This document shows positions 1 to 64,000 of a stretch of 64,000 nucleotides of DNA, piece by piece. A program made the position numbers and the translations under genes. The stretch covers positions 174,486-238,485 of the forward strand of contig JACVRA010000077.1 of NCBI GenBank assembly GCA_019828545.1, written 5' to 3'. Origin of the DNA: Paracamarosporium sp. OC-R06-R3. Its lineage: Eukaryota > Ascomycota > Dothideomycetes > Pleosporales > Didymosphaeriaceae. The notes beneath the pieces are model-generated. The model did not search any database and was not told where the DNA came from. It saw only the letters and a program-made list of their open reading frames with translations. Position 1 is the first letter of the stretch. Every line of letters begins with the position of its first letter.

Positions 1-741
1 AAGTAGTCCCCTTCCTTCCTTCCGATAGCTCGGCATTCTCCTACAAACGATTACTAACATGCTCGTACAGGGCACGGAATCTAATGGGTGGAGCTGGTCG
101 AGGGGGCGCTGGTCGAGGAGCTGATGGCTCGTCATAGCTGAGATGATCGTGAGAGAGCTTGGGGGAAGCGGTTTAACTAGACAGAATCTTGAAAGGCGAG
201 GCACAGATCGTCGCTTTACGACTAGACGGTGATAATGATACCAACCAACAATCATACCACTTTCTTTGCTTATAGTCTTCGCCGCGCAATCAACCTGTCT
301 CCGGTGTTATCCTAAGGACTTTTATATGAACCGGGTACAGCCAGTCATCTGTCTGCTCCTTACAGGATGATCCCTTTGTTCATACACAGTGGGAAACGTA
401 ATGGAAACCGTCTAACTATACCTACCCTCTTTCTCTCTCTCTCTCTACCTACCTACCTACCTTACCCAGGACATTCGATGTAAATGGCAACTTAGAAACA
501 GAGGTATATTGCTTCAGGATTTTCTCTCCTATAGTTCACATCTGCGAAGTATCTTAAGGTACCACGTACTGCGTACGCTCGCGACGGTGGTCTTGTTTTT
601 TCTTTCTTCCACCGTGATGAGGTTCAATATGCAAATCACATGGCCTTCCAAATCTTTCCTTCGCATCTCTAGCATCTCTTCACCGTCTATCCCACCAAAG
701 CTTCGCCAGCATATAACCGCTTCACATCTGCAGTACTATAC
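1..741. other. Intergenic, no gene recognised
   Basis: No convincing coding region is seen between the window edge and the 3' end of TMA20. The stretch contains a CT/ACCT microsatellite at about 431-461. A short open frame at 509-778 starts at a TTG, matches nothing I recognise and is treated as chance. Confidence 0.5.
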
Positions 742-1456
742 TCATAACGCCAGCGTCCACAGCCCGTCTCCCAGATAATGCCCCGCTTCACATGCTTGCC
801 CTTTCTTCACTTTCTTCATCTCCGCCGTCCCCACTTTCAGAACGCCTACCATGCATGCCGTCTCTTTCCCTTCGGCCTCGATGACGACTGGCGTGCCCGC
901 TTCTAGTTCCTCTTTCCCGTACCTTCCTTCCGTGTCGTCTGCATCACCAGGCAAGCGGCCGCCGGGGGAGGTCAGGCCAGGAGCCATGAGGGTTGCGCCC
1001 GAGAGCACGAAGCGGATTGCGCCACGGTCGATACGCAACCTTGGGAAGCAGTTTGGGTAGCGGTGAACGATGGTGAGATGTGGTAGGAGGGCGTCATCCA
1101 TGTGTTGAAAGAAGAGCGGGGTTGACTGGAGGGTGTAGAGAGATACGCGGTCGGGCCTAGATGTCTTCATTAGCAGCGATGTAGTGAATCAACATAGGTG
1201 AAAAGGCCTTGAGAGCGCGCGTGGGGCAATGAGCAGAAGTACACACAATTTTACGAGGTCAAGCTGCTCTTTCTTGGGCATGATGTCCTCAATGTAAGGT
1301 TCGAGAAGGGGATATGTATCCAGCACTTTCTGGCGAATGGTGCGCTGCACTGAAGACTTCACCTTGGACTTCGCGCCGGAGGTTATGCTGCTCCCGTTAG
1401 CAAAGAATCCGCAAAACCACGTGGGAACGTGACAGTCCATACTCCTTTTTGAACAT
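742..1456 (-). CDS. TMA20: Translation machinery-associated protein 20 (MCT-1/DENR partner family)
   Basis: Three exons (1456-1443, 1387-1247, 1156-742) give 189 residues, the usual length of the family. Exon 1 is only 14 nt and holds MFKK plus two bases of the next codon; the 55-nt intron has a CTAAC branch site. The N-terminal half has the basic block GAKSKVKSSVQR and the PKKEQLDLVKL stretch seen in Tma20/MCT-1. The C-terminal half is a PUA domain with RGAIRFVLSGA, APGLTSPGG and the terminal GHYLGDGLWTL. By family knowledge the protein binds 40S ribosomes and works with Tma22 (DENR) in recycling and re-initiation in the cytosol. Recognition is strong. The least certain part is the second splice junction (1246-1157), chosen because it joins DLVKL to PDRVSLYTL in frame. 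Confidence 0.9.
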
Positions 1457-1991
1457 GGCGGCGGCTTGAGGGAACGAGACGAAAGGGTTTGGCAACGTTT
1501 GGGAGAGGATGCGCGTCAAGGTGAGGGGCAGCTGCGGTATGGCGGGGTAGTTGCGCGGGCCGGTGGCGCGTGCGCGTTTTCCTTGGGAGTGATTGTGTCG
1601 GCCATCCTCCAAGCTCGGGAGCAGCGTGTTGATATGCTCGAGACGGTGATCGTCCAAAGCAGCTACGCCCAAGAACTCGCCTTCGGTTGGAACTAGGATG
1701 GAAAATCGAAAAATCCCAATCTTCTGGCTGGTCCACAGCAGGTTTGGATCGACTGTGGTGTTTGTTTGCATCCAAACATGCCCAGGAACAACACCGACTT
1801 GAAACACAATCCACGCATATTCTACCCGTCCGGTCTTGCCATTTGCAACAGATGGCTATGTCTATCCTCGCGATACATCGTGGGGTTTCAAAACATGTGG
1901 CTGGGAGTCTACACTAAATCGGAAAGCGCGTTTTTTAGACGCGTCCTCCAGCTCTATGAGATCACGACCACCTCTACCTTTGCCTCTTCGG
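1457..1991. promoter_or_regulatory. Divergent promoter region TMA20 / AT-hook gene
   Basis: Stretch of 535 bases between two divergently transcribed genes. It must contain both promoters (inference from gene orientation). I see no distinctive operator. Several open frames cross it but look like chance, including one that would extend TMA20 upstream. Confidence 0.4.
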
Positions 1992-2651
1992 ATGGGTAAC
2001 GAGCAATCCCACCAACAATCGCGCGAAATGTCTCCCACAAAGACTCCCACGAAGCGATCGCTTGAAAGCAGCGACGCGCCTCCCACGAAGCGTCCACGCG
2101 GCCGTCCCAGAAAGGACCCGAATGCACCTGCAGCACCACCAAAGGATCCTAATGCCCCAACCCGTGGTCGAGGAAGGCCAAAGAAAGACGTTCAGGGAGT
2201 TGAGTCATCGGCGACACCGCAAAGTATTGGTGTAGCGAAACGAGGCCGGGGTCGTCCCAAGAGCTCAACATCGGTTATCAAGAAGGTCCCGAAGACCACA
2301 ACTCGTGGAAGAGGACGACCAAGGAAAGATGAAAACTCAACTGCACCTGCAAAAAGCTCTACTACGGCTGGGCGTGGGAGGGGTCGCCCCAAGAAAGACG
2401 CAGTCACGACTACGCCTACGGATAGTTCGGCCCAGTCCAGCCAGGGTAAAAACCAGCCAGAGGTGACTACGAGTGCAGAAAAAGCTACACCAGTTGCGCC
2501 TGAGGCCGGTCGAGGTGATCGTTCGAAGAAGGAAATGGAAGTTTCCGCTCCGACTACGAACGATGGAGATACATCCCCCGCGACACCAGCTCATCTTGTC
2601 ATCACTTCCGACGTTGAGGAAGAGGAACAAGACGCTGCGGCATCAGAGTAG
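1992..2651 (+). CDS. AT-hook DNA-binding protein (HMGA-like)
   Basis: Single-exon gene of 219 residues if the ATG at 1992 is used, or 207 residues from the in-frame ATG at 2028 (MSPTKTPTKR). The open frame continues upstream to 1836, but no family signal supports that part. The protein carries five AT-hook cores: RPRGRPRKD, TRGRGRPKKD, KRGRGRPKS, TRGRGRPRKD and GRGRGRPKKD, with a degenerate sixth (GRGDRSKKE). They are separated by low-complexity Ser/Thr/Pro/Ala linkers, and the C-terminus is acidic (SDVEEEEQD). AT hooks insert the GRP core into the minor groove of AT-rich DNA, so a nuclear chromatin or transcription-accessory role is likely, as for HMGA proteins. No enzymatic domain is visible and the exact target is unknown. 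Confidence 0.75.
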   Translation: MGNEQSHQQSREMSPTKTPTKRSLESSDAPPTKRPRGRPRKDPNAPAAPPKDPNAPTRGRGRPKKDVQGVESSATPQSIGVAKRGRGRPKSSTSVIKKVPKTTTRGRGRPRKDENSTAPAKSSTTAGRGRGRPKKDAVTTTPTDSSAQSSQGKNQPEVTTSAEKATPVAPEAGRGDRSKKEMEVSAPTTNDGDTSPATPAHLVITSDVEEEEQDAAASE

Positions 2652-3358
2652 CTGAGTGAGGCAGATATCACAGCACAGAAACCCACTAGTTTGAGCTGTG
2701 AAGGAGTCTGTTCCGGCCTTGGTGAGTACTCGAAGAGCAATAAGACTATGTATTATACAGGAGGTGTATGATCAAAAGAAAGCAAAAGGTACACGGATGA
2801 AAACCGGAACGCCGATAGACTTTGCAGATATGTCGAGTGGTCGGAGAATCTCAACAGTTTGGGACAAGATTTGGAATGGACAGTTATCTCATGGTATTGA
2901 TAACGTAGACGAGAGCAATCGAACGGGCTTTGTCTTATGTATATAGTCGTCAGGGAGATGCACGGTGTTGAGGCGTGCAATATAATGCATTCGGGTAATT
3001 CGATAGGAACACCTACCTGGATTTATTGTGAACTGTTCGATGTTGTGCAACACAATCGTTATAGGAAGCGATATGTGACACTTCCTATTTTCGTCTGAGC
3101 AATAATATCAGGAATGGGGGAGTAAAGGACTGTGAGCCGAGTGGATCGTCCAAGTGGAGCTCACCCTCGCACATGCCAATCATCTTCGCCTCTGTTGCAC
3201 GCCCTGTCGGAGCGATGACACATATGCACAGAGGTGTTGGCCACTCGCAAATTGGAGTGTCGACTGTAGAGCAGGAAAAACAATAGCCTATATAATTGAT
3301 TTTATCCCACAAAGACTCATCAATCAGGTGATTAGCGACTCACCAAAATCGATACCAC
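2652..3358. other. Intergenic, no gene recognised
   Basis: Stretch between the AT-hook gene and the tRNA gene. The short open frames on both strands have no recognisable features. A TATA-like run (TATATAATTGATTTTA, about 3288-3303) lies about 60 bases upstream of the tRNA 5' end and could help place Pol III, but this is only suggestive. Confidence 0.4.
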
Positions 3359-3511
3359 GGTGGTATGGTCTAGTGGTATGACGTCGCGTTGTGGAAACAC
3401 ATGATAATTCCGCGCCAGCCTGGGGTAGGTTGGCCCTCTCCTCGAGAGGATCTATCAATCCAATGAGCAAAAGTACTGACTGTCGTGACAGTTCGATTCC
3501 CAGTACCGCCA
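3359..3511 (+). tRNA. tRNA-His (GTG) with anticodon-loop intron and a second insertion in the T arm
   Basis: Acceptor strands 3359-3365 (GGTGGTA) and 3504-3510 (TACCGCC) pair over 7 bp with one G-U, followed by A73 at 3511. The D arm has A14, G18, G19 and A21 and pairs GTC/GAC. The anticodon loop reads TTGTGG (3389-3394), giving GTG for histidine; A73 also fits eukaryotic tRNA-His. Bases 3395-3409 fit a canonical 37/38 intron whose CACA can pair with the TGTG of the anticodon loop. The anticodon stem is TCGCG/CGCGC with one T-C mismatch at 27-43. The T stem CTGGG (3420-3424) is separated from TTCGATTCCCAG (3492-3503) by 67 nt (3425-3491). That insert begins GTAGGT, has TACTGAC at 3474-3480 and ends ACAG. 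Without it the T arm is a perfect 5-bp stem with invariant TTCGA. A degenerating tRNA pseudogene is the main alternative. Confidence 0.7.
3425..3491 (+). other. Candidate spliceosomal-type intron inside the tRNA-His T arm
   Basis: The 67-nt insert sits between positions 53 and 54 of the tRNA. It has a 5' GTAGGT, a consensus fungal branch site TACTGAC 11 nt before the 3' end, and a terminal CAG. ACTGTC/GACAGT form a short hairpin overlapping the branch site and 3' end. The insert's final AG followed by TTCGATTCC leaves a near-consensus B box. Its size and signals match the protein-gene introns in this window. Confidence 0.6.
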
Positions 3512-3529
3512 GCAACGTTATAAGCGTTC

Positions 3530-3536
3530 TTTTTTT
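3530..3536 (+). terminator. Pol III terminator (T7) of the tRNA-His gene
   Basis: A run of seven T residues begins 19 bases after the tRNA 3' end, the normal place and form of an RNA polymerase III terminator. It argues that the upstream tRNA gene is a transcription unit rather than a chance tRNA-like fold. Confidence 0.7.
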
Positions 3537-3748
3537 GAAGACACCCCACCTTACAATCAATTTTTTGGTCGTGTGTGGGGGTATTGCTGTCATTAGCGAT
3601 TCGTAGCGCTAGTGGGACGGCGGTGAATGGCAGGGATCCGAAGCAGGGGTCGATGGAAACCGCTCCGAAGTAACCCCGGCCTCCGCGTCTAACTTTTTGT
3701 CGCGCCGATTGAGACAGGTCTGTATTCATCACCGCACGTTCGCACAGC

Positions 3749-5186
3749 ATGGCTGAATCGGATGCGAAAGCATCGCCAGCCCCAAACCCATCCCAAAATG
3801 CCGCGAAACCGCCAAAGCCTCCGAATCCCGTGTGGAGGATGATGGGTGCGTCTTCCTTTTGCCCATCTATGTTTGCCTACCTACGCTCACGCATCGTCCT
3901 ATCTAGGCTTGCCCAACTTCCGATGGAGACTACCTTCGCGAAACTGGATGATATTCCTCACCGTCACCGGGTCTTGGACTGCCGCCGTCATCTATGACCG
4001 TCGCGAAAAGAAGCGCATACAGCAAAAGTGGACAAAGCTTGTCGAACACATCGCGAAGGAACCGATAGATATGCATCAGATGCCGCGTAAGCTTACCGTG
4101 TACCTTTCCGCACCGCCGGCAGATGGGCTTGTAGCTGCACGCGACCATTTCAACGAATACGTAAAACCGATTTTGGTTGCGGCGGCACTGGATTGGGATG
4201 CGGTAGAGGGGAGAAGAGAGGGCGACGTCAGGGCAGGGTTGGCGGAGAGGATACGTAGATTGAGGTGGAAGAGAGGAGAACATGTGAAGGAGGAACCGGA
4301 GATTGACACAAAAGACGTTATAGAGGAATCAAGGCTGAGAGCTGGCATAACGGAGTGGGACGGGCCGGCCGGTGATATTATAGTCGGGAGACACACATGG
4401 AAGGAGTATGTTAGAGGCTTACACGAGGGATGGTTGGGTCCTTTGGATCCTCCTGCTTCTGTAGACCTATACGAGCCTGCACCACCTGCACCAGAAGCTC
4501 CGCCAGCTGCCACACCGACATCTCCAGAAGAGTCTACTCTCCCAGCTTCGACCGACGACGCTTCCCCGACCACCATCCATGAATCACCCACACCCTCAGA
4601 AGCAGAAAAGCCAAAAGCAGAAGAGATAAAGCCGAAGAAGAAAAAGCAGCTTCCTCCTTTTATCACAACCGCCGAGTACTCACAAGCGCAGCTTCCGTCT
4701 ACTAGCCCGCAAGCTCTTGGCCCCTCGACCACCGTCGCCCTCCCGCACCTCCTCGGCTTCTTCAATTTTCCGATCCGCATGTACCGCTTCCTCAACCGAC
4801 GGAAGGTGGCAGACGAAGCGGGCCGACAAACTGCTGCCGCTGTGCTTGGCGCGTACAGACCTTATCACACATCTTCCGAGCTAGTTGGTGGGGGTGATGA
4901 TGAGGGAACACAATGGGAACAGCAGCGGTTGCTCACGCATGAAGAGCCTGAGTGGCACAAGACGGCAAAAGAAAGGAAAGATGGTGAAGGAGAAAGGGAG
5001 TGGTTGGATGACATGGTCATCGATCCTCGGATTGGCGAGAGGATGAGAAAGTTCGAACTCAGTTCGGATCAAGAAGACAGGGCGAAGAATATGCCCGTTG
5101 GAAACGACGGGGAATCAAGGTTCACCGGCCTATGGCCAAAAAAGGACAAGAAGCCGTGGGAGGGACTGCATGATGACTTGGACTAG
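3749..5186 (+). CDS. TIM54: Mitochondrial inner membrane translocase subunit Tim54
   Basis: Two exons, 3749-3845 and 3907-5186, give 458 residues. The 61-nt intron starts GTGCGT and ends CTAG. The N-terminus is Pro-rich and leads into MMGLPNFRWRLPSRNW, the family signature. A single membrane segment follows (WMIFLTVTGSWTAAVIY), then YDRREKKRIQQKW and the conserved RKLTVYLSAPP block. The middle of the protein is a Pro/Glu/Lys-rich linker (about residues 225-290). The C-terminal part carries the conserved WLDDMVIDPRIGERMRKFE motif. Tim54 is part of the TIM22 complex that inserts carrier proteins into the inner mitochondrial membrane, with most of the protein in the intermembrane space. The start codon is the first ATG before the conserved N-terminal block. 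Confidence 0.93.
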
Positions 5187-6554
5187 AAGGGCAAGACATA
5201 AGGAGGAGAGCGCGTTGTAGATACCAGCATCCCGCCTTCTTACTGATGTTAATGTGTTTTGTACGAGTACGGTTGTAGCATTGTACGATTTAGCATGGGC
5301 ATAGCACACTTGCGTGTGTGATGCTCTCCATAGACATGTATATTTAAGCGTGCAGTTCTATGCACACTTGCAGAAATTGGGGAAGTTGTCTTTGTCGTCC
5401 GGTTGTATACGACTTCAAATTGCGCGCCGAAGACTTGGCTTGACTAGGATAGACTAAGACCAAATGATGCCAATGTAATCTACGGAGAGTGTTGGACGAG
5501 GGGCGGTAGGTAACATATGAACAAACACCGATGCTTCTTGTCAGCGTTGGCATGCTGTCATTTTCGTCCCGGCTTGGGTTGTGGTCGTTTTTCTTGGTCA
5601 TACCATCCGTAACTGAATCTAACTTGGAAGTCTCTACTCATTTTGTAGCCTCCATTGCGTCAGTCTCACTTCCTGCGTCTTTTGATCGGTTTCAACCTCA
5701 CCTGTTTCACTCGTTGGTCTACACTCGACACCTATCGCAGCAAAGCACAACGTTATGGCTGTGAGAAAGACATATGTCATGATCACGCGGATATATGGGA
5801 CCAAGTTCGTACTACATTCGTAAAGCCCTCCATTCCTTAATAGGAAACCGCTGGGTTGGAGCTCGTGGGTGAGTTACACAGCAGTATCATGTGCATTTGC
5901 TCTTCATTGGCATATATTAGAGTCGGCTGATCCTCTTACGCTACATATGTGATGATACGGCACGTCCTATCCCTTTTCACCTGTGCGCGAGTGTTTCGGT
6001 CGCTTAGAAGCTGGGAAGCCGCGCGCTCTTGCTTGGAATCTGCTATGATGATCACACATCTAAGAGCTTTGCTCATAGCAGGTTCCCAATCTCATCTCCA
6101 GTACGGCTTGATTGTTTGTATTGCATACTCGCCCGATTGCGAATATCGAGTTTACGCCCTGTCAGTCTTACTTACGCCTAGTTACGAACCAGTCCCAGCC
6201 AAGAACGTCTCTCATTGAGCTATCCGCTCCCTACACTTATTAAATGCATAACTATGACCATTTACCCGGCATTGACCGATAGATCGTCACACAGATGTGT
6301 TTTCATTGGTAACAGACCCTTGTAGTTGCAGCATGCCGGAGCGAGCTAGACCCGCTCGCACCTCAATGATGCTGGTACGCCCTGGAGAAAAGTATGTAGA
6401 AGACTGCGAAGTTGCTCAAGTATGGACTGCTGGTGCCTTCTATTAGCTTCTGCCAATGTTATATTGGCAAAGTGTATCGTTGCATTTGTCATTGTCTAAA
6501 TAATTGTTGAAATCGAGGCTCGACTTCGAGAGGAAAGTATCTACGACAGGAAAC
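5187..6554. other. Intergenic, no gene recognised
   Basis: About 1.4 kb between TIM54 and the first GMC oxidoreductase. Only short unrelated open frames (60-90 codons) are present. It should hold the TIM54 3' region and the oxidoreductase promoter. I see no RNA gene or repeat. Confidence 0.4.
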
Positions 6555-8458
6555 ATGGTACCAACGATGAACTTGATTTTCCCAGCTGTAATTGCAGTGG
6601 CACAAGCAGTCGTGCTATCAGAGCAGCAGATACTCAATACTACTTTTGACTACATTATAGTGGGAGGGGGTACATCTGGCCTAACGGTTGCAAACCGACT
6701 AACAGAGAACCCAAACCGTTCGTCAACCCGCGCATTATCCTCGACTCAGAGTGCTAACAGTCGACAACAGGTTCAGTTCTTGTCATCGAATTCGCACCCC
6801 TCAACAATGATCCAGGAATCTTGATTCCTATGGACGCGCAATTACCGCATCCGGACCGTTACTATAACATCACCTCGTTGCCTATCTCTGGCCTTAACAA
6901 CCGCACGAATAATGTTCCCTCAGCGTACCTCGTGGGCGGCGGCTCAGGCGTGAATGGAATGACCTTCGATCGCGGATCTAAAGCAGACTATGACGCGTGG
7001 GAGGAACTCGGAAACCCAGGTTGGGGCTGGGATGGCATTCTTCCATACTTCAAGAAGAGCGTGACTTTCAACGCACCCTCAGAAGATATAGCTAAGAAGT
7101 ACAATTATACCTGGGATATTCAAAGCGCGTATGGAGGGCAAGGAGAGATCCAGCTAGGCTTTCCGCCGTATCAGTTCCCGGGGCAGGAATACGTGTTCCG
7201 CGCATTTCAAGATATTGACGTGGGAAAGCCGAAAGAAGCCGCGAATGGGGATGCTATTGGAGCGCTTCGCATTCCAAGTCCTTTGGATCCTGTGAACAAG
7301 ACGAGGAGCTATGCAAGGACGGCGCACTATGATGCCTACAAAGATCGGGCGAACTATTATCTTCTTACTGGGTATCGAGCGGTCGAGGTGCTGTTTACAG
7401 ATAGTGAAGGCTTGGAAGTTAGCGGTGTAGAATTTGTTAAACGTGGCTCAATGGAACGGATCACAGTATCTGTAAAGCGCGAGGTCATCCTCGCGGCTGG
7501 TGCGATTTGGACACCTTGGCTTCTGCAGCGCTCCGGTATAGGTCCTAGGAGGATTTTGGAGGCGGCTGGGATCGAAATTAGGAAGGACTTTCCTGGAGTT
7601 GGTGCAAATTTCCAAGATCATGCGCTCGGAGGGGTAAGCTGGAACTGGACGAAGAGTACGATTTGGCCGACTGTTGGTACGCTTCTCACAAACACCACAT
7701 TTTTCGAAGATGCGAAACAGGAGTACGAGCAAAACAGGAGCGGGCCGTTCACCGTAGCGCGTGGGAATCAAGCCGCCTTTCTGCCCCTGAAAACAGTGGC
7801 CAACGAAACATGGGAGTCCATTGTCAACGCAGTGGAAACCCAGGACGCAACACCGTACCTGCCAGCAATATACGAGCAACCTCTTATCAATGGATTCAAA
7901 GCCCAGCAGAAACTCATAGCAAGGCGGCTGTCCAGGGACGACAGCGCAGCGTACGAATTCCCTTTCGGCGCAGGTCCGTTGGGTGGAGGCGTGCTCATGC
8001 GCCCTTTGAGCCGCGGGACCGTGGCTATAAACGTTACCAGCCCGCTTAGTGAACCTGTTGTTGACTTTCGCACCTTTTCCAACCCAATCGACGTTCGAGT
8101 GGCGATTGCCATGGTCCACTTTGTTCGGCACTTCAATGGGCTGCCGTCGTTCTCATCTTTGGGAGCAAGAGAGCTCGCTCCCGGCATCAACGTAACCAGC
8201 GATTCGGATATTGAGGCTCATCTGCGCCGCGTTTTCGTGCCGACTTTCGCGCATCCTTCTGGCACTGCGTCAATGTTGCCAGAAGAGCATGGAGGGGTGG
8301 TGGGGCCAGATCTGAGGGTATATGGAATAAGGAAGTTGAGCGTTGTAGATGCGAGCATAATCCCGTATCTGCCCGCGACACATATCTGCACGACGGTGTA
8401 TGCGGTTGCAGAAAAGGCGGCGGATGCAATCAAGGCGAGAACAGCGTGGAGTGGGTAA
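6555..8458 (+). CDS. Secreted GMC-family FAD oxidoreductase
   Basis: Two exons, 6555-6717 and 6771-8458, give 616 residues. The 53-nt intron contains GCTAAC near its 3' end. The N-terminus MNLIFPAVIAVAQAVVLS is a signal peptide, so the enzyme is probably secreted. The FAD-binding Rossmann motif DYIIVGGGTSGLTVANRL follows at about residue 35. Further GMC signatures are VGGGSGVNGM, REVILAAGAIWTPWLLQRSGIG and the C-terminal HPSGTASM (first catalytic His). PATHICTTVYAVAEKAADAI carries the second His in the position used by glucose-oxidase-like members. Many N-glycosylation sequons (NTT, NIT, NKT, NWT, NVT) fit secretion. The substrate (sugar, aryl alcohol or other alcohol) cannot be decided from sequence. 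Enzymes of this family pass electrons to oxygen or quinones and often supply peroxide for lignocellulose decay. Confidence 0.9.
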
Positions 8459-8908
8459 GCGTGAAGTAGATGAAGTTGTGTGCTGTACGTCGACACGAGC
8501 GATAGTCATGTCAAAATGATAGTAGGAAACACGGACTCACGTGCAACTGCGTCACGGACGCGTCCCAGGCCAGCCTCGCACCGTTTCGATGATCAGTTTC
8601 TTTTGCGACAGGCTAACGCTTGTTTGGGCGGCGCTGCTGGTGAATGGCCGCGGCTGTTTGGTCGTAAACAGTGCCTGATCCGCTCAATCTGAAACGCCAG
8701 CGCAGCCCGGAATACGACAATTCACGAGACAGGCCGCTTGATTGGCCGCCGAGGGATCGACGGAGTTCGTGTCGATCAATGCGAGCGGTGATGCCGTGGC
8801 ACCGCGAAGGGGCTCAGCTCAGCGCGAGCAGGTGAGCTGCGGGCAGCCGGGAGCTGGAGTCTCTCTCCACACCGTCGCTCTTTTTCACGCTCCTTCTATC
8901 TGCTCGTC
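8459..8908. other. Intergenic, no gene recognised
   Basis: About 450 bases between two tandem plus-strand genes. It holds the promoter of the CFEM gene by position. The sequence is GC-rich and without open frames I can support. Confidence 0.4.
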
Positions 8909-9752
8909 ATGCGGTGCTCAGCAGCCGCGTCGGTGCTGGCGGCGAACTTGATTGCAGGTGCTCTCGCGCATGGCCGAGGCGGGTGGGACTGGGTTCATGG
9001 GCTGCCAAGCTGCTGGGAGAGATGTTTGGGAGACGCTGGATGTAGCTCCAAGAGCTGTCAGTTCGTTTCAACCCACCTGTCCTGCGCAGACTGACCCGAG
9101 ACCAGGCATATGCGAGTCCAGCCAAGATGACGACTACCTCACCAGTGCAGTGGAATGCGCGGTGCAGTCCTGTGACGCGGACGGACTGAACGTCGCCCTA
9201 AGCTTCCTTGCACCTTTGCAGATGTACTGCCAGGCCGTTCGGGATGAAATCCCTGCCTCTATAATGAGCAGTGCCTACGCATGCGCCTCCGCTACGAAGA
9301 CCTCGGCGGCTCCGTCCCCTACGCGCAAGGTAGACCACTCCACACAAGGTCACAAGACGACCAAGGAGGCAGAAAATAAGCTAGAGAGCACCATCACAAG
9401 CACAGTCACACTGACAACCACAAACGGCGATGGGAACACGCTGCAAGTGCTGATTCCCATTGTAATGGGCCCAAGTACCATGACCACGGGCGAATTGATC
9501 ACATCAACACTCGACACTAAATCGACCGCCAGCCCCGCCGCGACCTCGAACGCGGAGCCCGCCGCTGAGCCAACCGACGCCGCGCCGCTTCAGACACAGG
9601 ACTCGCCTGCCTCTTCGGCCACCGCAAAAGCAACGAACATCGGCAACGGAAGCCCCTTCGATCTTTCTGCGCAGGGCGGATCAGTGCGTTGGGGCTTCTC
9701 GGCAGCACTCGTCGGGATTGGCATGCTGTGCGGAGCGCTCGTAAGGCTCTAG
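8909..9752 (+). CDS. CFEM-domain GPI-anchored cell wall protein
   Basis: Two exons, 8909-9056 and 9106-9752, give 264 residues. The 49-nt intron has GACTGAC as branch site and ends CCAG; splicing joins SKSC to ICESS, creating the CxC motif expected of CFEM domains. A signal peptide (ASVLAANLIAGALA) is followed by the CFEM domain with eight cysteines: LPSC, WERC, DAGC, SC-I-C, VEC, QSC and MYC. The region after it is rich in Ser/Thr/Ala. The C-terminus is a hydrophobic tail (FSAALVGIGMLCGALVRL) after a small-residue stretch, consistent with a GPI signal. CFEM proteins act at the cell surface, in haem/iron capture or host interaction; the Asp in GDAGC lies where haem-binding members carry theirs. 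The specific role is unknown. Confidence 0.88.
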
Positions 9753-12284
9753 TTGCCTGCGAGATGCGCTGATCACTGTGTACGATATAATAGCAAAGAG
9801 GGTGCATGGCGCGGTTTACAATGATACCACGAGAGCGAAGGCTTAGGATTGCCTCATCGGTAATCGGACGGCTATCGTTGCCGATACGGAAGACGTACAT
9901 AATGAACGATATCTCTCCCTGAACGCAGTCATTTAAATGCACGTGTGCTTGGTCACACGTGCATCTGTTGAGCGCGCACAGTTCAACATCTCTTCTACAC
10001 GCTACCTTGCCATACATAAAAAGGTTGCATTCCCGAAGCTTACCCAATACTGTGTTTAAACAGAGAGGACATTCGACCGGTAAGAGGTCATCCTTGTCAG
10101 GGGCACACGAGCGGAACCACGTAATATAGTGCCAAAAGGTGACCAGCAACAATAGCCGGGCATACATATGCTATCATGGTTGGATTCTCCGTAGTAACCA
10201 AGTCAATTTTATTGTTCCCACCAGCTATATGAGCGAAAACATCATGCGTGATGCTATACCTTTCCAATGCCCTGAAGTTGCACGTTATTGGACAGGCAAA
10301 AGATTTAATGCTTCGCTACCGTGGCAACAACGCAACTGGGCCGGTTAGATCGCAGTGGATTCTAGGCTAGGCAGCAGTATTGAGTCTCGGATGCCGAACG
10401 TTCTTGTATTCTTTAGCGGGTATGTGGTTTACCTGAAAAGCGTCCACAATGACGATAACTGTCACCTTGTCTCACTCTCAAGGCCGATTTGAAGACCTGG
10501 AGTCTAAGGTCGTAAACCCTATCCTAGCTTTTGCCGGATCATACCACAGCGAGAAGCTGAACGTATGGTCAACGTACCAGGTCACTTCTAAGCTGTTCGT
10601 CCCTAGCGTAACAACGGAGCCGGGCTGCACCTTGACTCAAATTGATATCCGACGATATACTAATTCGAAGGAGATTGAGACAGGTCACTGGGCCGGGAGA
10701 AAAGGCAGTGTCAGGCACCGCGAGCGCACGCAGGGTAGGTTACTAATTCCTGTCGCTAGTTGAAGATGCGTCGAGAGTAAGGAACTCAACACAAATTTGA
10801 CATGCGACACACAAAAGTATCCTCTCGGCCTAGATAGTTCGTCAACGGCATCTTGGAACCAAAATCGTAGAAGGGAATTTTGGCAGTGACAATGTAGAGT
10901 GAAAATCATCTAGTGGGTTCGCATTGGCCGAATACAGTTGCCGCGTATGCAGCGTTTCAATTTTGATAACCCACAGCAGGCAACAAAGTTTCGAATGGCC
11001 ATCGCTAGGGCAATACCACTCAGTGATACCCAAGAGTATATATCTCACAGGCGAAATACATGCACATTGTTACCCGAGTGACACGCTACCTTTCTAAGAA
11101 ATGGGATTTACAAAGAATACAACAAATAACATGTACACTGTTGGCAGCATTAGGGTCTTTAGTATTTTGCTCTGCCTACTATAATCTATAATATCAGTGC
11201 AGTTCTAAATGCGAGGTTTGGCCGCGGCGATGAAAATACCTCTACATGCCGTAATAAGACATACAACTCCGGAGTCCGGATCTAACAGAGTGTTTCTAGA
11301 TCCTGTGTATTTCAGGGTAATCTTTTACCAGCGTGTATTCCAGTAGAGTGGCCGTTTCTGTTTCAAAATGACATTCACTCATGATGCTGTTCCCACATGT
11401 GTCTTAACCTCAAAACCATGGACCACGAACACATCTTTCCTCTTAAATAGCTATTAAGTCATTCACCGAGTTCTGCTGAATAGTCGAGCGACTAGGAAGT
11501 AAAGGTTTCTTTACTTCTGCACATTCTATGTCCTATGCTTAAGGTATGGAACTAGAGTGGCGATATGGATAGGCACTGCTGATCTACACTGGTAGTCGTC
11601 ATTTTGAGATCACATGGTGGATAACGTCGGGAAATGGGAGGCACTGATGTCGGTGAAAACGTAGGGTACGTTGGACATTTATGCTGAGATTACAACCACC
11701 ATGTCACCTCCAAGGTAGACAGTCGAACTCGCCTGTTTCACAGTCTTCATTGGTGACGTGCCAAGGATGAATTTTGGCCTTACATTCTGTAGAAAGGAAA
11801 AAAGCTCTGTTGAGCTGCAACCACATCGAACTACTTAGGGTCCCAATATATCAAACACGATTAGAGGCTGAATCTCGATCGCAGGTACCTCGCTATTCTT
11901 GCCCTTTTTATTTGCTTTTTAGATTTGCGTGATCGTGTGCCGCCATCGCAAACTGGCTGCGATCGTCCCACCCGCCCTATTCCGAATTGACGTTGATCGG
12001 ACCCTTCTCCGCATGTTCGCCCACTACGCCACTAGCTCGCCAAACAGCCGCTCGCCCATCCGCAAACCCTATCCTAGACTATCGGCTTAGTAGTCTCGAT
12101 GCGAGCTCCACATGGTTAGCTTCCTGCTATCCTATGACAGATCAAGGTGGAAAATGGCGGTATCCTGCTCGGATCGCCGCCAGGTTCTTTCGTATTCTTG
12201 ACGTCCGTCTTCAATCTACATATCTATCTACGCGTTTGCGACGATACCTCGATAGTAAGGCTACTTCTGATGCCATTGTAGTTG
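9753..12284. other. Long gene-free stretch of 2.5 kb
   Basis: No protein gene is supported. The longest plus-strand frame (10449-10763, about 104 codons, ATG start) has no recognisable family and no nearby splice signals that extend it. Base composition drops toward AT-rich between about 10.9 and 11.9 kb. A perfect palindromic hairpin with two CACGTG cores lies at 9937-9964. Confidence 0.45.
9937..9964. repeat. Perfect 11-bp inverted repeat with CACGTG cores
   Basis: ATGCACGTGTG (9937-9947) and CACACGTGCAT (9954-9964) are exact reverse complements separated by CTTGGT. Each arm holds an E-box CACGTG, the site class bound by bHLH factors with His-Glu-Arg basic regions. The hairpin is about 185 bases downstream of the CFEM stop codon. 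It could be a 3' structure of that transcript or a paired binding site. Confidence 0.6.
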
Positions 12285-13681
12285 ATGGCATTGATGCCCG
12301 TTTTACCTGTTAATGCGGCCTTGCTGCCGCGTCCTTCTGCTGCACGCATCCAAGGAGTGCGGAGCTTCTTACCGCGAGATGGGAATAATCGTACGATTTA
12401 CGCAGGAGAGCCACCTCGGGACCGGACCATCTTCACAGCGCTATCTCTCTTCTGCGTCATCATACTCTCGCTACTGCTAGGTATGTTATACTAAATCATT
12501 GAAATGCAATGTCTGATGGCTTGCAGGATCCCGGTTTAGTCGACTACGACGCAACGCCATCATGAAGCGGAACCTGACTTCGATGCTCGTTCTGGCCATG
12601 TACGTTTCTGTCCTGACGTTCATTATCTGCTCCGCAATAATGCTCGCAGGTCAAGGACTGTACAATTACGGGTTATGCGTTAGTGCTACCTGGATCTGCT
12701 TGATCTTGTATACCGTCGCGAAGTTTGTCATGTCAGTCATGTCCTTGCATATGAATTACACAATACTGAGGTCTACAGATATCTCTTTCTTGTTGAGCGT
12801 ATCCATGTCGTCCGCGCTCCTTTCGTCCGCCGCAGCCGGGATTGGCTGTACTTATCGTGTCTGGTTTCGATGTCGGTCTCCTTCTTAGCTGTCGCTATCA
12901 ACGCGTACATGTCACCAATCATTACCATGGAATCAGATGATGGGCGCTGCCATATGGGTATACCTGGAAAAGCTTCCATCCCGTTCATGTCAGTGGACAT
13001 AGTCGTCGACATCGCCTTGACAAGTGTTTTCATCTACCTCTTACGACCGGTTGTCATGATGCATGGACTCAACAAAGTGTCAAATGTGGTTGGAGTCTCT
13101 AAGACACAGAAACCTAGTACCGAGAAAGAGAGGCATGACACTGCGGTGCAAAAGAATATCAGGGCATTACTATGGAAGAGCCTCATTGGCAGCTTGCTCA
13201 TTATGATTCCCACGATTGCAAATATGATTCAATTCTATATTATGCATGGAAAGGAATTGGCGTTGATCTGTTTAACGCTATGCACGTTGGATGGTAAGTG
13301 GCCTTTGAATTTGATGTCCTAGACTCTAAGACAGGTCACTGACAGTCTGCAGTAAGCTGGGATGCCGTGGTCATTCACTGGCTCACCTTTGGATCTACAG
13401 AGCAAGAAAGAGACCTATCCAGATCCGTTCAGTCCTTGGATCATCCTTTGAAGAACAGGGTATCCATAGGGCCAGAGGAGCTTTGCCCCGGCTGTAAAGC
13501 AGACAAGACCACCCCATCAGCTATAGTCACTCCACCGGTTGCAACACCTCTCGAGGAGCCGGTACATATCCGTCTCACCCCGTCTACCTCTCACACTCTA
13601 TCGGTTGATTATCAGCGAAGAACCGCGTCTAGCGATTCAATACTGCCAGCACGAGATCGTAGAGAGGACCTAACCGAGTAA
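12285..13681 (+). CDS. Seven-transmembrane fungal protein, receptor-like, function unknown
   Basis: Four exons (12285-12480, 12527-12731, 12779-13293, 13353-13681) give 414 residues, with introns of 46, 47 and 59 nt and canonical ends. Seven hydrophobic segments can be counted: TIFTALSLFCVIILSLLLG, MLVLAMYVSVLTFIICSAIM, CLILYTVAKFVIYLFLV, WLYLSCLVSMSVSFLAVAI, VDIVVDIALTSVFIYLL, LIGSLLIMIPTIANMIQFYI and LALICLTLCTLDVSWDAVVI. The last ends in IHWLTFGSTE, a tail I associate with a family of fungal membrane proteins of unknown function. The C-terminal ~100 residues are soluble and Ser/Thr/Pro-rich, as in receptor tails. The topology suggests a G-protein-coupled-receptor-like sensor (inference). 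There is no CFEM or Pth11 signature. The start is the first ATG of the open exon; a second lies three codons later. Confidence 0.75.
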
Positions 13682-14409
13682 CGAAAATGAGCATTCTCAA
13701 CTTGTATCATTCACGGCGCAATTGAAAATCGGCAAGAGGCTTTCCATATACCAGCCGTTGAACCGCACATCGAATAGTGTAGAGATTGGCCTAAGCCGAT
13801 GAGGCTGTGTGTATGAAAATACACGATATTATCAATGTCTTAAAGAATAAGAACGGTATTTTAGTTACCGATCTCAAAGAGCCGCAGCCTGCGATATCAA
13901 CGGAAGAATGTATTACGATCCATACGGCTGTTCAACTTTCAACCTACTTTTGGTTCCTCTATCGGTTCGACTTCACTACCATTGTGCATGCACACGAAAC
14001 CGAGCCTCCAGACGAGAAAGCATTTCGGGTTGTACCAACGAGAACAAGCTGCGACCGTCGGACCTTCTCTGCTCCTCGGACACATTTGGATCCAAGGCTG
14101 AACGGAGCTGGGCGCTTGTGGACTTTGTTGAAATATTAGTTCAGGTCTATCTACGTTAGTGTAGGGGCTAGCCTTACTAGCGCAAACTCTGAGGATTTAG
14201 GGTCGAAGTAGGTTTTGAGCGAACATTATACACTTGTACCTAGATCGGAAATAAGCCTAGCAGGGGGTCAGAGCATCCCGGGCGCGAAAGCGAGGTCTGA
14301 TAGCAGGTATACCCAGAATCCTTAAACAGTTAACACATACCATTGTTCTCACCATTAATTCTCGTGTTCATTATGGCGATGTTTCTGTCTATTACGACAG
14401 CGATTCTAT
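13682..14409. other. Intergenic, no gene recognised
   Basis: Convergent 3' regions of the 7-TM gene and the CYP505 gene. Overlapping frames at 13807-14159 have no family signal and are taken as chance. Confidence 0.4.
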
Positions 14410-17400
14410 TTAAGCAAAGACATCCGTCGCAAACCTCTCGTTTCTCAAACCCTCAAACCACTCCTTCAACTTTCCCTCATCTACATCTCCGCCCTTTTTC
14501 CTTTCTCTCTCCTGTCTCGCGATCTTTAGACAAACATCCTCGACACCCTTGCCTACCTCACGGCTCCCGCACACGAAGAGTTTTGCGCCAGCATCAAACA
14601 GCTCAACTACTTCTTTACGGTCGTGGTAGAAACGATCTTGGACGTACTTGCAGCCTTCTGATGACGGGGAAGAAGACGAAGAAGAAGAAGAAACACGAGA
14701 GAATGCGTAACGGAGAGAAACAGCGCCGAGTTTCTCCCAGCGGGAAAGCAGGTCAGAGTAGAGAAGGTCGGTGTTCGGGTCACGGCAGCCATAGAAGAGA
14801 AGGGCAGGTGCAAGGGTGCGGCCAGCTGCTATTTGGGCGGCGCGTTCTTGGATGAAGCCTCGGAAGGGTGCAAGACCTAGATGCAAAAATTCGGGTTAGA
14901 ATACGTTTTAGCCAACACTCCATCTTTGTCTAAACTTACCGGTCCCTGCAGCAATCATGATTACTGGTACATTTGTCGCATCTTTCGGCAGGTGGAATGC
15001 CTGGTGCGAGCTCCTCACCGCAACATGGAGTTTGTCTCCTACAACCAAGCTTGAGAGATAGCTAGAGGCCACACCTACAAAGCGGCCTTGACCACTAAAT
15101 GCAGGCTGATCGACCACAGCATAGGTGAGAGTGATGTTGTTGGGGTTCCAAAGGGGTGATGAGGATATCGAATACTGGCGTACACGCATTGGAGGCAGCA
15201 TCTTCAGAAACGGGCCAAGTGGTAGGCGCACAGAGGGGAACCGTTCGAGCAAATCAAGGACGGATACGCGCTTGTCGGTTATCTCAGCGGTGAAGGCTTC
15301 TGTGGAAAGAAGGGTGAGCTCATTCTTTGCAGTTTCGTCAGAAGTGACTTCAGCAAGAGCAGTAATGTCGCGTTTTGTCGCAGGCTGAGCGAGCTCTACA
15401 TAGGCTCCGAGGACATCAGTTGCCGAGATGGGCGTGTCGGTTGGTAGCGTTGTAGGGCCAGACGACGAGATGGTCAACATACTGTCCCAGGCCAAGCCGA
15501 AGTATCTCATAGCTCGAGCAATGTTCTCCTTGGGGTTCAAAGGCAGAATTGCAAGATAGTCTCCTGCAGAGTAGCTCATGCCTGATGGCAAGCTGATCTC
15601 GATGTGTCGCTTCTCGGGTGCACCAGGTGCACTGAGCACTTCCACCGCTTCCACTCGTGCCTCTCGAACATCCTGGCGAAGCATAGATGATCGTGGGGTG
15701 GAAACCTCAATGTCGAAACTAGCCTCGAATGGAGTATGATCGGACGAGTCTGAGACACCGTATCGCTCCTTCAGGGCTGGCCAAAAAACTTTGTCTTCCC
15801 AAGCCTCAAACTCAGTAAAGATATCGCCCCTGGAAGCGTCGGCAGTGCCGATATCCGCTATTCTTGTCCCACCACGTTCTTCAATGGCCCTGTCTATTGC
15901 CTTGGGCACTCTGTGGAACGTGCTAGCCCAGTCGCGGTGACCACAACCGAAGACAGCGTACTGCACATTGGTGAGCTCCGAGCCCACCAAACTGTTGAGC
16001 CAAGTGACGAAGTGAGCTGCGTTGTCTGCGGGTTGACCTTCATAAGAAGCCGTAATAATAGCGATTGGCCTGTCTTTCGGTAGGTTCTCTTTCACTGCGT
16101 CTAAAGTGTCTACCACCGCGCTGAAACCATGATTTGCTGCATCGCTGGCAAGTCGATTTGCAAGAGCTTCACACGTTCCTGTATTTGAACCGTAGTAGAT
16201 AGCCATTGGCTTACCTTGAGCCTCCCTCTTCTTGGTCGCTTGGCCTGTCTTCTCGCCTGCGGGCTCGTTGATCGTTGTCGAAGCAAGAGCACGCTCCAGC
16301 GTAGTAGCAGACATGCGGTTTCTAAGATGAGCTCGCATATAGAAGCCCTTCGGCTTGATGGTAAGCGTCTGTTTGATTTGAAGCTGATATGAGGGGTCTT
16401 CCATGGTGAAGTTGAAATTCTGCAGCAGTATCGCCAGTACTAGTAGAGCTTCTTGCCAAGCAAAAGGCCTTCCGATACATGCTCTCATGCCATTGCCAAA
16501 CGGTTTCCAGCAATTGGGGAACTCGTTGTTGCGGCGTTCAAACTCTGCGTCTAGCATTCTTTCGGGACGGAACTCTTCCGCGTCCTCACCCCATACAAGG
16601 GGGTCGCGGTGCAACTTTGGCAGCAATGCAACGATCGGGACGCCCTTCTTACATTCATATCTCCCCCCAAGCGTTGTGTCTTCTTTGGCGTGCAGGCCAA
16701 TTGCAGGAGCAGTTGGCTGCAGGCGGATGGACTCACGCAATACAGCGTTGAGGAAAGGCAGCTTTGTGAGATGATCAACCGAGATGGGATTGTGCCCAAT
16801 GACCTCATCAACTTCCTTCTGTGCCTTCTCATAAGCATTTGGGTTCTTCAATAGGTAGTAGAAGGTAAATGACAGCAGACCAGATGTAGTCTCATGACCT
16901 GCGATGAGGAATGTGATAAGGTTATCTATCACACTCTCTTCGCTCATTTTGGAACCAGTTTTGGGGTCTACACCATTCAGCATTCCATTAAGTAAATCCT
17001 TCTTGTCGGTTGGGCTCTGTTTCCGCTTGTCGATGACTTCCTGACTCGTTTTCCTTAGCAGCTCCACATTCTCCCAATACTGGGCAGTTTCAGTGCGGTA
17101 GAAAATTTGGGAGATGGGATCTCGGCGTGCTCGATCGCCACTGACTTTCAAGAAGTCAGCCATGGCCTCCACGAAGGGATGCATGTGCTCCGAGTAGTAC
17201 GAGTTGAAGCGGTAGTCCATGGCACATAAAGCTATCGTATCCAAGGTCAAGCGTGTAAAATCATCAGTTACAGAGATTGTTTGTTCTGGGCCCTGGCGCG
17301 CCCACTTCATGACCAGTTGCGAAGCGATATCGTGCATTTCATCAAACATGTTCCTAATGGCCAACGGGCCTAGGGCGGGGAGGAGGACCCTGTGGGCAAT

Positions 17401-17746
17401 GCCCCAGTTCTTCTCCTCGGGCCCTCTGGCGGTGAAAAGACCGTCATGGGTCCCGTTGCGAACTTGCTCGAGAGAAGCGGCGATGGTCTTTGAGAAACGG
17501 TCTTCGTTGCTGACTTCGTTCATGAGCGCCTGCGAGGCTATGACGATGCGGTCCCCGGCGATGTGGAATTTCCAGATGGGACCTGAGATGATGAGCGAGG
17601 GGGGACTGCGTCGATGGGGATTCGGGGGACGAACCATAGATATCTGTCAAGCGTACGAAGCTCAGCATAGGGTTCTCGCCATCGATGTCGCCCAGGTTGC
17701 CTATGATGGGCAGGCCAGGCGGGCCTGGCAACGGTTCGTACTCCAT
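14410..17746 (-). CDS. Self-sufficient cytochrome P450-reductase fusion (CYP505 family, fatty-acid hydroxylase type)
   Basis: Three exons (17746-17635, 17582-14940, 14876-14410) give 1073 residues, the usual size of CYP505/P450foxy and BM3-like enzymes. The P450 half begins PLPGPPGLPIIGN and contains the I-helix AGHETTSG, ESIR (K-helix ExxR), FRPERM and the haem loop FGNGMRACIGRP. A short linker leads to the FMN domain with YYGSNTGTCEALANRL. The FAD/NADPH half has RQYSISSSP, GRFVGVASSYLS, MIAAGTGLAPFRGF (joined by the last intron), FYGCRDPNTDLLY and VCGSREVG. The family hydroxylates fatty acids near the omega end with NADPH and O2 without a separate reductase. A run of eight Ser lies in the NADPH domain (about 14680-14697). 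It is divergent from NPR3, with 282 bases between start codons. Confidence 0.95.
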
Positions 17747-18028
17747 GGCAGCGGGTGTCGGGAGGGTTGCAGGGCACACATGGAAATATTTCTCGCTCTT
17801 ATCCACTACGCACAATCATCAGACGTTTCGTGCCTCGGTGGCAGAGGGGGCGTGATTGGGCGGGGCGCTGGGGCTGGCGTGCCTCGGCCGCAGAGCCGCA
17901 ACGAGGCGACGCGAAAGGCGGGCGCGGGCTCGGCCGACGGCTCGCAAGCAGCGCCCAAAGCGGAAGGGAATCGGTGAAGCTCCCATCACGTGCCCCGCCT
18001 TGCACCGTGACCTCGCACCCGCACTCCC
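17747..18028. promoter_or_regulatory. Short divergent promoter CYP505 / NPR3
   Basis: 282 bases separate the two start codons, so both promoters and 5' leaders must fit here (inference). The sequence is GC-rich and no clear TATA box is visible. Confidence 0.4.
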
Positions 18029-20539
18029 ATGGCGGTCCCCCTGCCGCCCAGCTCGCACCTCCAGGCGGTGCTCCTGGTGACCAAGTCGCGCTCGCTCGGC
18101 CCGCGCCTCGTCTTCCACTACCCGCCGCTCTCGCCCTCTGCCGCCCAGCTCGCCGCGACCAAGGCGCCCGCGTGGTTTGGCACCGACACGGCCACGGGCA
18201 GCGCCGACTCCAACGCCTCGAGCAGCGACTGGGACAGCAGCACCGACCCCGACGACGACGCAGAGGCCGCCAGCAGGACCAGCGGCGGGCGCACGTCGGC
18301 GCGGACCGCCAGCCATCGCGACCGCGACCGGCGCCCGGCTGCCTCAGCCTGGGCGCGCGAGGAGAGCTTTGAGGACGACGACCACGACGCGCCGCTGTAC
18401 GGCGACGACGGCCCTGGCGATGCCGACGGCCATGGCGCGCACAGGGGCGGCGACCGCGACTGGGACTCGGTGCTGGGCTTCAAGGTCGACGCCCTCGAGA
18501 AGATGCTGTGCCCGACAAAGGCCTTCAACAAGCGGCGCTTCGAGCTCGGCGTCGAGAGCCTCGTCTTCGTGGGCGCCCCCATGTTCGTGCGCGACGACGG
18601 CCTGTGGAAGAAGCGCAAGAAGAGGCGCAACCCCTCGGCCCAGGACCGCCTGCTCGAGGGCGACATGCTGGCCAACCTCCCCACAAAGGCCGCCGACGTC
18701 TTTGTGCTCCCGCCGGGCTTCGAGCCTGGCTACGGCCACGACCTGGACTCTGCCGTGCCCTCGGCCGCTGCGTCCGACGTGGGCTCCGACGTCAAGAGCG
18801 ACTCCACCACCAACAACAACCCCGACATGACCATGTTCAACGTCGTCTTCGTCCTCAACCCGCCCGCTCTGGAGCACCAGATGCGCGTCAAGGACGTCTA
18901 CGACAACGTGACCAAGAAGTACGCCAAGGCCCTCAAGTACGAGGAGGCCCGCTTCCAGTATGTCTGGAAGGAGTCGAAACGCATCATCGACATTAAGCAG
19001 CGCGCAAAGGAGACCCGAGAGTCGTTGACGGCCACGTGGAGGAACATCGTCAGCACCTCGCCCTTGGCAAAGTCGCTGGCCACCATGTTCGATGCCATCT
19101 CGACCGATAAGATTGCCCACATTCATTTCGACGCCAGTTTCAACACGTCCTTTCAGATCCCCCAGGCAGACTCGACACCGTACCTGCCAAATGCAATGGA
19201 ACCGCAGATGCCCGGTCTTTGGCTCACCACCTCCAATGTTGTCGTCGACGACGACCACGACGCACCCATGACCCAGCATGCGGCTCTGCTACTCCTCCAG
19301 GACCCTGAAGTCATCCTCAAAGACCTCCAAGGTGAGAAGGCAAACGCTGCAGCCCTCTCGTTCTACATACGCACAATTGTGCCCACCAAGTCACTCCTAA
19401 AAATATCGATCAAGCACAACATCCTCGCGCAGGACATGGAATACATAGCCAGCCACCTGGTGTACTGGCGTCGTGCAAGACTGATCACCCCCTTGCACCC
19501 ACGGGACACGTACATCGTATCTCCAAACGCCGACTTGTCGAACCTACAAGCTGCCATGGCGGCGTATGCTCAACGCTTCCCAACTCTCCCTAGCTTACCG
19601 AAGATGCTCAGCTTGCTGTCTCAAAAACCAAAGGAGTATCGTTACTTGATACCTACAGCTGAGCATCGGGATGCATACATGGACATCCTCGCGTGGCTCA
19701 TGCGTGGTGGCTGGGTAACACAGCTTCGTACCTTCGCCTGGGTGCGTGTCAGCCCCGAAATCAAGGCACAAGTCGCAGCCGACATGGAGCGCGAAGAGCG
19801 CCTGAAGAAGGACCAGCAGGATAACGAATCTATCGCAGGCTCACTGCGCTCGGATAAACGGTCAAGCTTCTTGTCAGCTGGCACAGTCACGGGAGGTCCG
19901 CGACCAGGAACCCCACTTCGTAGGAATCGGCGCGATAGAGAGGGAGACGATGAGATGGATACCAGCTTAATACTCAGTCCGCGGATAGCAACCACGACTA
20001 GTGGCCCAGGCTGGAGAGGTAGTCCTGCACGCGCTTCTAGCGACGCGGGCAGCACAGGCTCTGCACGCACAACTATACCTTATAATGCCGTTGGCCGTCC
20101 CGCATCACCTTTGCAGCTCTCTTCTCCACTTCCATCCTCGACTGCGAAACTACCACATCGTCCCTCTCCTCTACACTTAAAATCACCCTCACCATCGCGC
20201 GCGGCACCCTTCTCGCCGACCTCACCAACGCACAACACTAACCAGCCTCCGCCCTCTCCTCCGCCCTCTCCTCCGCCCTCACCAGAAAATTTCACTGCCT
20301 CTTTGATCCTAAGTCCACAACGAGCAAATGCCGTAGAGGCTAGATGGCTAGAAGCCATCGGCAAGAAGTTTACGGACGCAGACCTGAGGTTGCACTGGAG
20401 CACACTATTGAAATACTTTGATGGGAAGCATGCCATTGAAGATATCAGTCCAAGAGAGGGTTTGAAGAGGAAGAGGGTGGGTGCGATGATGCAGGGGATC
20501 AGAGAAGGCGGGTGGCTAGTTGTTGTGCGGCATTGGTAG
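18029..20539 (+). CDS. NPR3: Nitrogen permease regulator 3 (SEACIT/GATOR1 subunit)
   Basis: Single exon of 836 residues. The N-terminus LQAVLLVTKSRSLGPRLVFHYPP is the Npr3 opening. The core FNVVFVLNPPALEHQMRVKD, then DVYDNVTKKYAKALKYEEAR, follows an acidic low-complexity insert (about residues 50-160). The central part includes DPEVILKDLQ and SHLVYWRRARLI. The C-terminus has a Pro/Ser-rich linker with PPPSP repeats and ends in a winged-helix-like block with YFDGKHAIEDI. Npr3 with Npr2 and Iml1 forms the GAP complex that turns off TORC1 at the vacuole when amino acids are scarce. The first ~900 bases are far more GC-rich than the rest of the gene, with strong G/C third positions. Confidence 0.92.
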   Translation: MAVPLPPSSHLQAVLLVTKSRSLGPRLVFHYPPLSPSAAQLAATKAPAWFGTDTATGSADSNASSSDWDSSTDPDDDAEAASRTSGGRTSARTASHRDRDRRPAASAWAREESFEDDDHDAPLYGDDGPGDADGHGAHRGGDRDWDSVLGFKVDALEKMLCPTKAFNKRRFELGVESLVFVGAPMFVRDDGLWKKRKKRRNPSAQDRLLEGDMLANLPTKAADVFVLPPGFEPGYGHDLDSAVPSAAASDVGSDVKSDSTTNNNPDMTMFNVVFVLNPPALEHQMRVKDVYDNVTKKYAKALKYEEARFQYVWKESKRIIDIKQRAKETRESLTATWRNIVSTSPLAKSLATMFDAISTDKIAHIHFDASFNTSFQIPQADSTPYLPNAMEPQMPGLWLTTSNVVVDDDHDAPMTQHAALLLLQDPEVILKDLQGEKANAAALSFYIRTIVPTKSLLKISIKHNILAQDMEYIASHLVYWRRARLITPLHPRDTYIVSPNADLSNLQAAMAAYAQRFPTLPSLPKMLSLLSQKPKEYRYLIPTAEHRDAYMDILAWLMRGGWVTQLRTFAWVRVSPEIKAQVAADMEREERLKKDQQDNESIAGSLRSDKRSSFLSAGTVTGGPRPGTPLRRNRRDREGDDEMDTSLILSPRIATTTSGPGWRGSPARASSDAGSTGSARTTIPYNAVGRPASPLQLSSPLPSSTAKLPHRPSPLHLKSPSPSRAAPFSPTSPTHNTNQPPPSPPPSPPPSPENFTASLILSPQRANAVEARWLEAIGKKFTDADLRLHWSTLLKYFDGKHAIEDISPREGLKRKRVGAMMQGIREGGWLVVVRHW

Positions 20540-20901
20540 CATGTACTGGTCTACTGAGTTGGAATACCCGCTTCTGTTTCTAGTGTTCAGGTGCGTCGCT
20601 GATCGTTGAGCAAGGATGATCTAAAAGAAAAAGTTGCTAATCTGTCAGCAATAGCCTCGGTATACCAGCACGGCATTGCAATATTCCCATGTAAGGCTTA
20701 GTCCCACTTCAATCCACACTTCTCTTACAAATCAAGCTGTTGTAAAGTCGTATGCGCCCTTCACTCTTTGAACATTCATTAACATCCTGTGCCATTATAA
20801 GAGCCGTTCAACAGGCTGAGCTCATCGAGATAACCCTCACCTTGTGACGACTCGGCATCGAACCTGTTTAGAATTTCATAGGCGTTCAGATAATTCTCGC
20901 A
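20540..20901. promoter_or_regulatory. Intergenic, promoter of the oxidoreductase gene
   Basis: 362 bases between tandem plus-strand genes. By position it contains the NPR3 3' end and the promoter of the flavin oxidoreductase. I see no distinct motif. Confidence 0.35.
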
Positions 20902-22308
20902 ATGTCCTCCACACGCGATAGCAACAACAATCCTGGCGTGCAAGGTCTTCCCTACTTCACACCCCAGCATGCCGTCTCGCCTGGCACGCCAAATGCAAAG
21001 AATACGACACCAATACCAACGCTCTTCAAGCCCCTCCCCATTCGCGGAGCCACATTGCGCAATCGCATTGTAGTCGCACCCATGTGCCAATACTCTACCG
21101 CAGCGTTCGGCCCAGAGACCGGCGCCTTGACCGACTACCACATTGCGACCCTAGGCCACTACGCGCTCAAAGGTGCGGCCCTCGTCTTCGTCGAAGCAAC
21201 AGGTGTGCAACCCAACGGCCGCATCTCTCCAAACTGCCCGGGATTATGGTCTGATGCGCAGATACCTGCGTTGAGGAGAGTGAGCGACTTTATCAAAAGC
21301 CAGGGTGCGCTGAGTGGGATCCAGCTTGCGCATGCAGGTCGCAAGGCGAGTACGGCGGCGCCGTGGACCACCGCTTCCAAGCCCGGTTCTAAGATTAGTG
21401 CAAGAGCTGGGGTTGAAATTGGAGGGTGGCCTGGGGACGTGGTGGGACCCATGGGCGGGGAGGAGTGGACGTGGGATGGAAAGCCGAGTACGGACGAGGA
21501 GGGGGGCTATTGGGCGCCGAGAGCATTGGCTGAAGACGAGATCTCTCAGTTGATACGGGACTGGGCGAGCGCGGCAGAAAGAGCAGTCAAGGCTGGAATC
21601 GATGTCATCGAGATCCACGCTGCGCATGGCTATCTTCTGCACCAATTCCTATCTCCGATTTCGAACAGGAGGACGGACAAATACGGCGGCAGTTTTGACG
21701 GCCGGACGCGTCTCCTTACGGAAATCATCTCAGCGATGAGGAAGGTGATGCCAGAGACAATGCCACTCTTCGTCCGCATCAGCGCCACGGAGTGGTACGA
21801 GGGCTCCGAAGTGGCGGAAAAGTACGGGAGCTGGGACGTTCAAAGCTCCATCCGGCTTGCCAAGCTGCTTCCGGGCCTGGGAGTAGATCTTCTAGACGTC
21901 AGTAGCGCGGGAAACAACCCACAAGCAAAGATTCCAATGCACAACGGCTATCAAGTTGGAATCGCAGACCGCATTCGCACTGCTATCAAGACAGAGGGAA
22001 ATGAGCTTCTCATCGGCGCAGTGGGCCTCATCACCGAAGCCGAGCAAGCTCGCGACATTCTTGAAGATGGCGGTGCTGTTCGTGCTGGGATCGAAGGTAG
22101 GGGAGCAAATGTAGATATCGACACGGAAGCGAAAGCTGCCGTGCAGATGACGGAGAAGCAGGCTGGAGCTGAGCCAATGGCTGATGTTGTTCTTGTTGCG
22201 AGGCAGTTTATGCGCGAGCCGGAGTGGGTATTGAAGGTAGCACATAAGCTTGAGCTGGATATCGCGTGGCCAAGTCAGTTCCTGCGTGTGAGGTTTCCAA
22301 AGCTGTGA
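20902..22308 (+). CDS. NADH:flavin oxidoreductase, Old Yellow Enzyme family (YqjM-like)
   Basis: Single exon of 468 residues. The FMN-binding TIM barrel begins at LFKPLPIRGATLRNRIVVAPMCQYS, where the Cys of PMCQYS marks the thermophilic-like (YqjM) branch. GALTDYHIATLGHYALKGAAL and IQLAHAGRKAS follow, the second with the HAGRK substrate-side motif. Next comes the strong family motif IHAAHGYLLHQFLSPISNRR and DKYGGSFDGRTRL. The C-terminus has VLVARQFMREPEW. These enzymes reduce activated C=C bonds of enones with NAD(P)H; fungal members serve in stress response or secondary metabolism. No biosynthetic cluster partner is adjacent apart from a transporter. Length and start fit fungal relatives. 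Confidence 0.92.
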   Translation: MSSTRDSNNNPGVQGLPYFTPQHAVSPGTPNAKNTTPIPTLFKPLPIRGATLRNRIVVAPMCQYSTAAFGPETGALTDYHIATLGHYALKGAALVFVEATGVQPNGRISPNCPGLWSDAQIPALRRVSDFIKSQGALSGIQLAHAGRKASTAAPWTTASKPGSKISARAGVEIGGWPGDVVGPMGGEEWTWDGKPSTDEEGGYWAPRALAEDEISQLIRDWASAAERAVKAGIDVIEIHAAHGYLLHQFLSPISNRRTDKYGGSFDGRTRLLTEIISAMRKVMPETMPLFVRISATEWYEGSEVAEKYGSWDVQSSIRLAKLLPGLGVDLLDVSSAGNNPQAKIPMHNGYQVGIADRIRTAIKTEGNELLIGAVGLITEAEQARDILEDGGAVRAGIEGRGANVDIDTEAKAAVQMTEKQAGAEPMADVVLVARQFMREPEWVLKVAHKLELDIAWPSQFLRVRFPKL

Positions 22309-22709
22309 AAATCTTCTGGGAGGAAAGATTACGGACATGTGTGGTTACAAAATATCAAGAATATAGATGTAATTTTACACCTCGATGGCAGTAAATATGT
22401 ACTGTATATCATCGAACCCCTAAACATTGTAATAGTGTCGGGCGTACATTACAAGGGTGGTAGGTTCATTGCTTCATTACTTCGACATACTACCTTACTC
22501 TTACCATCAGAAGCCATGATCATAAACCTTCTGCGTAGATCCTCGTGACAAGAGAGAGAATGACAAATCGGTGGAAACAAACAGTTCGGATTATAAATGC
22601 TACGCTAAATACTTAGACATATTCCATGTCAATGCGTCTATCCCCCAATGCAATGCTTGCTTTAATCCACATCAGATATCTTAACTTTCATCGCCATCTA
22701 CTCCGTCCT
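22309..22709. other. Convergent 3' intergenic region
   Basis: 401 bases between the converging ends of the flavin oxidoreductase and the MFS transporter. AT-rich, with no gene recognised. Confidence 0.4.
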
Positions 22710-24514
22710 TTACACCTTGACCGGGAATTTCTTCCGCACCTGCGTCCCATACTTGAAGATTAACGCTGGGACAGGTATCATTCCAACAGCGACAAACCCC
22801 AACAGACTGTTTCCCCATCCTAGCCCAAGACTGCGATACATGCTCGGCCCAGCAAGCGGTAGAACGGCACCAAACAGCATACGCACGAACGTCATACCCG
22901 CCATAGCGGAGGCAGCGTATTGTGGAAAGGAGTCGACAATATAGGTTTGTATTGGCATGAACACACCCATGGAGCCGAAGCCAAAGGGAATGAGGCCGAT
23001 GATGGGGACGATCCAATGGACTTTGTAGTATGTGCACCATCCGTACCTGCATATCGATATTAACTTAGAGTTGAGGGGAGATGGAAGGGGCCGGGCCTTA
23101 CCAGAAGAATGAGATGGGGATGAAGAAACCAAACCCTAGGCACGGTGCTAGGCGATACTCCGGCTCGTAAGTATTGTTATTCTTCTTAGTGAGCTTAATA
23201 ATAGTGGCATCCGACGTTCGTGCGACAAAAATGAGGCCCATGAAAAAGCCGATTCCCAGGCCCAGATAGGCGAGGCCACATAGCTGTGGAGACCAGCCGT
23301 AAGTCTCGACATATACTACTGTAATTGTCGTGAACAGCAGATAGAGAAGGCCAAATATGAATGCCATATACAAGCTGAGGGAGAAAACGATGGGCGACCT
23401 AACAAGGAGCTTTAATGGACGAATGATGCCATGTTTGAGCACAGTGGTAGGTGAGCGTGCCGGAGCATCTTTCTGATGGGTCATAATGTTCTGCAACTCA
23501 GGACGGTCCATCTCTTTCCTCAACTTCAAGGTTTTCCGGTCCAGCAGAACGACGTGATTCGTCTCGCGGTACAAGATGAACAGTCCGGTAGCGATCGAAC
23601 AGCTCGCAATGAACACTACCCAGAACACCCAGCGCCAGCCAGCTTGTTGTGCGATGAATCCGCCTAGGATGGGCCCCAGAATGGGTCCAAACAAGATGCC
23701 GGTGGAGTAAAATGCCATAGCCTTGCCGCGTTGTTCGGCAGGAAAGAGATCCGCAATGACACCGGATCCGACGGTCAAGCAAGCTGATCCGCCAATGCCA
23801 CCAAGGAAGCGCATGACGATGAGTCCAGTGAGATTTGGTGCCAAGGCGCATCCAAGATCAAACGCACAAAACATGATGTTAGACATAGTCAAAACAATGC
23901 GACGACCGTAGATCTCGGAGAGGGGGCCAAGAACGAGGGGGCCAACCTGCACGCCACATCAGCCTTTTGATATGCCACACATGTCTCAAAATGACTCACC
24001 GCAAATCCCAGCACGAAAACACTCACAGCAAAGGCACCTAGAATTTGGGACGTGTTATGAAAGTCTGCGCTCATAAAACTAACAGCCGGGGCAAAGATGG
24101 ACGATGTCAAGGGACACAGAAATGTAATAGCGGAGATAAGTGCCATAGTGAACCACTTTCTGTTTTCGGGGAAGTTGCGAGGATTCAGTGGATCGTCCTG
24201 GGAGTCCCATCCGACCAGGTTGTTCTCCAGGTCCATGACTGGAAACACCTCAGGTGCCAGGTGCTGCTTCCTGGTGCTCTTGCGGGAGAGGTGTTTTTCG
24301 AGCTCGCTACCTATGTCATCTTGAGGTTTGTCGGGCTTCTCCGTGGCCGTCAGTCCAGACAGATGTGTTTCGGACGGATGGATCATACCTGTTTCTCACT
24401 CATATCTATTTCTTCCTCGGGTATAATGCCCTTTTCAACATCTCTAATGGCATCCGTCTTTTCGAACTCGGAACTCTCTCTTGAAGGGGCCGCTGTCTCT
24501 CCGGCGAGCGACAT
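22710..24514 (-). CDS. Major facilitator superfamily transporter (DHA1 multidrug type)
   Basis: Four exons (24514-24389, 24338-24000, 23946-23102, 23046-22710) give 548 residues. Exon 1 encodes a hydrophilic N-tail (MSLAGETAAPSRESSEFEK); its 50-nt intron has GGACTGAC as branch site. The signature VGWDSQDDPLNPRNFPENRKW precedes TM1, as in fungal DHA1 polyamine/drug:H+ antiporters. GPLSEIYGRR is the MFS loop 2-3 motif, and TGILFGPILGPILGGFIAQ is the antiporter motif C in TM5. About 12 hydrophobic segments are split by a central loop (about residues 280-330). The protein sits in the plasma membrane and exports small molecules; the substrate is unknown. It converges with the flavin oxidoreductase, and shared function is possible but unsupported. 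Confidence 0.92.
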
Positions 24515-25944
24515 GGTGTCGTGCCAGTTTGGAGCGTGGGTCAGGATGCACGGAATCTGCGCGGAGCATTCACTTGTGATGCGGATGTGTCCAGGTCGAT
24601 GTTAAATTGTAGTGGATGCTGAGATGTTGTCGGGTTATAGAGTGGACCGTGAATGAACAAGTCTCTGCGAGCAGACGTTGTTGAAATGTCAGGGGGACGT
24701 GAGTGGCCGAGCCACGAGATGAATCTCAAATATACTGGATGTTGGCTGGACTTTAGGAGGGTTAGGTCCGCGATACGCCAACCCAGAGCAGTTAAAGGGG
24801 CCCACGTTCCAGCTCGGCCGCACGCGGTGGTAGCCGGCAAGGATGCGAATGCGGGGCCAAGTTCCTCCGTCACGAAGAGGCTTCAGCTTTGCGCGCCGCC
24901 AAGGCATCCTCGGTCGTGAGCAGGCGCAAAGGGTGACAATTGCCAGTCCCGTCAAGTGGGCCGCGCGGCAACTGTTGCGTCCAGTCCATGTCCAGATGAG
25001 TCTGAGGGCGGAGGGCGGCATCGGATGAAGAGGATGCTCCAGCCCTAGGGCTCGGCCTCGCGAGGTTTCTAAGGCCGACGACAGGGGTCAGCGCACATCG
25101 ACCACCTGCTTTGGCGATACAAGATGACCAACCCTCAAGAAGAGGGAGTGACACGGCCAGCCGGGTGGTGTGCAAGACGACTGCCCAATCTCTTTCGTAT
25201 AGCCAACCTTGCCGCCTTACCCTGCGTCGATGCGCAACAATGCACCAAATGCGGCGCCGTGACTCCGTTCCTGGCGCGGTCCCTTCTATCACCGACCATT
25301 ATCGCCGACTCTTGTTTGCGGCGCTTCCCTTTGGCAAGCCTGGGGTGGATACTCATCCCCCTCGGTGCCCGTCTGCCGCGAGCCGACGTTTTTGAGTGTG
25401 CTGAGAAAGCATTCGCCTGTGGTCGAAAGAAGCATCTGACGCCGGCAGCCTAAAAGCATCAGCAGCCGTGCAACCATGCCACGTGTGGGTCCGACGATCC
25501 GACAAGGGTCCAGAGCCATCGCCGTAGATGCGCAACATCTTGTCGACGAGACGGAAGCAAAGTGCGAACAAGTACGAATATGTATTCAAGGCTAAATTGG
25601 GCCCGGCTCTCCGCCTGCCGTCGACGGAAAACAGCAAGAGCTAGCCTTCACAGTAAAAGTAGGGTGCGTCAGAAAGAACAGCTGAGGACATTGCAGGGTA
25701 AAATGGTGCTTTTGATGCGCTTCTTCGACTATTAGTAGAGCGCACCCAGAATCGGGCAACCGAACGTACAGACTTGTAGCACAACAACGCATACTCTACC
25801 GGACGAGCAACCTTCGAAGAGCAAACTCTCGCAGAGCAAATATCCTCCAACGCCTTACCATCAGAGTGCCTCCTCTTCTCAATGTACGACCAATCTTAAA
25901 AGATCAAAACAGAACCCCGGATCGTTTTCTATTTAGCTCACAGT
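24515..25944. other. Intergenic of 1.4 kb, no gene recognised
   Basis: Lies between the MFS start codon and the bHLH stop codon, both on the minus strand, so it holds the MFS promoter. The sequence is moderately GC-rich and many overlapping frames of 60-140 codons occur on both strands. None has a domain, signal peptide or supporting splice structure that I can see. Confidence 0.4.
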
Positions 25945-27332
25945 CTATCCGGTCAGGAGATCCTTGACGCTCATGCCACGTCCTCCGCCTTGGCCACCGG
26001 TACTACCGTTCCAGCTTCTTCGGTCCGTGTTCAGCATCAACAGCGCCTCGGTAGCCTCGTGATCTTCGCGGTCTGCCTGTGGACCCAACGCAGGCGAGGT
26101 GAGAGCGAAGCCACCTCCGGCAGGGCCAGAGAGCGAGTTTTTGCTCGATGGTGCCGTGGGGAAAGGATTCTGAAACTGCGCTTGCGAGGGAGTTTGCCCT
26201 CCAAATGCTGGCGATGCTTGGATCAAGGGCGATGTAGCGGTGGAGCGGATGGACGACGACAGTGAGTAGTGATGCGGGTCCGAGGGTTGCAGAGCAGGCG
26301 ACATGTTCGCCGAGTAGTTTTGAACGTCGCCTGGGTGGATTGCAGGCGACGTCGTGGTGGAATAGACGCTACGATCTGAAGGGTAGATGGCGGGTGAGGC
26401 ATTCGCAAAGTGGTAGCTGGCTGCTCGTTGGGCGGGGGCGGTCTGCTTTGGTGAGACGGCGTCGGACATGTCATCGTCTTCATCGTCTTCATCGCCTTCT
26501 TCTTCTCCTTGGCCGTCGTCGTCGTCATCATTCACGGCGGTTGTTGCGACGGCAAGTGGGGACCGCTCCCGTTGTGGGGATGTGGGCTTTGGCGAGGCCC
26601 GCCTCGGACGATGGGCAGCCTTCAAGTCGTCGACGCACTGCTGCAGGTAGCGCATGTACTCGATGCTAGCCTGGGCGTCTTGTCAGCAGCCAAACGGACA
26701 CGTCCTGGATCTTCGCACACCTGCAAGATGGCGAGCTTGTGCATCTCCTGGCCCGCACAGGCGGGAATCATGTCCTTGAGCACGCCAAACTCCTCGTTCA
26801 TCTTGGACCGGCGCCTGCGCTCAATCAAGCTGTGGGCCGTCTTGCGGGCAATCTTCCTCCCCGCCGCGGTGGTGTTGCCCGGCTGCTTTCTCTTCCCGGC
26901 AGCGGCGGCAGGGGCAGCGGCGGCGGGCGGCGACTTTGCTGCTGGGGCGGCCTTGGGGGCGGCCTTGGGGTGGTCCGGCGGCTCCTTGGGCTTCATCTGG
27001 ATGATCTTGCGCGAGCGCGTGGGCGGGGGCGGCAGCGAGTAGTCATGCTTTGTGACGACGGTCTGGCTCGAGCTGGGGCGTTTCCGCGATGCCGCGGGCG
27101 AGGCGGGCGACAAGGGCCGGTACGAGGAATCAGAGGCATTCGAGGCGGCCGACGAGCTCTCGGTGGTGCTGGCGCGGGCGCTGGCGATGGCGGCGGGCGG
27201 CAGGGCGAAGGGGGCGTCGAGATGGGCGCTGGCGCTGGCATTGCGCTTGGCCGTGATGTCGGTCGAGGGCGCGGGCGTCGGGGGGAAGCTGGGGCGCGGC
27301 ATGATGGGGCGCTGGGCGGCCGGGGCGCTCAT
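25945..27332 (-). CDS. bHLH transcription factor
   Basis: Two exons (27332-26722 plus base 26721, and 26670-25945) give 445 residues; the 50-nt intron lies inside the HLH. The first ~165 residues are low-complexity Ala/Pro/Ser. The domain reads RKTAHSLIERRRRSKMNEEF, then GVLKDMIPAC, then HKLAILQASIEYMRYLQQCV. The basic region has the His-Glu-Arg pattern that selects CACGTG-type E-boxes. After it comes an acidic run (about 15 Asp/Glu) and then repeated SPAI/SPAL units (ASPAIYPSD, TSPAIHPGD, MSPALQPSD), probably a disordered activation region. The protein should be a nuclear dimeric regulator. The domain resembles the fungal group near yeast Ino4/Cbf1, but I cannot fix the ortholog. The first in-frame ATG follows a GGGCGA hexamer repeat. 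Confidence 0.88.
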
Positions 27333-27639
27333 CAGGGCCAGGGCGAGGGCGAGGGCGAGGGCGAGGGCGAGGGCGACAGCAGGAGAGGAGAGCAGACGCC
27401 AGACGGCGACAGACACAGGCACCCAAACATTGCGGCGGGCACTTTGACGGTGTCGCGTGGTATCGACAATGGCATGCGGTTGCGTCTGCGCACGCCGCCA
27501 ATCAGCGCCCCGTGTCGGCAACGTGCCTCACGCTCTCGCTGCCCCTCCCGCTCCCTCACCTCAAGCCTGGGTTCACCCCCCAACACGTGTGGAAGACTCG
27601 CACAACACCACTTTTCATATGCCTCTACATCAATGGTAT
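27333..27639. promoter_or_regulatory. Promoter/5' leader of the bHLH gene
   Basis: 307 bases between ERB1 and the bHLH gene, both minus strand. It contains the hexamer repeat at 27341-27376. The frame of the bHLH gene is open through the repeat (Ala-Leu repeats) up to 27521, but no ATG occurs there. Confidence 0.4.
27341..27376. repeat. Hexanucleotide tandem repeat (GGGCGA)6
   Basis: Six exact copies of GGGCGA, immediately upstream of the bHLH start codon on the other strand, where it reads as GCCCTC repeats. A slightly diverged copy (GGGCCA) precedes it. Confidence 0.9.
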
Positions 27640-30003
27640 CTAGTTCCACAGCCGGCACGTCCCATCCGCCCCCGCGCTCACGCACCACGGCTCCCGCGGA
27701 TGCCACTCCACGTCCATGACCCCCAGCCTGCTCTTGACCTTGTGCCCCTTCAGCACCTTGAGCGGCACAATCGTCGCGTTCTCCATCAGGTCGTCCACCA
27801 CCTTGCCGTGGAAGATCTGCAGGCTGCCGTCGTCGCTCGCGTCTGCGAAGAGCGGCAGCCCGCCCTGGTGGAACCGCACCGCCCGGATCGCCTCCTGGTG
27901 GAACCGGAGCGTCTTGTACGGCTTCGTCGACAGATCGAGGTCGTGCCACAGCAGCCGTTTGTCGTACGTCCCGACAATCATGTTGTCCCCGCCTGGATGC
28001 ACGTCCATCGAAGATATCCATTTCGCCCCTGGTTGCAGGATCTTGACCAGCTCTTGTTTGGCCAGGTCGTAGCTTCTGATGGTGTTGCGCGTCGCCACGA
28101 AGAAGATTGCCTTTGACGGGTGGAATTGCGCCGTCTGAGCAATGCCTTTGAGCCGCCGGAACGGCAACTGTGTGAGGTGCTTGGACAAGGTGTGGATGGC
28201 AACCGCCGAACTCTGCCCTCGAGGCGATACCGTCGCAAAATAATCGCCCTTTCTGTGCCAGTTGATGATCTTGACCGTCGACCGGACGGTAGCCTGCACC
28301 AATACACCCCTGGATTCGAGTTTACCCCCAGGGCGAGCCCACTTTCCAGGCGGCTCTTTTGTCACGCCATTCGCAGTGGTCGAAGGCTTTGATGCCGCAT
28401 AACCCCATCCTGCGTCCAGTATATCGCGACTTGCTTGCTCCACATCAGGTGACAAGATGGAATAGGGCACGATCATATACACGCTTTCTCCTGCCGCTGC
28501 CGCCAGTATTGAGGCATCTTTGGTCGGCCTCCATTTAACCGCATCTACAGCGTCCTCATCCGACAGTTTGACATTCCAAACTTGGCGACCAGTAAGTAGC
28601 TCCCAGATGCGCACGTAGCCATCGTCGCCTCCACTAGCGACGAATATGCCATGCGGATCAAAGGACACACTTCGTACGCGCCCTTCTTGGCCTCTGAAAA
28701 TGGCTGCGCACGTGGTGGGGAATGGTTTCAGATCCTCGGGATTAGGTAATTTGGGAAGGAGCGACTCTGGATCAATGTTGAGCTTGTTCCGCCGCACTCG
28801 CGGGGCCAGGTACAGATCCAGACTGCGCTCGAACCTTTCCTTCACAAAACGTTCGTAGCCTGGCACCTTCCTCAAAGCCTCGTAGTTCTTGGGAAGATAG
28901 TCCTTCTCCCTATCTTCCTCATCAGCCGCCAGCCAAGCAGCCTCCTCATTCTTATCGGGGAGGTACTCTTGAGGAGGATGATAGCTTGCATCGTAGCCAG
29001 GTGGTGGCAGCTTGGGTGCGGCAATGTGCATCGAGTTCTCCGGACGCGGCTTCTCGTCGGCCCACACATCGTAATACACCCGCTCTTCTTCCTCTTCCTC
29101 CTCGGATGGGGGCTTGTAGGGCTGGATGCGGCCCTCTCTGATGGCTTTGACAATCTTCATGACCCGTTTGGCTTCGTGTTTAGAAGGAACAAATCGTCGC
29201 TTTGGCTCGGGTGCAGCGCTGAGCGGCATGACCTCCTGCTTGCCGGAGAAATAGTGTACCATGTCGGGGTAGGGGTCGTAACCATCTTCAACCACCTCAT
29301 TTCTGGTGAGCCTTTTCAGCACGTCCAACTCTTCCTCGGACAGATTCAGAGGTTTGCCGGTGGCAGGATCTGTCAAGCCGGTCCAGCCCTTTGGTATGTC
29401 AATCTGATCCAGTAGAGCGTCCAACGCCTCACCCTTTGCAGGACGCATGATTTTCTTGCCGTTGATATCGTAGCCTATGTGTGGGTATTCATCGTAGTAT
29501 GTGAGCGGGATATTGCCTATCGTGTTCGTGGTCTCCGGGGCGTCTGAATCGTCTGAATCGTACACGGGATCTATTTCCTTGTACAGGTAGCGCGGGTTGC
29601 CGTTTGCATCGGTGGTGACAGTGTAGTTGCGCTGTAGATCTTGGTCCTCCAACTCGTCCAGCTCGCCGTCCAATTCACGAGCATGGTCAAGACCGTTTAG
29701 CCGCACCGATGCATCTCTTGTGTTCAACTTGCGCATCTGCTCGCGGATCTTCTCTTCTCCGTCTTCGGGGTCGGTGTCGGAGAAGGCGCCATCGTCTTCG
29801 TCGTCCTCGTCGTCCTCGTCCGACAAGCCCTCTATGACGCTGCTGGCGTCGCTCTCGGCATCGTCGTCTTGGTCTGCATCCGTCTCGCCTTCGCTATGCG
29901 ACAAGATGCCGTCCAGAAGGCCGTCGGCCAGCTCTTGCTCCGAGTCGCTGGCAGCAGGCGCATCACGGGCGGCGGCCTTTCTTTTGCGTGGATTGGGCGC
30001 CAT
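27640..30003 (-). CDS. ERB1: Ribosome biogenesis protein Erb1 (BOP1)
   Basis: Single exon of 787 residues, the family's usual size. The N-terminus is basic then strongly acidic ([15 protein letters not shown]). The BOP1 N-terminal domain shows [37 protein letters not shown] and [22 protein letters not shown]-terminal seven-bladed WD40 propeller follows from about residue 430, with [20 protein letters not shown] and the final [23 protein letters not shown]. Erb1 with Nop7 and Ytm1 forms the PeBoW complex that processes 27S rRNA for the 60S subunit in the nucleolus. The start ATG at 30003 is the first in the frame. An upstream open segment could be joined in frame by a GTAAGT..CAAG intron, but the model here is already a complete family member. 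Confidence 0.95.
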
Positions 30004-30618
30004 TGCGGCTTGCAGCGTCGCGGTGAAAGTTGCGCTTCGGGTGAGGAAAATGTTAGCGACCCTACTTACTAGGCAGTTTCTCTTTCGGGTTTAGCGCGTT
30101 TGCAGATAGGTCGCCGAGCGGAGTGCGAGCTGCACCCGCAGTGACTTTTTGCTTCTTTGCCGGCAGACTATCTACCTTATTTTTGCGGAGGCTTCGGCTC
30201 GTCTTCGTCTTGGGCTCTGTTTCACCTGTCCCTGTGCCCTCCCTTACTCTTATACCTACATCTTTCATCTCAGTATCCTCCTTGATCAGATCTTCATCCT
30301 TATACTTACGTAGAGGAAGCTTAGGGAGAGTAGCAAACTACTACTCATCTTTAAATTCCAGAGGCTCCGAAGGCTAGTCTACATTGTCTTTAGCCGGTTA
30401 CCTGTCTGTTCGTATTTTCTGTGTACAAAGTTCTAAAATTTAAGTCGTTATCGATACGCATGTCGCACGGGCCTCGGCGCTAGCTGGCGTGGGTCGTTCT
30501 TGCCTCGACGCTGGCCAGGGTGCCTTCACTTTTCTCCCCTCGCGTCCACAACAACAAGACCCAAGACAAGCCGTGCCCGCTCGTGCACAGAACTCACAGT
30601 ATTAACCCGAGAGCCGCC
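30004..30618. promoter_or_regulatory. Divergent promoter ERB1 / PRP5 with a TA-rich coding-like relic
   Basis: Divergent spacer of 615 bases. From about 30360 down to 30062 the minus strand has an open frame rich in Lys and charged residues ([31 protein letters not shown]). The stretch is TA-rich compared with both flanking genes. It could be a RIP-touched gene fragment or an upstream exon of ERB1. Confidence 0.4.
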
Positions 30619-33600
30619 ATGGCTTCCCGGCACGCTGATCGATCAAGGTACGACGAACGAGGTGGAGGTCGCGCGCCCGCTCCCCGCCGCGATCGTGACG
30701 ACAGGCGCGACAATCGAGACCGCGACGACCGCCGCTACTACGACGACGAGCGCAGCCGCAATGACCGCCGCCGCGACCGCGATTCCTACCGTCGCAGCCG
30801 CTCGCCTCGTCGCGACAGGGACAGAGACCGATCGCGAGACAGGCACCATGGCTCCGGCTATCGCAACCGCGATGACAGACGCTACGGCCACGACGACCGC
30901 TGGGACCGCCGTGACGACCGCCGCGATGGCCGCCGCGATGATAGGCGGCGCAGCCATGAGCGTGCCCGCCACTCCAAGTCGGCCACTCCAGGCGCAGACG
31001 CGAGGCCGAGCTCCAGGGCCAGCGACAACAGGCAAGACAAGAACAAGCGCACTGACGAGAAGCCAAAGCTAGACGACAATGCGAGAAAAGCCGCCACGCT
31101 CGCTCGCATCGAGGCGTGGAAGAAGAAGCAGGCGGACAAGGCCGATAGCCCCGCTGCCGGTTCGTCGCCGGCTCCTACCACGCCTGCTACTCCGACAACC
31201 ACTTCAGCACCCGCCGCAAGCGAACTGGAGAAGGGGTCGATCAAGGCTGCAGCTCCAGCGAAGCTTGGTGTTGAGAGGAAGGCGAAGCAGGTCAAGGCGA
31301 AAGAACCCTTCAAGCTCGCCGAGAACGCTGCTCCGGCGCCGTTTGCTAAAATCAACGGCACCAGCAGCAACGGTTCTGCAGTGCCTAGTATGTACAGCAC
31401 CTCCACGATGAACCAACTGCTAAGCAAACCAGATCGAGCTGGACTGCCTACGTCCAAACCAAATGGTAACATTGGCTCCTTCGGGAATAAAGCTAAACCT
31501 GGTGAAGAAGCGAACAAGCCCGCAAAGAAGGCATTACTGGACGACGAAGAGAATACCGGCAAGCGCTCCCTTCAAGCGCTGCCAGATTTCGCCCCGCTTG
31601 ATCAGGACGTGCCCGATGCACCCGACGTTGAGGACGATGTCATGGACGACATGGGCAGCCCTGAGGGTGATAACGCAGCGGAGATCCAAGCCCAACTGGA
31701 GAAACGACGCGCGGAAATCGCAAACGAAGATGCTCAGATGAAAGAAGTCACCGAAGAGTCCGCTGAGAAGATGGACGTTGACGAAATCGCAGGCGTTCAA
31801 GAGGACGATATCGATCCGCTCGACGCCTATATGGCAGGCCTATCCGAGGCCCAGCCAAGCAGGGGCCTACCGCAAGGCCAGACCATGTTTGATGGTGACA
31901 ATGAACCGGACCTGACAGCTGTTGAAGGCGAGGATCTTCTGGCACTGGCTGCTTCTAAGAAACGGAAGAAGGAAGTCCCCATTACCGACCATTCAAAAGT
32001 TGAGTACGAGCCTTTCCGTAAGAACTTCTACACAGAGCCTACGGAGATCGCGAATATGACCGAAGAGGAAGTCCGCAACCTTCGTTTTGAGCTTGACGGT
32101 ATCATCGTCAAAGGCGCTAACGTGCCCCGCCCTGTCACTAAATGGGCCCAGATGGGTCTTCTGCAGCAGACTATGGACGTTTTCGCCAGGCAGCGTTTCA
32201 CGAAACCCACACCTATTCAAGCACAGGCTATTCCTATGGCTGAGTCTGGCCTAGATTTCATTGGAGTAGCCAAGACCGGATCTGGAAAGACTCTCGCTTT
32301 TGGAATTCCTATGATTCGTCACATCCTAGACCAGCAACCGCTCAAGCCCTCAGATGGTCCAATAGCCCTTGTTCTTGCTCCCACTCGAGAATTGTCCGAC
32401 CAGATCGGCAAAGAGTTACGACCCTTCCTCAAAGCATCGAACCTGCATATTGCATGCGCCTATGGAGGTTCGCCCATTTCAGAGCAAATTGCGATGATCA
32501 AACGTGGTGGAATCCACGTCTTGTGCGCGACCCCTGGTCGCTTGATCGACCTTCTCCAGAGTAATTCTGGGCGTGTTCTCAACCTGAGACGCATTACCTA
32601 TCTTATTCTAGATGAGGCTGACCGCATGTTTGATATGGGGTTCGAACCACAGGTTATGAAAATCATGGCCAATATCCGACCAGATCGGCAGACTATTCTC
32701 TTTTCTGCTACCATGCCTAAGAACATTAATGCCTTGGCAAAGAAAGGACTTACCAATCCTGCTGAAGTGACGATTGGAGGTCGTAGCGTCGTGACCAAGG
32801 ACGTGCACCAGATAGTGACAACGGTACCGCCAGGCCATGATGCCAAGATTAAAGAACTCCTTAGACAGCTTGGTCTCTTGTTTTCTAAGGATGAGAACGC
32901 TCAAATTCTTGTTTTCGTGGAGCGCCAAGAGACAGCCGAGGATCTCCTTCACAAGCTCATGAAAGCGAAGTATGTCGGCGTGAATACAATTCACGGCGCG
33001 AAGGATCAGACAGATCGCAGCGAGGCCATTAACGACTTCAAGCAAGGTGTGTTGCCAATTCTAATTGCTACATCTGTTGCTGCTCGCGGCTTGGATGTTC
33101 CCAACCTTGCTATGGTTTTCAATTTCGATTGTCCAACGCACTTGGAAGATTATGTACATCGTTGCGGACGTACTGGCCGTGCGGGCAATAAAGGCACAGC
33201 TATTACACTGATTCAAATTCCAGGCGAAGAACGCTTTGCCATGCATGTTGCTAGAGCTCTGAGAGATAGCAAGCAAGATGTCCCTGAGGACCTTGATAAG
33301 ATCTCGAAAGACTTCAAAGCTAAAATTAAAGCCGGTGAGGAGAAGTGGTTCGATCCTGGGTTCGGAGGCAAAGGTCTCGACAAACTCGATGCGACACGTG
33401 CCCTCGAGAAGAGGCGGGAAAAGCGGGCGCATCATATTGAAGGTGAGGACGTCAGTGATGACGAACCGGAATTACCTGCGCTCAAGAAGCTGCCCGAGGT
33501 GGTTTCTGCAGCAAACGCGAACAAGGAGACCGAGCCTGCAGCAGACGAACCGGCATGGAAGAGACTCCTTACTAGTAAGATCGTGGTTAGCAAGACAGAG

Positions 33601-34050
33601 CGTCCTGCCGCTACCGGTCCAACAAAGCCCATGACCGCCAAGGAGAGAGCTCTAGCAGCTGCTAGCAAGGTCGACGGTCGTCTGAGCAAGAAGGGCATGA
33701 TACATCATGGTCAGCCCATTGACAACAAGGGCCCGGATGCTGGTGCTTTCCATTCAACGATCGAGATTAACGACTTTCCGCAGAAGGCGCGATGGGCCGT
33801 CACCAATCGCACTAACGTTGTCAAGATCTTGGATACGACCGGTGTTTCCATTACCACGAAGGGCAACTTCTATCCACCAGGGAAGGAACCAGGAGAGAAC
33901 GAGTTGCCGAAACTATACATTCTTGTGGAAGGTGATAACGAAAATGTGGTCACTGACGCTATGATGGAGATCACTCGACTTCTCAAAGAGGCGACCATGT
34001 CTGCCGAGGACACTGTTCGTGGGGCGACTGGACGTTACAGTGTCGTCTAA
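30619..34050 (+). CDS. PRP5: Pre-mRNA-processing DEAD-box RNA helicase Prp5 (DDX46)
   Basis: Single exon of 1143 residues from the ATG at 30619, which sits in GCCGCCATGG, a very strong context. The first ~190 residues are Arg/Asp/Ser-rich (RSRSPRRDRDRDRSRDRH). A Prp5-specific DPLDAYMAGL motif follows, then the helicase core: Q motif RFTKPTPIQAQAIP, motif I AKTGSGKT, Ia APTRELSDQ, Ib ATPGRLID, II DEAD in LILDEADRMFD, III SATMPK, IV ILVFVERQE, V ATSVAARGLD and VI HRCGRTGRAG. The C-terminus contains the FHSTIEINDFPQKARW domain found in Prp5/DDX46. The enzyme remodels U2 snRNP when the prespliceosome forms, proofreading the branch-site duplex in the nucleus. It is divergent from ERB1. Confidence 0.96.
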   Translation: MASRHADRSRYDERGGGRAPAPRRDRDDRRDNRDRDDRRYYDDERSRNDRRRDRDSYRRSRSPRRDRDRDRSRDRHHGSGYRNRDDRRYGHDDRWDRRDDRRDGRRDDRRRSHERARHSKSATPGADARPSSRASDNRQDKNKRTDEKPKLDDNARKAATLARIEAWKKKQADKADSPAAGSSPAPTTPATPTTTSAPAASELEKGSIKAAAPAKLGVERKAKQVKAKEPFKLAENAAPAPFAKINGTSSNGSAVPSMYSTSTMNQLLSKPDRAGLPTSKPNGNIGSFGNKAKPGEEANKPAKKALLDDEENTGKRSLQALPDFAPLDQDVPDAPDVEDDVMDDMGSPEGDNAAEIQAQLEKRRAEIANEDAQMKEVTEESAEKMDVDEIAGVQEDDIDPLDAYMAGLSEAQPSRGLPQGQTMFDGDNEPDLTAVEGEDLLALAASKKRKKEVPITDHSKVEYEPFRKNFYTEPTEIANMTEEEVRNLRFELDGIIVKGANVPRPVTKWAQMGLLQQTMDVFARQRFTKPTPIQAQAIPMAESGLDFIGVAKTGSGKTLAFGIPMIRHILDQQPLKPSDGPIALVLAPTRELSDQIGKELRPFLKASNLHIACAYGGSPISEQIAMIKRGGIHVLCATPGRLIDLLQSNSGRVLNLRRITYLILDEADRMFDMGFEPQVMKIMANIRPDRQTILFSATMPKNINALAKKGLTNPAEVTIGGRSVVTKDVHQIVTTVPPGHDAKIKELLRQLGLLFSKDENAQILVFVERQETAEDLLHKLMKAKYVGVNTIHGAKDQTDRSEAINDFKQGVLPILIATSVAARGLDVPNLAMVFNFDCPTHLEDYVHRCGRTGRAGNKGTAITLIQIPGEERFAMHVARALRDSKQDVPEDLDKISKDFKAKIKAGEEKWFDPGFGGKGLDKLDATRALEKRREKRAHHIEGEDVSDDEPELPALKKLPEVVSAANANKETEPAADEPAWKRLLTSKIVVSKTERPAATGPTKPMTAKERALAAASKVDGRLSKKGMIHHGQPIDNKGPDAGAFHSTIEINDFPQKARWAVTNRTNVVKILDTTGVSITTKGNFYPPGKEPGENELPKLYILVEGDNENVVTDAMMEITRLLKEATMSAEDTVRGATGRYSVV

Positions 34051-36331
34051 TCTGCTCAAGGAGCATCTTCCGTTCCAAGGTACGTATGATTACTGTGGTG
34101 CAGATCTGTCAGCGAGCTTTCCCCTCTTTTTTCTTCTTCTTTTTTTTTTTTGGGTGGGGGGTGCTTTGTTTTGGCAATGCTCTTCGTGGAGCGGTTTTGG
34201 TTGGTTGCATAGGCATGGTCGGAGTTGGGGCTTCAATAACGGACCCGTTTTGGTAGGTGGTGGCTTAATTTGGTTGGTTTGACGGCATTTTTCACACAGG
34301 AAGACCCTATAATGGTTCTACATGTAAGTGCATGCTTTGCTCTGTTGTTTCAAATTTGCTAATCACCCCTATCCCATCTCAGGTTTTCTCTTGGTCGAAA
34401 AACATCATGCCTCGTACTGCAGGCTTGTTCACATAAGGGTCTCATAGTTGATTGCTACGTCCGCCATATGGAGTTCCATCAAAATCAGACCTTTGTTTGT
34501 TAACTTGGCGTTTCAAGTGATTATATGTGCAGGCCTTGCTCAGACATGAAAGTGAAAATCAACTCCACGACTCAACATCATAGTGAAACAAATTTTTCCT
34601 ATGGGTAAATTACCTATTCTCTTATTGATCAGCCTTGAGAAATTCGTCTAGAGTAAGGCAGTGGGTCAATTTGTGGAATGATGTTTTTATGTGCAGTGCA
34701 AGAACATGCCTCACATCTGGCTTAGGCTCTCAGTATTGACTTTATATCAACGAACTGATCTGTATGTTGGCGGTGCATAGTTCCAGCGCTTTAATTCAGA
34801 AAACTCAGTTCCGACTGCCGATGGACGACAACCGTGGGTCACTCTGCGGGCCGTTATATATATTTACATAGTAACAAGAAACACTGCAGCCTAAGGTAAA
34901 CACGTCTCTCGCTGAAGGGGTAAGCATTAGCTCTCCCACCCAGTAGTCGTGTAAAGGAGACCAATAGAGATCGAGCTGAACTTACCGCAATGAGTTTGCG
35001 ATCGTTCCAAGTGCTCCTTCCCCCTTAGGTCACATCCTAGAGCTAGATCGTTATACTCCATTTCGATTTCGAACGTTGCGGTTTGGCTGTGTCCACGGGT
35101 TTGGGTCATAGTCCGAGCGCTTTATCATCGTAGAATGACTTTTGGAGCGCCTTGGTCCATTGTTACGACGCGGCACAGCTAATTTAGCGCATTTTCGTCA
35201 GGACGGCTGCGTTGCGTTGCCATTCAGGAAGTGAAGCACCGCTAAATCGTATCGTTAGCAAATGACGTTCTGCAAATAAGAAACTCGGTATCTCAAGGTG
35301 GGAGCAATTACTCTACTGGACTTGAGATAGCGATCGCTGCAAGGAACATGGCTGAGAGAATCGCTACTATTCGTGTGGTTCAGCCGAAGCGGTCTCCAGT
35401 CCACTGGGTCGGCTGCTGCTAAATCGAGACATTGTAAGACCAACGTTCGGTATCCCAGCAACGAAGGATCACGCTCCAGGTGAGGGGTAGGGCTCGGCTG
35501 CATAGCTCACAACGTGCATATACGAGGCTGTGATTGTGGAATAAGAATCAGCCTGACTAGTTGTGTATGATAACTAGCAAAGTGGCAGAAGTATCCACTA
35601 GCAGTCTGCTTCAACGATATCGATTCGTATGTGGGGCCCCCATCGATTCGGAATGTGCGGGGAGCCTGTGACTCTGGGCTGGTCTTCAATGAGCATTTTC
35701 CTTCCATCTTATGGTAGAATACGGTAATTGGCCCACGCAAACCTCTGGTAATGCTGAAATCGAGCTGCAGGAACAACAAACTACCGTAGAGGCTTTTATT
35801 ATCTGTGAAGTATGTGGTGTGGAGTCGGTACCGAACCAAGAAACGCAAACTAGAGTACCGGTAACCGGAGTTTCCCCTCGTGCAAATCCGAGCATCGTGC
35901 ATAAGCGCAGGGTAGTGCTTATTGAATACGCCGGCTAGAATTCTGCTCATGGCGCGGCGCCCAGCTAATGCAATCAATCACTAGAGCATCTTGGTTTTAA
36001 GGATTGGGCTGACAGCGGTTGTAACGTTGGGTCAGGAGGGAAGTATTGTACGTCTTGGTGTTTAACTCTCGACACGCAATCACACTAATGACATGTGTGC
36101 AGGCATATCTGGTGCTCATCATAATGAAAGATGCGAAACATTTTCGCTTCGAGCAGCAAATTCAAGAAGCCAATGATGTATCCGGCCAATACTATAGATA
36201 ACAGCCTGATGAATTTGCACATTACAGTGACACTAAGATTATTTCTATCGTGTATCGTATAGATCAGAAACTCAGGTATACTTCGACACGAGCACCACAT
36301 GCCCCACCTCAGAGACTTGGTCCAAGCCGTT
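34051..36331. other. Long convergent intergenic region, no gene recognised
   Basis: 2.3 kb between the 3' ends of PRP5 and the Thr-rich secreted protein gene. A 12-T run at 34140-34151 followed by GGGTGGGGGG lies in the PRP5 3' flank. Frames up to about 155 codons (35507-35977 minus, 35711-35938 plus) have no family signal. No RNA gene is evident. Confidence 0.4.
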
Positions 36332-37592
36332 TCAGTAATGTCCACCTTGCTTTCTGCAAGTCTTCAATGATGCTGACGGCGTCACTACGACCGTTTTCGT
36401 GAAGGTAGCTCGGACTGTCTTGGTGGTCGTCGTGGTCGCATGTACGAATGAGAGACGCGTCTTAGTTGGCGTCGGCAGCGTAGTTACAACCGTATACACT
36501 CCAGAATATATCGTCACTGGCGGCAGCATGATCGTGGAAGTGGTTGAGACGGCTGTCAACTCGGTAGTGGTAATCGGGTTACCAGTGACGGTGATCGTTG
36601 CATTTACAGGTATTGTTGCGTTGACAGTTGTTGTTGGAAGATCAGGGGCGCGCTTGTCGAACTGAGCTGCTTTTGCTTTTAAGTTGCGTCGCGCCTTGGC
36701 CGCCTCGATACGAGCACGAGCGTATGCAATAGGGACGGCTCTATCAGACTTCCGCAAAACCCTGTACTGACTGGGGGATCCGGTGGGAGTCTCAAGAGCG
36801 GCAGGGTGGACCAAAGTAGGCGAGTACCGGCAAGGTTTGTCCTGCTTATGCAACCATGGTGCAAGAGTCGTGCAAGCAGCAGTACTTGTCTCGGTTGTAA
36901 TACTCAGCTCTTTGGTCCACGTTCGACGTGTACGCGTGATCGTCTTTGTGCTGGTTGTGAACACTGCTTGGGGGATGACAGACTTGGTCTTCTTTGCGGT
37001 CGCTGATGGTTCGGTAACGGTGATGCTGTTCGCAACGGTAGATGTAATGGCCAGCACAGAAGTCGTCGTGTATGTAATTACAGGGGTAGAGGTGATACTG
37101 AAGGTTACTGTGGGCGTGTATGTCGTTGTGGCTTGAGGCCCGACTGTGAGATAAATATCTTCATTCAATTAAGCGTCAAGCCGTTGCACCTCGAAACGTA
37201 CACTTACCTCTTTGCCAAGCAAAGGGTTGTCCGTCATCATTGTTCCCCATTACTATTATGATGTTGTGTCCGGATATCATCTCGTTCTTCGTAAAAGGAC
37301 ATGTGGATAACATCGGAGTGTTGTCAGGTGTGGTCTGTACCTCTGAGCAGAGGTACTCGTCGTTATTCGGGTCGACAAACAAGACTTCTGCAGGATCTGT
37401 GCCTGTGTTGCAACCCTGGAAGGTCGAAACGCAGGTGAATGTTTCATTTAAATTACTGTTGATGAAATAATTTCCCTCATCAACGAAGTCGACGCCGTAT
37501 GAATAACAGACGCTGTTTGGGTCGGCAACCGATGATGAAAGCAAAGCAGCCGCGGCAACAAGACGGATCAAGCGAGCGCAAGACATGATCAT
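36332..37592 (-). CDS. Secreted Thr-rich protein with N-terminal Cys domain, function unknown
   Basis: Two exons (37592-37208 and 37143-36332) give 398 residues; the intron is 64 nt. The N-terminus (MIMSCARLIRLVAAAALLSSSVA) is a signal peptide; the alternative ATG at 37685 would bury it. The mature N-domain (about 100 residues) carries six Cys in SVCYSYGVDF, ETFTCVSTFQGCNTG, EYLCSE and LSTCPF and ends GNNDDGQPFAWQR. Similar openings occur in other Dothideomycete secreted proteins of unknown function (from memory). The rest is Thr/Val-rich (TTTYTPTVTFSITSTP type) with a basic central part (RARIEAAKARRNLKAKAAQ), a KRAP site resembling a Kex2 processing position, and N-glycosylation sequons. No GPI signal is seen at the C-terminus. 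Likely cell wall or extracellular. Confidence 0.8.
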
Positions 37593-38635
37593 CGACAGAA
37601 GCGACGAGAAATGGGAATGCAAAGGAGAGGGTATCGCTGTACTTCTACCGCAGCTGGGTGATTGAGGGCTATTTGTAGACGGCATCCTCGAAGGAGCTCA
37701 ATACAGTCTCGTCCCGTTCTTTGGCGCTACGATTAGTTTCGCCGACATATATTGCTACTGATCAGGACTCTCTCACTAGGTGCATAGGAAATCCAGCAGT
37801 TCCTGCGCCGGAGAAGCCATTGCTAACCGGCATGGATAACGGTAAGAACACCAAGACTATTTGAGTGGTAACATCGTCATGATACCTATCTAGCTCTTAA
37901 CCGAAGTACTGAATTAGGGCCGCCGTTGTCCGACGCACCGTAGTGTTGTAATCTACCAGGATGGCGGGTGCGGGTCAGTATTGAAGCTGTTCGCTTGAGA
38001 AGCCAATCATGTCTGTAGGGATAGCGCCCGTTGACAACTTACAAATTTAGAACGCGCCTGTCTTCCTTCCTATCTGTCGAACATCTTCCGTTTCTATTCT
38101 AGTTACACATAGTCAACATCCTTCGGTACTAGACTGATCCGAGATTCGGGAATCGGTACACAAGCGTTCGCCCAAAGTGCCCGTTGGAATCATTGTGTCA
38201 GTCATAACATCCTCTGTCCATTGCACCACTGGTGCTTTAGCTCAAACAAAGAAGCACGGGACTGGCAGAATCCGCCTTTCGTGATTTAGAGAGTCATGTC
38301 GACGGCTTCTGCTATCATCGTTGATATGTCAGCTCTCACTGTAGGGATATAGACAGCTTTAATGTCATTTCAATTTGAAAGCTTCGTATGCCCTCTGGGT
38401 GTTATCTTGTTGCATTGAGCTTTGTTATTTCCCACAGCCAGATGAAGCATGAATCTTTAAGACTGCATATTTAGGTGTGATGTTGAATTCGCTATTTGTG
38501 TGTTCTAAGAGAGTGTGACAAGGCAAACATGACAAGTGTTCCGATATGCCTTCTATGACTGTTGAAGTCAAACGAGTAATACTGCTGCAGCACACTACGA
38601 TCTGATACGGCTCGTTTCTCAGTCGTATGAAACTT
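37593..38635. promoter_or_regulatory. Intergenic, promoter of the Thr-rich secreted protein gene
   Basis: About 1 kb between two minus-strand genes: the 3' end of methionine aminopeptidase 2 and the start of the secreted protein. No gene or strong motif is seen. Confidence 0.4.
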
Positions 38636-39935
38636 TCAGTAATCGTCGCCGCGAGAGACGATTTCTTTACAATTAGGGCGCAACAGAACAGTCTGATGTA
38701 TGCAGTCAGCGCGTTCGTTGGGTTATGTCGTGAGTCGGACTTACGTGTTCAAATTGGGCCACGTACGATCCTGGGACATCGACTAGCGGTGCGTACGAAT
38801 CGACCACACCATGCTGCACAAGCGACCGCATACCAAGATGGTAATTCTTGGCTCCAATGCGTTCGAGATAGCGCTTAGCGAAGACAATCGATCCGAAATT
38901 CGCATCAATAGTCTTCAGCAACGCCTTGGCAGATGCATGGTGGAGACCAGTAGTGCTCGCGTTGAGATTGCGTCCGTAACCATAGATACCAACGTCGTCC
39001 ATCATCCGAGCTTTGCCTGTGGTGCCGAAAGTCTCGATAGCAAAGATGTCGCCTTCCTCCATACGTTGATTTGTTCGAGTTTTGTAGAACGGAACCTGCT
39101 TATCGCCATGAATCTTATAGCGTAGGATGTTATGACCGGAAATATTGCGAACGGCTTTCACGGGGATAATCTTCCCATCAAGTTCGACTTCGTAACTCTC
39201 CATCACTTCTTGCATAACCTCGCTAAGGTGATCCATGCGGGCATCAATGCCGGCTTCTTTCAACCCAGTATTTGTCGTCGCTTTCGCAGCCGCGAGTAAT
39301 GGTTCGTATACTGGGTTGAATGCTAAGGTAAAAGCGCTATCCACAATCCTCCCGCTGACGTGGACACCGAAGTCTACTTTGAGGACATCATCTTGTTGGA
39401 GAATGACTTCCTTATTTCCAGCATTGGGTGTCCAATGTGCAGCAACGTGATTCAAGCAAAGCCCCGTCGGGAAACCCATGCCAGCCTTAAGGGAATCTCC
39501 AATCTCAAGACCCTGGTGACCAACAAGAGACCTGACGCCGTCCTCTATCTCTTGAGCTAGTTCGGTCATGGTTATGCCTGGCTTTGCGATTGTCTGAACG
39601 TGCTTTCGGACCTGGCGATGCACCTCGGCAGCCTTGCGATAGTCGTTCAGAAATCCGTCATCCATATCATCTAAGACAGCCAGATGACGGAGCTCTTCTG
39701 CGGTGGTACGCTGCAAGTTGTCATCCACAAGCTGCTCTGCGATTTCACCTATAGGATATTGCTCATCCAGAAAGATGTTAGACAACGCCATCCGAGGAGG
39801 AACCGTCTGGTGTTCTGGTGTTCTGTTTTTCTTCTTTTTGTTCCGTTTTCTCTTCTTCTTCTGTCCCTCTGTGGCTTTGTTCACTTTCCCATCAGCTCCA
39901 TGTTGGGTGTCATCGCCATCACCGTCTAACGACAT
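38636..39935 (-). CDS. MAP2: Methionine aminopeptidase 2
   Basis: Two exons (39935-38745 and 38692-38636) give 415 residues; the last exon of 57 nt supplies the conserved ending [18 protein letters not shown] and is reached through a 52-nt intron. The N-terminus has a poly-Lys block ([12 protein letters not shown]) typical of type 2 enzymes. The pita-bread catalytic domain starts at [13 protein letters not shown]. Metal ligands lie in [18 protein letters not shown] (two Asp), [11 protein letters not shown] (His), [10 protein letters not shown] (Glu) and the terminal QFEH block. The enzyme removes the initiator Met from nascent proteins at the ribosome and is the fumagillin target in eukaryotes. 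The single-frame reading without the last exon would lack a metal-site environment, so the splice is well supported. Confidence 0.95.
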
Positions 39936-40735
39936 GGTAAGTACGAATGTACGATGCGTCTTTTAGAGCACTCGCCTTCATCCTCGCCTTCGAGCATATA
40001 CCGACAAAGGCCACTTGCTGCAGCTGGTTTGGGAGGATTGGTGGAAGTAACCGCAGCGTGTGCAGGGGACTCTACTAATATGTTAGTATCTAATACGATA
40101 CTGATCTATATGGTGTACCATTAGGGCCCTGCTGATGACCATTGGGTGTCTTGGATCCCATACTCGTATTCGCGTCGTGGTCATATAGCGTCTAGATCAG
40201 AGTAATGTATAAACGGTGGGCTTGTTATGCTCATCAGGTCTGACACATGGAAAGCACACTCCGAATACCGACCTTGGCATTCGGCATTAGAAAAGAGCGG
40301 GGCAATTCGGCGGGTAGGGTTAGTAATCAATATCATCACGGTGGAGCAGTACATGATAAACAAATTCTCCACAAGACCGCACATAGACCGAAGACAACCG
40401 ACAAGCATTCCATATGCATCAAGCTAATGGATAAATACAACTTCATCGTCGTTCTCAGTTCATCAATAGCCAGCGCATCTACCGCTTTGAGCAGCTGGAG
40501 CCTTCCTGAACACCACACATTTATCGATATAAACCTTCCAATCCAGTCCGTCGGGCGTATGATGCTAACCCGTATGATGCATCCCAGATGCAGCTCGAAC
40601 ACAAGCCCTAGTAATACAACTAAGTTAACCAAATGCATCGGTTGAACGCCAAGCCAGTCTCCAAGAACGCCAATTCACCTCAGAGTTCCACGTGTCCGCC
40701 CTGCTCGACGGTTCTGTTCCAGGGGTATACTGCTC
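39936..40735. other. Intergenic, no gene recognised
   Basis: 800 bases between MAP2 and HIR1, both minus strand. It holds the MAP2 promoter. Frames near 40247-40645 lack any recognisable feature. Confidence 0.4.
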
Positions 40736-43700
40736 TTACACATCACCTCCCATTGGCTGGTCATTATTCTCCGTCGCATCCCCTGTCGTGCTTCCTGCTG
40801 CTAGGCCCACAATACCGACCAGCTTTGCATACGGCACCGTAATTCCCTGGAGCTCGCGATATTTGCCTGCTAAGCATTAGCAACGTCATCTTCGGTAGAA
40901 TGAAAACCATCGACTTACCAAGTACAATCACCGCTTGTTTCAGTAACTCCTCTCTCTTCCAACCGCAAATACTTTGATCGGAGGGGTCATCGTCCTCGTC
41001 ATGTTCAACGAAGCCCCTTGACAGGTCCCGTAAAAGTTCCTCGGTTTTGCCCCTCAAACCTTCAGCTCCAATACGCTTGACGTACATTGACAGGTATATT
41101 TTGAATTCTTGCTTCGCCCCCAACACCCTCGCAGCAGCAACACGGTTTTCTAGATGTGCAACCGAGGCGCAGGATTCGAAGCTTTCGTAACCTTCTGCCG
41201 AGATAAGAACCTTAATAAGTCTTTGAAGGTAGAACGCGCGACCGGTGAGAAGAAATTGATTCGTGGTATTACGCTCGAGCATGGGGATAATGCCGGCCGA
41301 GATATTTTCAATGGAAACCTGGTCGTCCTTTTCTTTGCCGGCTGCGCTGCTGTCGGATTTGGAGGTGACGTTACCAACGGATGAATCAGTTGTGTTCCAG
41401 TACTGGCTGCCAACTGCCCACCAAGGCTCGGAAATGCGTTGCCAGACGTACATTGTTGGTGAATATGCGTACCCTTCGCCGTTGGACATAGCTACAATGA
41501 TACGGCCTTCCGAGTTGAGGCGCGCAAACACAATGCCGGGTGATCTTGTCAGATGGGGTCCCTGAGCATGAGCGGCAACATCTAATATGGGTGCCAGAGA
41601 GATTGGTGGGTGAGGTGCGGACATGCTCTTCAAATTCCAGACATAGCACATGCCCACTGCACTGATTGCGAGTAACCACCATCCCCGACAGTCCATGATG
41701 ACAGGCTGTGCTTCGAGTACCAAAGCATTTAGTGTCCTTCGTCCAGCCGGAGACCAGGAGTAGACGGAACCGTCTTCACATGCAGCGGCAAAGAAGTTTG
41801 TGTTACCAGTCATGAGGAGTACAGACTTGGGTAAGAAGTCTTGCCAAAGCGTCTTGCCTTGCTTCGAACAGGTGATCCTGGCTGGGTCGTGATCTTGCGG
41901 GCGTCCTGTTCTCGAAGGCGCTGTAGCATTCCTGGCCTCCAGCATCACTGTATCAGCATCAGCTTTGGCGATGTTAGGCTGTGGCGGCTCGCTGCCGTCT
42001 GCTGTCCGAACAATGACACTCCGGAGCTTAGGAACAGCCATGCGTACTTGGCTGACGGTGAGGGCGGGATTAACTATCGCAGGTCGCAGGACCTGTGAGG
42101 GGCCTGCTTCGTTTGCTCTGCCAACGTTGTTTGCTCCTGGGGGTACGAGGCCATTCTCACTGTTCAATACAATTGCTGCTCCACTGGGTTTGACAGAATT
42201 TGCGAGGCGCTTTTCTACCTGGCGATCCTCGTCACCTTCAATCTCTGCGAACTTTCTCTTGTTCCCAGTGAGCATAGCAGTCAAACCGCCTTTTGAGTAG
42301 CCGTCATATGGTTTTGAAAGATCGAGAATATTATGCGGATTGCTGTTGCTGCCACTGGCGGTGGTGTTGGCCGAGATGAGCTGTGTTTGTGGAAGTGAAG
42401 ATGGTCCGACGCCTGACGAAGATGATACTAGCATGGGCGCTATGCGCTTCTTGCCATTCTTTATCGTGACTCGTTGCTTCAACTTCTCCGCACGTTCATC
42501 GGCAGGAGGTTCGGCGGGTGGTGCTGATGATGAACCGTTTGTGAGTGGAGGAGCGCTTGGCAATGCACCGTTACCATTGGTAATAGGAGGCTGTACTGCG
42601 CCGCCGTCACCCATGAGAGCGCCCATTCTGCCCTGTACACCCTGTAGTTCACTGTTCTTGCTGTTTTCTTCTAGAAGCAACGCATCAGTGCCTTCGATAA
42701 TTCCTGCTCGCCTGCCCGAGCCATATTTGGACAGCGATTTCTCGTTCTCAGACAGTGACGCTGGATACCCAAGCTCTCCCGGTTCGAAAACTAGCGTAAG
42801 AATGCTGCCGTCCAAACTCGTCACAAATAGTGTCTCCCCACTGGGCGCCCACGCAAGATCTGAAATCGATTTCATAGCGAGCTCTTGTGTGAGCATAAAC
42901 GGCCGCGCAAAACTCGTGTTCCAGATGCTCAAACACTTGTCCTGGCCTGCGCACGCAACCACTGTCACGCTATGAGGTTGAAAGCCATTGGGGTCCAAGT
43001 TGGGATTAGGAGGATCCCGATGAAACATCCTGGGAGAAAAGGCGCAAACCTCGACAGGCCCTTCGTGGCCGACTAGACTTATATCGCCGTCCCATTGACC
43101 ACGTGCTATGATTGCCACAGTGCTAACGGGACCATTTGTGGCATTTGCAGCCGCAATATGGGCTCCATCGGGCGACCATGAGCAGCGGCGGAAATATGTG
43201 GTAAGCGGCGAAGTTTGGAAGGGAGCGGTTATGCTCTTCTCGAGTGTAAAGTTGTTGACCTGGTCTTGCGCGGTGGCATTGGGCCCCGGAGAGTTGAACC
43301 GGAAAACCTTGATGGTGCGGTCGTCGCTGGCGGTCGCGAAGTATTTGTTGGCAGGGTCGAAAGTGATGCCCTTGACATGGCTGCTGTGCACGTTGGACAA
43401 AGTTTTTAGCTTTTCGAATGTATGCCCAGACCACACGACGACTTTGGAATCCAACCCTACCGACACCAGAATAGACGAGTCCTGCGCCCAGCCGAGATCC
43501 TGCACATCGTTGTCGTGGCCTACGAGGCGGCGGAATACTCTCCAATTCTCGACGGGCGGCACCTCGTTGGAACCTAGACATGGGCGTCAGCTGGTGCCCA
43601 GAGTCGAGCTTGCAGCACCTTGACCTACCAAAGGCAACATGCGCTGGCGCATTTGGGTCGAGGGCGTATACACAGACGATCTTGTCGTCTGCGCCGGACG

Positions 43701-44104
43701 CGAGGTATTTTCCGTTCGGCGAGAAGCGCACAGTGTGAATGGTGCCCGAGTGGTGGTTCACGGCAGCCAATTGCCTGGGCTTCGAGTAGTTGGGATCGTG
43801 CGAGTTCAGAATGGCATCGGTGGACCATATGCGCACGTAGCCGTCTGCAAGCGCCTTGTTAATCACGGATCCTGAGCATGAGCATGTGCACGGCGGGAAC
43901 AGGACGAACCTCCGGCGGCCGTCACCAGGCGCGATCCGTCTGGCGAAACGTGGCAGCTGTATACCTCAAAGTCCTTGAGGTCACCTGGGAGCAAAGACTA
44001 GTCAGCGTTGCGTGTCGTGAGCAGCTTGGGATGTCGAAGCTTGAGATGCGCGCCGGGGTGAACGTACCTGGGTGGGTCAACCACTGCGGCTTCACGAGAT
44101 GCAT
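40736..44104 (-). CDS. HIR1: Histone chaperone/transcription regulator Hir1 (HIRA)
   Basis: Five exons (44104-44068, 43984-43910, 43844-43629, 43573-40919, 40866-40736) give 1037 residues. Exon 1 has 37 nt (MHLVKPQWLTHP) and exon 2 encodes FEVYSCHVSPDGSRLVTAAGG. The N-terminal half is a WD40 propeller: DGYVRIWST, GKYLASGADDKIVCVY, VQDLGWAQDSSILVSVGLD, NKYFATASDDRTIKVF and CSWSPDGAHIAAAN. The middle is disordered and Ser/Asn-rich with a B-domain-like block (KQRVTIKNGKKRIAPMLVSS) that in HIRA binds Asf1. The C-terminal HIRA domain follows from about residue 690. Hir1 with Hir2, Hir3 and Hpc2 deposits H3-H4 outside S phase and represses histone genes. The last exon restores the GKYRELQGITVPYAKLVGI ending. 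Confidence 0.95.
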
Positions 44105-44634
44105 GGTCGCGTCGTTGAGGCAGGGAGCGGGTGCATGCTACGGAGCGACCATGTGCAAACAAGTGCGAAGGATGGGTATGCCAGGAGCGTGCCTTTGGTT
44201 GCGGCGCGGAAGAGTGTTGGACGCGACGGCCAGCAGCTTGGCGGCCAACTGCAAGGCTGAACCAGGGTGTCGAGACGTTTGGCCTGATCGACACGCGCTA
44301 GCTTCCGTGGACCCTCACGACACCAGACACGAGACATCTTGTCACGAGCACAATTGCATATATGTATTCTTTTGAGGCACAGCACAAGATGACTGCGTGG
44401 AAGCAGCCCCCCGTGTGCCCAAGTCTAGTCTCGTCCCAGCTGCTTATCATCACTAGATGCCCATATGCTATGACGAGATGCTGTCGGCTCAAGCTACTGA
44501 CGTTCGTCGTCGCCGTGACTAGAGCGCGGCTTTGGATTGTGTTGGGTGCAAGCATGTGTGTGATCCACGCTCATGTCTTGTGTAGGGTGAAGTGTGAAGT
44601 GGTAGGGTGCGTATGCCGATACCTGCAAGACCCT
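44105..44634. other. Intergenic, promoter of HIR1
   Basis: 530 bases between HIR1 and the zinc finger gene on the same strand. No separate gene is supported. Confidence 0.4.
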
Positions 44635-45527
44635 TCACTTCGCAATCTTCTTGCGCTTCTTGAACACCACTGCCGGCGTTGTTACAGAAGCTTCCTCCTC
44701 TTTTACTAGAGCGGCTGCGGCTGCAGCATCCCTCTCCTCTCTCTTTTTCGCTGCTGCCTCCTCCGCAGTTGGAATGTCCGCCAGTGGTTGTGGCTCAACC
44801 TCTGCCTTCACATCATCTTCCTCCTTGACCTCCGTCTTCACCTTTTGATCCTCGTCCTTCGTTTCCATTTTCCGCCTCTTAAATAGCGCCTCAACGTCGT
44901 TGTCATCTGGCCCCTTTCCAGGCAAGCTCTTGTATGTCTGTCCCCAACCTTTCTTTCGTGTAATGGTTTTATCTGCCAGCTCCCTCTCCAGCTCCTCTTC
45001 ATCCACCTTCCTCTTCCTGATGCCTTTGTTCAGCGCCTTAAACTCCCCATCCTCGCCTACCTCGCCGACAACCTCCTCTCTCACCACGGTCCACTCGCCC
45101 TTGAGCGCCATCCCGCCCCGCGCTTCATCCGGCACAGCAACACCCATCGCAGCAAGCTGTTCCCATTGCTTCTTCCGATCCTGCAGTGTTGCCTTCTTCT
45201 CTTCTGTTTTCGCAAAGGTCGGCTTGGCTGGGGCGTTGGCAGCAGCAGATGTAGAGGGCGACGGGACAAGCCCGTTCAGGCGCGCGACCTCATCTTTTGC
45301 GCGCTGCTTCTGACGCTCTTGAGCAGCTTGCTCACGGTGAAGTCCCTTGAGAGAGCGTTGAATGTTCGCCTGGTGGCGGCCGGTGGCTTCGTGTTGTTGG
45401 CGCTCAAATTTAGTGTCTTTGACGTAGTCTTTGCAGAACTTGCACCAATATTTTGGCTACACAATATTAGCGCATGCCAAAGGCGAGCGAGGGCGAGACT
45501 CACTGTCGACTTCCAATACTCGGACAT
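44635..45527 (-). CDS. Matrin/U1-type zinc finger protein, WBP4-like splicing factor candidate
   Basis: Two exons (45527-45504 and 45456-44635) give 281 residues. Exon 1 has 24 nt (MSEYWKST) and the 47-nt intron starts GTGAGT; splicing yields MSEYWKSTPKYWCKFCKDYV. The zinc finger is C-x2-C (WCKFC) with the two His in RQQHEATGRH, matching the U1-like/matrin type, and the following helix is NIQRSLKGLHREQ. This opening is characteristic of WBP4/FBP21-type spliceosome proteins. The rest is a charged coiled region with EEKKATLQDRKKQWEQL, a conserved WGQTYKSLPGKG patch and a terminal nuclear-type basic stretch FKKRKKIAK. No WW domain is visible, so the exact ortholog is open. A role in early or B-complex splicing is inferred from the family. 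Confidence 0.85.
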
Positions 45528-46015
45528 GATGGCATGTCGAGTCGACGAGTTGCAAGTGATCGGAGATTATCTAACGCCGCAGACTGCGCGCGTGCACGTG
45601 CCATGGCCGCTCGTGCGCGCTAGCCTCGGAAACATGGCAGGAAGAGAGTGTCATGGCACCTGGCACTCGATACTCGACGTCCAAAAATATGTTGACGAGG
45701 AGCGGTGTAGTTATCGCTGGCGTCTATCCCAGGCCGAGCACCAAGATCTATCACCTCTATGTAAGAACCAGCACTCCGAAGCAATCTGCTTGAGCGAACA
45801 GGTCGTCTTTAACGTGCAAGAGTGACAATTTTCTAATTAAAGAGGAAGTGATTCTGTAGAACCAGCAAGTGCCTAAAGCTCCTTTTTTTTTTTTTTTTCT
45901 GAATTCTGAAGCGTCAATTCGCTGGCGCTCAAGATTATAATACAATGAACAAATATGCTGCACCCAAGTCACAGAACGCCGATCCAAGCATGTTGAACCC
46001 AGAACCCGAGAATCA
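45528..46015. other. Intergenic with a 16-T homopolymer
   Basis: 488 bases between two minus-strand genes. It contains the promoter of the zinc finger gene and a 16-T run at 45883-45898. Nothing else is recognised. Confidence 0.4.
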
Positions 46016-47233
46016 TTACACAGAGCGCTCGCCTTCTGCCCTCCGCTCTACCACCGGCTCCTGTCCGTTCGTTGGCGCCGTCTCACTTTCCCCATAATGA
46101 CTCCAGCCCTCGGTTCCTACATATGATCCAACACCGACACCAATGCCCCACGACCTCTTGTAGCTCCGCGGTCCCCATGACCAGCCAGCACCACGCGTGA
46201 TAGGAAGGTGGTACCACCGGAAGCTGAACCAGGCCGCCGTAATACCGATCAAACTGCCAAAGATGAGATCAAATCCGAAATGGCGGTAATCAGTGAAGCG
46301 TGTGCTACACACGTAGATGGCAGTGCCGATGGGCACGAGGACAAGAATGAGGGAGTAGACGGGTGGTGCGGCAGATTGGTAGCGGTCGGGGACTACGCGC
46401 TCGTCCGTGTAGTTGGAGAGGTTCGAGTCTTTTGCGTTGAGTGGGAGGATGGAACGGTTCTTGAGGTTTGAGCGTGCGGTTGCCGAAGCGTGGTCAGGAT
46501 TGGTGCTGAATGGTCTGGACGGAAGAAAAGGGATAGCGACAGAGAACTTGGAGGCGAGGAAGAGAGTGAGGTAGAGCAGGCCTGCCCAGGAAAAGCTCGC
46601 GTGGCCGCTGGGGAAAGACTTGAAGCCGTCTTGGAGGATGTCCTGGTCAGTATTCGTGCATATGCTCGAGGTCACAAGGACCCAGTAGTTGCTGTAGCCC
46701 TGCGCGACAGGGTTGACGGTGAAGTCAGAGATTCGGCTGAGGTCCGGCTGGCATCTAGAGAGTAGATCTGGTCGCGGTTTCCCAAACAAAAGCTTCATGC
46801 CCTGCGTGACCATGAAAGATGTCGCCAGAGAGAGTGCCAGGCCCATCCAGGCGGTGTTCCATTCCCAGAACTTCCGTCGCCATACCAGGCTCCTTGGGGT
46901 ACCTCTGGTCGCAGTCGGCCCGGGGACAAAGATAAGACAAACTAGGAAAGTGATGATTGCCGGTAGTACAAGCCCGATGACGACGAGTAGCCATGTTGGA
47001 ATGGTCTCGTCATGTTCAAACGGAAAGGATATGCTCAGGTCCACCGGAGAGAATGGTCGATTGAAGGGATGTATGTAGTTCCAGCCTCCGCCTACGGCAG
47101 CGATAGCACTACGGGGGTCAGTTGACGTCGCGGCGCGGCGCACAACCTTGCAGACTCACATTATTATTATCCAGTCAAACACATAGGACAGAACCAGCCG
47201 TTTCGACGGCATGTGCATGAGTTTGAAGTTCAT
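46016..47233 (-). CDS. PAP2-superfamily lipid phosphate phosphatase
   Basis: Two exons (47233-47160 and 47108-46016) give 388 residues; the 51-nt intron is GTGAGT..CTGAC..GTAG. Exon 1 adds MNFKLMHMPSKRLVLSYVFDW, the start of TM1. The three catalytic blocks of the family are present: KLLFGKPRPD (KX6RP), FPSGHASFSWAG (PSGH) and STRFTDYRHFGFDLIFGS (SRX5HX3D form). Six hydrophobic segments are visible. The enzyme removes phosphate from phosphatidate, lysophosphatidate or diacylglycerol pyrophosphate, as yeast Dpp1/Lpp1 do in vacuolar or Golgi membranes. A large hydrophilic loop (about residues 230-275) between the second and third motif is longer than in the yeast enzymes. It is divergent from the ankyrin gene. 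Confidence 0.93.
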
Positions 47234-47607
47234 GGCGGATGGGCTAAGACGAGCGTGTGGTCTGCTTGTTGCGAGACGCGTGTTGGCTTGGTCTCATGAA
47301 GGGAGTGAAGGTCAGTAGAGGCCGGCAACCATGGCTCAACAACGGAACCGAACAAGGTGGAGAGCGAAGACGAGGTGAAGTCCAGCACAGGAGACGACAA
47401 CAGCACGCGACAGCGGCCAAGGAGCTCTGACGCTCAGTTGGAGGCTGAGCTACGCTTGGCTCGAGGCGGCTGCAAATCATATGTGGTGCGGCGCTTACGG
47501 GCCAAGTCGCCGAGAAAGAGGATGCGCCCAGGGCCGCGTCGAGTGGGGGCTGACGTAGCCAACACCAAAAAAATAATCGCCAGCAGTCGTCGACGCCAGA
47601 CAAAGCC
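47234..47607. promoter_or_regulatory. Divergent promoter PAP2 / ankyrin gene
   Basis: 374 bases between the two start codons must contain both promoters by position. No clear motif is seen. Confidence 0.35.
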
Positions 47608-48282
47608 ATGGCCTCGCCACAGCATGCGCCCACCATCGACCTGCTCCTGAACCTCATCGACACGCGTCCGACGGCGGTGCTCAGCTCGCTCGCCCAGCAC
47701 CCGCAGCTCGCCCCGGCCTCGGATGCGCATGGCTACTCGCTCGTCCACGCCGCCGTCTCCTACAACCAGCTCGAGGTGCTGCGCGAGCTGGTGCACAAGT
47801 ACAAGGTCGACGTCAACAAGCTCGACGAGGACGGCGAGTCGCCCCTCTTCGCCGCCGAAGAGGCCGACGTTGCGCGCTGCCTCGTAGAAGAGCTGGGCGC
47901 TGACTGCGAAATTCGCAATGCCGAGGGCAAGACGGCGGAGCAGAAGATTGCAGAAGAGGAGGGCGAGGCGCACGACGTCTGTCGGTACTTGCGCAGCGTG
48001 CGCGGCGGCCGACACGTGAGCGCGGGAGTCGCAGAGACAGAGGGCCTTCACCCTCCGCCCCCGCTCCCCAACGGCGTGCACATCAACGTCGGGACCATGG
48101 CCGAAGATGCCGCGGGTGAGGCCCCAGATCCTGAGATTCGACGGCGCATAGAGGAGCTCGCAGCCCGGGATGACTTCCAGACCGACGAGGTCCAGAGGCA
48201 GCTGAGAGAGCTGGTGTCGGACGTTGTGACTGGAATGGGCACGGACGAGTCAGCCCGCAATGTGAGGAGGAGGGTCGATTGA
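47608..48282 (+). CDS. Small ankyrin-repeat protein (yeast YCR051W-like)
   Basis: Single exon of 224 residues. Three ankyrin repeats are visible: DAHGYSLVHAAVSYNQLEVLREL, DEDGESPLFAAEEADVARCLVEE and NAEGKTAEQKIAEEEGEAHDV. The C-terminal half carries GVHINVGTM and a conserved helical tail (RRIEELAARDDFQTDEVQRQ) ending GTDESARNVRRR. The layout matches the fungal YCR051W group, a small protein of unknown biochemical role in cytosol and nucleus. The gene is strongly GC-biased at third positions. The start ATG is the first in the frame. Confidence 0.88.
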   Translation: MASPQHAPTIDLLLNLIDTRPTAVLSSLAQHPQLAPASDAHGYSLVHAAVSYNQLEVLRELVHKYKVDVNKLDEDGESPLFAAEEADVARCLVEELGADCEIRNAEGKTAEQKIAEEEGEAHDVCRYLRSVRGGRHVSAGVAETEGLHPPPPLPNGVHINVGTMAEDAAGEAPDPEIRRRIEELAARDDFQTDEVQRQLRELVSDVVTGMGTDESARNVRRRVD

Positions 48283-48619
48283 TCATGCGTCTGACTGTTT
48301 CGAACATTGTTCCCGTCACCAACTGCGAGTTCTTTGGATTGAGCGGATACGCTACGGTTGATAAGGGTGACGCTGTATATCCCACGCGTCTGGAAAACCA
48401 TGTCTCGAGTCTGTGCATTGTTTATTGCCTCAGGGCAAGCAATACGAAGACCGTTATTGCTCAAACGTCATCCGGTAGATATGGCCTTATTTGGTGTTGG
48501 GCACAAGTACTTGAACCGACGAGAAAGGTCGGATGAGCGGGCTATGTGAACCAACGCTGACAGTCGATATCAAATGCTATCCATGAACGCCATGTAATCC
48601 AAGAAATTGAACATGGTAT
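48283..48619. other. Convergent 3' intergenic region
   Basis: 337 bases between the converging ends of the ankyrin gene and PUF6. No gene or structured element is recognised. Confidence 0.35.
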
Positions 48620-50937
48620 CTACAGCTTTTCCAGTAATATCCTCGCCCCAGCATTACCTCTGCTCTGTGGTACAGCTGCTTTCTTCCCCTTCTTCTGCGT
48701 CTTGGTATCCGCCTTGGCAGGGCCTGCAGCTTCCTGTAGTTGCTTGCGACCCTTCTTCAACGCCTGTAGAACTTCGTCCTTGCGGTCAAAATCTCCTGAC
48801 TCGATCAACCCAACCATAACAAAGGAGCCTTCCCCAGTTGCCCATATCATCACATTTTTCTTGATCTGGTCCCAGAACAGATCCGCGAAGCCCAATGGTG
48901 GGTCCACAGGGACCACTTTCTTCACTTTCGGGTCGAATTTACCTCCCTGAACCAGGGTTTTGAGCATGTTCTTGCCGTGGCTGGTGATGAAACCACCACC
49001 GTCAATGATTTGTTGTGAAAGATTAGCCACCTTCTTCAAAGCCTCTTGCCGCAGCTGACGTTCCACATCTGGCGCTCCAACTAGAACTTCGCCAATGAGT
49101 TGCAACCCTTGATAAGACTGCGCAAAATATTCAGCATACTCTCTCACAGCTGTCAGAAGTTGAGGCTCAATATTCTTTGCGACTTCCTGATTTCGTACGT
49201 TTGGGTCCTTTTTTGAGGTGACCTCACGGATCTTGTACACCTCTGCAAGCCGTTCGCGGGTTTCCTCATCCAGGAGCCACTTCGCGTCCGATGCAAAGGG
49301 GTAAAGAATGACACAGCGTGCGCGGGCATCGTTCGCAAGGTTTTGGATCTTTTCGGACAGCTGATCACTTCCAATTGTGGGCAGCAGCTCACCGAAAATT
49401 GACTTTGTCGTAAGCTTCGTGTCATCAGTGACCGCTAATGCCGCTAAAAGAACATTGTGGGCATTTGCGTCATACGCCATCGTCTCGATGGTGTCTTTAT
49501 ATGGCCGCAATAGGATTTTGCGATCTTTCGCGGCCCCATAAGCGAAAGCGAGGGACACGAGGCGAGAACCTGGCTTTGTGAAGGCCAGATTCTTGAGCAG
49601 ATCAACATTGTCTGCCTCCTCTCCTTCCTTCAAAGTAGGATCCGGCTTCAAGTGGTCCAAGAAATCGCTTGCTTCGGTCGTATTTGGCTTGCAAGTTAAA
49701 AAGTATTGTAGCATAGCATCGTGAAGCATGGTAAAACCGGTTTGTCTCTTTTGGATGAGCTGGTTGATCTGTTGTTCCAAGTAGTCCATGATCGGCTTCC
49801 GCTTCTCAGGTGATTTTTCCAAGATCTCATTTAAATCCGCGCTATCCAGGTCTCTGTCGTCTCCAAGCCCTTTGATTGAGAACTCCGGGCCGTACCACTC
49901 TCGCAGGAGCCGCGCCTTTTGCGTTGGTGTCGCGACTTGCCGGTATGTATCATCAAGTATCCATGCAGCCTCTGGGTGATTTATCAAACGTCGGACGTTC
50001 CCATAGAATTCTTGAATTATCATTCCACGGATCTCAGCATCTCTGTGCCCGCGTTAGTATCGGGACTTATGAGCAAAGGAGCAGTATACATACCCCTTTT
50101 CCAACAGCTTCGCAATCAAGAATTTGGCGTATTTGCCTTCCGCCAAACCTTTGAACTCGCCCTTGAGCTCTTGAGCCACGATTCGCCTCTGGTCCATGGA
50201 ATGTGTGTATTTGAGCGCAGATTGGATGACACGAACAGAATCGTGCTTGAAAACGAACTCTTTGATCCGGCCAGTGACAAGCTCAAAGGTCTTGTCGATG
50301 AGATCTTTTCTCTCTTGTGCTGATACGTTGGCCTTTAGTCTCAATTTCTCCCACAATTCCTTTAATTGTTCGATGACTTCGGCATTGGGCTTCGCTGCTT
50401 TGCGCTCTTTGGCCAACGCCTTCTGTTTGGCGTGAGCCTCTCGAGAAGATGTAGCTGTGGAGACTTTTAGCCAGGACAGCAGTTGATTATGTAGTGTCGC
50501 TTACCGTTCAGACCTGCCAGCGCAGAAGACTTGTCTTCTGCTGTTCCCCTGTCCTTGGAGGCTTTCTTGTCTTTCGTGTGCTCACTTCTGCCGTCCTTCT
50601 CTTTCTTGTTTCCCTTCTTCTTGTTGTCTTTTATATTGTCATCATCTAGTGCGGCCTCAAGCGCATCACCAACAAACCCGTCATCCTCGTTGTCGACCAT
50701 TGACAAGTCATCGTGTTTCGCCTTGTTCGCCGAGAATCCGTAGAACCCATTCTCAGCCTCGCTCGTGTCCGATTCTATGAGATCGTCCGAATCATTTTCG
50801 CGCTTCGCCTTTTTTGAACTCTTCGGAAGCTTGATGTCGCTTGATCGTTTCGTAGGCTTTTCGACCTTCACCTTCTTGCTGTGGGACTTGGCATCGGGCT
50901 GCACTGCAGCTGCAGACTTGCGCTTTATGCCGGCCAT
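48620..50937 (-). CDS. PUF6: Pumilio-family ribosome biogenesis / mRNA-binding protein Puf6
   Basis: Three exons (about 50937-50505, 50454-50094, 50042-48620) give about 738 residues; introns are about 50 and 51 nt. The N-terminus is a long basic-acidic region (RKSAAAVQPDAKSHSKKVKV, then EDKSSALAGLN). The Puf domain starts with ELWEKLRLKANVSAQERKDL and has repeats such as VFKHDSVRVIQSALKY, GKYAKFLIAKLLEKG and TKPGSRLVSLAFAYGAAKDR. The C-terminal CPL block ends GNAGARILLEKL. Puf6 binds 7S pre-rRNA in 60S assembly and, in yeast, represses ASH1 mRNA translation during transport. The last exon begins GDAEIRGMIIQEFYGN, joined at CACAG. The exon 1 donor may be off by one base. Confidence 0.94.
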
Positions 50938-52761
50938 TGTATGGGTTTCCGTGGCTTTTGGCCCAGGTCAAGCAAAAGTGCGCACTTCAAGCGCGCTGAA
51001 ATCTGATCTCGAACTTTTTGCGCGGCCCGTTTATCGCCGCACCACGCGATACTAGATCCAGACTAGCCTCCCCACACCGGCTTCCACAGCAGGACTATCA
51101 CGTCTAGAGCAATCCATCTCTGCAACTGCTTCAACCCTCTATGCTACGGTCGGCGGCGACTGCTACTGTTGCAGGCATCTGATTGCGCCATCCTAGTTGG
51201 AACGAATTGGTGCTATTCCGGATGGTAGCATTGAGCTTACATCACCAAAGCACCGTTTCCCCGGCCGTTCGGTGAGGAGCATGTTACCTTCTTCTGCCAC
51301 AACGATCGGTCTCTCAAAATTTCCTTCATTCATCCATACTCAGTGACGAAAAGACCCCGAGAGCGCAATCGGTCCATCGCGTTGTAGATACAACCCTAGG
51401 GTTATACATGTCAAAGATCAAGTACGACCAAAAAACTCAAGCCCTCCTATCGAGGGCTTTGACAGTCAATCTTCGCATATCGTGGCCTGGAGTGACCCAA
51501 GCGTGCATACGTCTCTGGAGACTACGTTTTTTCATTTCGTACGCTTACCATGATTCTCCCAACATCTCCATACAGGGGCCTTGGAATCACCAGGCAGCTC
51601 GTATAAACCAGCACGAGTAGTATAGCGGCACACACTCTTTAAACATGCCACTCTCTAGCTAGGGCCCATCAATTTTGGTAAATTTCTATATGGTTTTGTC
51701 CAGCATTTATCCACGGGCAGTTGTTGCCCCTATTGTTAGCAAGTTGTCTAGAATAACCGTGCATTTTATTATTATTGGCTTCACGGCCAATCGGCTGATG
51801 GCTTGAGTAATTGCCTAATTCTATACACCTAACTGTCCTGAATGACATTATTCTTAGGTTTATTGCGAAACCTTCCAGATCTCTGCTGGGGAACATTGGG
51901 TATGCTCACTATCCTCAGCTCTGCGATGATATTGGCTGTGAACTTGGTGATCTATGATACTTTCACGTCATGTATACTGCTTTGGTAGAGTAATTATTCT
52001 ATCTCTACTCTTACCGCGGGATATTCTAGTTAGATAAGCCCTTTGCAGATGTTATCTCTATAATATAGTCTGGATTCCATGGTTCCAGTTTTCTATGTAG
52101 ACTATGCAATAAACGCAATGCGCAGCAGTCAGATCTATAGATGTCCGATCACTTCTAGTCTAGTAGGTAGATCTACACTGGCAAATGAGTGCATTTAGTC
52201 TTTGTTTATTCTTCTAGAGACTATCGTATAATGCAGCGTACCTACTATGCTGTCGACTTGAATCTAGAAAAGAAAAGTTTTCTTTTTCGGAAAGTTTGTT
52301 TCTAGGGTGCTATTATACCTATCGATTCTCGTGCCAGCATATAGCACATAATATATAGAGTTTAGACATCAAGGGATCTAACCCACCGCGTCGGCTTTTT
52401 CTTGCTTGCATATTCTACTACCTCCAGTCGCCGGGAATGCCCATGCTAGCGTTCATATCACTAGATCAATAGCCAACACGTTAACTACACCCGCTCATTC
52501 ATTTGCCTCCAACGCCAATCTTTCGGTCCTTGTAGTTCGTATACGCTGGTTGGCTGTCCGAAAGCAAGCTTAACGTGCTCTTGCATCACGGTGAAGGCAA
52601 CATACTGCTGCGGGTGACTGGTCGAACCCACCGCATTTAATATATTATCTTAGCCGCACTATCTTCAGTCTTCAGCAACAGACGTAGGAAGGTGGGTTAT
52701 AAAGATGCCATAGGCACATCGCACAGAGAGCAATCGGAAACTTCATCAAAGTATTTTCAAC
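50938..52761. other. Gene-free AT-rich stretch of 1.8 kb
   Basis: From the PUF6 promoter the composition falls steadily; 51.7-52.4 kb is clearly AT-rich with many TA steps. No gene with supported splicing or family is seen. It marks the start of the gene-poor right part of the window. Confidence 0.45.
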
Positions 52762-53456
52762 ATGAAGCTCTCTATTACTCTTTACTTTTTCGTTATCAGT
52801 AGGTGAGCTAACGCCAAAGGGCCACTGTTCAATACGATAACTTAGCCTCTCCAATAGCATCGCCGCTGGCAACCCTCTACCCCAAGACCAGGAAGACCCA
52901 GAGCTGTCGTTTTTTTTTTACTAGAGAACCACGCCCCGCTGTGAGCTCCACGCGTCTTGTGCCAACCTTCAGCTTCTCTCGTCCACCCATCCCAACGATC
53001 TCGCAGCCCTCAATCCCACCACTCCCGTCTGTTTCAAAGCTTTCGCGCTCACCGATTCCAACGACGTTCAAGCCTTCACTTCCACCGGTGTCTCCCAGCT
53101 CAAAGCCTTCTGCTCCTCCAGCACTTAGTTCTGAGCCCCCGGGACCCACTTTCACACGTTCAGTGAGGTATGTAGACTATAGTGAAATCTCTTCCTCTCG
53201 ATTAAGCTGTCAAAAACTCGGCGAGTTGTGGTAATCACGGTATGTCGGAGAGATGAGGATTACTTTTATTGCACGTATATGATTGACGGAAGATAGACTT
53301 ACTTTCTTCGTTCCTACCGACTTTCCTACGGTCAGACCGACCAAGACCGTAAGGTCTACACGTACCTGGAGCAAGCCCGCAGCGCCAAGTCAGACTGATG
53401 ATGATGATAATGATAGTGAAGATGACGGCGACGAAGATGACTGGAGCCGTGTCTAA
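52762..53456 (+). CDS. Putative small secreted Pro/Ser-rich protein with acidic C-terminus
   Basis: A three-exon model (52762-52798, 52846-53167, 53297-53456) gives 172 residues with no internal stop. Exon 1 encodes MKLSITLYFFVI, a signal peptide. Intron 1 (47 nt) starts GTAGGT and ends CTTAG; intron 2 (129 nt) starts GTATGT and has GATTGAC before its AG. The mature protein is Pro/Ser/Thr-rich with a repeated PPIPT/SPIPT-FKPS/SQPS pattern. It continues into a basic-Thr part (TKTVRSTRTWSKPAAPSQT) and an acidic end (DDDDNDSEDDGDEDDWSRV). No family is recognised. Size, signal peptide and location in gene-poor AT-rich DNA resemble fungal effector-type genes, but function is unknown. An alternative donor at 52803 would give another frame ending at 52923. 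Confidence 0.5.
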
Positions 53457-54410
53457 GGGTAATTCTAGAGAGCGCCCTGAAGATTATTGGGCACAATTTA
53501 TGCGGCAGTTTTGTGTAGTGGCTAAATTCTTACAATCGCGCCTTTCAAATTCGACATTAGAATACGAAAGGAGCTCGTCTCAAGTGGGTGTCTCACTAAT
53601 GTCGGCCTGCATATGGTATTCCTGTTTATGTTCTTATATTATGACTTGCTGTATCGTGTACTATTATTACATTAACTATATCCTTCAAAACTCTGTCGAC
53701 TTTGGACGTTTGTGCAAGGAGAAGGGGTTATAGACGCGGAATCTGTTGCTATGTCTTCCTGCTTATGGCGTATAGTGCATGTCCGCACTGGCTTTGTTTC
53801 CAAGCATTTGTCATGGTCCGCGTCGACGGTGTAGATGCCCGCCTACAAGTCGATGAGCTGGACCAGCTCGTGCGACTGTTGCGTTGACCGGAGTTAGTGT
53901 TAGTTTGCTAGGTGGGACGATAACTGTAGTATGGTCCAGATGACGTAGAACGGGATTGAGGGAGGTAGGTATGAGTGAAGTCATTAGTGCGGCTTGCCAT
54001 AGTAAGACGCAGGATGAGGATAATTAGGCCAAGGAGGTGAGTGAGGGCATGGTTAGGCACTGTGCATTTACAAGTGAAGTGGTTCAACGGTTGTTCGCGG
54101 GGTTGAGGCGTATTAGTAGTGATTATGAGTATATATGACTGAGTCTGCACTTATGGGCATGGTCTGCAGTCGTCGTAGAGTCTCAAGGCTTTGCAACTTC
54201 CTTCTGTAAGGCGTGGCTAGGCATGTGCCAGGCTAGCGCTGCATAATCGCACCTATGTACCAACGAGAAATAAGTTACAAACAAAACAACACGGGAATGA
54301 TACGTTTTACTAAGTAGGAGTTTACTCGTTCAGTCATGTGGGAGCCATCCGCACCGACATAAGTAATATTAGATTTATTGTGATACATCTCTAGCTACTA
54401 TCCCCTTTAT
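53457..54410. other. Intergenic, no gene recognised
   Basis: About 950 bases between the small secreted protein gene and the 3' end of the rhodopsin-domain gene. Only short frames; moderately AT-rich. Confidence 0.4.
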
Positions 54411-55676
54411 TCACGTTTTAGAGATACCCTTTGTACTGATCACACTATTCGAATCACTCTTTCCACTATACGTTCTCTCTTCGTCTCTTCCATTGGCTGC
54501 TGTGATTATCATTTCACCCTCGACACGGGTAAGCGGATACTCATCGTGCTCATACTCGAGCTTGCTCCTCAGTGGCCCTCTGTTACTGACATTGCCAGAG
54601 TATCCTGCACGATTCTCAGTACTCCCCTTGTTCGAACTCCAAAGACGGGTCGGTGATATGATTTTGAGAAGAGGACGCAACGTCGCAATGCAACAGTTGC
54701 TAATGGCAATTGCAGGCTCAGCAACTGACCAGAAAGCAGCGTGGTGCATGGAGTAAGGTAGGTCGGTGAAATCGACGTGCAGAAGGACGTTGATGCGGAT
54801 GATTGTTATGGCAGTCACACTGCAAGGCCGTCAGCCAGCAACATTACATGGCGCACGCTCGATACGTACAAGAGCCCGATGCTAAATATAGCTGCGAGAC
54901 CAATCTTTGTTCCGACCGCCATCTGTATATTCCGGAGGAATGGAATGGGTAGCAGCATAATGATCAAGTCGGTGATCATGTTGAAGATCCCAATGGTGAC
55001 AAATGCGACGTTGTAGCTTGCGCAATGTCCGCCGGGAATTGCAGGGTTCCAATTCATCTCGAACGGCGTGCATATAAGGAAGATCTGGAGCATACTTCCC
55101 AGCCAGTAGCCTCCTATCAAGCCCATGCAGACCCATATCCATTTGCGAAAGTTTGGCTGTGGGAATATGCGTAGGTAAAACCATAGGTAGGATAGCTTCA
55201 CGCTGGCCATTGCTGCGTAGTAAACAGATTGGTAGGCTACCAGTTGCTTTGCGACGAAAGTTAAATTGGCGATTGGAAGCTCAGTACTGTGATACCGCAT
55301 GCCATGGTTGGCGTATGTGATGTGCATTGCGAGCATGCCTACAGTTTCTGATTAGTGAAAATTCACCAGAACCTCGCTGCTAGTCTCCTTCATTCGTAAA
55401 AGGATCAGCGTGCACTTACCGAAGGTGAATACCAACGAAACCACTGCGGCGACATCGTCCCACCCGTGAGATGGTCAGCCCCAGTACTGCAAGACTATAT
55501 CAAGAGTCTGCAGATACCACTCACCATACTTTGGTCTTGCGCACTCGTCTCGCAACAAACCGCAACGCAACTAGCGTGGTTGCAAGCCCAACCAAGAAAA
55601 AGCTAGCTGCCAGCTGTCTGGTCACTATTCGGAATTTGAAGATGTTTGTCTTTGTCAACGGATCAGTTGGCAGCAT
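54411..55676 (-). CDS. Rhodopsin-domain (SAT4/Pth11-related) integral membrane protein, possibly disrupted
   Basis: The best model has four exons (55676-55525, 55463-55420, 55338-54870, 54819-54411) and 357 residues. Fungal rhodopsin-domain signatures are KVWWDDVAAV, YQSVYYAAMASVKLSYLWFYLRIF, CTPFEMNW, GHCASYNVAFVTIGIFNMITD and VDFTDLPYSMHHAAFWSVAEP. Six to seven membrane segments are visible. The two downstream introns have normal ends. The first intron has GTGAGT and a GCTGAC branch site, but where the frame demands the acceptor AG the sequence has GG (minus-strand bases 55465-55464). All AG alternatives nearby break the frame. The gene may therefore be an inactive allele, or translation may start at the internal ATG at 55336. 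Related proteins are orphan receptor-like sensors of surface or nutrient cues. Confidence 0.7.
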
Positions 55677-56544
55677 ACTGAACGGTGTCTCTCAACCTGC
55701 AGCGTCGGGTGAATGCTCATAAGTCGAACGGCGCGCCACTTGCATTTTGGCCTACCTAGGTAGATATTTTAGCGGTTTCTCTTCATTCCTTCGTGCGGAT
55801 TTTTTTAGCAGGGATCGAGCAGGATCACCGTCTCATACTCGAATCCTTCACGGGCGTGGTTACGACATCATTGGCGAATGATCGACTGCGGCACAAAAAA
55901 AGAGGAGCCCGAGGTCAGTGTGCTCGCCTCACTTTAACGAACACAATCGGGTTCTACTACTACCGTAGTGTTATCGCCAGTATCACCTAGTTATTCCTGG
56001 CGCCACGGCCGTTTCCCATCGAGCAGAAACTACCTATTTGTGCCTCAGTGTATGCCACACCTGTCGTTCTCGCCCCGTTCCGCGGCTGAGGCTCCACAGG
56101 GCGGCTACGGATTGTTACCAGTGAGGACCGGGTATGCGAGTCTGGAACAGCTTGCTGAACGCTCTCATGAGAGCCGGCATGAGAGCCGGCAGTATTGGCA
56201 GATAACTCCATGCCATATGCGTGCTGTTCTCCGGCAAACCAATGGGGCAGATGGGATGCCACAGTCCGCGGCTCGGGCCCGGGTCGGCTGCGGACCGTTG
56301 CTGGTAAGCGCCGGACGCGCGAGTCAGTAATGTCTTGCTAAAAGGCCCCACTGTGAGACCCTTGTTAGTATAAGCCGTGAGCGTTGAGCCACTGTCTCAT
56401 GATTATGGGTTGTTCATTTGTTTGGAATAAGTGTCTCCCGTACCTAGCCGCAACGGTAATATTCCTTCCATCCCCAGTCTGCTCGCACAGGCGGGACTAT
56501 ACACAGCAATTGCAAGTCTCAGAAAGTAGTCAAGAGCAAACAAA
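55677..56544. other. Intergenic with diverged direct repeats
   Basis: Divergent spacer between the rhodopsin-domain gene and the second GMC gene. It holds a GC-richer block (56080-56342) with two diverged ~80-bp direct repeats and a doubled 12-bp unit CATGAGAGCCGG at 56166-56189. A 120-codon frame (55968-56330) spans it but has no recognisable family. Confidence 0.45.
56080..56342. repeat. Two diverged ~80-bp direct repeats with a 12-bp tandem unit between
   Basis: Copy A is 56080-56159 and copy B 56266-56342. Both begin CCGCGGCT and share GGCTRCGGA, GTTRC and GCGAGTC blocks, with most differences being transitions. Between them CATGAGAGCCGG occurs twice in tandem (56166-56189). Confidence 0.5.
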
Positions 56545-58473
56545 ATGTCTCTGCATACTGGCTGTGTGACCTCAATGGATGAACTCTCCATGAAAGAACC
56601 TGACTTCATTGTCATAGGTGGAGGCATCGGCGGCTTGGTCGTCGCTAACCGCCTGAGCGAACATGAAGACAAGAAGGTATTGTTGATTGAAGCGGGCAAG
56701 CATCGTCTTGGAGATCCAAAGATCAACACAGTTGGCATGCTTTCAACGCTCTATGGGGATCCTGATTACGATTGGGACTTTATGACCGAACCTCAAGTAA
56801 GTTGAACACGGCACAGCACAGTTCCAAGTCTGGTCGAGAACGGTGTCTGACAAGACCAACAGACGCACGTACTCGGCAGGCAGATCCCGCACCCACGAGG
56901 AAAGGTGCTTGGTGGCTCTAGTGCAATCAACTTTTGTGCGAACGTGTACCCTTCCAAGGCCAATTTTGAAGCATGGAAAGCGCTCGGGAACGATGGATGG
57001 GACGCTAACGGGCTTGCGCCATACTTTCGCAAGTACAGTCGGTTCACGCCACCAAGTCCTGAAACGAAGGAGCTTCTCAGCATTAACTACATCAACGAGA
57101 AACTGCACGGCAAGACAGGTCCTTTGCCTATAACCATCCCCGATATCTATGGACCCTTTCAGGAATCGTGGGTCAAGGCACTCGACAAGCTTGGCTGGTG
57201 CAACGGCGAGGATCCCATTGAAGGCGAGAAGCTAGGTACCTTTGCATGTGAGCTGACTATCGATGCGGAGACCAAGACTCGCGGCTACGCAGCATCAGCC
57301 TACTACACACCGGAAGTTGCAAAGAGGTCCAACCTCCAAGTCCTGACCGAGACATTCGTTGAGAAGATACTCACCAGGACAGTCGATGGCTTAGCTGTGG
57401 CTACTGGTGTAAAAGTGCAGACGAGCGACGGCGCACACCACGAGGTCCTCGCGAGAAAAGAAGTCATACTGTGCGCTGGGGCCATTCAATCACCTCAGAT
57501 CCTTGAACTGTCTGGCATCGGCCAAAAAGAACTCCTCGAAAAGCATGGAATTCCCGTAGTCCTCGACAGTCCTGGTGTTGGCGAGAACCTCCAGGATCAT
57601 GCTATATCAGCCCCATGCTTTGAGATTGCCGATGATCAGATCTCAGCGGACATCATGCGGGATCCCAACATTGTGCAGGCTGTATTGGAACAATACATGA
57701 CCACTAAGACTGGTCCACTTGTCGGTATACCAATCAGTCTCACTATGCTTCCATTGGTTGACTCAAATGGCCGTGTCAGCCACGATGATATCGCCAAGCT
57801 GATGAAGCAGTACGTTGATGACGCAGATCTTCCTGTTTGGCAGAAGAAGCAGTATGAACTACTCCGGGCCCAAATATTAGGACCCAAAGAAGCAGCCGGT
57901 TACGCAATGATGCTACCACTTCAGTTAAACATTTCTTCTGGGAAAACGGAGATGAAAGATTTGCTTGCGCCCACCAACCCCAAGAACTATATCACTATCA
58001 TGGTGGTCAATAATCACCCATTCTCACGCGGTATTTGCCACATCCGATCTGCAAACTCGAGGGACAAGCCAATCTTGGATCCGAGATATTTGTCTCATCC
58101 GCTAGACCTGGAGATCCTAGCACTGCAGACACAATATCTCGAAAAGATCGTGAAGACGGAGCCATTTGCATCTTTGCTTAAACCAAACGGACGATTACCC
58201 GGAGGCAAAGAGGCAACAAGCTTGGACGCAGCGAAGGAGATCGTCAAGGAGCGGTTGCTGAGCACGTTCCATCCTGTAGGTACATGCGCAATGATGCCGA
58301 AAGAGATTGGAGGTGTAGTAGACAGCAGACTAAAGGTGCATGGGACCAAAAACTTAAGAGTTGTTGACGCATCTGTGTTCCCAATGGAGACACTGGGAAA
58401 CATCCAGGCAACAGTATATGCAGTAGCAGAGAAGGCAGCCGATCTTATTAAGGAAGAATTAGTAGAGGGATAG
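56545..58473 (+). CDS. Intracellular GMC-family FAD oxidoreductase
   Basis: Two exons (56545-56796 and 56863-58473) give 620 residues; the intron is 66 nt, GTAAGT..ACAG. There is no signal peptide, unlike the GMC gene at 6.5 kb. The FAD motif is DFIVIGGGIGGLVVANRLSE, then LLIEAGKH and the GMC signature PRGKVLGGSSAINFCANVYP. ILCAGAIQSPQILELSGIG is the second signature. The catalytic pair lies in FHPVGTCAMMPKEIGGVVD (His) and ETLGNIQATVYAVAEKAADL (Asn), the His/Asn arrangement of choline-dehydrogenase and aryl-alcohol-oxidase-like enzymes. The substrate is an unidentified alcohol. The two GMC genes of the window are clearly paralogous families and not recent duplicates. The stop codon lies about 70 bases from the repeat block. 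Confidence 0.92.
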
Positions 58474-58545
58474 AATGTAAAAGGCTCAGGAACTAGGGAT
58501 TCATAGTGCTAGAAAAATATAAGAATAAATTTAATAAAGACAAAG

Positions 58546-58749
58546 TATCACGTCACAGGTGGTAGCAATGTAGACTCGACTTAGGGGAATCAATAATAGA
58601 TTGTAGGATAGACGAATCGCTGGCTAGCCATCCTAGCCAGCTCTAGTATAATATAACCCCTCATCACCTGACGCGTTCAATCGGGACCTAAAAGGCCCCA
58701 ATATCCCCTATAGGGTGGAGGCAGGTACTCGTCACCCGTGCATGTGACA
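58546..58749 (-). mobile_element. Solo or 3' LTR of a Ty3/gypsy family, minus orientation
   Basis: This ~200-bp block is the reverse complement, with mostly C-to-T/G-to-A differences, of the block at 61545-61742. Read on the minus strand it starts TGTCACATG and shares GAGTACCTG, GATATTGGGGCCT, ATGAGGGGTTATATTATAC, TAGAGCTGGC, GATTCGTCTATCCTA and GTGAC near its end. It keeps more G/C than its partner, so it has suffered less RIP. Confidence 0.6.
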
Positions 58750-58982
58750 AAAGGTAACTAATAAATTACTAAGACAATGCCAGCCAAAGTAACGTACCTC
58801 ACGGGCGAGTCGGTTACATAGGCAAGTCGGTTAGAGCACCAAGCCCCCACTAGAATCTAAACTATTGTCAATAGTACAGAATCACTATAAATTACTATAA
58901 AAAATTGTAATAGTATAATCTACTTTAGGCTGGCGAATGGGTAAGGGTTAAGGTAAGGTAGGGGTCTTACGTAAGGCTACCC

Positions 58983-59046
58983 AACCCCTACCTAACCCCT
59001 ACCTAGATTTTTAGTACTTTTTTTGGGTAGGGGTTAGGTAAGGGTT
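58983..59046. repeat. 22-bp inverted repeat of C-rich/G-rich telomere-like units
   Basis: AACCCCTACCTAACCCCTAC and its continuation (58983-59004) pairs with GGGTAGGGGTTAGGTAAGGG and its continuation (59025-59046) at 20 of 22 positions. Similar GGTAAGG/TAGGGG units also occur at 58938-58965 and around 59062-59080. Confidence 0.7.
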
Positions 59047-59509
59047 ACATAGACTAGAGGTAAGGTAGGGGTTATTACTAATAAGTTAAGGTAGGTCTTA
59101 CTTAGCTAAAATTTTTTAAAAATCCCTAATAGGTATATTATTAATATTTTATTAGTAAGGAAAAGATTATTTCTAGCTATTATTAGAATAAGTAATATTA
59201 ATTTCAATTATTATAGCTTATTATTATAGCTTATTATTATAGAAAAAGAATGTAGGAACTATGTCTTATTTCTATAGAAGCTATTTTATATAAGTTATAA
59301 TTAAAAATCCTACTACCCTAGGAACTACCTATTCCTTAGAAACCTAATTATTTAAACTTGTTATAATATTACTAAGTAAACTATAAGTCTTTTACTTAAA
59401 TTATAACACGCTAAACGTAAATAGCATTAATTATATAATCTTTTAAAGTTAGTAGATATAGCTAATAGGTAGAAAACAATAATATACCTTTAAAGTATCT
59501 AATAAAAAA

Positions 59510-59577
59510 AGCTTTAGTAGCTTTTTATAAAGCTTTAGTAGCTTTTTATAAAGCTTTAGTAGCTTTTTATAAAGCTT
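59510..59577. repeat. 21-bp tandem repeat, 3.2 copies
   Basis: Three identical copies of a 21-bp unit (59510-59530, 59531-59551, 59552-59572), beginning AGCTTTAGTAG, are followed by the first five bases of a fourth. The copies are identical although the surrounding DNA is heavily mutated. Confidence 0.9.
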
Positions 59578-59914
59578 CTAGAGTAGGTTTATAGAACTAT
59601 ATAGTATTATTAATTCTTATTTTTTAAGTAATCTCCTACACAAGTCTTGAGAAAGGTGCCTTAAGAAGTAAGAGATTGGTAGACTTTTAGTATTTCTTAA
59701 TTTTATAAAGAGCAATGGCTACGTACTATTAATTAAAAACTATAATAATAAACTATAATAACTTATTACCTAGCTTATACCTACGCGGCTTCTTTATACC
59801 TATTATAGGCTTTTTCTTAGGAGCTTTGTAGGTAGCCTTACTTATAAGGTCTTTTCTAGGCTGCTTATTAGCTGCTATAGTCTAAAGCGGCTTATTTGGT
59901 CTACTTCTAAACAT

Positions 59915-60198
59915 TATAGAGAAGTATAAACAAGAGATTATTATAAAAGTATATAATTATTCTAGTACGTATTAAGGTATTAAGGTATTATAGAGAAAGT
60001 AGAGTATTATAGTGTTTTAATATATAAATACTTATATAATTACTAAGCTATTTAAGTTATGTATATATATCTACTTAAACCTCCTACCTATTTTATTTAC
60101 CCTACTAGCTATTAGCTATAATACCTTAATACCTTAATACCTTAATATATAATTATATACCTTTATAATAGTTTATTATTAATACTCCTCTATAATAG
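59915..60198. mobile_element. MITE-like element with ~80-bp terminal inverted repeats
   Basis: Bases 59915-59997 and 60118-60198 are approximate reverse complements. Shared blocks are ATTATAGAG, ATTATAAA-GTATATAATTA and two to three ATTAAGGT units. Total length is about 284 bp and there is no coding capacity. Boundaries and target-site duplication are uncertain. Confidence 0.45.
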
Positions 60199-61544
60199 CT
60201 AAAATTAAGTATAAGTTACTTAAGACCTTTCTTTTTAAAGTCTCTATTCTTAAGGGTTTTACGTATAAAGAGTTCTTTACCCTTTTAAAGGTATTAATAC
60301 TAGTCTTTTATTATAGTAGTTACTAATTTATATAGGGTTAGGCATTTAAATCTATTAAAATTAGTAATATCCTTATACTTTATAGTTAGGCTAGATTAAA
60401 GAAAGGCTATTCTATAAATTCTAAGTTTATCTTTAAAGGAGTGCTTAGTTTAAGTTTATATACTATTTAGTAGAGAGATTAAGCTACCTTATATTTTAAA
60501 GAGGAGTAAATTATTAAGAAAGCCTACGCTTTAGATTACTAAGTAAAATTATAATTAAAAAAGAAGTTATAAAAAGACAATAAATATAATACCCTATTAA
60601 ATAAAGATAAGATTATAATACTTAATAATTAGTAGGATATTAAGGCTAAGAAGTGCTTTAATACTTAAAAGAGTAGTTAGTATTATTATAGCTTTTTATT
60701 ACGTTTACTTATTTTTTAATAGCTAAATAGCTTAAGTCTATACTTACTTATACCTATAAAAAATAGGCTAGAATCTAAGATAAGATTAATAAAAAAACCT
60801 TTAAAAATGCATTTAAGAAGTTAATAACTATAGTTATTTCTTTAGTAATAACATCCTTAATAAGTTATAGTACTTCTTATATTTAAGGTACTAATAATAC
60901 ATTAGATAGAATTTAACGTAAGGCTTACTAAGAAGGGAAAAAAAAGCTTTAGACCTATACTTTTAAGGATAACTAAGAGAAGGCTATATATATATAGTTT
61001 ATCTAAGATCTTACTACTAAAGAGCTAAATATAGTATTTAAAAAAGACTTTTAATAAATTATTATATACTTTTATTATATATATTTATTTATCTTATTAG
61101 ACTATTTAAGCTTTTAGCCCTACCTACTATTTAAGGCAAAGCTATAGACGTTAACAATCCTTATATAGAATTTAAAGAGAATAAGTATACTAAGAAGAAG
61201 GATAAAGACTCTAAGATTAATAAGATATTTAACTAGACTAAAAATTATTATAATAAAGATATTCTAGCTAGTAATAAGGAAATAGATAGTAAGGAGATAA
61301 ATAGTAAAGAGATAAATAATAAAAAAGAAATAAACTTTAAAGGGTTTTTAAACTAAAATATATACTATAAATTCTAATAAGTAGGAATACGCTATAGCTA
61401 AACATTAATAATAGCTAATTATTATAGACTTATTATTATATAACTAAGGATTTAATATAATTATAGTATTTTAAATAATATAAAGCTATTTATATTTCTT
61501 TATATTCCCTTTATAAGTTTTAACTATCTATTAATTTATCTATT

Positions 61545-61742
61545 TGTTATATGGGTAGGTAAAGAGTACCTGTTTTTACCCTATATAGGATATTGGGGCC
61601 TGTTAGGCCCCGACGGGACACGTTAAGTAATAAGGGGTTATATTATACTAGAGCTGGCAAAAATAGTTAGCTAGTAATTCGTCTATCCTATAATTTATTA
61701 TTAATTCCCTTAAGTTAAGTCTATATTACTACTACCCGTGAC
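61545..61742 (+). mobile_element. 5' LTR of a Ty3/gypsy element
   Basis: The 198-bp block starts TGTTATATGGG and ends near CCCGTGAC, just upstream of the degraded gag region of a plus-strand gypsy element. Its inverted relative lies at 58546-58749. The terminal CA is not seen, which RIP could explain. Confidence 0.6.
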
Positions 61743-64000
61743 CTAATATTTGAATTACTCTTACTTTTACGTAAGTAGTCTAGACTAACTTACCTCTATA
61801 GACTCTAAATAGGCTAAATCTAGGAGCAGCTAGGCCGCCCAAGACTCTTACGTTATAGTCTTAGTAGATAATACTAATTTAGTAAGTAAAGACGTACAAT
61901 TAACTCCGTCTCTAATAACTCCTCCTCTTCTCTATTAACTAGTAATAACCTACGCTAGTTAACGCCTACTAGCGCCTAACGGCTTAAGAGAGGACCAGCC
62001 AACGATAACTATAATTAGTTAGGATATAATAGACGACGGCACGTTTAGTAACCTAAATATAGCCCTTAAATAGCTAAGAGATAAAAGAAACGCTGTAGAA
62101 CTATAGTATATAAATAACATTTGGCAACGTTATAAGTTAGGCGATGCTAGTGTACTCTTTAAGTCTATATAGGATACTATATAGTAGTAAGGAGTTATAA
62201 AGACTCCCTTTCTATAGCCACTAATACAAAAGTAGCCTTATAAGTATACGTAAAAGGATTATTACAACTTTAACTAGTAAAAGAATAATTATAAACTTTA
62301 CTTTTAAGCCTTAAAAATATATTTTATTAGTAAATAAATAAAGATTAATTATACTTTATAATTTGTTTCTAACGTCTTTTATATAGTCTAGAAGACTAAG
62401 GTCTAGTCTTAATTATTAATGGATCTATTCTAGAAGGAGATATAAGAGGCACTAAAGGGAAAGATACTTTAAGCGTTAAGATCCCCTAAAGAATAATGCT
62501 AATTAGTATATAATTAATTAAAACGGTGCTAATAGAGGCTAAACTAGGCCCCTTTAGATCTATTAAACTATTTTTAAAGCTATTAGAAGGAGTTAAAGGT
62601 TACTAATGTTAAATATTAAAAGTTAGAGTTTATTAGGTACCTTTTTTTATATATCTAACAACGCCTACAAACAATTCTACTAGAACTTAAAATAATAATA
62701 TTTAATATTAAGCTTTAGGCTTTAATTATTTTTAGGATAGAAAAATTGTCTATAATAAGGGCTATTTTTTTAGTTTAAGAATAACTACCTAAGAACTAAT
62801 AGTAGAAGTTAGAAACTAGGGGGAATAATAGACCTTAAAAGTAAATAAAGAAGGCTAGTAAGTAGGGTAATAGTCTAAGAAAGAGTAGAGTAATACTATT
62901 AAAACCTATTAAATCTAATAATATATTAATATACTATTATTATAATAAAGTAGGATACATCTACCTAGACTATTCTACTCTTAATAAGGCAGCCGCCTCT
63001 AGGTTATAAGACGCTAAGGTAGATAAAGAAAAGTTATACTTATTAAAAAAAGATAAGTAGTAGAAGGACTTATAGTAGTCCTATCTACCTATATTAATTT
63101 AATTATAAACTATATTAATTAAGTCCTAGAGGTTTATAAAATAGGCTTATTGTTTAACTAGCTATATAAGCAGCTAAAAGGGATACTTACCTTTAGGGCT
63201 AAAGTTAAATAAAAGTTTATAAAAGCCTTAGTAGACTTTACGTCTACCCTAAACCTCCTCTCCTTAACAAAGGCTAAATAGTTAAGGGTAGATATAATAC
63301 CTTTAAATAATTTACTTATAAAAGTAGTAAATAAGTCTTAAATAATAATATATAGTACTATAGTCCTTAATACGAAGCTTATAAACTCTTAAGAATAAAA
63401 GTAAATTTAAATATTACTATTTATAATAGTAGACCTTTTAAGGTATAATATATTCTTAAGTTTACTATAGTTTAACTAAATAAACCTAAAGGTAAACGTT
63501 GTAAGTTATTAAATCCTTTTTTAAAAGGAGATTAAGGGATTATATCTCCCCTTTAAGAAGATTACTATTAAAAGTATAGAGGAGTTTAATTATATACTTT
63601 AAAACCTATATACAGCTATTTATACTTATATAGTATTAGGCATAGGTAACTTAGTACTAAATAGACCTATTAGCCCTAAAAAGGGACTAATGTTAAATAT
63701 CTACTTTAAGTTTAAGAACTTTAGCTCTAATAAGAACTATAAAGCTATACTAAATTATAATAAAAATAATCTATATATAGAGCTTAAGTTAGGCTAGTAA
63801 CTATTATATTTTCCTATATATAACCTTATAGTTTCTAAATTAGAGACTTTCTAAAAGTATATTAAGGAATACCTTATAAAAGGTTAAATTTATTACTTAA
63901 AATTTCTAGTAGGGGCGTTAATCCTCTTTATAAAAAAGAAAGATAGTAGCCTTAGGCTTTATATAGATTATTAAGGACTTAATAAAATTATAATTAAGAA
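61743..64000 (+). mobile_element. RIP-degraded Ty3/gypsy retrotransposon, gag-protease-start of RT, cut by window end
   Basis: The plus strand shows, in order, a gag-like region (about 61.9-62.9 kb), a CCHC zinc-knuckle position (62932-62973), a protease-like stretch (about 63222-63265, ALVDFTSTLNLLS where intact elements have a DSGA-type site) and the start of reverse transcriptase (63903-64000). The RT part reads GALILFIKKKDSSLRLYIDY, a stop, then GLNKIIIK, matching the conserved gypsy RT entry. Stop codons occur throughout, and changes are of the C-to-T/G-to-A kind expected of RIP. The copy is certainly inactive. No primer-binding site can be read after such mutation. Confidence 0.75.

Follow-up and report, generated by a model that had tools for sequence, protein, structure and literature searches.

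Introns in nuclear tRNA genes are regarded as the business of the tRNA endonuclease, and the locus described here raises the question of whether a tRNA precursor can also be a substrate of the spliceosome. The window, as the whole analysed stretch of 64,000 nucleotides is called below, forms the terminal 64 kb of contig C317 in a fungal genome that comprises 337 contigs and 43.1 Mb, and it contains a tRNA-His(GTG) gene that is broken in two places, the anticodon loop and the T arm. Taken together, the comparisons presented below indicate that the 67-nt insert in the T arm is probably a U2-type spliceosomal intron, carried by a functional nuclear tRNA-His gene that is transcribed by Pol III.

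The split gene and its signals

Table 1. Features of the tRNA-His(GTG) locus, in window coordinates.
Feature	Position	Strand	Basis and remarks
tRNA-His(GTG) gene	3359-3511	+	three exons (36, 15, and 20 nt; 71 nt total)
Exon 1: acceptor 5' strand, D arm, anticodon GTG	3359-3394 (36 nt)	+	ARAGORN with insert removed; identical in C18 and C37
A-box region TGGTCTAGTGG	3366-3376	+	sequence
Canonical anticodon-loop intron	3395-3409 (15 nt)	+	ARAGORN; identical in C37, unrelated 8-nt intron in C18
Exon 2, ending in T-stem 5' strand CTGGG	3410-3424 (15 nt)	+	identical in three paralogues
9-bp exon-intron helix (3414-3422 with 3426-3434), 5' junction in loop	3414-3434	+	predicted by RNAfold; predicted in C18 too
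T-arm insert between positions 53 and 54, proposed spliceosomal intron	3425-3491 (67 nt)	+	none in C37; homologous 65-nt insert in C18
Putative 5' splice site GTAGGT	3425-3430	+	sequence; kept in C18
Hairpin within insert (3435-3440 with 3444-3449)	3435-3449	+	predicted by RNAfold; 5-bp form predicted in C18
Branch-site motif TACTGAC, 11 nt from insert end	3474-3480	+	sequence; kept in C18; fits RCTRAY (PMC5832005, available text)
Putative 3' splice site CAG	3489-3491	+	sequence; kept in C18
B-box-like AGTTCGATTCC, first two bases contributed by the insert's end	3490-3500	+	sequence
Exon 3: T loop TTCGATT, CCCAG, acceptor 3' strand, A73	3492-3511 (20 nt)	+	identical in three paralogues
T7 run, likely Pol III terminator	3530-3536	+	sequence; T-runs also 3' of C18 and C37 genes

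An earlier note on this DNA had described a tRNA-His gene split by 67 nt between positions 53 and 54, and the coordinates that it gave prove to be exact. With the insert in place, ARAGORN makes no call, and the Rfam tRNA model yields 26.9 bits, which is below its gathering score of 29. With 3425-3491 deleted, ARAGORN run with its intron option returns tRNA-His(gtg) with a 15-nt intron and a cloverleaf displaying the GTG anticodon; without that option, it returns tRNA-Ser(gga) from the same deleted sequence. The restoration of the T stem that the note had attributed to removal of the insert is reproduced by computed pairing probabilities, which for the five T-stem pairs are 0.0 with the insert and 0.83-0.995 without it. 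The downstream T7 run is likewise where the note had seen it, as are the GTAGGT start, the TACTGAC motif 11 nt from the 3' end, and the terminal CAG. The junction has a one-base ambiguity and can be read in two registers, one of which satisfies GT..AG. TGGTCTAGTGG and AGTTCGATTCC are the putative A and B boxes of the gene; at the place of the latter, the intact paralogue on contig C37 has GGTTCGATTCC. On these features, the locus appears to be a functional nuclear tRNA-His gene that would be transcribed.

The signals within the insert resemble those of U2-type fungal introns in all three parts. The donor, GTAGGT in both the window gene and its split paralogue on contig C18, is one mismatch away from GTRWGT; the branch sequence, ACTGAC in both copies, agrees with RCTRAY and leaves 11 nt to the end of the insert; and the acceptor is CAG in both, a form of YAG. 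For comparison, the available text of a study of fungal U3 introns (PMC5832005) describes donors of which approximately two thirds are GTRWGT and most others differ by one mismatch, RCTRAY branch sites, YAG acceptors with a preference for CAG, and a branch-to-acceptor distance of 6-36 nt. To gauge how often such a combination arises by chance, every 67-mer was scored for a GTRNGT start and a CTRAY 4-25 nt before a final YAG. The set occurs in none of the 127,867 other 67-mers on the two strands of the window and in 2 of 222,818 67-mers from other loci, some of which had been chosen by intron-like patterns; the one-base register ambiguity doubles the chance of meeting it. Across the genome, GTAGGT..TACTGAC..CAG in full shows no enrichment, with 12 matches (three rows of which are the two split tRNA-His genes) versus 19 in the reversed control. 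Since a pattern this specific is expected to be rare among real introns too, we regard the lack of enrichment as uninformative.

Three introns of a protein-coding gene in the window, placed by homology with borders set by eye, have the branch motifs TACTAAC, CTTAC, and CTGAC. The gene encodes a methionine aminopeptidase 2 whose best named matches, from Paraconiothyrium, Karstenula, and Bimuria, reach 84-86% identity. Paraconiothyrium brasiliense and Bimuria novae-zelandiae belong to the Didymosphaeriaceae, Pleosporales, so that the host is probably a member of the Pleosporales. A splice consensus trained ab initio on the sequence gave 31 candidates, 13 of them with CTRAY, and was dropped as too noisy. 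Elsewhere in the window, a 909-aa open reading frame on the minus strand (14908-17637) combines cytochrome P450, flavodoxin, and FAD-binding domains, as in a self-sufficient P450-reductase fusion. Toward the contig end, the terminal 5 kb (59001-64000) are AT-rich, with a GC content of 0.19-0.35 in 500-base steps, and in 60001-64000 TA/AT is 1.75 and (CA+TG)/(AC+GT) is 0.16, values that we take to be typical of repeat-induced point mutation (RIP).

Paralogues and distribution in the genome

BLAST with the window locus identified two more tRNA-His loci in the nuclear genome, on contigs C18 and C37. When 28 nt of the 5' half are used as a pattern that tolerates up to three mismatches, exactly three places in the genome match. 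In the C18 gene, the insert has a 65-nt homologue at the corresponding position, approximately 20% diverged, in which donor, branch site, and acceptor are all kept; the 8-nt anticodon-loop intron of C18 is unrelated to that of the window gene. The C37 gene has no T-arm insert, carries the same 15-nt anticodon-loop intron as the window gene, and is detected by ARAGORN, which finds neither of the two split genes as they stand. The earlier note had held that other intact tRNA-His(GTG) genes, together with the absence of any spliced or precursor RNA from this locus, would point to a pseudogene; the count of three loci supplies the first half of that combination, in the form of the C37 gene.

The mature parts of the three genes are identical at 71/71 positions. 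The inserts of the window gene and C18 are identical in 52 of 67 alignment columns, with 13 mismatches in the 65 ungapped columns, and the identity is unevenly distributed: all 15 columns at the 5' end agree, as do 17 of the 19 that begin with the branch site, compared with 20/33 in the middle. Pooled, the ends (32/34) differ from the middle (20/33) with a Fisher p of 0.0012, a value obtained from two sequences only, with borders set after the alignment had been viewed. Within the same limits of two sequences and post hoc borders, the inserts thus follow the pattern of a U2-type intron in which the signals are conserved and the interior drifts.

Over approximately 10 kb around each locus, the window and C18 have in common only the gene and its edges (3353-3541), so that the pair represents neither a recent segmental duplication nor an assembly copy. 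The window and C37 have 3319-3424 in common at 91.5%; because 3359-3424 is identical in the two, the nine differences fall in the 40 bases 5' of the gene. With C18, the window gene shares the insert and the bases adjoining the T-run. Judged from this distribution of similarity, the window gene may be a gene-conversion mosaic.

An Rfam tRNA scan of the genome gave at least 62 matches (63 of 1284 candidates scored), and neither split gene is among the matches listed. Contigs C26 and C300 are rich in tRNA genes, and we take them to be mitochondrial from their tRNA order; the 34 matches that lie elsewhere were used as the nuclear set. ARAGORN recovers all 34, of which 23 have an anticodon-loop intron. 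The B box followed by a T-run, in its GG form, occurs in 118 rows versus 2 in the control. The AG form that would be left by an intron ending in AG (AGTTCRANYCC..TTTTT) occurs in 13 rows at 10 places versus 13 in the control, and CTGAC..AGTTCRANYCC occurs at 10 places versus 9. Among the hits of both AG patterns, which detect only inserts ending in AG immediately before TTC, the two tRNA-His genes are the only ones that look like tRNA genes, as judged by eye and by ARAGORN on the first set and on one locus of the second. These B-box and T-run patterns thus reveal no second isotype with a T-arm insert in the genome. A 22-mer across the 3' junction matches no stretch in genome_contigs and none in viral_contigs, which are prokaryote and virus collections.

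Among other Pol III RNAs, the inspection covered U6, of which there are two full copies, and U3, of which one gene was found; none of these genes has an intron. On contig C302, a full U6 gene has a 5'-truncated copy (62 bits) as its neighbor, approximately 220 bases away and oppositely oriented (locus L097, 1501-1572 and 1792-1891). The U3 snoRNA gene, at C317:70019-70240, is intronless, unlike most Pezizomycotina U3 genes described in the available text of PMC5832005. Two further types of locus came to light. An approximately 75-base conserved element (AATCAAACAAAAAC..GTTCTTTGAGCCGGGCTTCGAAGTGGCTTTTAG..), followed by B-box-like CAGTTCAA, occurs at three places (L018 on C197, L078 on C327, and L079 on C330) and has no Rfam match at gathering score. 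At C119:18433-18460 (L073), A-box-like and B-box-like stretches are accompanied by a T-run with no ARAGORN tRNA call, perhaps a tRNA-derived SINE.

Competing accounts of the insert

The spliceosomal reading is favored because the insert lies exactly at 53/54 and its removal restores both tRNA-His and the T stem, because donor, branch site, and acceptor occur together, because C18 carries a homologous insert with these signals while the mature parts are invariant, and because the aminopeptidase introns of the window use comparable branch motifs. It also draws on the available texts of the cited papers, in which Pol III RNAs with spliceosomal introns are known (U6, PMC8917221; U3, PMC5832005) and 37/38 is given as the sole cleavage position of the yeast tRNA endonuclease (PMC4033280). 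Counted against it are the intact C37 gene, the mismatch of GTAGGT to GTRWGT, the lack of enrichment of the full pattern, the intronless U6 and U3 of the host, and the predicted position of the 5' splice site within a 9-bp helix in both genes, which this reading leaves unexplained. The central proposal of the earlier note, an intron of the mRNA type, thus gains a diverged homologue with the same signals, an invariant mature sequence, and a negative scan for bulge-helix-bulge motifs; the C37 gene weighs on the other side, and the splicing itself is read from DNA.

The intact C37 gene also makes room for another account, in which C37 supplies all nuclear-encoded tRNA-His, and the two split genes are duplicates that inherited an insertion and are now silent or dead. 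This account accords with the available text of PMC4090602, according to which a eukaryotic T-arm insertion mostly affects a single gene among several synonymous ones and is supposed to mark a pseudogene. In the present genome, however, two of the three tRNA-His genes are split, rather than one among many. Exons and insert should decay alike in dead genes; instead, the exons show 0/71 and the inserts 13/65 differences, which argues for function, and at the insert's mismatch rate the probability of 0/71 mature mismatches is approximately 1e-7 by our own arithmetic. The anticodon-loop intron of C18 is unrelated to that of the window gene, the flanks of the genes have diverged, and both split genes retain T-runs as well as A- and B-box-like sequence. 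Conversion from C37 might account for intact exons but fits less well, because the 15-nt middle exon of C18 sits between two introns that the conversion tract should have replaced. With these points in view, we regard dead duplicates as unlikely. If selection has kept the tRNA gene, then the 67-nt break in its T arm must be removed, an argument drawn from three sequences.

That removal could be the work of the tRNA endonuclease or another structure-reading nuclease, with joining by tRNA ligase, in which case the insert would be a non-canonical tRNA intron and its likeness to an mRNA intron fortuitous. T-arm introns occur in archaea (53/54 included), nucleomorphs, and Cyanidioschyzon merolae, as described in the available texts of PMC4090602 and PMC9602550. 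Both copies, moreover, are predicted by RNAfold to expose the 5' junction in the loop of a hairpin; among 100,000 random 30-mers, 0.19% form a junction-spanning helix of 9 bp or more. The helix might hinder U1, reflect the origin of the insert, or be read by another enzyme. The bulge-helix-bulge motif (two 3-nt bulges and a 4-bp central helix) is nevertheless absent from both genes in both registers, with 3/4 or 2/4 pairs in the central helix, 1/4 or 2/4 in the outer helix, and 1/3 in the inner helix, in a scan of the strict rather than the relaxed forms that had no working positive control, the canonical introns of the same genes scoring no better. The earlier note, which saw no such motif, is in agreement with this outcome. 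Given also the 37/38 specificity described for the yeast enzyme and the very low probability that donor, branch site, and acceptor coincide by chance, a non-canonical tRNA intron is quite improbable.

Introner-like elements have been described in Dothideomycetes (PMC4457414, available text), and the insert could be an introner-like or transposed member of a family in the genome that landed in a tRNA gene by chance. Such an origin, which is compatible with spliceosomal removal as an account of where the intron came from, would lead one to expect many near-identical copies in other genes, but copies are found only at tRNA-His loci. BLAST, in a search that skips very common words, detects none beyond these loci; the first 16 bases of the insert occur exactly only at the two split genes, and with up to three mismatches at 236 places versus 254 in the control. 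Whole inserts fold no better than shuffled sequences (z 0.19 and -1.0), and no target-site duplication of more than one base is seen by eye. This account is very improbable. A self-splicing group I or II intron, with a catalytic core of a few hundred nucleotides, is dismissed on the length of the insert (65-67 nt) and the absence of an Rfam match above the cut-off in the window.

A putative two-step maturation

On the preferred reading of a spliceosomal intron, Pol III, directed by the internal A and B boxes, would transcribe the split tRNA-His gene as far as the T7 run. The spliceosome would recognize GTAGGT, form the lariat at the adenosine of TACTGAC, and join CTGGG to TTCGA after the CAG, thereby creating the T stem and loop. 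The tRNA elbow would form only after this T-arm splicing. The precursor could then be processed at its ends, exported, and freed of its 15-nt anticodon-loop intron by the tRNA endonuclease and ligase. tRNA end processing, export, and the endonuclease use the elbow, which the unspliced RNA would lack. We infer the order of the steps from this need of the later ones for the elbow, and transcription and spliceosomal removal from the features of the gene. The chances seem to us evenly balanced that two of the three nuclear tRNA-His genes in this fungal lineage depend on two unrelated splicing machines acting in strict succession, in which the spliceosome would have to create the T arm before the endonuclease could act, with the T-arm intron as a gate.

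Such a pathway has partial counterparts in known systems. The canonical anticodon-loop intron, of which the split gene itself has one, lies at another position, lacks mRNA-type signals, and is removed by the endonuclease. To our knowledge, there is no case of an mRNA-type intron in a tRNA host, and a non-exhaustive literature search of titles and abstract openings, with few subscription journals, brought up no tRNA gene with a spliceosomal intron. A close precedent, invoked in the earlier note and borne out by the available text of PMC8917221, is the short GT-AG intron in the U6 snRNA of Schizosaccharomyces pombe, where the spliceosome excises it from a structured RNA made by Pol III. The present case differs in that the host is a tRNA, removal would be by analogy, and the U6 of this genome is intronless. 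Similarly, the vast majority of the Pezizomycotina examined have a U3 snoRNA, likewise made by Pol III, that is interrupted by introns of the form GT..RCTRAY..YAG (PMC5832005, available text); here the host is a tRNA and the U3 gene found is intronless. The introns of archaea, nucleomorphs, and C. merolae also interrupt the T arm, in archaea at 53/54 among other positions, and may coexist with a canonical intron (PMC4090602). As far as the available text of that paper goes, those of archaea and C. merolae are cut by the tRNA endonuclease at bulge-helix-bulge or related motifs, whereas the scan finds none in the fungal gene, and no mRNA-type splice-site or branch motifs are described for any of them. 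By this comparison, mRNA-type introns in RNAs made by Pol III are known as a kind, and what would be new is the tRNA as a host.

If the spliceosomal reading is true, genes of this kind escape tRNA finders, as ARAGORN is blind to both split genes in their unmodified form. Pol III tRNA precursors could then be substrates of the spliceosome, and tRNA would be added to the Pol III transcripts, U6 and U3, in which mRNA-type introns occur. For the organism, the supply of tRNA-His would depend on the capacity of the spliceosome.
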